Below, piece after piece: positions 1 through 64,000 of a stretch of DNA of 64,000 bases (positions are counted from its first letter, which is position 1; every line of letters starts with the position of its first letter). Origin of the DNA: Hypholoma sublateritium FD-334 SS-4 (Eukaryota; Basidiomycota; Agaricomycetes; Agaricales; Strophariaceae); contig KN817551.1 of NCBI GenBank assembly GCA_000827495.1, positions 62,001 through 126,000 of the forward strand. Reading direction: 5' to 3'. The notes below the pieces were generated by a model. That model saw nothing but the letters and a program-made list of their open reading frames with translations, searched no databases and was not told the origin of the DNA. Made by a program: the position numbers and the translations under genes.

Positions 1-12
1 AAATATGGGTGC

Positions 13-1013
13 CTATACCACGGACAACCCGTCTTGTGAGTATTGCTGCTGGAGCTCCTTACGCCGAGGCACTAGGCCAGGCGCAGTAAAGCACAGTGTC
101 GCCAAAATTTCTGGTAGCGCAATAAATGGATACCAGAAGTGCTCCGCATCTTGTTTTGCTGCGTTGTTCACAGTCGCAACCGAGAATATCTCGCGCACAA
201 GAAGAAGGACTGAGGCGAGGAGCAGAATCGACATCGCATGACGCGATCCGAATCGCTCGTTGGTACGCTTCTCATTGTGACTCGCTGAGTATTAGGTGAG
301 ATGAGAAATGTTACTCCAAACTGACCAAGTAATACGCACTTGCTATTTCTTCTTTTGCTAATATCAGAGTTTGGAGCGCTTGGAAGGCAGTCAACACAAG
401 GAATATCACGACCCCGACGTCGCGCTGGGTCTTCGCGGAGCTAGAGATGCTCCCATCACTCTTTATGGCACTTGTTGAGACCACGACGAGCGCAACAGCA
501 ATGACCGAGACCAGTCGGAAGAGGTGGCGATTTTTGGCTAGGCGTATGATGGGGTTCGGGCTTTCGGGGCGGCCCAGCATAATTTCACTGTGGAAAATGG
601 ATACTGAGTGAGCTGATATCAGGATAAATCCACTGCATAATCTCACATGTCCAAGACAAGAGTGTAGGCAGAATATAAGAGGCCGAAATATCCAATTCCA
701 AGCAGAACTTGATCAGCGATTAGCAGTCCCAGCTTCTCTCCGTCTGCTGCAACAGCCACCAGGACCGAGCGAAGGACAAATGCGGCGATCCGGACTGCAT
801 GCAATGAGTCTTGGGGGAAAATATTCCAAAGGACCGTGACGACGTACTTGCGCAGAAAACAGCCATTACGACGTGGACATAGGTCGGACGGGCAAACGAC
901 TGAAAACAGAAAAAGCAAAAAAGCGGCAGGTAGAGGACTGCAAATAGTATCGCAGCTGCCTCTGAGTGATACCCAAACGCTTCAGCAAAATTTACAGGGT
1001 GGCTGGAAGACAT
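13..1013 (-). CDS. DUF7702 multi-pass membrane protein
   Basis: Four exons (1013-848, 794-647, 587-340, 284-13) join through 53-59 nt GT-AG introns into an uninterrupted 277-aa frame. The protein is hydrophobic throughout, with several predicted membrane helices. The stretch GLLYSAYTLVLD (end of exon 2), the loop FGSRHAMSILLL and the late segment WYPFIALPE are what I associate with the DUF7702 family of fungal integral membrane proteins. Their function is unknown; they are probably seven-helix proteins of the plasma membrane or endomembranes. The start at 1013 begins MSSSHPVNFAEAFGYHSEAA, a short polar lead before the first helix, which is usual for the family. The gene looks intact. Family assignment is from recognised motifs only; the splice model is read directly and preserves frame at every junction. 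Confidence 0.72.
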
Positions 1014-4000
1014 GAATATGAGTAAGACTGAGAAAATGGGGTGTTACGACGGTAGGTCTCAACAAATGTCGGTGATCTTATATTCTGTGTGGGCGGCAAA
1101 TCCTCGTGTATCGAGATTGATGTCAAAGTAATTGCATAGGGCAGAGCTTACAAGCACTGGATGTTGAAATGTTACTCTGAATTGTGGTAACCTACGGTTA
1201 CCTACGTACTAGATTAACTTAAAGTTAGACAGGAATAGCTCAAAAGACTGCCCCACGCCGACGATACACAAAGAATCTGTTTCAGTCATCAGCCGAAGAG
1301 ACGCAGCGGGTAAAATCATGTCTACTATTTATCATGCTCTACAAGTTATCGACACTCTACACGGCAGATTCAGTATGAGAATGCCATTTACCCTTCGTTG
1401 AGTAGCATATAATATAGTGGTTAAGATTGATTCAGGGCGATTTTGTTATATCATTATAGGTAGCTCTGAAGCTTGTCGCTTTTGAATTTCAAGATAAAAC
1501 CCGAGATCACCGGCACTTTCTTTTACCACAAATAATTAAAGTGTACTATGTAGTAACAGGCGAATGAGGAACAGTAGAGACCTCCGGTAGTTGTCCGCGC
1601 CCCACAGCGCCCATCTCAACATGAGTGTTGAACGTTGAATTTTGTCTTCATTACTCACACTGATCAATTCAGTACTCCTCGAGATAGAATGGTGCGCCGC
1701 CACCGCAGACGGGAGTGCTATTCTTGTCTCCCACCTTTCACGCCGGTAATCATTAGATGCGCCACTGGCTAACACTCTGGCAACGCTGAATTTCGAAAGC
1801 ATAAAAAATAAGATATCTGGACGACAAACACCCGTGCAAATACGACGCGCCTTAGGGTCTTGAGATGGTGAGCTTGGAGGACGCAGGCTACTACAGGAAA
1901 ATTTCCCATCTGGATCCCATAGGCAATGATGATTGTAGGCAGGGCGGCGTGTCCTGGGTTAAATGATCCGTTCATCTTATCTGCGTGTACTTTTTTGAGC
2001 AGATGTTGATTTCAGATTCGGAATATCGCAAGGCGTTGCATCCCTTGTCCAAAGTTTACCTGCAAGCAAGAGCCCCCAGCTTTGTTGTATGGCTTGTATT
2101 CTCGGAAAATACCAATGAAAGTACTGCATCAGTTCGGGTGAACCACTTCTAAGGTTCTCGACTGTATTTATCAAAGCACTGAGACGCAGCGCAAGACCAT
2201 AAGCACGTTAGCGCCATTACTTGCCCTCTATATAGCATATAGGCGAGAATTTTTAGGTGTTCGACCAAGTAGCAACCCTCCGATTATTGCAATATAATGC
2301 TAGCGGACTGCACGAAAGGGTCGAGAACCAGGATAAACGCAATCGATGACTGTTGTCTCGCCAGTGCATGTCATTGCTTCTTTGTGAATCAGATCAAGGC
2401 TATGGTTGATTGATTGAGAAACGACGAGCGATATAGATAAGTACAGCATTCCCAAAAGGACTGAAAATTCTGGAAGAGATTTCCTGCCAACCAGCGCCAG
2501 CAGATCGTCCGGAGAGGTTCATAAGACCAGGAACACACAATGTGCAGTGGCATAGACAGGGCGTAGCAAGTTCGATCTGCACCGTAGCTGTGACCAGAAG
2601 CCTCTTACATGACGCTGCGGTGATGCTGCACACTGCGGAGCATCCAGTGCTATCCACGCGCCAATCTCTTCTGCGTTGTGAAAGCCCGCGGAGTTCTGCG
2701 GAACACCACCGGCAGGGGGCAGTGCGGGCTGCCTCGCTGCTGTGGCCTGGAAGCTGCGATTTCCCTCGAAATTCAATGCGATACAAGAGACAAAAGGAAA
2801 TGTACCAACAACAACAGAAACATAACAGCGCCCAAGCATGGTTCGCCGAGTGAGGTCAATCCCGTTCGCAACTACCGGTGCCAGACGCGTTGTTCGTAAC
2901 CACGGAGTGTGGAATCATATACGCAGGATTGAACGGCGCAGAGACCCGAGTGTGCCAAGTAGATATTTCTTCACTTTGTTGAAGAGGATCGTCTGCCTCT
3001 ACTCCCGTGATGACAGGGATCGCCAGGCTGAAGACATATTCACGAAGTGGCTATCAAGGCAGGGGCTTGAAAACGCGTGACTGTGCCAGCGCGCACGCCC
3101 ACTACGTGAGTCTAGCAGCGTGGGGTGAAGAATGGGTCTATCTGAAGACCCATACTTCCCGTATAGCAAGTTTGTCAACTGTATTCATACATCAGGGTAC
3201 TAGAACAGGGCAAGTCGATCAATGAAGAGTGCTCACATGCCCAACGCAGTGCTCCGTAGCATCATCCGATAGTAATCTGCCCCTTTAGATTGCAAAGGAG
3301 AGAAATACTTGACTTTTAACAGAAGTCATGTAAGTTTTTCGAACAGAAGGAAGGCATAGCAGTCAGTGGATTGAGTGGACAAGAATGAGGATGTGGCAAG
3401 TTGATGGCAAGCATGCACCACCAGCGATGGGCATCCGAAATCAGGTCCGGGTTCGTCGGCCGAGGCAAGGCCGAGGTGCAGTTGCACGTGGTTATCGAAC
3501 TGCATACATAGTCGAAAATCATTTAACGTCAACTTCTACCGCGCTCGTTTCGCCCCCACCGCTCCAGACATAAATCGACTTTATGAATTAAACTATACCA
3601 GACTCGGCTGGGATATCTGGTCGCTTGCTATTTATGAGGCCATCACCCAGCACCTGCAGTGCTCCAGTGAACTAGTGATGATCCTGCTAGCATATGCGTT
3701 CTGAAAGGTTCTGAACCGCAACCCTTCTCCCGAGTCATTCACTTGCGATACATTCTGGTGACGGCTCTAGTGAAACAACACTCGTTCAATTCAAATTCTA
3801 GCCTTCAGCCCTTCTAATTCTTAGCTTGTCAGCTTCATTCTCCTGGAGATGAAGCTTCTCATCAGGCTCCCTGCGAGTACTTGGACTCTACGCACCACCT
3901 GCCACCACGCTATTTTTTACGGCGCTCTCTGTGTATCCTAATGTAGTGCTATCTGTTAGCCTTCCCGGCGTCTCGCCCACTTACTGTTTGAGATATCTCT

Positions 4001-4446
4001 TCCCCTCGTGTATATCTGTGCGCAGTCAGCCGCAAGACTTCTGCTTCATAGACATGGACATCACTGGGCTCTTATTCTTGAACGTTTCCGCTGAAATGAT
4101 ATTCATTCTATCAGTCGACATATTCTCGGCTTTTCTGAATATCGATTTTACAAGACAACAACCCTCCACGCTGCGAACTTATGGACGGCATTCGCCTTTC
4201 TCTTATTGTTATGTCTTGATATCCTGTCTGCACTTGATTTTGCGCCTTTCCCGCTCTCTCTCCAGCTGTTGGCTGTATCTCTTTTCCTAAGGTTTATGGT
4301 GCAGCGTCAGGCCGGAGATGCTGACAGCTGGCTTCCAGATGCGAGATACTGATCAAAAAAAAATCATTGGCTAAAAACTATACATGCAGATCACGGAACC
4401 GAAATGAGCAAAGGTAGCAAGTTATTAAGAATGAACATTATATCAA
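1014..4446. other. Long gene-poor stretch with weak fragments
   Basis: About 3.4 kb upstream of the DUF7702 gene without a gene I can support. Open minus-strand pieces near 1769-2174 (described separately) and 2400-3080, and a plus-strand 119-codon frame at 3931-4290, have no recognisable motif. The 3931-4290 frame is hydrophobic but lacks a convincing promoter or splice context and is probably chance. A short A-run (4356-4364) occurs near the right end. No tandem repeat or inverted terminal repeat was seen. Confidence 0.4.
1769..2174 (-). CDS. Unrecognised two-exon membrane-type fragment
   Basis: A minus-strand frame from the ATG at 2174 (MINTVENLRSGSPELMQYFH) can be joined to a second frame through an intron with donor GTAAAC and a CAG acceptor near 1980. 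The join gives ...GLLLADKMNGSFNPGHAALP followed by a hydrophobic stretch (TIIIAYGIQMGNFPVVACVL) and RRVVFARVFVVQ. The second exon looks like a membrane helix flanked by basic residues. I do not recognise the family. It could be the remnant of a membrane-protein gene whose other exons have decayed, since I find no convincing continuation before 1769. The sequence shows only the open frames and plausible splice sites. Confidence 0.28.
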
Positions 4447-5336
4447 TCAGCCCCGTCGATCCGTCACCACAGGAAGATATGTTAGTGCCCAGGGGAGAGA
4501 TTCGTTATCCCTGCCGAGCAACATAGAATGCAGAAGCGTTGATAACTCCGTTTCCTCCTGGGTACACGAATACAGAAATAAGTATTGTCAACAAGTACTG
4601 AGGCGCAAATAACATACCTCAGATTCAACAGCGTCGCCAAATAATTCGTGAGCCCGTTTGCGGAGCCTTGAAAGGCACTCCATGATGAAAGGAATGTCTT
4701 TGTGATGCGTCTCGCCTGTGGCGGTGTTCTGCACCAGGGTCGTAACACATCGTATATCCTCTCGGTCTCGAAATCCGTCGAGAAGGTACAGGACCATCTC
4801 CTTGTATCGTCCGTAGCAGATGTATCCGTTCGCAACAAGTGCGCCAATATAGGCGCAGCGGGAGGTCCCGATATCATGATCTAGTGTGTATAACGTGTTG
4901 GAGGCGCCACTGAATTTGACCTGCGATGCGGAGCAATAGTCATAGTAAGCGCGACGCGTTCGAGAAGCCAAGTGAGATTGGTACATACACTCCAAAATCC
5001 GTAGAATTTTATCAATGAGAGCTCAGCCATGCATTCAAGGTACTCCATCGCTATCGCGGCGTCGACCACAAGGAGCGCGTTGAACACGGCTTCGACGAGA
5101 TACGCTGCACCAGGACGTCCGCAGTGAATCGTGGGCACAAATTCGAGCAGCTCAAAAAACACGTTGGCGATGGTGCGCGTTTTGTGCACTAGATTGTAAA
5201 CCATGCGCGCCGCGATTTTATCCCAGCGGACGGGGAGTGGCTGGTTGGTTGATCCAGAGGTGGCACGGCCGCGACGCCCATCCGCGCGGCGGGGGCGCGA
5301 TAGGCTTTCGGAGGCGGAAGACGCAGCGGGTGTCAT
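4447..5336 (-). CDS. Spliced 253-aa protein of unknown function
   Basis: Three exons (5336-4989, 4920-4618, 4557-4447) with introns of 68 and 60 nt join to exactly 254 codons. Donors are GTATGT in both cases and acceptors are CGCAG and CCCAG. The N-terminus (MTPAASSASESLSRPRRADG) is basic and low in complexity. The remainder is helical, with segments KIAARMVYNLVHKTRTIANV, a hydrophobic patch AAYLVEAVFNALLVVDAAIA, and a C-terminal half containing GRYKEMVLYLLDGF and IMECLSRLRKRAHELFG. I see no signal peptide and no enzyme motif, and I do not recognise the family. Good splice sites and frame preservation make it very likely a real gene. A TATA-like or CT-rich promoter was not evident immediately upstream. 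Confidence 0.6.
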
Positions 5337-6102
5337 TTTGAATGTGGGGTGGATTGATTGGACTGATATTGCGCTGGATATCTTGGTATAGTCGAAGGCC
5401 AATGTCAATGGCGCGTACCTCTCAAAGGTGCTTGAGCGTGCGTGCAAGGTACACATACGCAAACAATTATCAAATAACAAACAACCTCGGCGCTTATAAA
5501 AATCTCCAAAATCTTATCCTCTCTTTTGCCTCTTTTTGAGTATATTCACTTTTTCAATGATAATGTAAATTCAGCTTCTGGATAAAAATTGGATCTCGCG
5601 GAATGACCAACCGGTAACCTAACTTAGAATTGCAGGTGCATTCCACGAGCGGACAGAGGTCGCATCCTCCGCCATCGGGCGCCTCAGCTCGGGATCAGGT
5701 AGCACACTGGCATGTGCACCGGCCCAGTCTCGATAGACACTATACTTGTTTTCTAACAGTGGTATTTTGAAGCTCAACATGATGAACATGACATGATGAT
5801 TACACGGGCAACGCGAAGGCCCGCCTATGCGATGCGCATCACCACCCAATTAGCGCCTAGCGCCCGCTGCAGAAAAGAAGAAGAACGCGGTGTGTAATGT
5901 GGATGGGTCATGTACTGCTGGGTTATTCAGAAGACACGCTTCATTGAATCTAAACTACGAGCATTCGTCTGTTTCACACTACTTACTCACACTATCGGAG
6001 CGTGAATCAGGCTACACAAATCACAAATACAACAGTCCTCGACAGAATACAAATCAATACAAGTACACGTCCAGTACGGCGTAAACCTCAAGACCGCGGC
6101 AG
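5337..6102. other. Intergenic, no supported gene
   Basis: 766 nt between the 253-aa gene and the 3' end of the GC-rich membrane gene. It contains AT-rich sequence near 5460-5570 that probably holds the promoter of the 253-aa gene. A 76-codon minus frame at 5619-5849 has no recognisable domain. Nothing else was identified. Confidence 0.4.
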
Positions 6103-7415
6103 CTACATTGCCATTCTCTCCGCGCTCTTCGGCGCCTTTTCGTTGACATCGTCGAGCGACGCCCTATCGCCAGCGTCCGCCGTGCGCAGCTGCACCTGAA
6201 TGCTGCTGTGGCCCGACAGCGCGCTCACCCCCAGCGACTGCGCGCGGAACTCGAGGTCGGAGAGGTGCGACCTGCTCTTCGCGGGCCCTGCAGTGGGAGA
6301 GGCACACGCCGCGCGCACGACCATCAGCGTTGGGGCCATACCCTGCAGCCCAAAATAGACACATCAGCGTGGCGCCCGCGTTCGAAAAAGGGGGGGGGGA
6401 AGGACGCACGGCGAGGAACACGAACACGACGCCGGTGTACGCCGCCATACACACGAGCACGCGCGCGTTCGCGCCGCTCAGCGGGAGCGCGACCGCCGCG
6501 GCATACAGCGCCGCGCAGGGCGCGAGGACCCCGGCAGACTGCGCGAGCGCCTCGAGCGCGTGCTTAATTGTGCGCACGGTGCGGTGCCGCGCGGTATGGT
6601 TTCGGGGCGTGCGGCGCGCGATGAGCAGTGCCGTGAGTGCGGTGTTGAGCGCGGTGGCGGCGAGCGCGGCAGCGAAGAGGCGGTTCGTGGGGTCGCCGCG
6701 GGTGAACGCGGGGTTGGTGGGCGCGCGGTCCGCGATGAGGACGGCGAGGTACAGCGCTGGTTTCGGTGTGAGTGGGCCAAGCCGTGGGATACGTAAAGGA
6801 AGTTGGGCCTACCGACTTGGGCGAGGAGCAGGACGAGGGAGGGTACGACGACGCGGAGCGCGCTGTCCCATAGCTTATAGCAGTGCCAGATCTGCCGGGC
6901 GTAAGCGCGCACCGCGAGCGCAGAGATATCAAGCACGCACCAGCAGCGCGTCCGCGATGGGCGACAGCATCAAGTTCATCACGTTCCCCACGATGTCCTG
7001 CCAGCCAAAGCCCGCGATCGCGGCCGCGAAGAACACCTCCGTCGGCTCGCCGTCCAGCTCGAGAAAGGCCTGCAGGGCGCGCCACTGGACGGCGGTCGTG
7101 ACGATATTGATGGTGTATAGCATGGTGACGGCCCCCAGGACCGTGGCGCTGCGCGAGGCTTTTGACTGCCTGGTCACTGGGCGTGGATCAGCGGCTGCTA
7201 GTGCAAAAGCGCCCATAGGGCACACTCACAGTACAGATAGATCGCGGCGAAATAGACGGTAGTATAAATGCCTGTTCGACGTGCACGTCAGAAGCCCTGT
7301 CAGGCGCCGCGTGAACAAGGCGCTCACCTGTCAACAGGACGCTGAGGATGGCGGAATTGATGACGGAGCTGAGCACTGCCAGCTGCGTGGCGAGGGAGAC
7401 GCCGCCGGCGGCCAT
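6103..7415 (-). CDS. Seven-helix-type membrane protein, copy a (GC-rich)
   Basis: Multi-exon gene starting MAAGGVSLATQLAVLSSVIN at 7415. Exon pieces read in order are ...SVLLTG, GIYTTVYFAAIYLY, QSKASRSATVLGAVTMLYTI, the block ending LMLSPIADALLV, IWHCYKLWDSALRVVVPSLV, LIADRAPTNPAFTRGD plus several helices, and a final exon GMAPTLMVVRAACASP ending at 6103. The same ordered landmarks (GIYxTVY, ADALx, IWxCYxxWDxSLRI, GxAPTLMVxR) occur in copies b (33.0 kb) and c (45.8 kb), so the three are paralogues. These are basidiomycete multi-pass proteins of unknown function that I know only as unnamed hypothetical proteins. The C-terminal tail is polar (SHLSDLEFRAQSLGVSALSG). The gene is far richer in G+C than the other two copies and has a polypyrimidine run on the coding strand before the last exon. 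Confidence 0.68.
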
Positions 7416-9576
7416 GGTACTGCGAAGAACGAAGTGATAAACGGATGAAGTGGCTTTGGGGCATGCGCGCACTTAAATATGCGAACTCAACGATCAACAA
7501 TTCGCTCCATGATTGTGATTCAGTGGGCGTAGGAATATATGGAATCCGTCAGACGCCGTTGCGAGAGGAGCTGCAGTGCCTTAATTATCGATGGCGGTCG
7601 TGATTCCCCGAATACGTCGTGACATACAGGGCAAAGAGGTATGATCATCTGTGTTATCGGCTGGGGAGAGCGCCCAGGTGCATCCATCGCATCATGATCA
7701 GAGGAAGCCCGGGATCGCCTCGACGACGGCGCTGATGCCGGCTGATGCTCCTGCTAGGCTGTGCACTGTGCTGTGCGATTGAGTGATGGTTCGCAAGCTA
7801 TGTTAAGAAAAACTAACGCGATTGTACAGCAGCTCAGCGCGCTCTCCCAGCGTACGGTCGTGAGATCAGCGAGGAAACCGACGAGTCATTTTCGGCGCTC
7901 TAAGAGCCATGAGAAACGGCTCTGAATCGCCGGCAGACGTACGAGTATTTCCTTCCTTGCTTCCAGCATGGAGGAAAAGGACTCCTCGACGAGGTTTTAC
8001 TATTTAGGCGGGTAGAGGGACCCCTTTCAGAAATAGCAATCGTCTCATGTGCGGAATTCGCCATCTCCCTACCCGAGGCGATTCGTCCTGGGCCGCTCCG
8101 CGTCCGACACCTCAAGTTCCTCCCCGAACACGCTCGTTCTAATTATGGACACCGCTCTCCCCCCGACTCCGTATAAACAGTACGCATGCGCCCTCCCTTA
8201 TTCGCGTAGCACCTAAACCTGTCTCACTGAGAGTCGGAGTGGGTGGAGTATATTTCAAGACGTTAAATTGGTACTCAGGAAATGAAGTGGTAACAAAAGC
8301 TGGAAGTTCGTTAAGACAGCAGACGGGCGGTCACTGCAACAGAACGGTGATCGATGAACTCGCAGACCATCGCTCTCGTGCGTGCCCATCCGCAAAAATT
8401 GTTCTGCCTGCTAGATATCTATAGCATAGTTAAAGATATAGCCTCATTCCCAACAGATATCGAGCTCTAATGAGACATGTGACTCGTCTTCCAACCAAAT
8501 CTTCACAAAAGTCCCTCCGGAAGCACGCTCAGATAGTATCTGCTTCGTGGTAAACCCGTGGGGCACTCACTGTGATAGCAAAATGCCTTTCTGTTTCGAC
8601 AACAAACCGGTTCAATGCTGTGGCATACATGCCCATGGATATTTTTTTGGCCCTGGTCAATGATTCGTCAAGCTAGAGAAGGGAATGTGAATATGCCTAG
8701 TGAGACGCGAGAAAACATTGCCAAAGCTGTGTCTTCTGGCACAGCTATTTTCATTTCTGAGAGAGAAGCGGTCCGCAAGAACCTTCGACGCTATCTAATT
8801 TCATGATATACTGTCTCGTGTTCTAAGTGAGGCCATGTATTCCTCCAGGCTGGTAGCAAGGCTTGAATAAGGCGAAGCCTCAAATTTCCAGGCCCCAGAT
8901 CTCAGACCTCTTGTGAGGGCACATCCATCATAACGATATTACACTACGAATGCACATACGTAGGGTACTGTCCGGACCGTCGCACTCTTTCAGTCTAGAA
9001 AGAAATATTCGCTTTGAATCCATAATACCTATCTCGGACCGTCCCTGGAGGGCCCGCATTACTGAACACGCTCATCCGCTGGTCATCCGCACCAGGAATC
9101 GGGATCAAGCCTCAAGGTAGCGCACTAAATTCACATGATATATGATGTGTGTACATACATGATAGAAAAGCAAGTGATTTTCTTCTAAGAGGCGCTACAA
9201 GCGCATTGGCCTCCAATCCCTGCGGTGAAATGGCGAAAATGACATGTCACGGTACAGTGTTGGTACAGTGTGCGCTAAGTGTGGTACGATATGATCGTGG
9301 GAATATCTCCGATATATCTCCGGGGCTCAGTGGATAACAGATCCGGACCCAAACGATCATGGCAGCGAACGCAACATCCAGTAACAAGTAGTGAGCACCT
9401 ATATCCTCTCACTCATACCTGTGTATTCATCGCGCTTTAGAAGCGTGATATACCACGAGTTCGTGAAATGGGTTCCGTTTGACAGTTACAGGCGCTTGTT
9501 ATCCCTGAGCTGTTTATCTCATGATCAACGTCGCCGATGCTCATGGGATGTCTTGGAAGATATGCTGTGACATTAC
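7416..9576. other. Intergenic, no supported gene
   Basis: About 2.2 kb containing only short frames in all six phases (longest about 71 codons) without motifs. The segment 7500-8220 probably includes the promoter of the GC-rich membrane gene. Sequence near 9430-9576 may hold an upstream exon or 5' UTR of the next plus-strand gene, but I could not define one. Confidence 0.4.
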
Positions 9577-11407
9577 TTGAGGGAGAAATCGTCGCGCATT
9601 CGAACAATGCTACAAATACCAAACTTTGCACTTCCTAAACATCCTCTCAAGGCAGCTATGGGACCCCTTCCTTCGATTGCACACTTTCCCGCAAACATTA
9701 CAACCTTAATTCCTACGACGGTCAGGGAATTGGCGCCTCTTTTGCTCATGCGGGACGCGGAACTATACCCAATCGCTCTCTCGGTTCACCTTCCAATGCA
9801 GACAAGGACAATATGGGACATCATCTGGGGATCTCTTACGACGCTCATTGCATGCACATGGGTCTCTGTGCATCCCAACTTTCCCCGCAAGGACTCTAGC
9901 TTCTGGCGTATCATTCTGTCTCGGGTGGAACTGATGGTGTGGACTATCGTTGCACCAGAGGTCATCATCGTGTGGGCAGGACTGCAGTGGAGGGCGGCTA
10001 GGCTTATCGCTTTCGAATACAGAAGTCAGTGCCAGTTTAATGTCGTTTATGCTCATACTCTAATCTGAATCGGAAAATGATGCAATAGAACATCACTGGA
10101 CGCCAACACACGGACACTTTCTTCAAATGGGCGGTTTTGTACTATACGATGGCGACAAATACGTCGGTGCCATTTCTCCACGTCACTTCAAAAAACTGGT
10201 CGCAGCAAAAGCCATCGACTTCCCTAACATCGAAGAAAACGAGATCAACGACCGCAGCAAGGGCGACGAACTATCAAAGGGTCTTGCGATTATCCAGACC
10301 ACCTGGTTCATTGTTCAGTATGCCGCAGGAGCCAAACAGCATTCTAGAGTCGTTCCCCTCGAATCAGCGACATTGGCTTACGCGGCCCTGAACGCACTCC
10401 TCTATTTCTTCTGGTGGAACAAGCCTTTGAATCCCCACATCCCCGTTCCCATCCGACTTCGGCGCAGCACCTGCGCGCCAGGAGAGCAATCGTCAGCGTG
10501 TACTCTGTCTGTCATCTCCACGGACGACAGCCTTTCTATTTGTACCGATTCACGTTCCATCGAAACATCCGAGATGGATCAGTCCGCGGGTTCGTACACA
10601 TGTGTATTAATGACGATTCAGCTCACTCTGATCACGCGCTTCTCTAGAAAATTCATCCCAGAAGGCCTATGAAGTCAATCCTGAACTTTACGAAGGTACG
10701 ATTGCGTGTCAAATATTTAAATCGACTCTTGAAATGACTTATTTTATCACAGGGAGTACGTGGAGCTCTCAACTGCGTCGAAAGGTTGCAGGCTCGCCCT
10801 TAATAGTCCGAAGTAAGGTTCAACATCATCCATCGCTCGGAAATGAATATTAACATAGCACCTTCCATCAGCTATGATAAATTCACAGCTAACAGGATAC
10901 AGAAGATTCAGCACGCTTCTCAAACAGAAGATTGCCGACCGCTGGCAGTTCACCACTGGGTATGCGCACGATATACCTAAAGAAAACAACGGCGCCCCCA
11001 TCTTGTTCTTTTCCTCGGCTTCAAGGGGAGGAGACGACGGTGACATGTTTATTTTGTGGTTATTCCTCCCAGTGATCATTGCGTCCTTCGGTGCGCTTCA
11101 CTGTGCTGCATGGAATTTTCCATTTCACACCGTGGTGGAACAAAACCTATGGAGAAGCTCCGCCCTTGTCATGGTTGCCGCCCCATTCGCAACCTGCTAT
11201 ATGGATTTAATCTCTCATAAATTCGCAGTGTCCCCAGAGTATTCTCATGTTGTACGCGAAGCAACAATCGCCCACGGCATTGTTTGGGTCGTCATCCATA
11301 TGCTCTCGCGGTGTTTCATCATGATAGAGTCTCTCATTTCATTACGTGCTTTGCCTCCTTCGTCTTTTCTGGTAATCCAGTGGACGTCCTTCTTCCCGCA
11401 TTTGTAG
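9577..11407 (+). CDS. Fungal multi-pass membrane protein (TRTIWDIIWG family)
   Basis: Recognisable exons lie in order. Residues TRTIWDIIWGSLTTLIACTW, VSVHPNFPRKDSSFWR and LSRVELMVWTIVAPEVIIVW are followed, after an intron near 10030-10090, by WTPTHGHFLQMGGFVLYDGD, DRSKGDELSKGLAIIQTTWF, and ATLAYAALNALLYFFWWNKP. The last exon has FGALHCAAWNFPF, helices, and the terminal IESLISLRALPPSSF ... PHL at 11407. These blocks match a very common agaric membrane protein family of unknown function with an extracellular N-terminus and several helices. The start at 9577 is only the first in-frame ATG; the true N-terminus may lie upstream. The middle part (10450-10870) is hard to splice, and its reading frames break between the WWNKP block and the frame beginning near 10874, so an unusual exon or a frameshift is possible. 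Confidence 0.62.
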
Positions 11408-11748
11408 TCCTTTTCTTCGCATACATACCATCTTTTAGTTTGCTCGTTTGATAGCAATACGATGAGGTAAACTGCATTGGAATTAATTTCGATTCAATCA
11501 TCCTGGCCCCCAATGTTACTCAAGCAATGACACATGTACATCAATAGGATGTCAGCATTCATTTGGAGATTCCTTTCCTTACACGATCGCTCGAACCGCT
11601 CTCAGACGAGACTTCAGACTATGATGACCTGCATGTTCTTCTATCCCATTTCTACCGGAAATCAAGTACTATATCGAATCGCGGAGACCAAGGCATACAT
11701 ATCTATAGTGGACGATTGTGCTGATGCCTAACTGATGTTGTGAATACA
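11408..11748. other. Convergent intergenic region
   Basis: 341 nt between two convergent genes, the membrane protein (+) and FHA-kinase 1 (-). It is AT-rich and contains only a 65-codon plus frame without motifs. It presumably carries both 3' ends. Confidence 0.4.
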
Positions 11749-13992
11749 CTAGAAAGAGCCACCAAGAGCCATTTTCAAGGCCGATTCCGGGCCATGATAT
11801 CTCTTCGGGGTAAGACCATTGTTGTGTTCCGGTCGAAACGGCGTTGCCGCAGGCTTCGCATTCTTCATCGGCGTCGACAGCGCCATATCCACGTCCGCGC
11901 CCATGACTGTAGACGAGGAAGCGGCCGCCAAAACATGGGGCGGGTCTTCCTCTTCCAGCACCATTGCCAGGTTGAGATTGAGGGCCCTACCGAGCGTGCG
12001 TTTCTTCCCCTTCTTCCCGCGCCTCGAGGTCCTGGTCAGCGCACGCACTACCGTCATCTCCTCGTCTTCGTATGCGTCCGCGGGGAAGACGTGTGGCGGT
12101 TTGTATCCCTCGAACCACGCATGTGCAAGAACCTCACGCATCGTGTAGCGCCGCTCGGGATTTGTGGACAGAAGGCGCCTGACGATGTCTCGCACTGTCG
12201 GAAGATAGTTAGAACATAGCGTTATACCGAGGAAAAAATAGAGCTACGCGCCTTCTTTGCTGACCGCTCTAGTCCGCAGGCCTGTCAGGTCCCGCTTTCT
12301 CGTTTGGATGTGGGAATCCATATTCATGTCTTTTACTGTGGGCCCTTCAACCGTGAAAGGAATGTTCAAAGTCAAGCTGGAAATGTTCGGATTGCGAGCG
12401 TGAGTGAATCGCAGACAATTCCGAGGGTGAGTGGCGCACCAGTAGTAGAGGACGGCGCCGACACCGAAGCTGTCGACGCGATTGGTGTACCCGTGTTTCA
12501 TTCTTGTTTTGGAGCGCAGCTCCGGGGCGACGTAGTAGGCTGTCCCGCAAGAGGTCTATCGTGAGAGTACATTCAGTATAAGCGTTCATGGTGGTCACTG
12601 CTGGGGCTTACACGCATCAATGTGGTGTCGTCCTCCATTCTGGCGTCGCCGAAATCTGCCACTTTGATGATCGGCGGATCGTCGCGACGGACGAGAATGT
12701 TCTGTAACGTCGTGAGTGGACGTTCTGTCTACGGCAGCCGCGAGAATGACAGACCGTAGGCTTGAGATCGCGGTGCGTAATTCCCTGAGCGTGCACATAC
12801 TACATATGTATCCATCAGCGTAAGTAACGCGTGTAGTGAGTCAAGAACGCCACTCACTTTCATGGCTTCGCACAGCTGGTAGGCGATGTGTTGAGTCGTC
12901 GTCTCCGCTACCGGAAGCCGTCAGCAGCCGTCGCGATCAAGCTGTCTGCACTTACTGAGACCATTTCCTGTCTCCCACACGTATTTACTAAGGTTTCCTT
13001 CGTCCACGAGCTCCATAATAATATCTGTCATGGAACAATCAGATTTGCGCACTCAATATATACACTCGAGTTTACCTAGCGTGTCGTCTTCCTCTGAGAT
13101 ATAGTAGTCGTATATCCTACATATGTTCGGGTGCTTCAGCGCCTTCATTACAGTGATCTCGCGCCGAGCGACATCAAAGCCCGAGCGGCCTCCCCGCGGA
13201 CGAATCTTGCTTGGAGTTATACGCTTCGCAGCGTACCACTCTGGCGTGCCCCGCTTCATGACGCTCACGATGCGTCCGCCCGCGCCCTCTCCAATCGCGT
13301 TGCAGATTTCGTAGTCGATGAGCATACCCTTCAGAGGCTCGATGGACGTGACCTGTCTGTATATGTAACCTGTCAATATGTTAAGTACTTCAGTCAGTCT
13401 ACTGGAGAGGTTTAGGATGGCGCACGATAGTCGTCCTCAATGACATCATCTGGCCCGCGGAAGGCGGCCCCGAATGATATTCCTTGTCCATTATTAAGTA
13501 TGGCAACTTTGCCCTTGCCGATCAGCCTTTCGTCTATCTATATAAAAGTTTGGCTTTCATTAGCACACCGCCTGAGTTAGAGGAAATTTGCCTTACGAAA
13601 GTCCCGCTTTCTGAGTAATCGCGCACTAAAACGACAGACTTGTCGTCCTTTTCATCCCAATGAAACGAACAATGTTGTGGATCTGATACGCGTTAATATT
13701 GGAGGAGAGGAATATAAATATAATACGAGAACGCACTGATTTTCTCGTTGCTAATCACGATGTGGTTTTCCGGAGCGCTACCAAGCGTCACGATCGGACT
13801 GACGCGCGGGAAGTCGAGTTGAGTGAGACCAACACCGTACAAGCTGGGCACGAGCATCCCCCAGAAGTCACTGCTGGAAGTTACTTTCCAGGGAACTCCT
13901 GACTGTGCCGCCATCTCCTCGTCGTCGTCTACTTCAGTTGTCGCAAAAGAGCTATAGGTGGGGAACTCGAAGTTTGTGACATTGGGATTCAT
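11749..13992 (-). CDS. FHA domain plus Ser/Thr protein kinase, copy 1
   Basis: Multi-exon gene from MNPNVTNFEFPTYSSFATTE (ATG at 13992). The N-terminal FHA-like region has FWGMLVPSLYGVGLTQLDFP, then PIVTLGSAPENHIVISNEKI and, after an intron, PQHCSFHWDEKDDKSVVLVR. A linker leads to the kinase: glycine loop IGEGAGGRIVSV, ATP lysine in WYAAKRI, helix-C REITVMKALKHPNICRIYDY, YQLCEAMK, YVHAQGITHRDLKPT joined to NILVRRDD, VADFGDA, and CGTAYYVAPEL. All main catalytic residues are present. The C-terminus is basic and ends with a segment (DVDMALSTPMKN) shared with copy 2 at 28.1 kb. FHA followed by a CAMK-type kinase is the Chk2/Cds1 checkpoint-kinase architecture, so nuclear DNA-damage or stress signalling is plausible but inferred. 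The usual FHA Gly-Arg is Gly-Ser here. An ACGCGT box lies at 14068-14073, just upstream. Confidence 0.82.
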
Positions 13993-14658
13993 TTGTTTGG
14001 AGGTAAAAGTGGGGAGATTTAGGAAGGGATAATGTGCAGGGTTGGTGGGCTGAATAATGGGTCTTGTACGCGTTGAAGTGGCACATATCTCGGGCTGGCC
14101 GCCCTATAAGGGGTGGGGGCCACCAAGCGCAAAGCAAGCGTCAGATTAAATTTGCAATAGAGGAAATTGACAGAAAGCAATTCGTCCAGGTCAATTCGTT
14201 TCCGGTGCTTTGGAGTCATGGCCCTTTATATCGTGGCCTGAATGGGTATTTCGACCCTTTGTTCAAGCGACGTGGTGCAGAGTGAGCCGGTAGAGCGAGC
14301 ACTGGGCTTCAACCGGTCACTGAGCTACGCTTTCAACTTCACGTGACTGAGGCGCGCGTCACTTCGAATCACAACAGTGCCACACAAGCACTATTACTAC
14401 AAGGCGCCCGGCGCGGATCACGGGCGCACACTTCGATCTGGTCTCCCTGAGTCGCACCGGTGCCACCTTTAAAGCTTCCGAGCCAAGCTTAAATACTGCT
14501 TATGGCGACTCCGAGTCGGAGAATCAAGCGAGAATACCAAACAAAAAAGCTAACCTAGACTAACCCATTTACCCGCCCTACAAGTACAAACGTAGAAAAG
14601 GTCGCCAAATGGAGACCATATCCGCATCCGAGAAAGTATTAGTGCCCTTGCCATTCAC
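13993..14658. other. Upstream region of FHA-kinase 1
   Basis: Contains one MluI-box-like ACGCGT (14068-14073), about 76 nt before the kinase ATG, and otherwise GC-rich sequence without open frames of interest. It ends at the candidate target-site duplication of the DUF6589/helicase element. Confidence 0.4.
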
Positions 14659-14669
14659 TACTGTCAGTA
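14659..14669. repeat. Candidate left target-site duplication (11 bp)
   Basis: TACTGTCAGTA occurs here and again at 21242-21252 in the same orientation, directly outside the inverted ends of the DUF6589/helicase element. Just inside both copies are related inverted sequences (GGCTCG on the left, GACTCG on the reverse strand at the right). A match of this length within the short flanks is unlikely but not impossible by chance. Confidence 0.45.
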
Positions 14670-14716
14670 GGCTCGTGACCAACCGCACTGTTTCGCACTC
14701 CGACGGAGGCTACGCA

Positions 14717-14776
14717 GTAGCGGCTGGGCCAAACGAGCACACTTTAGTACAGTCACACATGTCACAAAAGACTTAG
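14717..14776 (+). repeat. Left inverted terminal repeat
   Basis: 60-nt block starting GTAGCGGCTGGGCC and ending AAAGACTTAG. Its partner is the reverse complement of 21051-21110, which starts GTAGGGACTGGGCC and also ends AAAGACTTAG. The match is perfect over CTGGGCCAAACGA once aligned, and over the inner ten bases. The central 30 nt are diverged. Confidence 0.72.
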
Positions 14777-14824
14777 TCGAATTTACATCAATTCCACGCG
14801 CTGCATACATCATTGACCCGACAT

Positions 14825-17800
14825 TCACACTTCCTCTTCATCGCTACTCGCCTCAAATTCATCGCCTGAGTCATCGGACTCCTCCTCCACAGCTTGGTCA
14901 TCCTCGACTAGCTCAACATCCATGTCAAATGCCACATCGCCCTCGGTTACCAGAGGTGGCAATGAGTCTTCAACCAAGGTCAGTGCAATCACCTCGTCCT
15001 CCATGTCTCTGAACATTCTCGCTGTCTCCGGAAGCCCCCACCACTCTTCGTCAATATCCATCTCATCAAACTCACGACGGACACCTTCGTTTGCTGCTTC
15101 ATCAGGTGATTTCGGAGAAATGTGGGTTGCCGTTGTCGACCCCGCGGGAACTTCGGTGGGTTCAACATTACACTGGTTGGTGGGCAAGGATGGAGTAGTC
15201 TCCGTGGGTGGTGGGAGGTGCTCCGAGTGCTCGGACATCATTTGCGCGACTGTTTTCATACGCCTGCATTCTTGTAGACGACGGAAAGCTTCGTTGTAAT
15301 CTGATAATGGACTTTTAGTGCCATCCGTGAGATTGCGAAAGCCCACTTGGATGACATCCTTCACGGGCTTCTCCTCGTCGTCAAGAGTTCGGCCAGGTTG
15401 CAGCTCGTACACTTTGTACTCTGCGAGACTTGACATGAGACAGTCGATGTCTTTTGAGAGATCAGGCGATGCATGCTTCGTTCCCTGGTCAGAGCCAAGC
15501 TCTTGATTGAAATGCCTTGCAAGCTGGCGCAGGACGTTAACGCAGGGGCCTACCATGGCCAGCCAATCCCACGACGTATTCACGCCATGTGCCTTGTACC
15601 ATGTCTCAAAACAGGAACTGTAAATCAATCAAAGAAATTAACGAAGTAAGCACATAGACACACCTTGATCCAAAAATTGAGATGTTCCTGTACAAGGTCT
15701 ATCTCGACCCAGCTTTCCTCGTTTCCAGTGGGATTAAGCAGCCAATTGTTGAGTACAGCTTTTCTATCAGATAGTTGGTGTTGACTCCGTGAAAATGGAT
15801 GATGTACGTACTTCGTCTTTTCATCCCATACCTTTTCGAGGTTGTGGATAAGGTGGAGCATTTCATGTGCATACTTGGTACGCCCATTCCCTCGAAAACT
15901 CAAAGCCCACATCTTCAAGACGAGAACCACACGGCCAGAGTCGCCCGCTTTGACTGCATCAGTGAATTCCCGAGAGATAAGTGCGTCACGTAGAAACAAC
16001 AGGCCATTTTCATAGACCATGTCACCCTGAGCGGGCTTCTCTGACGGTGTACCTGCTTTCTCTGCATCTCCAGTTTCCATTTTGCGCTGCCATCGTAATT
16101 CGTCGACAGTGTCCGAATTTGCGTAGGTCTCGTAGATTTTTGTGGCGTGTAAGACAAGAGAGTCCCATGACGTGAATTTCGCACTATATTTGTCCAAAGA
16201 ATTGCAACCAGAAACGAGGAGTAAGCAATGAAGAACACGCGCATATAGTGAAATGAAAACCAGGTCACGACAGACCCGGAAAGGAGGCAGCGAGGTAGTG
16301 GTGATGGGAAGGCGGTCAAGACGAGTGTTGTGGAACCACAGCGAGCCAGGATTTCGTGCGCCTGTGTTTGGTGTTCCCCAATGAGATAGCAATGTGCCCT
16401 GCATGTCTGCCATCTTTGCGTGAAACAGACCTGGCATCCACGCACCCCAAAAAAATCCATTGTAGCCACTTTCCTGTCCACCACGGATGATCTCCAGAGC
16501 ACGAAGACAGGCAATTGAGAGCTGGTCCCCGCCTTGAAAACGCACCCTGTCCGAGAACTCTGGAATGTCTTTCAACTTGAGCTCGTTAACAATTGCCTCA
16601 TCCACTTCGGCATTACCGGTGATGGTTGATTCATCAATGTTCCAAGGTGGTAGGGGATAGAGTTCCGATTTATGGAGCTTGATTTTCTCCTTTGTTTTTG
16701 GCTGGTTCTTGTTCAGCTCTTTTTCGAAGTGTTTGAATTTGTCGCCGCCAAATTTGATAATAGTGCGCAGGATGGTAAAAATAAGATTTTTCTGAAATGT
16801 GTCGCACTCATCTGGGCTATGGAGGATGTCTTTGGTTGAGAGGGGATCTGCGTCCAGGAAGTTTGACTGAAAGTCAGCCACCTTGATGTCATCAAGACTC
16901 GCATCGAAAAGGGGTGTGATTGTAGCGCAAGTTCCATTTTCTTGTGAATCTAGATGAACCGAGTCAATGTGCGCAATTTTTATTAACTAAAAAATATGCA
17001 CCGTGGCGACCAATAACCTGCTCTGCACTTTTCATCTGAAGATTTATGTTGTCATACACACTGGCAAAAAGCCCAGTCGAAGCCACCTCATGTGATTTAG
17101 CGCGCATCGCCTCGGAGAGCTGAGTGAGAGTGCCCGTGTATTCAATTTTCTTCGGAACATTGGGATCAAGTGCGCCACTGGTGTCGGCTACAGCTGAAGT
17201 GCGATGACGACGAACATTGCGAGATACAATATTGCTGTAGCTTTCCGAGAGGCCCAGGTTTGAAAGAACAGCAATCGTTTGGCGCTGGGCTCCATTTGCA
17301 TATAGATACAAACCAATCATACGCTTCGCGAGATTGTTTGAATGGCTATACTCACCCAAGCAGGTAAGCGCTGCTGATGTGATGACCTGGATAAGAAATG
17401 GTGTACTTAATACACTGATAAATAGTACAGACAACATGAAGTCACATACTAGTTTGGTTCTTTCCTTGCGACTATCTGTATGTGTGTTTGCATTACGAGA
17501 GGTCGCCAATGCACCTATGAGACGCATGCTGTTAGGTGCCAGTTCGTTTGACAGCTCGTCATGCAGTTCCAAAAAGCTGAATGATGTGACCAGTTTCTCG
17601 TCAATTGACTTTCCTTGTGTCTGCAGGCGTCGCGACTTGGAAATTTTGCGGGCTTCACGAGTTACGGTTTTCTCAAGGTAAGTCATAGCCCATTCATGGA
17701 GTTCGGCCTTCACATTGGAGCTGTAATCCGAGGAGCTCCACCAGTCCAGCATTTGCGAGAGGGAACCATGCCGAATGAGAAATTCATGGTAGTATACCTT

Positions 17801-18238
17801 TCCTTGTCCATTTGCCGGATTGAACATGTAATCAAGGAAATCACCAAAACGGACACCCTTCTCGGCCATGTAAGCAAGAACCTCTTCATAGTGCATAGCT
17901 TGTTCCAGCTCGGCTTCAGCTAATTCACGGGCTTGGTGGCAGGCTCTGTGCTTGAGCATTTTTCCGCGGCGTGAGGCTGCTCGTTCAGCACGAGTTTTGC
18001 CCTTGACTGGGCTAGTATCAAAGACTGAAACAGGGGACAGAAGGACCCCTTCCACCTGATCAGAGTCCACAATACTTGATAGAGGTGAGCTGTCATAGTG
18101 GAGGTTGTAGGCAGGAATGGGCGGTGAGGAGGCGATTGGAAGTGAGCGTGCCCGGTTTCTTGAAGATTTTGGGGTATGAGGAAACAGACGACGAGATACG
18201 GGCAGCTCCATTGGTGTTGAGGTAGGTAGTGAAGACAT
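14825..18238 (-). CDS. DUF6589 domain protein (candidate transposase)
   Basis: Four exons (18238-17450, 17386-17002, 16949-15664, 15604-14825) joined by introns of 63, 52 and 59 nt give exactly 1,080 codons, so 1,079 aa. DUF6589 hallmarks are ASVYDNINLQMKSAEQVIGR continuing over an intron into DSQENGTCATITPLFDAS, then FQGGDQLSIACLRALEIIRG, WMPGLFHAKMADMQGTLLSH, the WGTPN segment, and QEHLNFWIK joined to TWYKAHGVNTSWDWLAMVGP. The N-terminus is basic and the C-terminus is a long acidic tail (DDSGDEFEASSDEEEV). DUF6589 has no established biochemical function that I know of. The conserved acidic positions in YDN and GGDQ suggest an RNase-H-like nuclease, but this is inference. The gene is intact and divergent from the helicase, with starts 145 nt apart. 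The 63-nt first intron is free of stops and in frame, so retention would add 21 residues. Confidence 0.85.
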
Positions 18239-18383
18239 TGATCATGGTTTAAGTAAAACAGAATGTAAAAGGTTGGAACTTGGAAGATGTAAGTCAAGAA
18301 ATATGATGAATGTACGCCATGTACTCAAAACGGAAAGTGATCGAAATCGTCCTCCGTCTTTTCCCTTCCAACCCTCACCATCC
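18239..18383. promoter_or_regulatory. Shared bidirectional promoter of the element
   Basis: Only 145 nt separate the ATG of the DUF6589 gene (18238, minus) and the preferred ATG of the helicase (18384, plus). Both promoters and 5' leaders must lie here or overlap the coding regions, which suggests coordinated expression. In-frame ATGs at 18273 and 18303 would extend the helicase and shorten the interval further. No clear TATA box is visible. Confidence 0.5.
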
Positions 18384-20927
18384 ATGTCTGGCCCAGGTCG
18401 CAAAAAGGGCCCCAAACCTGAAAAACACGTCAAATCAGGCTGGAAGGGAATCAAGCTGAAGGACTTACAAAACCTTGGAGAAAGAATCAAGGCGGGATTC
18501 AAGTGGATACACCAGCCTCGCGACTACCAGGTAGAGGCTATCCGTGCACAGCTGAGCCGAAGAGACATACTCATCCATGCTGGCACGGGCTCTGGGAAAA
18601 CAGCCTGCGTAGCAGGCCCATACGCACTAGCCGAAACCAAAGGGCTGGTCACCCTGATGGTATCACCTTTAATCGCACTGCAGGAGGAACAGATAAGTCA
18701 CTCATAAGCTTTTCGTAACAAAATCTGATCTTATTATATCCACGTTCAAACCTTCAAAGATGAGTTTAACCTCAAAAGTATTGCTGTAAACAGTATCAGC
18801 GGAGGATGTACATCTGCGAATATGAAGGTGTGAATCACATAACGTACCAATACATCTTTGACCTGACAACTGCACGATCAGAAAATTGTTGAGGGCGAAT
18901 ACCCAATAGTGATCATTTCACCTGAAATGCTCCTGTCAAAATGCTTCATCAATGGTGTCTTACGGAAAGCAGAAATGGGACGTCGCCTGCTTTCAGTGGT
19001 CATCGACGAGGCCCATGTAATTTCACATTGGGGAAACGGCTTCCGCAAAATGTATGCGAGACTTGGCATACTTCGAGCGCTGCTACCCAAAGGAACACCA
19101 TTCATGGCCATGTCAGCTACACTGGGAGCGCGTGTACGTAACGACGTCCTTACCAAACTTCAATATGATGAAAAGGATTATATCAACATTAATCTGGGAA
19201 ACGACCGGGCAAATGTGTCACTAGTGGTACGCGCCATCCAACATCCAATGAACACTTACCGCGACCTCGATTTCCTGGTCCCAAAGACCGCAAAAGTGCC
19301 AAACGATGTCAAGAAATCTTTCGTATATGCAGACAGTGTCGTTACTGGAACAGAGATAGAGCAGAGATTATATGAGAACGCACCTAAAGCCTTTCGTGAG
19401 CAGGGAATCATACGACCATACAGCGCCGCATTCAGTTCAGAACATCGGGCTCAGTTGATGTCACTATTCAAGTCCGGTGTGGTTCGGATACTGATTTGCA
19501 CGGATGCTGCAGGGATGGTGCGTTCCTATATGAAATCAATAAAACTATCAGTGAATAAACTCACCTTCGTGTTGTGGTCTAGGGTTGCAATATTCCGGAT
19601 ATCGACATCGTTGTTCAGTGGAAATTACCATCGTCAATTTCTTCATTTGTTCAGCGAGCCGGCCGAGCTGCGCGAGGACACGGAAGGACCGGCCTTGCTG
19701 TTTTGCTCGTGGAAAAGTCAGCGTACGAGGCTGATTTAAGCGGATTATCTGATGAAACAGCTATCAGCGCAACAAAATCAAAATCAAAAGGAGTCCGACA
19801 ATCGTCAACGTACCCAAAAGCTACGAAGGACTACGCAATAATGCACGGTGTATTACGTGGATCGTACGGGGGTCAATCCGACGCAAACTGCCTAAATGCC
19901 GATGTCTATTTAGACCGAAACTCATTGGACGAAGGGCTGTACTCACTGGTGCAGACTGGTCAGTGCCGACGGGCTGTACTGCAAAGTGTGTACAGAAACG
20001 AAAAACCTCGTAAGTAATGAATATTGAGAGAGAATCAAACTAAAANNNACGTACTGTAACAGATCCAACAGTGCCTTGTTGCGATCTCTGCTGCCCCGAC
20101 CTCCTCAACCAAACTAGACCCGGAAAACCTGAATCTTCAGAGCGAGNNNNNNNNNNNNNNNNNNNNNNNNNNNNNNNNNNNNNNNNNNNNNNNNNNNNNN
20201 NNNNNNNNNNNNNNNNNNNNNNNNNNNNNNNNNNNNNNNNNNNNNNNNNNNNNNNNNNNNNNNNNNNNNNNNNNNNNNNNNNNNNNNNNNNNNNNNNNNN
20301 NNNNNNNNNNNNNNNNNNNNNNNNNNNNNNNNNNNNNNNNNNNNNNNNNNNNNNNNNNNNNNNNNNNNNNNNNNNNNNNNNNNNNNNNNNNNNNNNNNNN
20401 NNNNNNNNNNNNNNNNNNNNNNNNNNNNNNNNNNNNNNNNNNNNNNNNNNNNNNNNNNNNNNNNNNNNNNNNNNNNNNNNNNNNNNNNNNNNNNNNNNNN
20501 NNNNNNNNNNNNNNNNNNNNNNNNNNNNNNNNNNNNNNNNNNNNNNNNNNNNNNNNNNNNNNNNNNNNNNNNNNNNNNNNNNNNNNNNNNNNNNNNNNNN
20601 NNNNNNNNNNNNNNNNNNNNNNNNNNNNNNNNNNNNNNNNNNNNNNNNNNNNNNNNNNNNNNNNNNATCGTTCCCGCGACGCCTGCACGTCCATCAGCCC
20701 AGAACCCATATGCTTCGCTTCCTCACTACTATCAGTATCCTGTCACCCCATCCACTGGGGCAACTCCCTATTATCTACCCTATCCTCAGTGGCCCCAGCA
20801 CCATTACTTCAGCCCCATGCCTTCCTTTTATCAGCCAATGTACTCTACAAATGTCCCCATTCCTACTCCTCCTGCCACCCCTTTACCTAGAAACCCCAAT
20901 TCTGATAGACCAAATCCCCCAAATTAA
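18384..20927 (+). CDS. RecQ-like DEAH-box ATP-dependent DNA helicase
   Basis: Starts MSGPGRKKGPKPEKHVKSGW. Helicase motifs in order: DYQVEAIRAQL, Walker A HAGTGSGKT, SPLIALQEEQ, motif II VIDEAHVISHWG, motif III MSATLGARV, FVYAD, ICTDAAGM joined to GCNIPDIDIVVQWKLP, and motif VI FVQRAGRAARG. A cysteine cluster (VPCCDLCCPDLL) follows, resembling a zinc-binding segment. After the assembly gap comes a Pro/Tyr-rich tail (YYLPYPQWPQHHYFSPMPSF) ending in TAA at 20925-20927. Introns: 18693-18743 (AT...AC ends), 18828-18881, 19518-19582, 20010-20062. It belongs to superfamily 2 and probably unwinds DNA 3' to 5'. It resembles helicases that, as I recall, are repeated in agaric genomes. Apart from the gap and the odd first intron, the frame is open. 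In-frame ATGs at 18273 and 18303 are alternative starts. Confidence 0.83.
20147..20666. other. Assembly gap (520 N)
   Basis: A run of N interrupts the C-terminal part of the helicase gene, after KPESSER and before the Pro/Tyr-rich tail. Frame continuity across it cannot be judged. Small N runs also occur at 20046-20048, 21033, 21128-21129 and three single sites between 47446 and 47500. Confidence 0.99.
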
Positions 20928-21050
20928 ATTTATTTTTCATGTATCGTCTATTACAGTCATGAAGTACACGAGGATGCAAAAAAAATGGAGCAATGACAAT
21001 GTTTTGTTGTGGAGGTAGAGACGTGTGCGAGCNACGAAGAGCGATTTTTT

Positions 21051-21110
21051 CTAAGTCTTTGTCACGCTCGCGAGCCTTGGTAAAAGTGCTTCGTTTGGCC
21101 CAGTCCCTAC
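21051..21110 (-). repeat. Right inverted terminal repeat
   Basis: Inverse partner of 14717-14776. On the minus strand it begins GTAGGGACTGGGCCAAACGA and ends AAAGACTTAG. The outward continuation (AGGTAGACCCC on the minus strand) is repeated in opposite orientation at about 21208-21236. Confidence 0.7.
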
Positions 21111-21236
21111 GGGGTCTACCTCAAAACNNTCGGCCCGAGCAAATGTTGTCTCTATTTGTACGGTAAAATATAACCAACATTCTGCTAATATTACCAAACA
21201 GTATGAAGGTAGACCCCGTAGGAGACTGGCTAGCGA
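21098..21236. repeat. Head-to-head duplicated end sequence (hairpin)
   Basis: The plus strand reads AGTCCCTACGGGGTCTACCT at 21102-21121 and, about 90 nt further, AGGTAGACCCCGTAGGAGAC starting near 21210. These are inverted copies of each other and resemble the outer end of the right terminal repeat. The arrangement could be a second, nested terminus, or a foldback made during excision and repair. Ns at 21128-21129 fall between the arms. Confidence 0.65.
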
Positions 21237-21241
21237 GTCTA

Positions 21242-21252
21242 TACTGTCAGTA
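21242..21252. repeat. Candidate right target-site duplication (11 bp)
   Basis: Second copy of TACTGTCAGTA, matching 14659-14669 in direct orientation and lying immediately outside the duplicated right-end sequence. Confidence 0.45.
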
Positions 21253-21408
21253 ATGGGTCGGGCTGGGAATATACGCTGAGTCCAATCTGAGTCTGTAAAG
21301 AGGCGCATGTGTGCCTGTGCGGGCAGCCTAATTTTACAAAGAAAAAAGGTGGACACAGTTTACTCATTGCAGTTAGCAATTACTATAAAGTAGCGATTTA
21401 CGGTAAAT

Positions 21409-21890
21409 TTATGACGCGCAAGTAAGGATGCCACCGATGTTTGCAACACAGTCGTCTAGTGGTACTAGTCTCAGATCCTGGACGAAAAAGAACAACGGAG
21501 CACCTACCAAGATTAGCAATCTTGGCACCCCCTGGGCAGCCACACTCCATGAACTCGCCAGTAACAATCTCGCAACCCGCGCATCCGAGGGCGGCGTAGT
21601 TTCCACTATAATAAAAAAAAGTGATCAGCTCAGACCGTTCGCAAGAAAGTGTACACTTCAGCGTACTTGGCCTTGCAGACGAGCTGGGTGGCGGCAATAC
21701 CGATACAGGCATTGAGGTTTAGTTCGCTGGTGGTGTGACCGCCGCGGCCGTCGCCACAGGTTGCCTCCAGGAAGTTGTTGCTCGGCAAGAAGATGTTGGT
21801 GCAGGTCGCGCTGAAATCTCCAGCTGCATTAGAACTTTGGAGAGAGCTGAGGGTAGCGACGAAGAGGGCGACAAAGGAGGTGAACTGCAT
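21409..21890 (-). CDS. Secreted cyanovirin-N homology (CVNH) protein
   Basis: Starts MQFTSFVALFVATLSSLQSS, a classic signal peptide followed by NAAGDF. The first CVNH repeat has FSATCTNIFL, LEATCGDGRGGHTTSELNLN and CIGIAATQLVCKAN. After a 61-nt intron (21606-21666) comes GNYAALGCAGCEIVTGEF with CxC (ECGC). The last exon (21477-21409) supplies LVPLDDCVANIGGILTCAS. CVNH proteins are small carbohydrate-binding lectins, and secretion implies a role outside the cell. Oddity: the only obvious GT donor of the second intron (21507) joined to the AG at 21478 puts the CVNH-like last exon one base out of phase. Splicing that way instead yields a non-CVNH tail ending at 21398. A different donor, an indel or an assembly error could explain this. 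Confidence 0.75.
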
Positions 21891-24800
21891 TGTGTGACTG
21901 GAATAAGGCTTATAGGGCGAAGCGCTTGCTTTTCCTACGTCGAGATAACATGGTTTTATACCTTGAGCGGCAGCGCCAGGTTACATATGTATCAAGAAAA
22001 AAATACAGACAGGACATTGCATGCCGCAGCGCGTGGTGGTAAAGGTCAGTCATGGGTTCGCTCTGCTTAGATGTGCTTCATTCCCCATTCTCTTCGAGAA
22101 AAGAGATGATGCGTCACTAACGCAAATGTCTATATTTAGCCTGAGGCAGGATTGGACGTTGAAAATCCTCAGAAATGCGGGGCGACTTGCTGCAACAATA
22201 TAGGCGCTGGGAATCTATAATAGAAGGCAGATGGGTAATATAGGGGTTGAACTTTATATACGGTTGTAGATGTTATCCAGCTTCGTCGCTCTCGAGTCTG
22301 ACCTCCGTCAATGCATGGATGAAGATATTAAAGCAACTGAGCAATCACCCATATCCGAGGACACGACTGGGTACGGACACTACGGAGAGAAAACGAGGTT
22401 TGATCGAATTTGATCACTCAGCGATGGTTAGATTTTTACCCAGCAGGAAAGGAGAACTCGAGACACGTACAAGGATTTATTGAGAACTTTCAACGTCATT
22501 AATCAGCTCACCCCTTCCCGCGTGGATTTGTTTTATCAAGTACTCGGAATAATGCGCTTGGAATGAGACGCGTTGTGCGTTCCTTTGTCCACTACTTATA
22601 AAGTAGGAGAATAATTACATGTATCATCCAAGTCGCTGTCTAAGTAATTGGAGATAACTTGAAGGTCCTACAACGGCGTCGTGGCTTGAATCCTAAGCTT
22701 CATTATGTCTGTCGTGCGCTTTAGGTGGCGCGCTATGAGAGAACGGGAGTTGTTCCGAAGCCGAAAATGCTTTGTAGATATCATATCACTAAAATAGCTG
22801 ATGCTCATCCGGCCGTTCCGTGTGAGCCGGCGTCGAAACGCCAATCCGCCATGTGAGCGGATTAGACTGAGCTTCCAGTGCAATGCCAAGACATAAGAAA
22901 CGTGGTGCGCCTCTTTCATGCCGACGCCACCGGTACGTCGCGAGAAATCTCCCCAGCAGTATATTACGGTAATCACAGCGGGCCCGGAGGACCATTTTCC
23001 AAAAATGGCCTTCGCTCTTGATAGAACTAGCTAGCTTGTTGCAATTTAATACAGACGAAAGTACTTCGTCGGCGCGTCTTTGAGCTTGGGGAACTTCGGT
23101 CGTTGCTTCGACCCACTTCGTGGACTTACCAGCTCTCGCGAGACATTCTCATCGACCAGGAATTCTCGGTGATCGAACATCTCTAATGCGGCTGAGATCT
23201 TCTATAAGCTTTCCTCATTCTTCGTGTTTTACTGATCTGTAGCTCTCCCCCGTTCAGTTGCCTCGATACACACGCAGTCTGTGAAAACAGCAGAACATGA
23301 TCACAAAAAACAGGCGTAGGAAGATTTGAGTTGTTGACCAGCAGTGCATATGTGCGGGATGAGCGCCGCGGCCTCCAACGTGAGCAACGGATCCACCCCC
23401 AGTGACATCGAACAGCGTATGCGAGACGGTGACATGATGAAAATGACGGACAGGCAAAAGACTGGAAATGTTGTTTATTATCACCGCTGTTTCCACAGAG
23501 ATTCGAAAGTCACCGGATAAGGCAGGGGCTGAGGAACTAGAACAGCCAGACCCCCGTTCGCAAGCCGGTGTATAGCAAGACGGGTTGGACCAGCGGAAAT
23601 GTTCCCGTGAAAGTCGGCGGGGTTCTATAACAGCATCACAGATGTATAGCCCGCATACCGGGTCACCATCCAGAGCATGCGCGCCGCAGGCGTAAGGACG
23701 GCAGGGAATATAGCTAGGAAACATATGAAGTTCAGGTGCCGAAGGGAATGGGGGGAGTGCGAGCGTTACCAGGCCGGCCGCCATCGACGCTGGCGAAGAC
23801 AATCAGCGCTGGGAAAGAGGATCTTTACGCAAGAGCGCTCATGTGGGTCGTCGAGAGCGAATGAAGAGTATTAGTTGGAGCCCATATGATCTACCTATAC
23901 GATCAGTGGGAAAGATGGGAGACCAAGAGATGGTGTACGAGCGTATTAAATGATTTCGCTGAACCTGCCGCAACCGCGCGCAATCTTCCGGATCGAACAG
24001 GGACGAGCTCCTCGCATGAGAATAAACGAACAGGAAGCCCAGAAGACGACTTAGGAAGATAAAACCTATATGCCGCGAGTGGTTAGTAAATGAGAAATAG
24101 TCGGCAGTGTGTCGAAATACATTTTGAACTCTGTTTACCGCTCACTGGAAGCGCTGTATGTTTGAATCAAATTGGTAGGCCAGGCGGCAGGCCGAGATGG
24201 ACACTGTGTGCAGATCCGAGTGAGAAAGGAGTACGCAAAGCGCGGTGTAGTGACCCACAATATATAGAAACCAGGCAAGTAGGCAATACTACTCCGTGAA
24301 TTATGCATGTGAGGCTGAGACGCACGAAGATTCGTTTACTACCGTCTGAAACGCGCACGAGACTTGCCTCACGGTCACGATATCTCCTAGTATGTTCCCA
24401 GGGACCCCTCAAGGGCCAGGCCGCTATCCAAGGATTCCAAAACGGCTACTCATGTATGGACAGAAAATCGGCAATTAGTTTCGACTAACTTGCCGGCGAC
24501 GAATGCTAAACTTCGCTGCTCCAGAATTTGCTCATCGTCGGGCCGACAAAACTGCCGTCCGAGGTTAGGCGCTAATGGTTTTTATAGCGAGAGTGTGGAG
24601 CTCAGCTGCGGTGAATCTCACATCCACGTGTGTTAGCAAGCGCGGAAGGATATCCTCCGGGGAGGTATCCTCCCGCCGCACGCGCCGGAGTCTGTCCTGA
24701 CGCACTTTCTAACCCACGGAGACGATTACACGAGGCACATTCCAGAGCGGTATTAACCGCGTGCCGTTTTCTAAGCCCGGCGGCATATTCGGCAACTCAG

Positions 24801-25661
24801 AATATGATGAGCGCCTGCCGATTGTATAAGCTAAGAGCTTAGACGGTTGCTCTTGAGATCGGGTCTCGCTGAGCGATATATATATATCGTTCCGCTCCGT
24901 CCCCTACTTACTTAGGCTTCGACTCGGAAGGGGTACTTGTGAATTAAATTGGAAATAAACCAAGCTACGGTGGGTGCCTCTGAGTGACGCATATTATATA
25001 TGCGGAAATTCGCACTATTGAGTGGGGAGCAGGAAAATTGGGTCACAGAATAAAGTTCAGCATGGATGAAATGTGTATGGCCTCAATTAGTTGACGAGTT
25101 TCCAAATGCCCAAACGCCATCATCCAAGGACTGCACTGCCTCCGTCGTGATTATGATGACGAATATTGAAAGATGTTCTCCGTTAACTCCGTCATGCATT
25201 GCGCGAGGTGAGTCGTACTTTCCAGTTCGACTTGTATACACAATCCACGTCGTATCACATTTTTACGGTTACGACCAAAACCACCGTAGTAATTGGACGA
25301 TCTGATACAGCCTTTGGGAGACTTTCAGCGTCATCGTGATATTATTTGGAGTGTAGGGTCGATCGTTGATCCGTACGCCAAGTATCCCCGGAGCGCTAAG
25401 AATTGTTGTCCCAATCCTCGCTTGCCAAAATGAGGGTCTCCGAATCGCCGGATGAATGAGGCAAATTGCGTCTCTCTACCAATCCTTATTACCCTCTCTG
25501 AGAACAAGGACTTACATAGGTTAAGCAACAAGACTGTTTGCGCTGGGCCTGGCCACTACATTTTGTTTCACCGCACGGCTGGAAATTTGAGTAAATTCTC
25601 GGAATAGGTATGGTATCGCAGTTGGAATAGTATCTTATATATCCGCTCACAGGTGGTCGGG
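21891..25661. other. Long intergenic stretch, no supported gene
   Basis: About 3.8 kb upstream of both the CVNH gene and the DUF6593 gene. The longest frame is 182 codons on the minus strand (23802-23254), Ser/Pro/Cys-rich with one hydrophobic C-terminal segment and no recognised motif; I do not call it. A short hairpin is visible at 24648-24672 (GGATATCCTCC paired with GGAGGTATCC), and a 16-nt AT palindrome lies near 24871. Nothing else was identified. Confidence 0.4.
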
Positions 25662-25668
25662 TATATAA
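25662..25668 (+). promoter_or_regulatory. TATA box of the DUF6593 gene
   Basis: TATATAA about 95 nt before the ATG at 25764. The leader between them is pyrimidine-rich, as in many highly expressed fungal genes. Confidence 0.6.
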
Positions 25669-25763
25669 TGAGAGGATTGCAGAACTCGTACACCACCCAG
25701 AGTCTCAGCTTCTATTTCATTCGCAACAAACTTCGTTCTCTCTTCTAAGTCTTTTTATTCAAC

Positions 25764-26482
25764 ATGTTTACCAATAATCCCTACGCGCAAGCAGGATGGC
25801 ACAACCCCCAAAATCCTCAGTCGATCAACAATGGGCCTTGGCATCCTAATGCCCCATACCCGCCTACCTATGGAGCTTTACCGCCCTTACACGACAAGCC
25901 ACAGTCTGTTCTCATCTTCACCTTCTCTTATTTCAACCCAGATGTATTTAACTGCATCGTCACGGGCCCCAAGGATCGTAGATATTTTGAGGTCCGCACC
26001 AGTTCAAACACGACAGTAATTTCAAAACCTGGCGAAGATTTTGCAACTATCCAATGGGGCCGCCACCCCTCTGTTGAAGCGAGGGGCGTCACATCTCGGC
26101 AGCTCACAAAAGATTTCTTGAGACTCTCGGCGGATCAAACGTACGCTTTCCAATGCCCAAATCGACTACGCATTATTTTTACGCCATCACTGTACAGGTA
26201 CAGATCAATGACTATTGGCACCCGCACATTTTCCTGGATTCCGAGAGGAGGGCAGGGAATCTATGTGAGAACATACATCTCCGATTCTGCGGGACATACT
26301 AACATACTGTACAGCTCTATAGTCATGGTCCAAATCCGCCGGAACAGTACGCCAGAATTACATTAGCTCCAGATAACAGCCAGATTGTTTTGGAAATCAC
26401 AAGCGAAGCTTTTCAAGCGAGCTTGTTTGAACCTTGCGTAATTTCCACAATTTTACTCTTTAGTGCCCGCAATATCGACTGA
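25764..26482 (+). CDS. DUF6593 domain protein
   Basis: Two exons (25764-26264, 26315-26482) separated by a 50-nt intron with a clear CTAAC branch site and CAG acceptor give 222 aa. The N-terminus is Pro/Asn/Tyr-rich (MFTNNPYAQAGWHNPQNPQS). The domain then follows the DUF6593 plan: LIFTFSYFNPDVFNCIVTGP, YFEVRTSSNTTVISKPG, FATIQWGRHPSVEARG, FLRLSADQTYAF, TFSWIP, HGPNPPEQYARITL, and the terminal LEITSEAFQASLF ... LLFSARNID. DUF6593 proteins are numerous in Agaricomycetes, lack signal peptides and have no known activity. The ending (LLFSARNID) is typical of the complete domain, so this copy appears full length and intact. Confidence 0.82.
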
Positions 26483-27727
26483 ATGTCTCTTGATTTTGTT
26501 TATCTGTATCGAATAGAATAACTTCATATCTTACCTGTATTAAACTTCATATTTATTTGCCTGTTTGGTTATCTTCTTCTCTACTATACATGCACATACC
26601 TTATTTATATGTCTTGATATTTATTAACATATTTAACGCAGATTTGACCAAATATTTTTCTTTCTAACAAAGTTCGGTCAGAAAGAAGCTAGATAAAACA
26701 ATCTTCTCTACATTAATCACTGAATCATGTAGTCTTTTACTGAGAGATATGTCGATGTCATGGGTGTTCAACATTTTAGACGAAAATATCTGCGTCCACC
26801 TCACCTCCGACGCCCGTGATTCAAAAACACCCACATCAGCCATGTATGACCCAACCGGTCAGCGCCCAACGTTCAACTCTCAACATTCACATATCCACGA
26901 AATTGCACTCTTGTTGCATCCACATATTTACTGAATTATTATACTATCTTAAAATACTCATGGGATCAAACAGTGCGTACTCCGAAGCGTAGCTCGATCT
27001 TGTGCCTTGATTGGGAGTACGCACGATCAGCGTGTCTTGATAATCAGGCGCCCGTGGGCCCACAATCAGAGCCAATTGACCCACTTAATACGCGGCGAAT
27101 GTTCAAGTCATCTTCTACTCAATAATGGGCCTCGGGACCTCGTATGAGTTTGCCCAAGTTGAGTCCCGCTGACTATGATTTTGCCAGTATATCGATGACA
27201 GAATACGCCGGGACGTCAATATGGGCATAACCGTTTCGCTTCGGCACCGAGGCTTCGAGTTTAAATGTAAGTATATTAAAGGTTACCTACAGTAAATTGC
27301 ACCTGAGAATCTAGGGCAGAGAATACGTATCGCCAAAATAACGCCCTTGGTTGCATGCAGTGTGGGCTCAGGCAATCTCCAACACTATCCATGGCCTAAG
27401 TAGGGAAGCGCAATTCATATCATGCTACAGCTTCATCAAACCTCATGATATTATTTTACTGGCTTATTGATCTCTTTGAAAGCCCCGGACGCTCAGTGCT
27501 GTGGACTATCTCAGGCGCTGAAATGCAACTGGCGCATCGAAGCGCATTTTTTCTGTACCAGACGCTTTGGATTTCATGTACCCTTATCATAGTATATCGG
27601 CGAAATTTACAGTTCCAGTGGCTCAGATCTACCTGGCCGAGGACAAAGAATGTGAAAAAAGTGTCGCTCCATCGTTGACGTTTTTAGTTGTGCTTAGGAT
27701 AACTTAGTCGCACGCGCCGCGTGCCCG
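26483..27727. other. Intergenic with hairpin, no supported gene
   Basis: AT-rich in its first third. An 11-bp perfect inverted repeat (GTGCGTACTCC at 26973-26983 and GGAGTACGCAC at 27014-27024) encloses a 30-nt loop. The 77-codon plus frame at 27445-27678 has no motif. Confidence 0.4.
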
Positions 27728-27743
27728 ACGCGACGCGACGCGT
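27728..27743. promoter_or_regulatory. MluI-box (MCB-like) cluster upstream of FHA-kinase 2
   Basis: Three overlapping ACGCG boxes (ACGCGA, ACGCGA, ACGCGT) lie about 380 nt before the kinase ATG, followed by a CACGTG E-box-like site near 27774. ACGCGT is the core bound by MBF (Swi6 with an Mbp1-type partner) in G1/S-regulated fungal genes. That this site works here is inference. Confidence 0.4.
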
Positions 27744-28118
27744 CGGTGGCCGTGCCGTATAGTCACGTGTTGTTCAAATGTGGGAGCTCTGAGTCTTGCA
27801 TTTCTTGCTGTCCAGTGTCCACTGTCGCCTCGTCAACTCCTCATTCTATGATGCTACGATGTCAGATTTCAACAACGACGCAAGCGTGGCCCATATACTG
27901 ATCTCTCAGATAGAAATGCAGCTGGCCGGGCTACCAAACTCATCGAGCTCAGACAATGCAATTTCGACGCTTTCCTTGCGCTTTGCCGGACCCTCTCCCC
28001 ATATGGAAAGGTCCAGACTAGACCGTGCCACCTTCAGCATCTACAAAACTCGCGCCTGCCACCTCTATATTGTTCCATTTGTATCCCCTCCACATCGTCA
28101 CCCACAATCGACCCACAC

Positions 28119-30330
28119 ATGGACGTCAACGCGCCCAACGAAGAGCACATCCCCATTCAGCCGTCCCTCTCGCCAACTGAGCCGGCTGAGCAAGAAGAGA
28201 TGGACGAGAAGCCAGACGTACCATCTGACTCTACCGATGAACACCTCTGGGGCCTGCTGAAGCCCATGGGCGGCGTCTCTCGCTCGCAAATCGACTTCTG
28301 GCGTATAAACCCGCATGTGAAAGTCGGCAGTGCGCTCGACAATCAGGTCGTAATCAACCACAAGAAAATCAGTGTGTTGCTCGCCTAAATACTGTCCTCC
28401 AAAAATACGAGACTGATTTATTACAGGTCCCTATCAGTGTATCTTTAAATGGGACGGGAAAGATAACTACTCCGTATGCGATTTCTCCGACACCGGGACA
28501 TATGTACGTCGGTCTAGGACTACGCGGCGCGCTGCGGCTAATTCATTATGATAGGTGGGTAATAATTTAATCGGAAAAGGAAAAGCATGCATCTTGAGGG
28601 ACGGGCAAGAGGTGTCATTCGGCTCCCTATTTGTCGGCCTAGACGAGGATATGGAGGACGACTTCCGTACGTTATTTCGCCATTTTCAGTTTGAAGGATT
28701 GGAATACTTACCGCATGTGATATATCATCAGGGTTTGTATACAGACGCGTCGTATACATCCCGCCGCCAAAGGGAATGCTCATCGATTACGACGTCTCCT
28801 GGCCACTTGGGGAGGGTGCGATGGGCACAGTCTTGAGCGTTATGCACAGAACGTCAGGTGAATGGCGTGCAGCGAAGCGCATCAAACTAAGCAAGACGCG
28901 GCCGCGGAGGGGGTTGTCGGCTCTCGCAATCGCTAAGCGCGAGGTCACTGTGATGAAGCAACTCAAGCATCCAAACATATGCAAAATGTATGAATCTTAT
29001 GTCTGTGAAGAAGACGATACGCTGGGTGAGTGATGCGCGATGTGCGACTCGGACGGGATTTCTCCTTTCTGAATGTGTCAAAACAGATATCATCATGGAG
29101 GTCGTTAAAGGCGTGAACCTGAGAGAATACGCCCTGGAAACGGAAAACGGTCTTCGTGTGTCCCAACAACTCGATAGTACGCGTCTACTAACAACTAAAT
29201 ATTCACAGCGGAAATAACGATGAAACATATTACTTATCAACTATGCGAGGCGATGGCAGTGAGTAACGATTTTTATTTATTTTTCTATTAGGCATGTCGT
29301 AACTGATGGGTACACAGTATGTTCACGCTCAAGGAATCACACACCGTGATCTCACGCCTCCCGTGCGGCATCTCTGCTAATTCCTCCCTGGCCGCGAAAT
29401 CTCATCATATTTGTTCTTAGAACATCCTACTAGATATCAGCGAACAACCACCTATTGTCAAAGTCGCGGATTTCGGCACGGCAAAAATAGTCCACGACGG
29501 AACAGCACTTCTCGTAAGCGTTCCCCATGCCCGCAAGGCAGAAAGTATACTAAGAATCTCTGTTAGAGTTCGTGCGGCACAGCCTACTTCGTCGCCCCGG
29601 AGATGCGAAGTAACGCGAGACTGAAAGGCGCATGTACTAATCTCGTCGACAGCTTTAGCTTGGGAGCGGTTCTCTACTACTGGTACTTCTACTTCATCTC
29701 TCGGCTTCTACCATACTGTGCTCATATACCGCCGACAGTTTGACCTTGAACGTTCCCTTTCTCCGGGTCCAGCCTGATAGGCAGAACCAGGATCTGGAAA
29801 CACACATTAAGGCGAGAAAGCGCGATCTGACAGGCTTGAAGGGCAGATCCGTCAGCGAAGAAGGTTCGTCTTGCCCTTTCCACAGGACAGAGCAAAGTTC
29901 CCACCTCATCTTCACAGTGACCGACATCATTACCCGCCTCATGTCTACACAGCCGATGAGACGTTACACTATGCGCGGTGTCCTCATGCATGCCTGGTTC
30001 AAGGAGTACCAGCCGCCGTACAAGTTTCCACGGGAGGCATATGAGGACGAGGCGAAGGAGGTTACGCGGGAACTGAGCAGGACACCCAGGAACGGTGTGA
30101 AAGGGAAGGGGCGCTCGCTTGGTAGAGCGCTGAATCTCTCCGCAGTTTTGGAAGAGGAGGCCGAGGCCGCTGCGCGCGTCGCGTCTATTCCCGCGGGCGG
30201 GGACGTTGAGATGGCGCTGTCGACGCCTATGAAGAAGGCGAAGGCGGCCACGGCGCTGCGCCGATCTAGCCGTCCCAACAAGGGCGTTCCTCCTAAGAGA
30301 TTGGCTGGCATCCGGACGCCCAAAAAGTGA
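28119..30330 (+). CDS. FHA domain plus protein kinase, copy 2 (catalytic Lys to Thr)
   Basis: Paralogue of the gene at 11.7-14.0 kb with the same exon order. The N-terminus MDVNAPNEEHIPIQPSLSPT leads into HLWGLLKPMGGVSRSQIDFW, VKVGSALDNQVVINHKKIS and, after an intron, PYQCIFKWDGKDNYSVCDF. Kinase landmarks: LGEGAMGTVLSV, WRAAKRI, REVTVMKQLKHPNICKMYES, YQLCEAMAYVHAQGITHRDL, VADFGTA and CGTAYFVAPEM. The catalytic loop reads HRDLTPP joined to NILLD, whereas copy 1 has HRDLKPT joined to NILV, so the phosphate-contacting lysine is a threonine (AAG to ACG). The C-terminus shares SLGRALNLSAVLEEE and GDVEMALSTPMKK with copy 1 and is rich in basic residues, like a nuclear localisation signal. It may have weak or no kinase activity. 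An upstream frame at 27859 (MSDFNNDASVAHIL) could be an extra exon, but I see no support. Confidence 0.8.
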
Positions 30331-33030
30331 CCAGTGTCTCGTCGTGGGGTGGCATGTTTGGGCTCCGTTAAACAATCTATCAAATCTTAGCTCACTAGAC
30401 ACGCATCAGTGTTCGAGTAATTATAATACTTAATGTGTTAGTAATAGTAGGTGTGCCGTCTGACAGGTATACACATACTTAACCTGAAGTGATTTAGTCT
30501 GTACAACCGCACCCAGAGAAAATATTCATGATCAAGGGATAGCTATCATAACAAGCCAAGGGGGAAATGTGTTCACAACTTTCTTATAAATGTCGGAGGC
30601 CATTGCATTCACGATATGTCACACTGATGGTGGCATAGTAAAACGTTGCGTTAAGAGCGGCCGATTTATGCTTTTCGTCTGTATATATTCACATTGCATA
30701 TGCAAAGTGCCCTGCCGCACGTACAATGTTCGTCCGTCTGTAAGTGTAATAGTGCCTGTGCGGCTGGCCCGTTCCTCGACTATGGATGAATATCGAGCAT
30801 TGATCATATCCAAGTCGGCATCCGCTTTAGCCAGGTCTGGCGCTTGATCCCAGGTCCCAATCAATGATTCTTTTCAAGAATTTAGTCAAGCCCAGGAACC
30901 AATGTCCACCATACGAAAGGAATGGACGTCCTGACTAGAAATCAATAGCGGGCGTGTGGTCGGTGGCATGGAAGGGCAGAGCTCATCTCGTTAGCGCGCT
31001 CCGGAAACCCCGCGCTCCATGTTGCACTCGTCGAATAGCGTTTGGTTGCCAACGCTAAGCTCGAGATATAGGGGTGGCTACGGACTGGGGCAGACTGCGT
31101 ACAAAGAGGCGCGCTTGCGGAAATGTTAATCAAGCCACCGCACTGAGCGCGGTCATGAGAAGGCAATTCCGAATACCCGCGCGGGCGTTCGCCAAGCTCG
31201 CTACGGCGATAAGTGAGACTCACCCAGCACGGGACAATTGCGAGAGTGACAGTATGGGGAGGCTGATGCGAGAGGCAGCACAATGGGGCGCGCCCACACA
31301 CACACCAGTCTGATGACCCCATGGGGACGAGCGTCACTTCAGTGCAGACGGGGCGTCGCACTCCGCGAAGTCGCCGCACTAAACAGCATGTACGGATGTG
31401 CACGACCTCCTGCGCATTCGCGGAAACGCGTACGGAAATGGGGAGAGATGTGAAGGCGTAAAAGCGTCACGCGACAAAGCCGGTGCCCCTCATTGGGACG
31501 AACACACTAGCGAGAATAAAAATGAAACTAGAAATGACTCATGAGACAGGTAGAAGATACAGCTTACGGGCAAAAATGTAGGGAGGACTTAGATTGGTTG
31601 ATGATGTAGATAGCCTACGTGAGGGGGAGGGTATAAATGGGGAGAGAGAGAAATATCGGAAATGATACGGCACACCTTGAGGTGGCCTCAGACCTACGGC
31701 GCGGCAAAAATGCCTGAAAGATGGGAGATATGACCGTCAGTTCTTTCATACGAGCGCAGGTAAGAGGGCGCGAATTGAGAGACGCACCTGATTTACTGGA
31801 TGACATGCGTATTCGCGGAAGATAATCGCCTCCGTACGACAGTGAGTTCACTGCTGCCTGTGCGTTATAATGTCAGTCGTGCAGTCATGCCCCACATTGG
31901 GCCATCGCAGCGACGCAAAAGTACTACCCTTGTCCCAACCACCGTGGTACACATAAGTACAACGCTGCATATTCCACCCTTTCACGAGGTGCGCCCACGT
32001 CCAGTCCACCTGCTGGTCGAATTTGGGTCGAATGGCAGGCAACGCTTCGGCGAAAAGAGGTACGAAAAGTGACACCGCGCAGAGTCCATTCATAGAAGAG
32101 GGACGTATCGCAGTCTATTCAGGAGGAGCACGGCGCGCAGAGAACGGACGTGAACGTCTAGGTGCGAGATACTTTGGAAATAAAAAAGAGCCACAAAGCA
32201 ACCACAACTTGAACTTGAAAGGGGAGAGTCGGACTCGCGCGTGGTTGAATTGTTTGCATTTAATTAGCACCGACTCCGCGTTCCGCGCTGCCGGTTTCCG
32301 TCCATCGGCCGCCGCCCTGGTTCCTACGCCCGAGCCAGTCTACGCGTTGGTGTCCCCGATACATTTATGTACTTAGAGGAATTTTAGCAGATGATTTGAA
32401 AATTGACAGTAGATTTCTATTGAAATAGAGAAATTTAATTATATTCTCACTTCTCACTACAGCTAGAGCACCGGCCGGCGAGAATCGACGGCGGCGCGCG
32501 GTCGGTGTACTATGTATGCTCCTTCGGATACGGCGCGTAAATTACTTAGAGTTACCTGGGCGTGTATTCCAGACGACGGAGTCGCTATCCAGTTTTGAGA
32601 TCTCGAACCGCCTGCCGCGCACAGCACAGACGCTATGTACTGCTTATCGCACGGATGGCGTTGATTATCTAGCGAGAAAACCTCAGTTCGTGCTATGTTT
32701 CATCACCGCCTCGACGCTCTCGCGCGGATACCTTTGATAGTTCGCTATGTTCGCTGGGTCCCAAAAGTACAGCAACATATGATCACATCCCAAAGCGAAA
32801 GGTCTTTATCCAATAGAACTTCGTATATTTTGGGTGCCGTCGACGTCTGGAAAATATCAGCAATTAGTTTCTTGTCTAACCACTTTTGATTAGAAAATAT
32901 ATGACAGTTGACATATACTCGTAGCAGAATACGCTTTGCTCGGATAGATGTGTGTAATACTCTTTTTTCATTTAAAATAAGCACCAAATAAGCACATATC
33001 TCTCTCGACAGTTACAGTTCCCTCTCTTTA
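30331..33030. other. Intergenic, no supported gene
   Basis: 2.7 kb with only short frames (at most about 150 codons, low complexity, no motifs) on both strands. The sequence is GC-rich at 30950-32350 and AT-rich from 32380 on. No repeats shared with other parts of the window were found. The 5' end of membrane copy b may have an additional small exon just before 33031, since a CTTTAG acceptor precedes it. Confidence 0.4.
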
Positions 33031-34271
33031 GGCTACCCCATATCTGATATCGCGGACCCGAATGTTTCCGTTCAACAAGTAGTTATCAATGGGGCAGTGA
33101 GTTCCTCGATGCTAGGAATTCTTCTGCAGGGTGGGTACAAAACCAAGCGCTTGCGTGAAGGCATGGGCTGACATAGATTGTTGCAGGTATTTACACAACT
33201 GTCTATCTTGCTACTGCGTATATATACCGTAAGACGGCTCGATCCTTGGGAGGATGGCTATTGAAAGGGTTTTTAGTCACCAGGAAGTCCAAGAGGAGAT
33301 TTTGGGTGCTCTTAGCAATCACAAGCTTATACGCGCTGGCCGTCGTCGAAACTGTGATTAATTGGGTATTGGTTACATCAATAGTTGGAATGACCGGACA
33401 GCCAACCATCAGTTCCTACTTCTACTTATTAGCAGGGGCAAATTGGGCAGCAATTCTCAACATTGTCTGCGACTGCTTAATTTCAGTGATCGCCGATGCA
33501 TTAATTGTAAGCAGAACCTTCATATTTGAACCAACTATGCGCTGATTAATAAAGATATGGCGATGCTACGCAGTATGGGATAACTCTCTCCGAATCATCG
33601 TCGTGCCATTCGTACTCGTTCTCGCTGAGACTGGTAGGTGTTTACCTCTATAAATGCGGCACGAAAGATTTAATCGTACTATTTGAGCAGGATTCTACGT
33701 TAATTCTATAATAATGATCCTCATTGCAAATTTCGAACCAGCAGATAATGTAGCCCAAACTATCAATTGGCTTATAACCGGCGCACTGTTTTCGACAGTG
33801 GCTACGACGATGGTCTCCACAGTCCTGATAATCTACCGCATCTACTCCGTGACACGCAAGAACGTCATGATCCGCGGAGGCAGCCGGTACACGCACATCC
33901 TCGATCTGCTTGTACAATCCGATGCACTGTACGTCTTCGGGTCACTGCTGCTAGCGATTCCACTGGTCCTTCCCGTCACGAACACGAGCGAGGTCCGTGT
34001 GCTTACTGCACAGTACTACTCAGGGTCAATATTCCCCTTTACAGCCGTGAGCGATTATTTTCATCATCTCAGCATGATCCTGATGGACTCCAAGGGGGTT
34101 GCACCTACCCTGATGGTGGCGCGCCTCGCGCTCGGCACATCCCGCAACGCGGGACGCAGTGTACAGTCTGCACATATATCTGAGATCCAGTTCCATGCGA
34201 CGAGTGCGATATCTGCTTCATCCGGAGATAGACAGGTGTATTCTCCCCCAAAGGATCAGGAGGGACCTTGA
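33031..34271 (+). CDS. Seven-helix-type membrane protein, copy b
   Basis: Paralogue of copies a and c. Exons read GYPISDIADPNVSVQQVVIN ... GILLQ, then GIYTTVYLATAYIYRKTARS, the helix SLYALAVVETVINWVLVTSI, NIVCDCLISVIADALI, IWRCYAVWDNSLRIIVVPFV, FYVNSIIMILIANFEPADNV, a loop with IYRIYSVTRKNVMIRGGSRY, further helices, and GVAPTLMVARLALGTSRNAG before a polar tail ending KDQEGP. Introns with clear GT-AG ends separate these blocks. No ATG in frame precedes GYPISD within this exon, and an acceptor-like CTTTAG lies directly before it, so a small upstream first exon is expected; 33109 is the first internal ATG. Function is unknown, probably a membrane-embedded receptor-like or channel-like protein. 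Its 3' end faces the truncated SDR copy 1, mirroring copy c with SDR copy 3. Confidence 0.65.
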
Positions 34272-34516
34272 AAGAAAGTGTATCTAATCAGATTATCTAC
34301 CTTAAATAATACCGTCCACCAGCACCCGCTGATTTATCTCAAGCCATGCCTACTATACATTTCGTCTTTCTTGGGATTTCTGAATAGAGATTACGATTGT
34401 GGTTCAACTGGATCATAATTGGAGAACGGGATAGAACAGTATCTTATAGAATCCTTGCAGCATGTAGAGACAGCGGAAAAGCCACTGCATTATCGCAATA
34501 TATATTCGCTGAAAGG

Positions 34517-35278
34517 TCAGCCTCGTTCACTTGACATACACGCAAAGCACGGACCAATCCAGTCGTTCTCAAAATGTATCTTTCTCGTTGCCCAGTTCAG
34601 AGCAGCTTTTGTTGCCCCGTACACAGCGCTACCCCCTACGGGAAGCTTGACCGACACTCCATCAAGACATCCCGCCGAGGAGCTGATAGGAACAAATCGT
34701 GGGCACGCGCTTTTCTTGAGTAGGGTGTATACTGCTTGGAATAAGACAATGGTTCCCGTTACGTTGACCTTGAGACATGATAGTTAACATTTAGCTCAGA
34801 AAATGGAGCATTTGCCTACTTGAAAATGTTCCTCTAGTTCGGCGGACTTGATCGTGGAAAGTGGGGCAACTGAATTACTAATGGCTGAAATGCCAATTAT
34901 ATATAATCTGAATCTCCGAGGGGGGTGCATGTAGTGGACATACCTGCATTGGCTATGACAGTATCTACACGCCCGAAACGCGATTTAATCTGCTGCGCAA
35001 GTGCGGCATTTCCTTCGACATCGGCAGACACGCATTTGACGATTTCGAGTCTTCCAGGGTATTTAATCTGCAACTGATTCAGGGGCGATTCGTTCTCGGG
35101 GCGGCGGACTCCGGCGTAGACGAATGCTTTATCGTGTTTTTCCAAGATGCGACTGACAAGGCCTAGCCCTAAATCATGTTTCGCTCAGATGTCCAAGCCA
35201 AGCATCTCTGTATGTTCACTTGCCTATGCCCCTATTTGATCCTGTGACGAGGTATATACTGGCAGTGGATTGGGACAT
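34517..35278 (-). pseudogene. Short-chain dehydrogenase, copy 1, C-terminally truncated
   Basis: The N-terminal exon gives MSQSTASIYLVTGSNRGIG with the cofactor motif TGxxxGxG. After an intron come FVYAGVRRPENESPLNQLQI and VDTVIANAG, then VNVTGTIVLFQAVYTLLKKS, PRFVPISSSAGCLDG and the catalytic VYGATKAALNW. The frame then runs FENDWIGPCFACMSSERG and stops at 34517. The C-terminal third found in the other copies (the PGPVDTDM motif and the ending GGEFIHVDGTRLPW) cannot be found downstream. The cofactor and active-site parts are intact, so this is either a recently truncated pseudogene or a shortened protein. It is the copy farthest from the main array and lies tail to tail with membrane copy b. 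Confidence 0.7.
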
Positions 35279-37878
35279 CATTCAGTGGCGTAGTATAGCG
35301 CCAATGGAAGTCAATGAGGTCGGTCTATATAGTGTCATTAGTGGATATGTCAACTCATTTTGCGTAATCGGCATGTCTGTTGGTAAGCCCACGCTCCGCG
35401 TTGCAAGTAAGTAGAAATAGATATATAGGATTCAGAAGCAAAGTTTGTAAAGCGTCAAAATAGATCGTGTGCCACATGATTGTGATAAATTTGGGCTAGA
35501 TAACATACCAGCGGACCGTTGACTAGAGTCAGGTGGAGGAACGGAAATTAGTTTCCAGTGGCAATGCTTATTTAGAGTGGCGGTTTGGTGGCGCATCTCG
35601 TGCGGCGCTCGTGAACGCGGCGCACTGCAAGGCGACTTGAAAATTTGGGGTGTCGTATTCCCCCTACTACTCTACCGAGCCGCCTGGGACTCCTTTCTAA
35701 ATTACATGCTGTTGTGCGCGGGAACCCCAAGAATAACTCGAGAGCAAGTCAAGTCGAGTCTTCGTCAAGTCTTGGTCGAATCAAGAAGATGATTCGGATT
35801 ATTGGTTATCGAACAAGCGTGAGAATATGACTCCGGGGACTGCCGGAGGTCTAATTCCGTTGAATATGCTCACGCTGAAATGGCGAATCTACGGAACCTC
35901 CTCCCAACTGTGCCATGCCCTCTACAGAAGTCCGGTTTCTATCAGCCCATTGCGCCAAATTTTCAGCTCCTGTCTTCGTCCCTTTTCGCCTATGTATGCC
36001 ATTAGGCGACGCGCAACGCGCAACTTCTTCGCCATCCCTTTCCTTCCCGACATTTATCGCTGTCAGATCATTTGGCGCCGTCTGACCCATGCTCTAGGGC
36101 GTATGCTTCTGATCACCCTGCTGCGCGCCGGATGAGGAAAGACCACGGTACCGTGTCCATCATAAATTAGTGGTTGGACGCTCTGCCCAAGACAGGATGA
36201 CAAGGTGCGTAACGTACTGAAGCACTTCACTGCGCTGCTGCTGACTGTCGTTGCAGACGGCGGACACTGCGTTATGTCACTGGACTGGACGCCTTTTCTC
36301 AGGGAATGCGTGTGGTATACTCCTCCACATACTTGCATACAATAGCGTCGTCCAGTGTAATCCACACTCTGCGCTCCATCCAACCCACCGTGCTCGCTTC
36401 CCACATCTTATACACCCCTTCCTGTGACACTCTCACTCTGACGGGTCGTATCCACACAAGCGTATGACGGTTCATAGTCTCGTGCACGCGCATGCTGCTA
36501 CCGAGGCGCATCCTGCGCCGCGGACAGGCATGCGCACCGCGATCAACATCGGCCACCAAATATCCTCCATCCACCGCACAGGATCAAGGAACGCCCTCGC
36601 AAGTGCATACGGGCATGTCACGCGCTGTAAGCGTGTTCTTTCTCTCTATTTGCATCGGTGATGTCACGCTGTGTTGGGTGCGGACAGTCGCGTTGAGGAC
36701 GGCCTGCAGCTATTCAGCGCTGCGTTCGACCTCGGCTCCCTTGAGGGCCTTGGTGCGAGCGCGAGGACTAGCTGAAGTTTATGGCCCGAGCTGTAGGAAG
36801 CTCCAGGCGACACGAAGGAAGTGGCGTCGGCGCACGGTACGTACTCCGAAACTCCAGCCTTCTTTCCCAAGAAAGCATCTCAAATATCTATCTTACAGCA
36901 CGTCATCGCCGCCTTCTATTCCTTCACGCTCACCGGTGTCGGGCTCTGGAGCCTGGCGGGGTGTCTGCCTCGACGCGCGCCCTCTTCCCATCCCAAGTTG
37001 CATGAGCATCATCAAATTGTACGCAGAGGTCAGATGGTCCGCATGTGATGCTCAAGAGGGTGGCGGAGGGGGTTTCGTACGCGGTAAAAATATGAGGATA
37101 CGCGACACGATGCGCTCGCGATCAGTCGTGTGGGACCATGGATGGAAATTTCATTGCTGTGGCTGGTGTGTTTCTGTTCTCACTTTGCTTTACTTTCGAT
37201 AGACAGGCACTGAGCGCCCCGGACCTTCGGACGCGCTTTTTACTTGCTGCCTTTGATGTTGATGTCGCTGAGGGTGTTTAAGCTCTGTCGGTGCTTGGAA
37301 ATTTGATCTTAGGATGTGATTTTGATAATCTCGAGACCGGTGATGTTCCGAAAGAAGAATGGTGGCAAAGGAGTCGTCCGCTGAGGATTGCTGATATCCT
37401 TCAAAGGTATTGTCCTTCGGTGCGCGATGGAGTGGGACACCGATATACAGCTCCCGTCTGCGCGGCGTTATCAGCCCCGTAGTTCACGATTTCGTCGAGA
37501 ACTATCTGATAGCGTTGCGGGTGGGATGTTTTATTTGCTTCAAGATAGATTTGAAACGAGGAGGAATTTGCGGTAATTTTTATAAGGACTAACAGCTACA
37601 GTTGGATAACTGGTACATGATACGATGATAATAAGGAATTGTCAGGTAAGTATAATTGATATGCAGTACACAATATGATGACAATGATGGTAGTGAACAG
37701 GTGCACACGAAGGATCAGGCGAAGAAAGGAACTAACAGCTACGGTATAACAGCCCAGAATGAATACTGAACATCTCTGACAGATATGTCTAGCTCCTTGA
37801 AGACGCGAACAAATGTGACCATGGAGATTCGAATACAAGCGAGGGAGAGGGAGGGTCAGAGAAGGAAGGTCCCATAAG
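35279..37878. other. Gene-poor, partly duplicated sequence
   Basis: Holds a TATATA promoter-like site for SDR copy 1 near 35325 and several GC-rich open frames at 36060-37200 on both strands. The longest is 236 codons, plus, 36492-37202, Arg/Ser-rich with no motif, and is probably chance. The sequence ACTAACAGCTAC occurs at about 37588 and 37732 and again near 39637, marking the downstream flank of the tandem duplication that includes short ORFs A and B. Confidence 0.4.
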
Positions 37879-38473
37879 CTACTTTACGTCAATAGCTAAC
37901 ACGGGAATCCACACGGTCTTTAGTTCACAGATACAAGGCACAGTCTGCGAACTTTCGAAGTCTGGCCTCCCAGATGCGCAGCGTAGCGAGATGCACGGCA
38001 AGTTCGTCACGCGACGGCTTTGTGGTCCTCCACCCATATGGCTCAAACACCCTATCCTCCCCGCTGTCGAGCTGGCCGTGTTCTTGAAGAGTTGTTGGAG
38101 GTGTAGCCCCGGCATTCCATTCTCGCTGAAGCTGATGCTATGCCCATCATTCGATAGGTATGCAGCCGAGCGAGGGGCGTATTGAACTGCCCAAGCAGAG
38201 ATTCCCAGCTCCGCGAAATCACGCACCGTCGCGTGCGTGGTGAACTTCGCCTTCTCCGCGTTGGAGATGATGACGTGCACCTGCCCCGGCGCCAAGTGCT
38301 TCCAGTCCTTGTTGTGCACCGACCTCGACGTGCGTACAGCAGGTCCACGACTGTGGTCGCGTTCTCGCAGGTGGACTCCCTTCGATGGATCGGCGGTTCG
38401 AAAAATCCTGGGGCCGCCACTGACAGACGTGCATGGCCCGAGGAGTAGGGCACCACGCAAGAGCCCAAACACT

Positions 38474-38635
38474 CTAGAACCTGTATGAAAACGCGATTAG
38501 CATGCACCAGACAAAGCAAACTGGAAAGACATACCATGCGTTCCAGGTGAGTTCAATCAAGTAGCATGCTTGTGCTGAGCCTCTGAGGAGGTCTCTTGGA
38601 CAGTGTAAGCTATTGTTGGTTAGGTGATTTTTCAT
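38474..38635 (-). CDS. Short ORF A of the Q-x-x-x-L-I family (53 codons)
   Basis: Starts MKNHLTNNSLHCPRDLLRGS and has the family core QACYLIELTW at residues 22-31. The frame continues into a hydrophobic, aromatic tail (CFVWCMLIAF) before TAG. In copy A a strong donor-like GTATGT follows the core (38534), so this may be a first exon rather than a complete peptide; I could not find an acceptor that keeps a convincing frame. A minus-strand open frame (38472-37879) follows directly but lacks an ATG and has no recognised motif. Shares its promoter layout with B, C and D. Function unknown. Confidence 0.38.
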   Translation of the reverse strand: MKNHLTNNSLHCPRDLLRGSAQACYLIELTWNAWYVFPVCFVWCMLIAFSYRF

Positions 38636-38701
38636 GATGAAGATTCTTGTCGAGGGGGATAGACCGATGAGGGATGGGACTTCCTTGAGAATTTGGTGCT
38701 G

Positions 38702-38709
38702 TATTTATA
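38702..38709 (-). promoter_or_regulatory. TATA box of short ORF A
   Basis: TATAAATA on the minus strand, 67-74 nt before the ATG. It is preceded by TGTGGC and GTCTTTC, the same order as upstream of B and, more loosely, C and D. Confidence 0.55.
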
Positions 38710-38760
38710 CGAGAAAGACTCTGGGCCACATCTGGCGAATAGGGTAACGGAACATGATGT

Positions 38761-39559
38761 GGCTGCAGCATGGCCGACGGCCATGATGTCTGGCATCTGC
38801 GAAGCGTTACATCGCTTGCCACAGCCAAAGCATTTCAATGGGCCGTAAAATTTAGAACATGGCCAAGGTGGCCTTTCTTCGCTAACAATGACCACAATGG
38901 AAATGCTACATGGTTTAATAACTTAGATAATCTGAGACCCTTAAAACTTCTCAGCGGTGTGGCTTCGTCCACGCGTACCCACAAGATCTGGATCTGAGCG
39001 TCGAACGTGCAACCCCATTACATTCCCGCTCAAATACCCAGAATCACGCTTTTTTATTCAGGGAACACCCTCAGTAAAGCGCGTTATCGCAAGATATACT
39101 TAGGCCACCGATCAGCACAGATTGGCACTGAATAAAAGTTTAATAACTCTGCGCTGTAATTTCTCCCGTCTTTATGACCCAGAAAGAAATACGCGGCTAT
39201 GCATACATTGTGTAATATTGTCTATGAATATTTTTCAGCGAGAAGGAGGTTTATTTAATTTATATACAGCTGAGCGCACGATGCAAGCATATCTATCAAT
39301 AAAGGGCGGAGTAATACTCATAGGAAGTGTTGCGCTAATTTCTCTGAATAATCCAAGAGGCGTCGAGGCTGCCAGTATCCTTGAATATGACGGGTGCTGG
39401 CCCCACTGAGCACGGTGGGGCCGATGCGTGTGAAATGGTTGTTCGTACTTATGACCACGCCAAGTTTTCCCTTCTCTTGCTGAGCACTGATCTTCTACGT
39501 CACTTTACTTGTAGGTGATAACATTGATTGTGAACAAAATCAGAGCGATAGAAACGATC
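38761..39559. other. Intergenic between duplicated units
   Basis: AT-rich, with a 95-codon plus frame at 39122-39409 that lacks motifs. Nothing supported. Confidence 0.35.
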
Positions 39560-40372
39560 TAAGCCAAGGAAGGAACTTTGAGAAGGAATATGATAACAAT
39601 GATAATTGCGAATAACTCTGCAAAGAAGGAAGGGACTAACAGCTACAGTTTGATTTCTAAGCAGTCATAATCAAGTAATATAGATATGTATGGGTGAACG
39701 GATACAGTCACATTCTACTGCTAAATTGTAGGACAGAAGTATACCCATGTCACGACATCCAAGAGTACTACACACACAGGGGGCAGGGCCTGGGGTATTA
39801 ACTCGGCCGATTTCGCAACTGAGTGGAGAGAGGAAAATTGTAACAAATATGAGAGACCCGCGATCTGCATGACAACGAAGATCTATAGTTCCATGGTTGC
39901 TGGAGAGAGCGCATGATCGTCTAGTATCCGTAATGTGAAGAAGGTCGTGGTTGTGAATTGTAACCAGATATCATGTTGTCCCATTGTGTGGTGATTGATT
40001 GAAAGCAAAGAATACCCCAGGTTGATGTGCGAACTTGTGTGCCTCCGCCTGGTCGTCAACGAGGATTTCTACGGTGCCGTCCTTCAAGTCGTCTACATTC
40101 TAAACTTCCAAGGCGGGTGTCTTCTCGTTCCTCACAACACGCGTTGGTCACATCTGCTCCAGCGCCACTGGAAAATGGGCGGGCCCAGAGGTATCCTGTG
40201 TACGGCGACGTGGATGCAGTTTGTATCTGTCCGTTCCGGGACTGCGTGGCTGCTCTAGTTGGTGGCGAAATGGGCGTCGCCGGGAATGCCCCGCAGTCTT
40301 CGGCTTTGTGTTCCATGGTGGCGGGCAAAATATCATCCACCTGAACCTCGATCACAGGGAGGGCGAGGACTT

Positions 40373-40486
40373 CTAGGGGAGGCGTGTCTTCCAAGTAGGA
40401 TCAATCAAGTGGCGTACTTGTGCTAAGGGATTGACGAGTATTGTCGGGTGCGGTCGCCTGCTGTTTGGGTTCTTGAGTTTGTTCAT
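40373..40486 (-). CDS. Short ORF B of the Q-x-x-x-L-I family (37 codons)
   Basis: Reads MNKLKNPNSRRPHPTILVNP then LAQVRHLIDPTWKTRLP. The core QVRHLIDPT sits at residues 23-31, aligned with A, C and D. The reading frame one base over is open for over 100 codons from the same point (40394-40056, EDTPPLEVLALPVIEV, later MEHKAEDCGAFPATP), which raises the possibility that B is a frameshifted or spliced first exon of a larger protein. No function can be assigned. The promoter is the best match to that of A. Confidence 0.38.
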   Translation of the reverse strand: MNKLKNPNSRRPHPTILVNPLAQVRHLIDPTWKTRLP

Positions 40487-40555
40487 AATAGTGTAGTCGA
40501 GGCGGTGTGAAGTAAGTTCCAGGAAGAATTGGGTTTATTCTCCAGTTAAACACCC

Positions 40556-40563
40556 TATTTATA
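40556..40563 (-). promoter_or_regulatory. TATA box of short ORF B
   Basis: TATAAATA on the minus strand, 70-77 nt before the ATG, preceded by TGTGGC and GTCTTTCCGG. Confidence 0.55.
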
Positions 40564-40620
40564 CCGGAAAGACCTAAAGCCACAGCTGTATGCCACAGCT
40601 GTCAAAAATGGTATATACCA

Positions 40621-42797
40621 AAGTCGTGCCTTTCTGGAAGGCGATGTCAGCTACAATGTTACCATCAGCCACAATTTCTATAGAATATTACGCAGGCCAC
40701 ATATTTATTGGCCTGGAATAAGTGGAAACGGACTCCTGAATGTTAAACAATGATTCCTATATCGGAGAATCATCACAGAGGTAGTGAATGCTTCCTGCCC
40801 TGCTCAGGGTTAACTTTGAAGGTGGACGGCCTCATTGACGCGTACAAGGTCATGTGAAAATCTTCAGGGGCTTATGGAGCTACGAATATTATGGATAGAT
40901 CCACGGCATGGCCTTTGACTTGTCGCACAGGCCGAGCGGGCTTGTGGTGCCAGGGATCTCATTACTTAGTAGCGTTTCTTACCTTGCAAAAATGAACGCA
41001 GAGTTCCCTGTACCTCCGTATTAGTATTTTAGCTAGGATATAACATGGGGATTCAAAATACACTTTAATTTGTAGAAGGTGCGAATGGCGAGGTTTTCAA
41101 AGCTGCTGTTGAGCTGCTGGGGGCCGTCGTCGTTCTTCTGCGTGATTGACGTCCGCGGCACGCGGTCCGTGCACCGTGCTGACAAGGCGTGGGAATGAAC
41201 GGCGTTGGTTTCTTACACTGACAGCAGTGTTCCGGCAGTGTTCCTCTCTTCGCGCTCCCCTCCCCCCAAGCACTACTGATCGATGTGCGATTCAGCAGTT
41301 GAATTCACCGCTCCCGGCGATCGGTCATCTTTTCATGATCTCCTGCGGCTCTGGATCTGGATCTGATGCCTTGCTGATTCTCTCGGTGGATATGTCGTAG
41401 CCAATGACGGTGGCTGCTACCTCTCACCTGTGCCTCGCAGTTGCCGCCGCCTAATTCTCTCAGTCAGTGTATGGCTTCCGTGGTCATTAATTCATTATCC
41501 ACCATCTAAGCTCGGGTGCGTCATGGTTATCGACTCTTACTACACGTCTGCGCTTTCCTGCGTGCTGAAACATTCGCCCTTTATCAGCGCACTACCTGGT
41601 TCCGCCCAATCTTACCCGTTCACATACAGGTTCAAGCATCCCTCTACGTAGATCTCGCCCTCGTTGCGCCGTTTTCTGGCCTTGACACAGGTCCTGTGCA
41701 CGCCTCTACGCGTGACATTCATTGCTGATCATTCGCTTCCAGCGTGGGCGAGTGCTATATGCAGTATGATTGACCTTTTCCCCTTGGAACCTTCCTGTCC
41801 TTGAGGGGCATATGTATACGTGTCGACATGGCTTTTTTCTTCTCTGCATTTCCCCTCTTCTTTACGAGCACTTCAGCCAGTCCTACATGTCCTCAGTCCT
41901 CAGCCCACAGGAGCTACTAATCCACATAGACGCGCCGGTCGCCAGTAGCTTTTGAGTTGAAAGGGTATCTAAAGAAGCGTAGTTCCGGGTGAGTTTCTTC
42001 CGCTGTGTCACCTGAAATCCCATCTTCACACTTCGATGTTCAGAATTCATAATATGCACCGGTATTCAGACTCTGGATTGCCTGGAAGTTAGGTGGGCGA
42101 CCTTCGGAAGGCGCATCAGTCTATGCTTAAACTTTATCAAACCGGACATAAAGCTGAACGCCAATTTATTGCACTTGTGTTTTCAGATATATTGAAAGGA
42201 ATTTATCTTCGCCACTGCGCATCATGAAGTGGATGTCATCCCAGAAGGAAGGCACCGCTCACTTTGTAGGTATGAGGTACGGTACGACTGCTATCCAAAT
42301 TTTGATATTGGTATTGTCTTCCTCCCCGACGGCCTTTTCGGTCCTGCATCTCTCTCGCTAGGTTACACGCGCACAATACTGTCGTGACTTCTACTTCGTA
42401 CATGCATGCGTACGGTGGTACCGGCGTTGCATATGAGGTTCCCGGAAAAGTCTACTACTGGGTAGTGTGCGCGTGAGCCAGTTTAGTGTAGCACGTCGGA
42501 TCACAGCATTTCACACGTTTTGTAGAAGACGTTGTCTGGTGAGGAGGCATGTTGAGCGCACGTACGCAAGTTCTCGGAGTGGTAGCAGCAAGCATATGCG
42601 TATTTTCAGAGGCTCCACGTGTGCTAACTTTGCTTCGGATATATGAACTCTTTTATAATTGCTGCTGATCGTTGGCTCATCTAGTCGCTTAAGCCGATGC
42701 TCTTGAACACATGAGCTTAGGAACTGTTTCGTATCTCTCTGCCCATGGAGGGCAAACAAAATGTTCTCTCGAGATATTCAATATAGGTACTCTATGT
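40621..42797. other. Intergenic with degenerate repeat, no supported gene
   Basis: CT-rich sequence at 41100-41960. The block near 41158-41200 (GGTCCGTGCACCGTGCTG and GCGTGGGAAT) resembles 44257-44295, and its GCGTGGGAA part resembles about 49488. This suggests an old interspersed repeat in three degenerate copies. No protein domain was seen in any frame. Confidence 0.4.
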
Positions 42798-43865
42798 TCA
42801 CCATGGAATACGCGTTCCATCAACGTGGATGAATTCCCCGCCGTCTTTCTCGCGCGTGGATTCATCGATAATCTTGATCAACGAAACAGAGACAGTTTCC
42901 ACTGTGGCCCGCCAGTTCAGGCTGCCATCATCCACTGCCAACTTCTGCAGCGTACCGCTCTTGTCGTTCTCAATAGCATTGCGCACTGGAATGAGAGAAA
43001 TGTAAGGCCTAGGTAATTCTTGAATAAGTTCCGCAATACTGACGCATATCAGTATCAACAGGTCCTGGGGAAAGTGGGAATGTAACTGTGTCACAGAAAT
43101 ATCTATCAGCACAAGTATAAAGAGGCGTTATCGTCGAGTACTGTACGTACCGAGCCAGTCGTTCTCGAAATGTATCTTACGTGTCGTCCAGTTTAATGCG
43201 GCCTTCGTCGCTCCGTATGCGACACTTCCTGTTGGAGATCTTATGACCGGGCCGTCAAGACAGCCAGTAATGCTGCTGATCGGGACAAAGCGTGGTGAGC
43301 CACTTTTCTTCAGAAGATTGTACACAGCCTGGAACAAAATGATGGCACCCGTAACATTCACCTGGACAAGCCGAGATCAAAAAGGTAATGCGCTGTGAAC
43401 AGAAGGAGTACAGTCATACGCGGAAATGCTCCTCGATCGTAGCAGGGCTAATATCAGCAACATTAACACATGTACTGTAGATACCTTCAATTCGGAATGT
43501 GAGGTATAGGGAACTAACGTAAAAAATGAGAGACGTACCTGCATTGGCAATGACGGTATCTAGATGTCCGTGCCGCTTTTCGATTTCTCTCCCAAGGGCC
43601 GCATTGCCTTCGACGTCTGCGGACACATAATTTACGACTGCAATTCTTTCGGAGTACTTTTCCTGTAGATTCTGTAGCGATAACGCATTATCAGGGTCAC
43701 GGACACCGGCGTAGACAAATGCGTTGCTGTGCTTTTCGAGGAAATGAGTGACGAGTCCAAGGCCTATATCGTGCGCTTATCAGATTAGCCGCATAATACA
43801 TTGAATAATTGCATACCTATTCCTCTGTTCGAGCCCGTTACGAGGTAAACGGCAACTTGCGACAT
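42798..43865 (-). CDS. Short-chain dehydrogenase/reductase, copy 2
   Basis: Multi-exon gene starting MSQVAVYLVTGSNRGIG (ATG at 43865). The Rossmann-fold N-terminus has TGSNRGIG, then HSNAFVYAGVRDPDNALSLQ, SADVEGNAALGREIEKRHGH and LDTVIANAG. After introns come VNVTGAIILFQAVYNLLKKS, PRFVPISSITGCLDG and the catalytic VAYGATKAALNW (Tyr-x-x-x-Lys). Next are FPLSPGPVDTDM and the terminal STREKDGGEFIHVDGTRIPW. It is a classical NAD(P)-dependent oxidoreductase resembling fungal carbonyl or norsolorinic-acid-type ketoreductases; the substrate is unknown. It is cytosolic, with no signal peptide. A minus-strand TATATAA lies about 60 nt before the ATG (near 43925). All functional motifs are present, so the copy looks active. 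Confidence 0.82.
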
Positions 43866-45811
43866 TGATGTTTTGTGGGCTTACACTCAGGCTGTGGGGA
43901 AGAATCAGGGTCGGTTGGAGTTTATATATCCAGTATTCTGATCTGACAAAGCCGTCTCCGAGTTGACACGGCGTAGGATGACCATTTGGATGTCTATTCC
44001 CCGACAAACATCGGTATAAAATAATTGACGGTCTCCCAGACAGGAATGAATCAGAATCAGAGAAGCAGGTAGTTATTCTCGGCCTCCGTAGCTTTGATTT
44101 TATTTAGAGCACCAGTTCAAGCTGAAGCTGGTTATTGCAGGGGTGCCTCTGCGTTGATTTAAAATGTGCTACTGCACGGTGGCTCTGACATTCTCTTGGC
44201 AAATTTTGTGCCTATGGCTGGCTACGCATGCGCTAGAGAGGGAGCGCGGATGATGCACGGGCGCGTGGTCCGTGCGCCGGGCTATGCGTGGGAATACAGC
44301 ACCGTCTCTCACACTCCCTCCTTGTCCTGCTTAGCCCTCCCCGCCATCTCGACAAGCTCAAAGTACCGCTCATCTGCGTGAAGCTTCCGGCTCCACCGCG
44401 GTCTCGCTTTGCGACTTTCTGTACTTCCTCCGTTCTACGCGCGTCGCGCTCGTAGCTCCTATGGCTGCCAACGGACACGCCCTTGCGCCGTAATTCTCGC
44501 TGCCCATCTCTTTTCCGCTTGAACATCTGACTGTGGGTCTATCCTTGAGGTGTGTCGTATCCCCCTCCCAATTTTATCCAACCCATCATCAATAGACCTG
44601 CTAAAACCTTGTTACTCCCTCCGAAGGACGCCTCACGGACCTCGCCGATCCACCCCCGATTGAGCTTTCTGTTGGTGACTTAGTCCAGCGTGCGCCCCAT
44701 TCGCTTCTATCTTCCCTGCTTGCCGAGTTTCTGCTGCTGAAGATCTACCATCGTATTGGTCTGCTTCATTTTTCATCGTACTGCGGTTCTTCTCGATTCT
44801 TCCTGGTCTTTCTTCGCATGTGCGTGTCCTTACTCTACGGGACCAATGGCGTGCCATACTTTCGAATTCAGTTATCTTGCCGAAATCAAAGGGTGCCTAC
44901 CACAGTTTGGTTGCAGATGAATTCCGGCTCGCATCGCTACAAGTGCGCCCTGATACGAGGGTGTGTCCGGATCGTCCACGTTATAACCTTATATGGCGCA
45001 GAGTAGCAGGCCCTCGTTCTTCCGAATAAATCCGTGTTTCCGTATAACCCAGCTCAACCCGACCCCTGGCCATTTGGGCACGATGGATTGATCATTTCTA
45101 CTTGGTGTGTACCCGCGCATAGGGGTATCATCGGCGCCCAATTAAGAGGCTGAAAGCACTCTTGGATCTGTGTACATAGGCATATGTGGGGCGATACACC
45201 CATCCGCTACCCCACGATCTGTATTGCTGAGATTTTGTAGTGAGAGGCGGCCTGGAACGCAAGTGGATTAGACGGTCCTGCCCTTGCGGTGTGTGCGTGG
45301 TGTGGGCCTGAAAGTGGACAGTTCGGTATACGCGAGGACAAGGGATGTTTCAAACGCCTTGTATTCAAGATCGAAAGCTGTACCAGTGGAGATGGTTTCT
45401 GGTGGCATCAGACGATCCTTATCCAACTCCCAGGGGTTCGTTCATCGCGGCTACTACCATAAGTACTACCAGGTTATCTGTGAGTCTGCCAGATTTGGTG
45501 TGCGATATGTGTGTCTCAACGTTCTAAAAATAACTTCAATAAAACAAGGACAAGGCTAGTAGTACGTCATGCGATATACGCTGTATGGTACGCGGTCGGC
45601 GTCGCATAGAACGTGTACCAATATGGGCTATTGGCCGTACCTGTTAACGAGCTCATCTACATAGGTAATCCGATTCCCAAGGCTTTCTCTCTGCATCGGC
45701 CTTGTATTTCCAGCATTGTGGGAATCAGTTGCTTTGCTCCGTCTTGTCTTTACTTAAGTAGGGATGGATTGCGGTGGCGTCACCACCTATTTCTCAATAA
45801 TTGTCTACACT
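43866..45811. other. Promoter of SDR copy 2 and degenerate repeats
   Basis: Contains the SDR promoter and a 20-nt conserved block (44048-44067), then CT-rich degenerate repeat sequence. GAGGTGTGTCGTATCCCC at about 44547 recurs, with changes, at about 49909, and GCGTGGGAAT near 44287 recurs at about 41188 and, less exactly, 49488. No supported gene before membrane copy c. Confidence 0.45.
44048..44067 (-). promoter_or_regulatory. Conserved upstream block of SDR copy 2
   Basis: GAATCAGAATCAGAGAAGCA (plus-strand reading), 183 nt before the ATG. The same block with one change is found before SDR copies 3 and 4. Confidence 0.55.
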
Positions 45812-47005
45812 ATGGTCTCCACGTCTGTTCAGAAAACAGTTGTCGGCGGACAAGTCAGTTCAGTTCTGCTCGAAGTTTTCTTGTATGGTACGCTACAGAG
45901 AGCATACGGATGCTTGCTATTTTCTGATACACATACCGATAGGAATTTATGCCACGGTATACGCGGGTACAATGTATATCTATCGTAAGATTAAAGACAT
46001 TATACCCACTGCCTCCTTTAGTTGCTCATATGGTTCAACAATAGTGTCAAAGAAGTCCTCGATAAATTATTATGTTCTGGCATCGATCACCAGTTTATTT
46101 CTTCTAAATGGCCTAAAAACTATGGGTCAATGGGCGACGGTTATTGAAATTGTGGCAATGAATGCTAGTCAAAATGTCCTTGCTACTGCATACTTATTTG
46201 TGGTGTATGGCGCCTCGACGGGGGCGAACATAAGCCTCGTCAGCTGCTATCCTATCACTGTGATTGCAGACGGATTGATGGTGAGAGGCTCTCTCAGTCG
46301 AAATATCACGCACTGATCAATTTGTAGATATGGCGGTGCTACAAGGTTTGGGGTGATTCATTGCGCATCATCGCTGTCCTACTCTTGCTTGTTCTTGCCG
46401 AGGCCGGTCTGTGTTTCTTCGACTTCGATTCTAGCGTGACCATGCTCATATCTTATAGCCCTCTATGCCGCAAGTGTGATTGTAATATTTGGACCCAATG
46501 GTCCCTCTTCGGCCTCCCGGAGCATGTTTGATACCCTGGAGACAGCGGGTTTACTGGTGGCAGTGGCGACTACCATTCTGTCCGCACTGCTTATATTTTA
46601 CCGCATTCACTCTATTTCACAGAAGAATGTCCTGCACGGCGGCGGAGGACGGTACACGCGTATCGTCTACCTCCTGACAGAGTCATCCGCCCTCTATGTT
46701 ATTGGACTGTTGCTGTACGCAATTCCAGTGGCAGTGCCTATCACCGACGCAAACATGCTCTGGCGTGAGGGCTGGGCAAGCTACTCGGACCCGATCTTCA
46801 TTTTCTCATCAGTGCGTGCCATGACCATGCAGCAGCAAGTGCATTTACTCATTATCTAAAGGGAATGGCGCCTACAATTATGGTTGCGTGTATATCACTC
46901 ACAGCGGATGATGATGTACATGAGGCTCCATCGCATATATCTACCCTGAAGTTCCATGTGCAAAGTACACATGTCTACCTATCGCGACATGAGTCTGATA
47001 TTTAA
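45812..47005 (+). CDS. Seven-helix-type membrane protein, copy c
   Basis: Starts MVSTSVQKTVVGGQVSSVLL (an in-frame ATG at 45764 is an alternative). After an intron with donor GTACGC it reads GIYATVYAGTMYIYRKIKDI, a long helical exon ending VSCYPITVIADGLM, IWRCYKVWGDSLRIIAVLLL, LYAASVIVIFGPNG, IFYRIHSISQKNVLHGGGGR, further helices, and a last exon GMAPTIMVACISL followed by a polar tail ending HESDI and TAA at 47003-47005. Landmarks match copies a and b in order; the gene appears intact. A 1-kb DNA element has inserted 2 bp beyond the stop codon, so the native 3' UTR and polyadenylation signal are displaced. Function unknown. It faces SDR copy 3, as copy b faces SDR copy 1. Confidence 0.7.
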
Positions 47006-47007
47006 TA

Positions 47008-47016
47008 AATCAGATC
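47008..47016. repeat. Left target-site duplication (9 bp)
   Basis: AATCAGATC, identical to 48041-48049. It lies immediately after the TAA of membrane copy c and directly before the inverted end of the element. Confidence 0.75.
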
Positions 47017-47196
47017 GGGCACGGGTAAATGTCCGTGCACGTCCGTGCTGTCCGTGCACGTTTGAGAACAGATCAGTCTTCGTCAATAACTTGCCAATAA
47101 CTTACATGCAGTGTTCCCATAAGTAATTGAGCATCATCCATGATAAAAGATAACCTATAATGGAGATATATTAGCTCTGAAGACAGATATATGCGC

Positions 47197-47292
47197 AGGC
47201 ACGCACGGACACTGCACGGACATGCACGGACCATGCACGGACACGCACGGACACGCGCGGACATTGCACGGACGCGCGCAGACATGCACGTA
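47197..47292 (+). repeat. Tandem array of GCACGGAC units (first)
   Basis: About nine imperfect 10-11 nt copies (for example ACGCACGGAC, ATGCACGGAC, ACGCGCGGAC). The same unit occurs inverted at 47030-47070 within the left end of the element. Confidence 0.85.
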
Positions 47293-47908
47293 CATTAGCC
47301 TGTACACAAGACGTACAGTACGCACATAGCAATATGATAAGTACACTGACTCGGAACTTTTCATGCCCATTTTAAGTAGTATTTTCCACTTTGGGTTACC
47401 GGTAGCCGATTCACACCTAGAATATAAATGAAATCGGCCCCAAAANATTGTTCCTGATCANATTACCGCCAACTGCCCTCTCAGAGGCAATTGTATTGNG
47501 AAGCTAAGCTTGGTATGTATTTATGCAGATATAGATCACAATTGTTGTATCAAACGGCTAGAGGTAATATGTAGACTACATATAAGTATTGCATAACCGA
47601 TGATTTACTGAAGTGGGCGACAGGTGGGTTCAAGTGTATCGTAGGGCTTACCCTACTAGCGACCAAACAATGTCAGCCTCACCCTAAGTTCTGAATAACC
47701 ACAAACAGAACACCGTAAAGGAAACCACGGCGAAAACCATGTTTATTATTGATAACTATGGTATAATAGTGGTGGTACATAAGTCGCGCAACAATACGTA
47801 CTTATTCGCCATTATTAAATTTCTACATGTCAATTATTATTCTAGTATTGGCTTATATCTACTATCAAACACAGACGTCGGACACCCACCATGTCATCCA
47901 TTGTACAT

Positions 47909-48030
47909 TCACGCACGGACGCGCGCAGACCGTGCACGGACATGCACGGACATTGGCTTGTGCGTGCCACGGACAGCACGGACACGCACGGACAAGTCAC
48001 GGACAAGTCACGGACAAGCCACGGACATTT
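47909..48030 (+). repeat. Tandem array of GCACGGAC units (second)
   Basis: About ten copies, with the last four in the form CACGGACAAGT. It runs into the right inverted end of the MULE-like element. Confidence 0.85.
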
Positions 48031-48040
48031 CCTGTGGCCC

Positions 48041-48049
48041 AATCAGATC
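48041..48049. repeat. Right target-site duplication (9 bp)
   Basis: AATCAGATC, identical to 47008-47016, immediately outside the right inverted end. Confidence 0.75.
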
Positions 48050-48192
48050 AATTGAAGAGTGTCATCGAAGGCTCGATTAAGTAAATGTGAAATTCAATCG
48101 TTGTATTTTTTGACCAGGCGTACATCATTCGATGCTTAAAGCAAAGAAACTTAGTTTCGGTGCAAACCGCTCAACATATGTAGGTACTACGA

Positions 48193-49258
48193 TTACCATG
48201 GAAGTCGCGTTCCATCAACGTGGATAAATTCTCCCCCATCCTTCTCGCGCGTTGATTCATCAATAATCTTGATAAGTGAGACCGAGACTGTTTCTACCGT
48301 GGGCCAGTTCTTCCCACCGACGTCCTCCTCTACCAACTTCTGCAGAGCACCGCTCTTGTCGTTCTCCACAGCAATGCGCACTAAAAACAAATAAGCTTAA
48401 GTGTCAGATGACTTCAGAATTGTTCATTGAATGCTGACGCATATCGGTGTTAACAGCCCCAGGGGAAAGTGGAAATGCAACTGCATTACACATCAGTCAA
48501 AATGTTATACATCAGCGTTATCATCGAACACCTGTACGTACCGAGCCAGTCGTTTTCGAAATGTATCTTACGTGTCGTCCAGTTTAATGCAGCCTTCGTT
48601 GGTCCGTATGCGACACTTCCTGTTGGAGATCTTATGACTGTACCGTCAAGACAACCCGCAGCGCTGCTGATCGAGACAAAGCGTGGTGAATTGCTTTTCT
48701 TGAGGAGGTCGTACACCGCTTGGAACAGAATGATAGCGCCCGTAACGTTTACCTGGAGAAGCCGAGATCAGAGATGTAACACGCTCTGAGCATGAAGAGT
48801 ACAGGCATACACGGAAATGCTCTTCCATCGTGTCAGGGATGACATCCGAAACATTATCACAGTTACTATAGATACCTTTAATTCGTCGTATTAGATGTAA
48901 ATACAAGTAATGTAAAATATGAGGGACATACCCGCATTGGCAATGACTGTATCCAGATGTCCGTGACGCTTCTCGATTTCTCTCCCAAGGGAAGCATTGC
49001 CTTCAGCATCCGCAGATATGCACCTTACGACTGCGATTCTGTCAGAGTACTTGGCCTGTAGATTCTGTAACGAGGTAGCGTTATCAGGGTCACGGACACC
49101 GGCATAGACAAATGCATTGCTGTGCTTTTCGAGAATGTGAGTGACGAGTCCAAGGCCTACATCGTGCGTATTTCAGATCATCCGGGTGCAGAATTGTATA
49201 TTGACATACCTATGCCTCTGTTGGAGCCTGTGACGAGATATATAGTGGCTTGCGACAT
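48193..49258 (-). CDS. Short-chain dehydrogenase/reductase, copy 3
   Basis: Starts MSQATIYLVTGSNRGIG. Distinguishing features against copy 2: the Rossmann segment reads RCISADAEGNASLG, the active-site motif is VAYGPTKAALNW (Ala to Pro between the catalytic Tyr and Lys), and the usual PGPVDTDM is PGAVNTDM. The rest (HSNAFVYAGVRDPDNATSLQ, LDTVIANAG, GAIILFQAVYDLLKKSNSPR, KIHFENDWLG and the ending GGEFIHVDGTRLPW) is intact. Tyr and Lys of the catalytic motif are kept, so activity is plausible. A TATATAA box lies about 50 nt upstream of the ATG on the minus strand (near 49310). Convergent with membrane copy c, with the MULE-like element between them. Confidence 0.8.
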
Positions 49259-49417
49259 TGATGTTCTGTGGATTGATACTGTGGGATGGAGTTAGAATCC
49301 GCAGGAGGTTATATAGCCCGTCCAACGTTTTGACACGGCATAGAACTCATGACCATCCGGATGTCTGTTCTTTGACAATTGTCAGCATAAGATAATCGCC
49401 GGTCCCCAGATAAGAAT

Positions 49418-49437
49418 GAGTCAGAATCAGAGAAGCA
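49418..49437 (-). promoter_or_regulatory. Conserved upstream block of SDR copy 3, with AP-1-like site
   Basis: GAGTCAGAATCAGAGAAGCA, 160 nt before the ATG. Together with the preceding base it forms a full TGAGTCA (49417-49423), the AP-1/Gcn4/Yap-type consensus. Copies 2 and 4 have one-base variants of that site. Confidence 0.5.
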
Positions 49438-49484
49438 GTGCGAATCGGGTGTGGAGACCTCTTCTAGCCCCGTCACATCTCAGA

Positions 49485-50369
49485 GGCGTGGGAACGAGAA
49501 ATGAATCGATGACATATGCGCTTCACTACGGCCACGAAACCACGAATATCGGCTCAGATCCAGGGTCTTGCCTACAACTCCTCAGCTCTCCTTGAACTTT
49601 TCGTAGCGCATCTCCCGTGGTCCATCTCTCTCTTTCCTCTCGAAGATTTTGACTGTCCTGACCCTGGATCGCCGTCTGATCTGAAGTACGTTGTAGTCGC
49701 TACTCTTTCTCTCCCTATCATCACGCTGAATTTGTTTGTCCGCTTTATACAGTTCACTACACGGGCTGTACTAATTAATGAGCTTCCTACCCATGTATGC
49801 CGTGTGTGATTCTCGCTTCTTTCCCTGGTAGTTTTCTATACCGGGCTTTTGAGCGCATGCCACCACACATGCATATGGGTTTGCCTGATACTCCAGCGCA
49901 AATTTGTCTGAGGTGTGTTGTATCCCCTCCCTGGTTTATCCAAACCCATCCTCATCGAAATGCGCTGAATCTATGTCACTGCTTCCATAGTAATTACGCA
50001 GCGCGAGCCCCGCCAATTCTGTCGCTGATTATTCATATTTATGTCCCGCGTGCGTTTGTTTTTGTTATTGCCCTCCTCATCACTCCGCGGCCACTATGGC
50101 GACGACACATCTTTGACTTTGACTTTGTACATTCCCGCGAAAGGGTTATCTTCTGTATTGCATCACGAAATTATGGTGGAAAGAATGTATCGTTATCGTG
50201 CGCATAGGCCGGACCGAGGCTCTCTTCCCTGCGGCTCGTCCTCTTTACTCCTACCTATGCTTTTGCGTATGTCTGGGATTTAGCGGCTCATTGCTTCTTC
50301 CCTCTCTGCCGCTGTTACTTCTCAGCCAAACACAATAATTTCTCAAAAAGTTCAACGCAGGCACCACGA
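49485..50369. repeat. Degenerate interspersed repeat, third copy
   Basis: CT-rich sequence behind the promoter of SDR copy 3. GAGGTGTGTTGTATCCCC (about 49909) and TTTATCCAAACCCATC match 44547-44595 with a few changes. Open frames here (up to 136 codons) carry no motif and look fortuitous. It may be a relic of a transposon carried along in the SDR duplication. Confidence 0.4.
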
Positions 50370-51452
50370 TCACCATGGAAGTCGCGTTCCGTCAACGTGG
50401 GTAAATTCTCCGCCATCTTTCTCTCGCGTGGATTCATCGATAACCTTGAGAAGCGAGACCGAAGCTGTCTCTACCGTGGGCCAGCTCGCACTGGCCCCTT
50501 CCTCGACCAACTTCTTCAGCGCACCGCTCAGCGCACCCCTCTTGTCGTTGTCCACAACAAAGCGCACTAAACAAAACAGATGTCGGGCCTCAGTAATTCT
50601 TTCAATATGAATATGTTGTGACTACTGACGCATATCGGTATCGACCGGGCCAGGGGAAAGTGGGAAAGCAACTGCGTCACAATATGATACGTCAGTCCAC
50701 ACATACGGTAGAGTTATCGTCGAGCGCCTTCCATACGTACTGAGCCAGTCATTTTCGAAATGTATCTTTCGTGTTGTCCAGTTTAATGCAGCCTTCGTCG
50801 CGCCATATGCGACACTCCTTGTTGGAGATCTTATGACCGCGCCATCCATGCAGCCACCGATGCTGCTGATTGGGATAAAGCGTGGTGATTTGCTTTTCTT
50901 GAGGAGGTCGTACACCGCCTGGAACAGAATAACGGGACCCATAACATTCACCTGGACAAGCTGCCATCAGAAGCGCAACGCGTCGTGAAAATGAATGGTT
51001 CAAGCATACGTGGAAATGCTCCTCAATCGTAGCGGGGCTAATTTTCGAAACATTAACAGAGGAGCCGCAGATACCTTCATTCAGAATGTAAGATGTAGGG
51101 AACCCAGAAAAATATGAAGGGCACACCTGCATTGGCAATGACGGTATCCAGGTGTCCGTGGTGCTTCTCAATTTTTCTCCCAAGGGCAGCATTGCTTTCA
51201 ACATCCGCAGACACGCATTTGACAACTGCAATTCTGTTGGAGTATTTAACCCGTAGATTCTGCAGCGACGAGGCGTTATCGGGGTCGCGGACACCTGCAT
51301 AGACAAATGCGTTATCGTGCTTCTCGAGAATATGAGTAACAAGGCCAAGGCCTACATTGTGCGCATTTAGATTATGTGGATAATGAATTGTATATTTGCA
51401 TACCTATGCCCCTGTTGGAGCCCGTGACGAGGTAGACGGTGGCTTGTGACAT
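50370..51452 (-). CDS. Short-chain dehydrogenase/reductase, copy 4
   Basis: Starts MSQATVYLVTGSNRGIG, followed by HDNAFVYAGVRDPDNASSLQ, KCVSADVESNAALGRKIEKH, LDTVIANAG, then VMGPVILFQAVYDLLKKSKS, PRFIPISSIGGCMDG and the catalytic VAYGATKAALNW. The FPLSPGPVDTDM motif is intact and the C-terminus is the longest of the set, with an insertion (NDKRGALSGALKKLVEEGAS) before STREKDGGEFTHVDGTRLPW. All key residues are present. A TATAAAT-like box lies about 50 nt before the ATG on the minus strand (near 51505). Closest in sequence to copies 2 and 3, which suggests that these three arose from the most recent duplications. Confidence 0.82.
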
Positions 51453-51626
51453 TGATGTTTTGTGGATATACATTGTGGGTTAGAGTCAGAATCCGTAAGA
51501 ATTTATAGAAGATCCCAGAAGCCCTCTCCGACGCGCCATAGAACCCATGATCGTCGGGAAGGCTGTAGAAACCTATTCTTTGACAACTATCAGCATAACA
51601 TAATCAACAGTTTCCCACATAAGAGC

Positions 51627-51646
51627 GAGTCAGAATCAGAGAAGCA
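51627..51646 (-). promoter_or_regulatory. Conserved upstream block of SDR copy 4
   Basis: GAGTCAGAATCAGAGAAGCA, identical to the block before copy 3, here 175 nt before the ATG. Confidence 0.55.
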
Positions 51647-52382
51647 CGCGGTTCTTCTGTGCCTCCCAAGCATTGCCTTTATTTAAAGCGCGGGCCAAAG
51701 AATAATTTCGTTACATATGCTTGCGCGGCAGAGCGGCCAAAAGTGTGCCGCAGCGGTATACTTTGATTGGAGCCAACAATCTCGGACACGCAGTAGATTA
51801 AGTACAGGATTAGACACGAAATGAAGTGACAAATAATATCTACCACGCGCTATAGCACGGTCTCTGTATGTGAATGCATCGCGGTGTAAGAATACGTCCA
51901 GTTCATCCGCACGACGGCAGCGTTGTGCTGCGTTGTTAGGCTCGTCCCCAGCCGATTCTCCGAACACATATTCCATCACGTCTTCTGTACTTATTTGTCA
52001 TAGAGCCAGCGAGCTTGGACTGCGTTGTGGCAGGCGATGTGCGGCAGCGCGCGGTCTCACGTGCACTGGACAGCCGCGTGGGAAAGAATGTCGACATGTC
52101 GGATTTTTCCGCGGACTGCGGATGAAACGGCCCGGAGTCTCGGGAGGAACCGGTTTACGCCGCGAGTCCACTTGGAGCTTTCTTACTCTTGTTGATGCTT
52201 TCTGTGTCTGCTTCATGCATTACTGTTGGCCTTGCTTGAAGTTGCTGCTTTAACTTGTGTGCACGGCTCTTTCTTGTACTCCCTCTGAAAGACACCGTAA
52301 CTGTATATGCATTGAAAAATACAAGCTGCTCAGAACATCCTGTCATCGGGACTTGTTTCTACTGCGCGTCCTACAGCTTGGA
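51647..52382. other. Intergenic, no supported gene
   Basis: Between the promoter of SDR copy 4 and the 3' end of copy 5. Frames up to 127 codons (51870-52253, plus) have no motif and overlap frames on the other strand. Confidence 0.4.
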
Positions 52383-53453
52383 CTACCAGGGTATCTCCTT
52401 CCCCTCAGAGTGGCGGAACTCGCCCCCGTCTTTCTCGCGCGTAGATTCGTCTACGATCTGGAGAACCGTCACGGCGACGTCTGCCACGGAGGGTGCGTCT
52501 GGGTTCAATTCGACCCATTTCTTCATCCAGCCGCTGGTGTCCGCTGATATACTGTAATGAACTGTGTCAAGCATCTCGGTCAGATGGTGCTCAAGTATCG
52601 ACATCTCGGGACACGCACGCATATCTGTGGCGATGGGGCGTGGGGACAGCGGGAATGCGGCTTGAGAAAGGTTAGTACCGGCGATCCATGTGTGTTCTTC
52701 GTTGCGATAGGACGTACTGAGCCATTCGTTTTCGAAGTGTATCTTCCGAGTGACCCAGTTGAGCGCGGCCTTCGACGCTCCGTATGCCACGCTACCTACT
52801 GGAAGTGTGACCATGATCCCGCCGATACAGGAAACGACGGTGCTAATGGTGATGAAGCGCGGGGCTGCGCTCTTCTTGAGGAGGTCTTGCACAGATTGGA
52901 AGAGTACGATTGTTCCCATAACGTTGACCTGGAAGCAGGTGTACGTAGCTCGGATTAGTCTAACGGTAACAAGACACGATTCGACCTACGTGAAAGTGCT
53001 CCTCCATGGCCGCAACACCCACCTCTGCGACATTTGCAGTAGTGTTCCATATCCCTAGAATAAAAATCATGGTTATCATCGCGCAGGATTAGAACGTGGT
53101 ATCCGCACCAGCATTCGCGATCACGGTGTCCAGGTGCCCGTGTCGCTCCTCGACTGCTTTTGCAAAGGCCGCATTCGCGGTGGAATCTGCTGCGACATAC
53201 TTTATGATTGACATACGCCCAGGGTATTTTATTTCAAGCGCTTTGAGCGCATCCGACTTCTCGGGCTCCCGTGCCCCAGCATATACGAAGGCTGTCTCGT
53301 GTGTGTCAAGGATGCACGAGACAAGGCTGAGGCCTGTTTTTATCGGGGAAGAATAAATGCCAGATTTCCAGTGCCATATCTTCGGAGATGCACTTTACCT
53401 AGGCCACGGTTCGCTCCAGAGACAAAATATATGGTTGAAGATATTGCTGGCAT
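52383..53453 (-). CDS. Short-chain dehydrogenase/reductase, copy 5 (divergent)
   Basis: Starts MPAISSTIYFVSGANRGLG; the cofactor motif is SGANRGLG rather than TGSNRGIG. Then TAFVYAGAREPEKSDALKAL, AAFAKAVEERHGHLDTVIAN, VMGTIVLFQSVQDLLKKSAA, PRFITISTVVSCIGG, and the catalytic VAYGASKAALNWVTRKIHFE. The proline-glycine motif is changed to FPLSPRPIATDM, and an extra stretch (MLDTVHYSISADTSGWMKKW) precedes the end STREKDGGEFRHSEGKEIPW. It is the most divergent member of the array and may have a different substrate. Tyr and Lys are present. A minus-strand TTTATATA box lies about 55 nt before the ATG. An upstream in-frame ATG would add about 14 residues. Confidence 0.78.
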
Positions 53454-53852
53454 TTCAAATAGAAGGGAGGTTCGTTGCATATGCCTTTCTTCCGTCTTGA
53501 GGTATATAAACAGCGTTATGGCACCAAAAAATATAATATGACTCAAATCCGTGGCGCCGATTCAGAAATCTCGTGTGAGCCTGGAATGTATTCTCAGGGA
53601 CTATGCGGCGAGAGAATCAGTGCGAGTCACGGTATTGTATTAAAGCCTTCGGTTGGGGCTATGATCTGGTCACTCGAGCAGCAGCAGGGTACATGGCGAC
53701 ACCCAATGGCATCTACGTTGAACTAGGCATCAAGAATTTATTGGCTAATGTATCTCACCGGGATGTCATCAGAATAGTTATAGTCACACATCGAGTCATT
53801 CGCTATCTTTCCTATCCAGAATTTGAAATACGTGGGAAAAAAGCATTTCTAA

Positions 53853-54894
53853 TCACCAAGGGAGTTCAGTCCCATCCACACTCATAAACTTTCCGCCTTC
53901 TTTCTCTCTTTCAGAATTGTCAATAATGTTGAGAAGCAAAGCGGCGACATCCTCCGCCGTTGGAAGACTTGGGCCCAGGGCTGCCAGCGCGTCTTTGAAA
54001 AATCCCCTGGTGTCGGCAGATACATTGTTCCGTACTGAGAAGATAATTAGATTCTACGAGTATCCAGCTGATAGGTACTCACACATATCCGTATCAATTG
54101 GGCCTGGATTCAATGGGAAGGACACTGAGTGGTATCTTGTAAGTCAAGTGAAGGAATTAACGGGAGAGTTTTACCGACGCACCGAGCCAATCATTTTCAA
54201 AATGAATCTTGCGTGTCGCCCAGTTGAGCGCGGCCTTCGTTGTACCGTACGCCGCGCTACCGAACGGGAGTTCAATAACTCCACTTGCAAATCCTGCGGC
54301 AGAGGTGCTGATGGGAATAAAACGAGGGTGGGTACTCTTTTTCAGCAGGTTATACACCGATTGAAAAAGCACTATGGTCCCAGTGACGTTGATCTATATC
54401 GATAATCAGATATGCTATTTCTGTCCGACAGATAGACGTACGCGGAAATGCTCCTCTAGGGCTGCGACACTGACTTCCAAGACAGAGCCTTCTAGGATTC
54501 CAATACCTTGCGTTATTGTCAGATATGTAGATTGCAAGCTTTCCGCACGCTTAGAATAATTACCTGCGTTTGCAATCACAATATCGACTCTCCCGTGAGC
54601 CTTTTCGATTTCTTTCGCAAGGGCAGAATTTCCTTCGATGTCGGCGGAGATACATTTGACAATGGATATCCGGCCTGGGTATTTCTCCGCAAGACCCTTC
54701 AGCTCAGCAGCTTTCTCAGGTTCCCTTGCACCCGCATATACAAATGCATCTTCGTGGGTTGCGAGGATGCGGGAGACAAATCCAAGCCCTGTATTCCACA
54801 TATATTAGCCATGGATAACTGTGATTAAATTTAGGAGAGTTGTACCCAAGCCCCTGTTGGATCCGGTGACAAGGTAGATAGTTGACGGTGACAT
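53853..54894 (-). CDS. Short-chain dehydrogenase/reductase, copy 6
   Basis: Starts MSPSTIYLVTGSNRGLG. Further blocks: EDAFVYAGAREPEKAAELKG, CISADIEGNSALAKEIEKAH, GRVDIVIANAG, INVTGTIVLFQSVYNLLKKS, PRFIPISTSAAGFASG and the catalytic AAYGTTKAALNW. The mid-C-terminal motif reads FPLNPGPIDTDM. The last part (SLPTAEDVAALLLNIIDNSE, EGGKFMSVDGTELPW) stops at 53853 and differs from the IIDEST ending of copies 2-4. It is intermediate between copy 5 (shared AREPEK) and copies 7-8. All catalytic residues are kept. No conserved upstream block like that of copies 2-4 is present. Confidence 0.78.
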
Positions 54895-55420
54895 GGGTAT
54901 TGCGCTCACTCTTCCATGCCCAGTCGAGCTAATAAACCCTCAATCGGCCTACATCGCCAGCTGATCCGGCGGCATGCACATACGCATCGCGTCGGCATAT
55001 TGGTTCCACGAGAAATATCCGTGCAGTCCGCTGTGGCAGTGCTGACTCCGTGCCGCTTCGCGCGGATTCTCCTGGATATGCACGAATTCGCACGGATATG
55101 CACGGAGTGATCAGCACAGACTACTCGGGAGCTGATATTGCCTCGATGTCGAAACCAATTCGGATTGCGTCACATCGTTCACCATTTCTATATCATGTCG
55201 CCGCATATATCCCAGGGACCAATATTAACCAAGATCAACGATCAACCACGACTAGTAAATGCCAGTATTAGATGCAACTTCATCGATTAGAACCAGTCCC
55301 TCGCACAAAATATTGCATTTTGTGGATATAGTGGATCAAATTTCCGATGGTTTCCAGATTCCAAGGCATCAAATACAAGTATTTCTCAATGCTTCAATCA
55401 TATAGGAATAGACGACATAA
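54895..55420. other. Intergenic with GCACGGA-like repeat cluster
   Basis: Contains degenerate copies of the unit seen in the MULE-like element: AAATATCCGTGCAGTCCG near 55012 and, in opposite orientation, GCACGGATATGCACGG near 55092-55107. It may be a short relative or relic of that element; no target duplication was found. No gene was seen. Confidence 0.45.
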
Positions 55421-56499
55421 TCACCACGGAAGTCGTGTTCCATCAACGTTCACGAACTGTGCACCCTCTTTATCGCGTGTGGACTCATCGATGAGCTTGA
55501 TAAGTGAGACCGAGACTGTCTCCACTGTTGGCACGTTCGAAGTTTCGGCGTCGATCAGTGTCTGCAGCACACCGCTCTTGTCTTCCGCAACGGCAACCCG
55601 CACTATTACAGAATAAACGTTAGGCTTCGGCAATATTTTTGGCCTTTTTTGAATACTGACACATGTCGGTATCGACGGGGCCAGGGGAAAGGGGAAATAC
55701 AACTGCACCAGAACAATATTCATCAGTACAAGTATGAAGTGGCGCTACGAAGAAATATAACGCACTGATCCAGTCATTTTCAAAATGTATTTTCCTTGTT
55801 GTCCAATTTAATGCAGCTTTGGTCGCGCCGTATGCGACACCTCCGGTCGGGAACTTGACTGCGAGCCCATCAAGGCATGCACCGGAGCTGCTGATTGGGA
55901 CAAAGCGCGGCATGGTACTTTTCTTGAGCAGACTGAACATTGACTGGAACAGGACAATGGTACCGGTAACATTCACCTGGAAGCATCGAATTTAGGGTCC
56001 GTGAGCGTCGCTGAGATAAATAAACAGTGGGTATACGTGGAAATGCTCCTCCATCGAAGCAACGCTGACATCCACGACATCAGCGGCAGAATTGTAGATT
56101 CCTGAAACCGTGATTATAAGGTGTACGATAAGAAGAAATGGAGAATATCATTGACACACCCGCATTAGCAATGACGGTATCCACACGTCCGTGACGCTTC
56201 TCTATTTCCTTCCCAAGGGCAATATTCCCTTCAACATCTGCAGACACGCACTTTACTACTGCGATTCTGTCAGAGTACTTAGTCTGTAGGTTCTGTAGTG
56301 ATGACGCATTGTCAGGGTTGCGGACCCCAGCGTAGACAAATGCATTGTTGTGCTTTTCCAGAATATGAGTGACGAGTCCGAGCCCTATACACACCATGCG
56401 CGTTTCAGATCATCTGGCTATAAGTTAATTTTTTTTTACATATTACGTACCTAAGCCCCTGTTGGATCCTGTGACGAGGTAGACAGTGGCTCGCGACAT
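55421..56499 (-). CDS. Short-chain dehydrogenase/reductase, copy 7
   Basis: Starts MSRATVYLVTGSNRGLG, then LGLVTHILEKHNNAFVYAGV, RNPDNASSLQNLQTKYSDRI, SADVEGNIALGKEIEKRHGR and VDTVIANAG. The next exon gives VNVTGTIVLFQSMFSLLKKS, PRFVPISSSGACLDG, and the catalytic VAYGATKAALNWTTRKIHFE. After FPLSPGPVDTDM an intron leads to VRVAVAEDKSGVLQTLIDAE and the end DKEGAQFVNVDGTRLPW, where the usual DGGEF is EGAQF. Motifs are complete and the frame is open, so it is probably functional. Sequence is closest to copies 2-4 in the N-terminal half and to copy 8 in the C-terminal ESTRDK segment. Confidence 0.82.
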
Positions 56500-57151
56500 C
56501 AGTGGGTTGTATGTGTACAGCAAGGTAGATTTTAAAGCTGTAAATCAGATTATACAGACGGTTATATATCTAGAAGTGTCCCGGCAATATACATGTAGCC
56601 CATCCGGAAGGCTTCCAGACAGTTATCATCTTGTCAAGCTAGATAGAGCAGGTCTAGATTCCAGAACCGCAAAATACCTGTGCTATTTCTTTGATATTCA
56701 AAGTGCTTTGCCACAAGTCGCCTTGACCATGACATTGGGAACAATCAATGATTTTACTAGGAAATGCAGCAAGATTTCTCCAGATACAGCCCAGTACACT
56801 CAGACTCGATTTCTCAGTTGAAATGAGTCCAGCGTATTTATTCTCTCGATATAAATAGGGATAGACAGCAGAAGCAGATGAACGCCCGTCGGCCTACTTC
56901 TTTAGGCTTTCGGCCTGCCGCCTCAGGATTTGTGGCCGGACCATTTGTCATCGGGACCAGAAATCGAAGCATTGACAAACATCACAATCAGATAATCAGT
57001 GCGACGTCTACAGAGAACCTGCATGAACTTGTAATCGGCCATCAGATAAGCGTACGCCTTGCTCCAATACACGCCATCTTCTCACCGATAAACACGACGT
57101 ACTCCATATAAGTTTATATTGATCACACTCGATATCGCAGCACCCTTGATA
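56500..57151. other. Intergenic between SDR copies 7 and 8
   Basis: Holds the promoter of copy 7. A 111-codon plus frame at 56486-56821 overlaps the SDR start and has no motif. TATAAATA near 56850 may be a relic promoter of an upstream duplicate. Nothing else supported. Confidence 0.35.
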
Positions 57152-58208
57152 TTACCATGAAAGTTGCGTTCCATCTATGTGAACAAATTGCCCGCCATCT
57201 TTGTCGCGCGTGGATTCATCGATCAGTTTGACGAGTGCGACGGAGACTATTTCAGCCGTCGGAGGGTTTTCTGTTGCCTTTCGCCTCTTCTGTGATGTCC
57301 CGCTCGCCACTGATGCAAGCATAGTTCTTCCTGAAGTACGATCAGTGTGAGCACTGCTCTAAAAACTGGAAAACCAACTCATATCAGTATCAACCGGGCC
57401 AGGCGAAAGCGGAAAGACGACTGCGCCAGATAAATCAATACATATTCTAGGTAACGTGAATTGACGAAGCTAGACGTACCTAGCCATTCATTCTCAAAAT
57501 GTATTTTTCTTGTCGCCCAGTTCAATGCAGCTTTCGTCGCACCGTATGCGACACTTCCTGTTGGAAATTTGATGGCATTTCCATCAAGACAGGCGGCAGA
57601 GGTGCTAATTGGAACAAAGCGCGGCGACGCGCTTTTCCTGAGAAGGCCGTACATTGCCTGGAACAAGACAACGGTCCCAGTGACATTGACCTGAAGCACC
57701 GTGTTTATGGTATGAAACGAGGCACGAGGAAACTAGGGACAATACACACGTGGAAATGTTCCTCTATATCCGCAGCGCTGATCTCAGAGACGGTGTCGGA
57801 TGAGTTGCAGATCGCTTCAGCGTTCAAAGTAAGATGGAATTTTTTATCTCCACGAACGGATGGAACGCGTAAGGGACATACCTGCGTTAGCGACCACAGT
57901 ATCCACGCGGCCATGTCGTTTCTCAATCTCTCCCGCAAGCCCAGCATTTCCTTCAACATCTGCAGACACGCATTCGACGATCGCCATTCGGGAGGAGTAT
58001 CGTATCTGTAAAGCACGTAGATCTGACGCCTGACCAGGGTTGCGGACACCAGCATAGACAAACGCGTCATCATGCTTCTCCAAAATATGCGCTACAAGTC
58101 CCAGCCCTGTATCATCTTCGTTTCAGTTTCACGTATAAGGAAACGGGTATCTACACACTACATACCTATACCTCTATTTGAGCCGGTGACGAGATAAACA
58201 GTAGACAT
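57152..58208 (-). CDS. Short-chain dehydrogenase/reductase, copy 8
   Basis: Starts MSTVYLVTGSNRGIG, three residues shorter than most copies. Then DDAFVYAGVRNPGQASDLRA, ECVSADVEGNAGLAGEIEKR, VDTVVANAG, VNVTGTVVLFQAMYGLLRKS, PRFVPISTSAACLDG and VAYGATKAALNWATRKIHFE. FPLSPGPVDTDM is present. The segment that follows is short and unusual (basic SQKRRKATENPPTAEI) compared with the acidic linker of other copies, and may mark a rearranged exon. The end reads STRDKDGGQFVHIDGTQLSW, so the final LPW is LSW. Catalytic Tyr and Lys are intact. It closes the array at its right side. Confidence 0.78.
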
Positions 58209-60515
58209 GGATGTGCAGTGTATGTGTAGGTAGATTGGTCAGACGTGAAATCCGTGGGATTTCTCCCGAGGTAATTTGTCTTACGACCCTGATTGCACCG
58301 GCACGGTGGGACTGCGGCTTTGGTCTATCTAAGTATACTCAGCTTTTAGGCTTTCGAAAGGCGCACTTACTGGTATATTAAAGGCACACGAATATAATGA
58401 TGAATGCATGTATCGGTACGCGCGTTCTTGGTGAGCACGACATGTGCTATTTGTAAAAGTACCTTGGATGAGCATAACTCGGTAAAGAATGGCGACCCGC
58501 CGCAAGCAGGGCGACAGCGCATGCGGCGTTGATGAGCGCGGCCGGCTAGCACGGCTGCTAGAAGCGTGAGATGATGGCTACGGAGGGTGCCGGAATCGAA
58601 CGCCGAACCCTCTTACGCAGGCAGTGACCTCTCTGCTGTCCACCTCTCCTCTCTCCTCCCCTGAGTATCGTATGCTCCTTACGCTATTGCGAAACATACA
58701 TGACCATCTCACGGAACTATACACCACGTAATCTCAACGAATCGATACTATAGGGAGAACGCCAAGGCGGATTGAGAACTTGAATACCTCAGGTGCGGCC
58801 CACCGACGTGGCAGTCGTTCAGGGGAGCCTAGAGGCAGAACAAAGCCCATCTCACCAATCGTGCAGATCCCCGCCCCAGGTGCGTCATTGATTTTTTATT
58901 CCAGTGTTCTTAGCCGCTCCCCCCTCCTCCAGCGTTGATGTCTGTCCGCCACACTGGGTGCTTCCCCCCTCCCCCGCAGTAGCTCTCGAGCGTTGTCACC
59001 CCGTTCCTAAATCATATACGCTCTATCCATCTATCGCTTCTCTCAACGCTTATCACTTCCCGCCGGGGTGCCCTGCCCACCTCGTATCTCCTCGAGGTAC
59101 GTACCCGCACCCGGTGGGTGTTCTACGTGCATTCTCTATATCCGCTAATTTCCTTTACAGTTACCTGGGATGTACAATTACCTGCCGCTCTATCATTCCG
59201 CTCAATAGCTGGCGATGTTCCCTCCAGCTGGCTTTCCGCTCTGGGCCCCGCGGCGCATATAACTGCGATGGCGGAGTCTACACTTCCGGAGGAGGTCCAG
59301 ATTGCCTCCGCCTCTTTGCGGCGGCTACATAGCGAACGGTGACGGAGAGTTAGTACCTACTGAAGCTTTCACAGTAACTACTTAGCCAGCCATGAATTGT
59401 GAGGATAGTGGCTGCGCCGTGCGCACAAGGTGTGTGTCTCGTCCTTATCTTCTGATTCGCTCCCGCTCAGCGTATATTTCATGCTGCTTGCGTCGTTTTC
59501 TAGTACCAGAAGATCACCACCTCCTTCGCTGGAGGAGGGCAGTATTATGGATACGCGGTCCTTATAGCGTGTGTATTCGGACAGACCAGACCTCTCCGTT
59601 ACATGGATGGTGATCGATTGATCATTCCCGCTTCGCGCTGATTCGTCTAACCTTTCTCTATTGCTCATCCTTTCTACCAACATGGTTTTTGTGCGCGTAC
59701 CAGCTCCAGGCTACACACGATGTGCATATTCCACTCTCTATCCATCTCCGCGGTATCTGGGACTATGTTTAGCAGATATCTCATCGCTACTCTGTGTACG
59801 ACTTTGCTCGGAACGTGACCCCGTGTCGCTGAACGAATACACCTGCTTTTCTCTTCACCTCGTGCTTCTCCTACAAGCCTGCCGCCTCGGTTGCTTCATT
59901 GTCCCGGGAACTCGAGTGCTACTCACGCATGCATTCTTCCTTGGGACATAATACAACAGTGTGAGGATGACTTGATATGCGTTGCGTTATCGCGAGGCGC
60001 GGTGCATATTATACTTGTCAATCATTAGATGCGCTGCAGCTGTGTCTGAAACGCGGTTGACTGGTCTTTGTCTTCTTTCATCGCCTGCTGCGGTGGACGT
60101 ATGGGCGCTGCTGTCTTGCGCTCTGCGAGGTTCCTTCACTCTGGGTTCGGCGACAACGAAAGCCATCTTCTTCTAGCGGATCCAGCCCACTCGGGCGTAT
60201 AGGCAAACCGCGGCGTGCGTTGAGCGCCGCATCTCCGTGACGCTTGTTCTACTGTTGGACGGTAATGGCGATACGCACAGCAGCTTTTCCACCACCCGGT
60301 GAGCATTCAGGCCACCTCATAGGTGGGATCCCCACGCGTGGCCACATGGACTGTGAACAATCTTGCAGTAGAACGTGGCGTACTTGCAATGAATTCTGCG
60401 CGCCGGCTAGGCCGAAGCCACATTGTGGCGAATTCTTCGTCGAAAAGGAACAATTGCGCGGTGCAGTGGCCTCAGATGTGTCTGAAGCTGTGGCAGTGGC
60501 GAGACTTTCTTTCGG
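58209..60515. other. Intergenic, no supported gene
   Basis: CT-rich in 58860-60100. A stretch near 58575-58650 reads like a tRNA B-box on the minus strand but does not fold into a tRNA (see rejected items). Frames up to 142 codons (58904-59332, plus) are Ser/Pro-rich with no motif. The upstream sequence of short ORF C from about 60400 (GAAGCCACATTGTGGC, GGAACAATTGCGCGGTGCAG) resembles that of short ORF D. Confidence 0.4.
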
Positions 60516-60523
60516 TATAAAAT
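60516..60523 (+). promoter_or_regulatory. TATA box of short ORF C
   Basis: TATAAAAT, 60-67 nt before the ATG, preceded by CTGTGGC and GACTTTCTTTCGG, the layout shared by the family. Confidence 0.55.
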
Positions 60524-60582
60524 CAGCATCGACGACCATTCCTCCCTCACTCTAACACCCCACTCAGATCATTTTCTCAGAC

Positions 60583-60714
60583 ATGATGCTCAATCTGTAC
60601 AACGTCACAACAATCTCGTATGCTACTATAAGGGACCCCTCCGGGCTATCCCACCAAGCACGCTACTTGATTGACCCTACCCGGACACCGTCTGGAAATG
60701 GAAGCTCCGCGTAG
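60583..60714 (+). CDS. Short ORF C of the Q-x-x-x-L-I family (43 codons)
   Basis: Reads MMLNLYNVTTISYATIRDPS, then GLSHQARYLIDPTRTP and SGNGSSA before TAG. The core QARYLIDPT is at residues 25-33. D is also 43 codons, and its stop lies at the same place. No signal peptide, CaaX box or cysteine pattern is present, so pheromone precursors and secreted cysteine-rich peptides are unlikely. It could be a true micropeptide, or the first exon of a longer gene: an open plus frame (60781-61281) lies downstream but starts with a poor link and has no motif. The conserved promoter argues that the short frame is transcribed. Confidence 0.42.
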   Translation: MMLNLYNVTTISYATIRDPSGLSHQARYLIDPTRTPSGNGSSA

Positions 60715-61847
60715 AAGTCCATCTGTAGAGCGAAGGTCTTCGGGCAGCTGCCGCCCTCGCTGCCGCCGCATGCATTTGCATTGTACGTTAGATCTCTCTA
60801 CTATATTATATGTGCTAACTCAACCCGTTCCTCAGCAAGCGATACACTGCTTTCTCCTGGACACGCGCAATTGGCATCTCGCATCCGAAGGCCGAATACT
60901 TACCGCGCACTCCACAAAGTTGGCGAGGTACTGAACGTCATCGCGCAGGCGAAGAAGGACAATAGAAAGCCACCAGTGCGCAAAGACAGTGACATCAACA
61001 CCTCCGACCGGATCAACGTGTCCAGCGACGGGATGAACGCGCAGCAAAACACGCCGACGACGGACGCGGACACGCTCACCATCCTGGTGGATAGTCCAGG
61101 CTTCCGCTGGCGTACTCCATTCTCCGCTCTCCTTCTTCACCAGGCTGTGGCGGAGGACACGACAGCATCGCTTACGCGCATTCGAGAGGGCTTCCCATTC
61201 CATGCATCGATTTTAACCCGTTATCATATACTATGTCTCCCGTACGCCGGCAAGGTATTGGGGGAGGAGGAGAGCATGTAAACATGAACACTGGTAGACG
61301 ACGATATTTATAAATCCAATTGATACAGAAATTGTGAGACTCTAAGGAAGACGCAGGTGCGTTTCGAGGGACTATTTCTACTTTCAAGTTCGCCCAGCTC
61401 CTGCAGCTAGTGCACTTGAGAATCAAACTCAGGATCACACTGAATTATACTGCAATGGGGATGTATATGTGCACTGAAAAACCTCGCAATACCTAGCTTA
61501 TTTAATGGGGAGACATAATGGTAGACCTACAACCTTCAGGTGGTGTACGGATCTGCAGGCGTCTGCACCATCAAGAACACAACAATGTTATAGCCGCATC
61601 AGACGCACAATGTATTGAGAAATAGGCAGTCTATACTTCATCATAAAATTCAAGGTATTCAACTATTGTGTTGGGGAACGCGGCTACATAATTGGGGTGG
61701 ATAATCATGCAGGAGATGGCCGTGGCATGCTTTTCAAAAATTCTTCTCGTCGGCCAGACCGCAGCCACAGTGTGGCATATGTTCTGTAGGGAAGGAACGA
61801 TTCCGCGCTGCAGTGGCTCCATATAATTCGTGGCCTGACTCTATCTC
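60715..61847. other. Region between short ORFs C and D
   Basis: Includes a 166-codon plus frame (60781-61281), Ser/Thr/Asn-rich and overlapped on the minus strand by a hydrophobic 60-codon frame (61082-60900, MVSVSASVVGVFCCAF). Neither has a recognisable domain. The upstream sequence of D begins near 61720. Confidence 0.35.
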
Positions 61848-61855
61848 TATAAAAG
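61848..61855 (+). promoter_or_regulatory. TATA box of short ORF D
   Basis: TATAAAAG, 74-81 nt before the ATG, preceded by CGTGGC and GACTCTATCTC. Confidence 0.55.
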
Positions 61856-61928
61856 CGACGTTGAACTGGTAGGTGTCCATCATTCCTTCCCCACTTTAAA
61901 CACCTCAGTCGAACTACCTCTATCAAAT

Positions 61929-62060
61929 ATGCCAATCAACCTTCATACCGTCGACATACACCTGTATGCCTATAGCATCCTCGCCGGGGTCTCCCAACAA
62001 GCACGCTACCTGATTGAACCTACCGGGACACCGGAGCACCGTCGCGTATCAGCGGTGTAG
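61929..62060 (+). CDS. Short ORF D of the Q-x-x-x-L-I family (43 codons)
   Basis: Reads MPINLHTVDIHLYAYSILAG, then VSQQARYLIEPTGTPEHRR and VSAV before TAG. The core QARYLIEPT is at residues 24-32, one position from C. At the DNA level the core region is close to C (GCACGCTAC, TGATTGA and GGGACACCG), while the first 20 codons are diverged. This pattern fits selection on the core or a recent gene conversion of it. No homologous protein is known to me. Confidence 0.42.
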   Translation: MPINLHTVDIHLYAYSILAGVSQQARYLIEPTGTPEHRRVSAV

Positions 62061-62543
62061 GCCATGCTGTAGCACTAAGAATTTTGTGCAACTGCGAAGG
62101 CGTCGAAGCCACATGGATCTGTATCGTACGTGCAAGCTCATCTCTCTATCCTCCCCTGCAACTCACCGAATTTAGGAGACCGCCGCTGTACATAGTACAC
62201 CCTTCCTCCAGTACACGCCTTTGAGGGGCCGCCATCACCGCGTCTACCTCGCGCACGCTCTCACACTGCAGCAGTATTGCAAACGGAAAACTGGATCAAC
62301 GGGTTTACGATGGCGCAGGAAGAGCTCGTAAAGCGACTACTCCCGTCTCGTCATCGCACTGGGACGTGGCGACGCATAGTGTCCACTCGACCTCCCGCCA
62401 ATCGCCGACTCGCAGCCTCGCTCGCGAAGTTCATCTCCAACGCGGTCTTCCACACGCATATAGTGCATCCGCACTATCAAATCTACGCCTGGACCGTCAT
62501 GCCATATACACATTCCACGAACAGCGCGCTTCACCGGCAGCAA

Positions 62544-62620
62544 GGCTGGAGGCGCTTGGTCACTGCGCCGTTGGGCCGTGTATTCACGATCGATACACGC
62601 GCTTACAGCCGCATGTACCA
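62544..62620 (+). repeat. Direct repeat, first copy (about 77 nt)
   Basis: Begins GGCTGGAGGCGCTTGGTCAC and contains CACGATCGATACACGCGCTT. It is repeated with about ten changes at 62762-62840, so this is a local duplication about 218 nt apart. Open frames through it (for example 62277-62702) show no motif. Confidence 0.75.
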
Positions 62621-62761
62621 TACATGGGTCGCTCAGTTCCTTGGTGATTGCGGGAAGGGGGGGATGTGTGCCACGTACGGGGCCAAAGAGTCCAAGCGCT
62701 GAGCGACTTCTCTACGCGCTGGGCATTTCCGGCGACGCGATGTTACCGGGGACGCCAGTGA

Positions 62762-62840
62762 GGCTGGAGGCCTTTGGTCACAGCGCCGACTGGCCGTTGT
62801 ATCCACGATCGATACACGCGCTTTACAGCCTTAAGTGCCA
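62762..62840 (+). repeat. Direct repeat, second copy
   Basis: Counterpart of 62544-62620: AGGCTGGAGGCCTTTGGTCA, later CACGATCGATACACGCGCTT. Confidence 0.75.
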
Positions 62841-64000
62841 CACCCGGCGCGCTCTTCTCCTGGTTGAGTGCACGATGGGGAAGAGGTATCCGATACACGG
62901 AGCGTGCTGCAATTTCTGAGCACTTCCCTCGCTGGACGATGCGGTGCCGCCTACGACTCGGACGACGGATGGTGATGCTTTCTCTAGATCGATGGACAAA
63001 AGGTATTCAGCTGGAGTGAGCAAGTCTTGAGCGAGGACGCGCGAGGACGACGAAGTTCAGCCGATTCTTTGGGCCTGAGGTCTTGAGGCCGTTCTAACAA
63101 GACGAGAAACTTGATAAATTACTTACAATTTGTATTATTCCCTGGATATTGGTATTTGATGGTTATTCTTCTTATATATGCACGTTGCAAGTTGGACGGA
63201 ATGGGATCGTGCGCCTCGCCGGCGCCTGCGATGGTCTATTCGTTTGCGTAAGAGACCTTTGCGCATCCTGGAGCGTTCATGGAGTGCGGAGATTACAGCG
63301 GCGAATTTTTTCAGAAACATCTGTTTCATACAGGTTCTCGGCGAGATGCATTAGATACTGAGTCATCAGCGCACTTGCGCACAGCGGAGCGACGCGTCCT
63401 AGGTAGAACAAACATCCTCTCTGCCATATGCTTCTTAAATGTAACGCACATCTACGATCTCCAATTTATTGTAACCACGAATCCGGATTTTCTCGATAAT
63501 CACCGACGCCTTGCCATGGGATACACCCTCAACGTCACCCGCGTTGGAACCACGCTTTGCGTGAGGCTGCATAATAAACCGAGTGCACTAGTGAACAACC
63601 GTCGGTACGAAATTACACGAGGCTAAGCACTCGTATCACGAACGTGGCCACCGACCGACCGCGCGCGGTGTACAAGAACACGAGACAAAAAATACGGAAT
63701 AATCAAGGGTCCGATGAAATTTGCGTACATGCACCACCTAGAGCTCACCGTACCATCCCGCAGCGTACTGCGTGCCACACGTGTGAACATCCAGCGTACC
63801 GCCGCGTATTTACACTCCCGCGCACGCGCCGCCGGGGACGCGCACGTCCCACAACACACGTCCACCGAAGAAGAAACGTACGAATGGATCAGACCCCTCC
63901 TTCCGCCGGCGCGCGGCGGTGGGAGTCGTATCAGCCGGAGGTCTGCACACACGGCAGCGACTACACCGCCAGAAATCGAAAGCACAGCGCATCACATTGC
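62841..64000. other. Window end, no supported gene
   Basis: A 115-codon plus frame (63279-63626) and a 120-codon minus frame (63985-63623) meet tail to tail near 63625. Neither has a recognisable domain. The minus frame could be the 3' part of a gene that begins beyond the window. Confidence 0.35.

Follow-up and report, generated by a model that had tools for sequence, protein, structure and literature searches.

A mushroom transposon, most likely of the AcademH lineage, with a predicted DUF6589 transposase and a RecQ-like helicase

In the genome of the wood-decay mushroom Hypholoma sublateritium FD-334 SS-4, a gene for a DUF6589 protein and a divergently transcribed gene for a RecQ-like helicase lie within a mobile element of about 6.6 kb. 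Most likely, this element is a DNA transposon of the AcademH lineage, with the DUF6589 protein as its DDE transposase and the helicase as its accessory. The stretch analysed, hereafter the window, consists of 64,000 nucleotides (G000:C34:62001-126000) of a 46-Mb assembly in 281 contigs, which are denoted below by C-numbers. A preliminary description of this locus, made from the window alone, had proposed a single mobile element bounded by terminal inverted repeats (TIRs), and this proposal is borne out by copies with the same ends but other 9-bp duplications, by sister elements, and by the empty sites of one of these, on C126.

Boundaries and copies of the element

The element occupies positions 14668..21241 of the window (6574 bp, with a 520-N assembly gap inside), the bases at which the similarity of three other copies starts and stops. 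Its outermost sequence is TAGGCTCG...CGAGTCTA, and on both sides it is flanked by TACTGTCAG, a 9-bp target-site duplication (left copy 14659..14667, right copy 21242..21250) that is evident from the sequence and from the different 9-bp duplications found at the same ends in other copies. The left terminus TAGGCTCG (14668..14675, plus strand) and the right terminus (21234..21241, minus strand, TAGACTCG when read inward) form an outer inverted repeat that matches in 7/8 positions. When the window was scanned for inverted ends flanked by 8-10-bp duplications, this pair ranked first of 139, with a terminal identity of 7/10, and simple shuffling of the left end, repeated 100 times, never produced an ungapped inverted 25-mer match as good as the best one between the two 200-nt ends (21/25).

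The inverted ends had been described as 60-nt blocks at 14717..14776 (plus strand) and 21051..21110 (minus strand). The short matches within these blocks are genuine: 14717-14736 agrees with the reverse complement of 21091-21110 in 18/20 positions, and 14767-14776 with 21051-21060 in 10/10. However, the ungapped identity of the blocks is only 35/60, so that they represent two short conserved pieces rather than one 60-nt TIR, and they are subterminal arms rather than termini: copies elsewhere fix the real ends at 14668, 49 bp beyond the left block, and at 21241, 131 bp beyond the right one. Similarly, the 11-bp direct repeat reported around the unit, TACTGTCAGTA, does occur exactly twice in the window, at 14659 and 21242, but the duplication accounts for only 9 bp of it; the additional TA is the first two bases of the element on the left and a chance match on the right. 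The right end also contains a perfect 16-bp inverted repeat (CCTACGGGGTCTACCT / AGGTAGACCCCGTAGG, 21106..21222), for which no counterpart is reported at the left end, and the two ends are therefore asymmetric.

Flank searches within the same genome recovered three derivatives, on C119, C41 and C100, with exactly the same ends as the window element. Similarity begins at window position 14668 in C119 and C41 (in C100, it begins four bases earlier in one search, by chance), and the right-hand similarity of the copies ends at 21241. Read by eye, the flanks carry GATGGTCCC on both sides in C119 (9/9) and GGTCCCAAT on both sides in C41 (9/9), and the nonamers GCTATTCAC and GCCATTCAC in C100 (8/9). 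Because the copies begin and stop at these bases and have 9-bp duplications of their own, the length of the element is 6574 bp, its duplications are 9 bp long, and the 60-nt blocks are subterminal. Similarity running straight through the termini, which had been named as an outcome that would speak against mobility, was not found in these alignments, where that of all three derivatives stops at the termini. The C119 and C100 copies are internally deleted derivatives, the former retaining a helicase remnant, and their near-identity to the window element over the shared parts (98-99% and 99.4-100%, respectively) points to recent movement. Both flanks of the window insertion match only themselves, so that an empty site for this copy cannot be seen, and none was seen in its own genome.

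The two genes

The DUF6589 gene (14825..18238, minus strand) and the helicase gene (18384..20927, plus strand) diverge from a 145-nt stretch between their start codons (18239..18383), exactly as had been described. The DUF6589 gene is delineated by the Pfam match (PF20231, E 3.2e-126), a splice model, the annotated protein, an AlphaFold model and conservation. A model with three introns yields a product of 1084 aa, compared with 970 aa in the annotated version (P0001), which has a later Met start and lacks a further 16 residues, apparently a fourth intron; the public annotated protein of this strain is 97% identical to the spliced model. The claim that both genes are intact is thus borne out for DUF6589, with its spliced model of 1084 aa; the reading frame of the helicase, which may or may not be intact, is interrupted by 520 N (20147-20666) as well as single Ns. 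The part of the helicase gene beyond the gap and its stop codon (20925-20927) are presumed from the open frame there.

The helicase gene contains several introns and was identified through its DEAD and Helicase_C Pfam domains, its reading frames and its best PDB match, RecQ (E 1e-30), followed by WRN, BLM, RECQ5 and RECQ1 chains, which places it in superfamily 2 as a RecQ-like enzyme. The protein contains GTGSGKT, DEAH and QRAGRAAR, which we take to be helicase motifs.

The DUF6589 protein is very probably a transposase of the DDE type, as judged from a predicted structure. The AlphaFold model has a mean pLDDT of 84.8, and in the fold comparison with this model, the top 24 VIA rows are all DDE-type transposases or RAG1, the VIA matches including Hermes, P element, ISCth4, Transib and RAG1. 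Foldseek alone returned nothing at E<=0.001, and querying the sequences in the PDB with the DUF6589 profile gave no match up to E 1. The putative acidic triad is D282/D440/E661 (P0001 numbering): in the alignment, D282 is present in 81/81 rows, D440 in 78/81 and E661 in 80/81, the remaining rows being gaps, and all three residues are invariant after addition of the C16, C31 and C113 proteins. A C/DxxH motif between the second D and the last E is ascribed to the hAT, P, MuDR, Kolobok and Dada group (PMC9587614); between D440 and E661 of DUF6589, no alignment column has this motif in at least 40 of the 81 rows, and the conserved H475 is preceded, three residues ahead, by G in 80/81 rows. The three DUF6589 exons scanned contain no match to Pfam KDZ (PF18758). 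The predicted fold and the conserved triad support the earlier proposal that DUF6589 is behind its own expansion.

Sister elements and empty sites

The 18 exon-level DUF6589 matches in the genome fall into 10 loci, at six of which a helicase relative adjoins the DUF6589 gene, divergently in the window (C34) and on C113, and convergently on C16, C31, C126 and at C38:37490. Gene order thus varies, with the helicase on the strand opposite to DUF6589 in all six pairs; those on C31 and C38 are only remote relatives (24-35% and 29%, respectively). DUF6589 loci without a helicase neighbour, an outcome that the preliminary description had regarded as adverse, do exist in this genome (4/10), but as far as seen, they are broken genes or short fragments. 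At C37 and C196, the DUF6589 match contains eight and four stops, respectively, some of which may lie in introns, and there is no helicase within the 10 kb fetched; C38:19494 is a 90-position fragment beside Ns and C52 a 76-position fragment at a contig end, both checked for helicases in up to 1.5 kb of flank and in the genome-wide list of helicase matches. Apart from these loci, a helicase fragment with 52% identity to the window helicase lies at C3:58138-58692, a contig for which no DUF6589 match is listed.

The ends were examined at five of the six paired loci, and four of these (the window, C16, C31 and C126) have inverted ends and an exact 9-bp duplication, the C113 element having ends without a duplication. 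Among all eight copies for which both ends were located, the duplication is an exact 9 bp in six (these four, C119 and C41), 8/9 in C100 and absent in C113. The C126 element (87924-94163), with ends TAGGTTCG/TAGGCTCG and the duplication CCCTGGCCT (9/9), ranks first of 179 pairs in a scan for inverted ends with 8-10-bp duplications that assumes no end sequence, where its ends read TAGGTTCGGA/TAGGCTCGGC. The C16 element (502674-508029) has TAGTCTCATG at both ends, a perfect 193-bp TIR and the duplication CAGAGCATG (9/9); the remaining 10/10 rows of its scan fall in a palindromic CGCGCG run within the TIR. The perfection of this TIR suggests that the element was active very recently or that its ends underwent gene conversion with each other. 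On C31, a scan demanding TAG ends located an element at 110432-116356 with ends TAGCCTCGTG/TAGGCCGGTG, termini TAGCCTCG/TAGGCCGG, a TIR of about 184 bp at 89% and the duplication CTCCATCCC (9/9). The C113 element (24385-33836) ends in TAGACTCG and TAGGCTCG and has a 248-bp inverted repeat at 94%; no target duplication is present in its outer flanks, where the nonamers CGTAACACA and GGTTGAGCT differ. The two end types of this element are swapped relative to the genes, and it could be a recombinant of two elements. On C103 and C196, a left end with a matching duplication was not found.

When the flanks of the C126 element are joined with one copy of the duplication, eight other places in the genome match over query positions 1-500 with 84-97% identity. 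Four of the eight were fetched, and all four continue through the junction, three of them ungapped and the fourth with one gap, which lies beyond the displayed stretch; where the sequence can be read, at least one base departs from the duplication (CCCAGG or CCAGG for CCCTGG). Given that these matches run through the junction, the C126 element is inserted in a repeat that also has unoccupied copies.

Linkage and distribution among Agaricomycetes

The pairing of the two genes extends to other Agaricomycetes: 41 of the 120 listed DUF6589 proteins share a species and an equal-sized contig with a listed helicase, equal contig size serving as a proxy for contig identity and the lists comprising the best 120 of at least 402 DUF6589 relatives and the best 120 of 493 helicases. 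On contigs of at most 100 kb, 12 of the 33 listed DUF6589 proteins are so paired, and two pairs have consecutive locus tags (NP233_g1884/g1885 and MD484_g3436/g3437). The distance matrices of the paired proteins are correlated (Mantel r 0.835, none of 2000 permutations as high), a correlation for which host phylogeny in common could alone suffice; this set comprised 37 of the 41 DUF6589 rows, with P0020, P0046, P0022 and P0088 excluded on account of more than one candidate on a contig, and distances for pairs overlapping in at most 50 positions were fixed at 0.6.

When the divergent C16 protein was used to look for DUF6589 outside Agaricomycetes, 157 matches were obtained; many of the best 120 are nameless, and the named ones among these 120 are Agaricomycetes. 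On viral and prokaryotic contigs, there were 100 and 118 pattern matches, respectively, none confirmed as relatives. Among the matches listed, the named DUF6589 relatives go by hypothetical, uncharacterized or DUF6589 domain-containing protein, and the word DUF6589 occurs in no paper of an open library of 5.39 million, so that its link to an AcademH-type transposon may be unpublished as far as that library goes. Mushroom genomes hold many DUF6589 proteins, as the at least 402 relatives in one search attest; their identity as helicase-linked transposases would account for this expansion and let annotators mask such genes as mobile elements. Moreover, sets of transposase, helicase and ends provide material for asking why certain DDE transposons carry a helicase.

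Classification and alternative explanations

AcademH, reportedly described by Kojima in 2020, is a lineage of the Academ superfamily. Its helicase is RecQ-like, and its elements have TIRs; those of the present family comprise, in the window element, an 8-bp outer TIR (7/8) with subterminal arms and, in the C31 and C16 elements, long TIRs. According to the portions of the literature consulted, Academ is a DDD/E superfamily (PMC9587614), AcademH duplications of 9 or 10 bp and AcademX duplications of 3 or 4 bp are tied to the encoded helicase or nuclease (PMC10045372), DEAD and Helicase_C domains are attributed to AcademH, KolobokH or Helitron, and AcademH is present in low copy number in Basidiomycota, Ascomycota and Mucoromycota (PMC10799480). 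The window element has a 9-bp duplication and a helicase with both of these domains, and the predicted fold and conserved triad of DUF6589 would agree with a DDD/E transposase. As in those accounts, this is a helicase-encoding DNA transposon with 9-10-bp duplications and low copy number in Basidiomycota. The name DUF6589, the TAGNNTC ends and a gene order that changes between divergent and convergent are absent from the portions of those descriptions that were seen. Since the accessory enzyme, the stagger and the host all agree, AcademH appears to be the best place to file this element, by description rather than by sequence. The earlier suggestion of a transposon class absent from the literature is probably wrong: the helicase, the duplications of 9 bp and the fungal host are all published AcademH traits. 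What is new is most likely the identity of DUF6589 as an apparent transposase, the element type itself apparently having been described in 2020. AcademX belongs to the same superfamily but combines 3-4-bp duplications with a nuclease, in contrast to the 9 bp and helicase found here.

Other systems differ more. The hAT and P elements make 8-bp duplications, and neither is known to have a helicase partner; their transposases (Hermes for hAT) are 7-10% identical to DUF6589, which lacks their C/DxxH motif. Kyakuja (KDZ) and Plavaka elements are DNA transposons of the same Agaricomycete hosts, but the former have 7-bp duplications and CA..TG ends without TIRs (in two families), and the latter have 2-3-bp duplications.

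Among the rival readings, the one in which two host genes lie between chance or unrelated repeats with a fortuitous duplication might draw on the weakness of the window scan taken by itself, with its 139 duplication pairs and a best terminal identity of 7/10, but it is refuted by the same-end copies: three of these share their terminal bases although their flanks are unrelated, two of them are bordered by an exact 9-bp duplication, and given the sister elements and empty sites in addition, we accord it virtually no credence. A RecQ-bearing Kolobok element, in the KolobokH or Kolobok-1_CCri arrangement, seems very unlikely as well. Kolobok targets TTAA, whereas the duplications here are 9 bp long and varied in sequence, which would by itself refute this reading, and its C/DxxH motif is the one that no D440-E661 column displays in 40 or more of the 81 rows. 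The resemblance is that KolobokH is a fungi-only DNA transposon group with a RecQ helicase and Kolobok-1_CCri, from a red alga, encodes its RecQ helicase on the complementary strand, as in the window (PMC9587614).

A better case, although one we consider rather improbable, can be made for a separate, undescribed superfamily, in which a DUF6589 DDE transposase unrelated to Academ acquired its helicase partner and 9-bp duplication independently of AcademH. The AcademH likeness comes from descriptions, the word DUF6589 is absent from the open library, and RecQ helicases are not confined to a single transposon lineage, as KolobokH and Kolobok-1_CCri indicate (PMC9587614); however, the accessory enzyme, duplication length and host group are all as in AcademH. 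It is similarly doubtful that DUF6589 defines a superfamily of its own with a convergent RecQ-like helicase and 9-bp stagger, in which the two genes of the module flipped their relative orientation between lineages while the TAGNNTC ends and the stagger stayed fixed. If true, such flips amid fixed ends and stagger would suggest a direct action of the helicase on the DDE intermediate.

Proposed mechanism

For a transposon of the AcademH lineage, which we favour, the following scheme can be envisaged. The DUF6589 protein would bind the TAGRCTCG ends and the subterminal inverted repeats, its acidic triad would cut the element out, and the protein would then join the element to target strands 9 bp apart, yielding the 9-bp duplication; transposition would, according to this scheme, presumably be of the cut-and-paste rather than the copy-and-paste kind. 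The RecQ-like helicase probably unwinds the ends or processes excision or gap-repair DNA, and non-autonomous derivatives such as those on C119 and C100 may move in trans.

A nested element in one derivative

A 25.9-kb cargo-carrying element on C41 was considered and rejected: although both ends and the 9-bp duplication are genuine, what lies between them is a deleted derivative broken up by a nested element, so that this is no giant cargo element of the DUF6589-helicase family. A second set of 10 ORFs from the C41 element gave nothing further above the cut-off. The nested element (C41:271926-296471, 24.5 kb) has perfect 13-bp inverted ends, CATCAGGAAAACC, with TA on each side, and these ends (CATCA..TGATG) are PlavakaB-like; inside it are matches to KDZ and CxC2, a TET/JBP match that falls short of Pfam's cut-off, and an assembly gap of 6.5 kb. 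The location of a KDZ gene within Plavaka-like ends suggests nesting or exchange.
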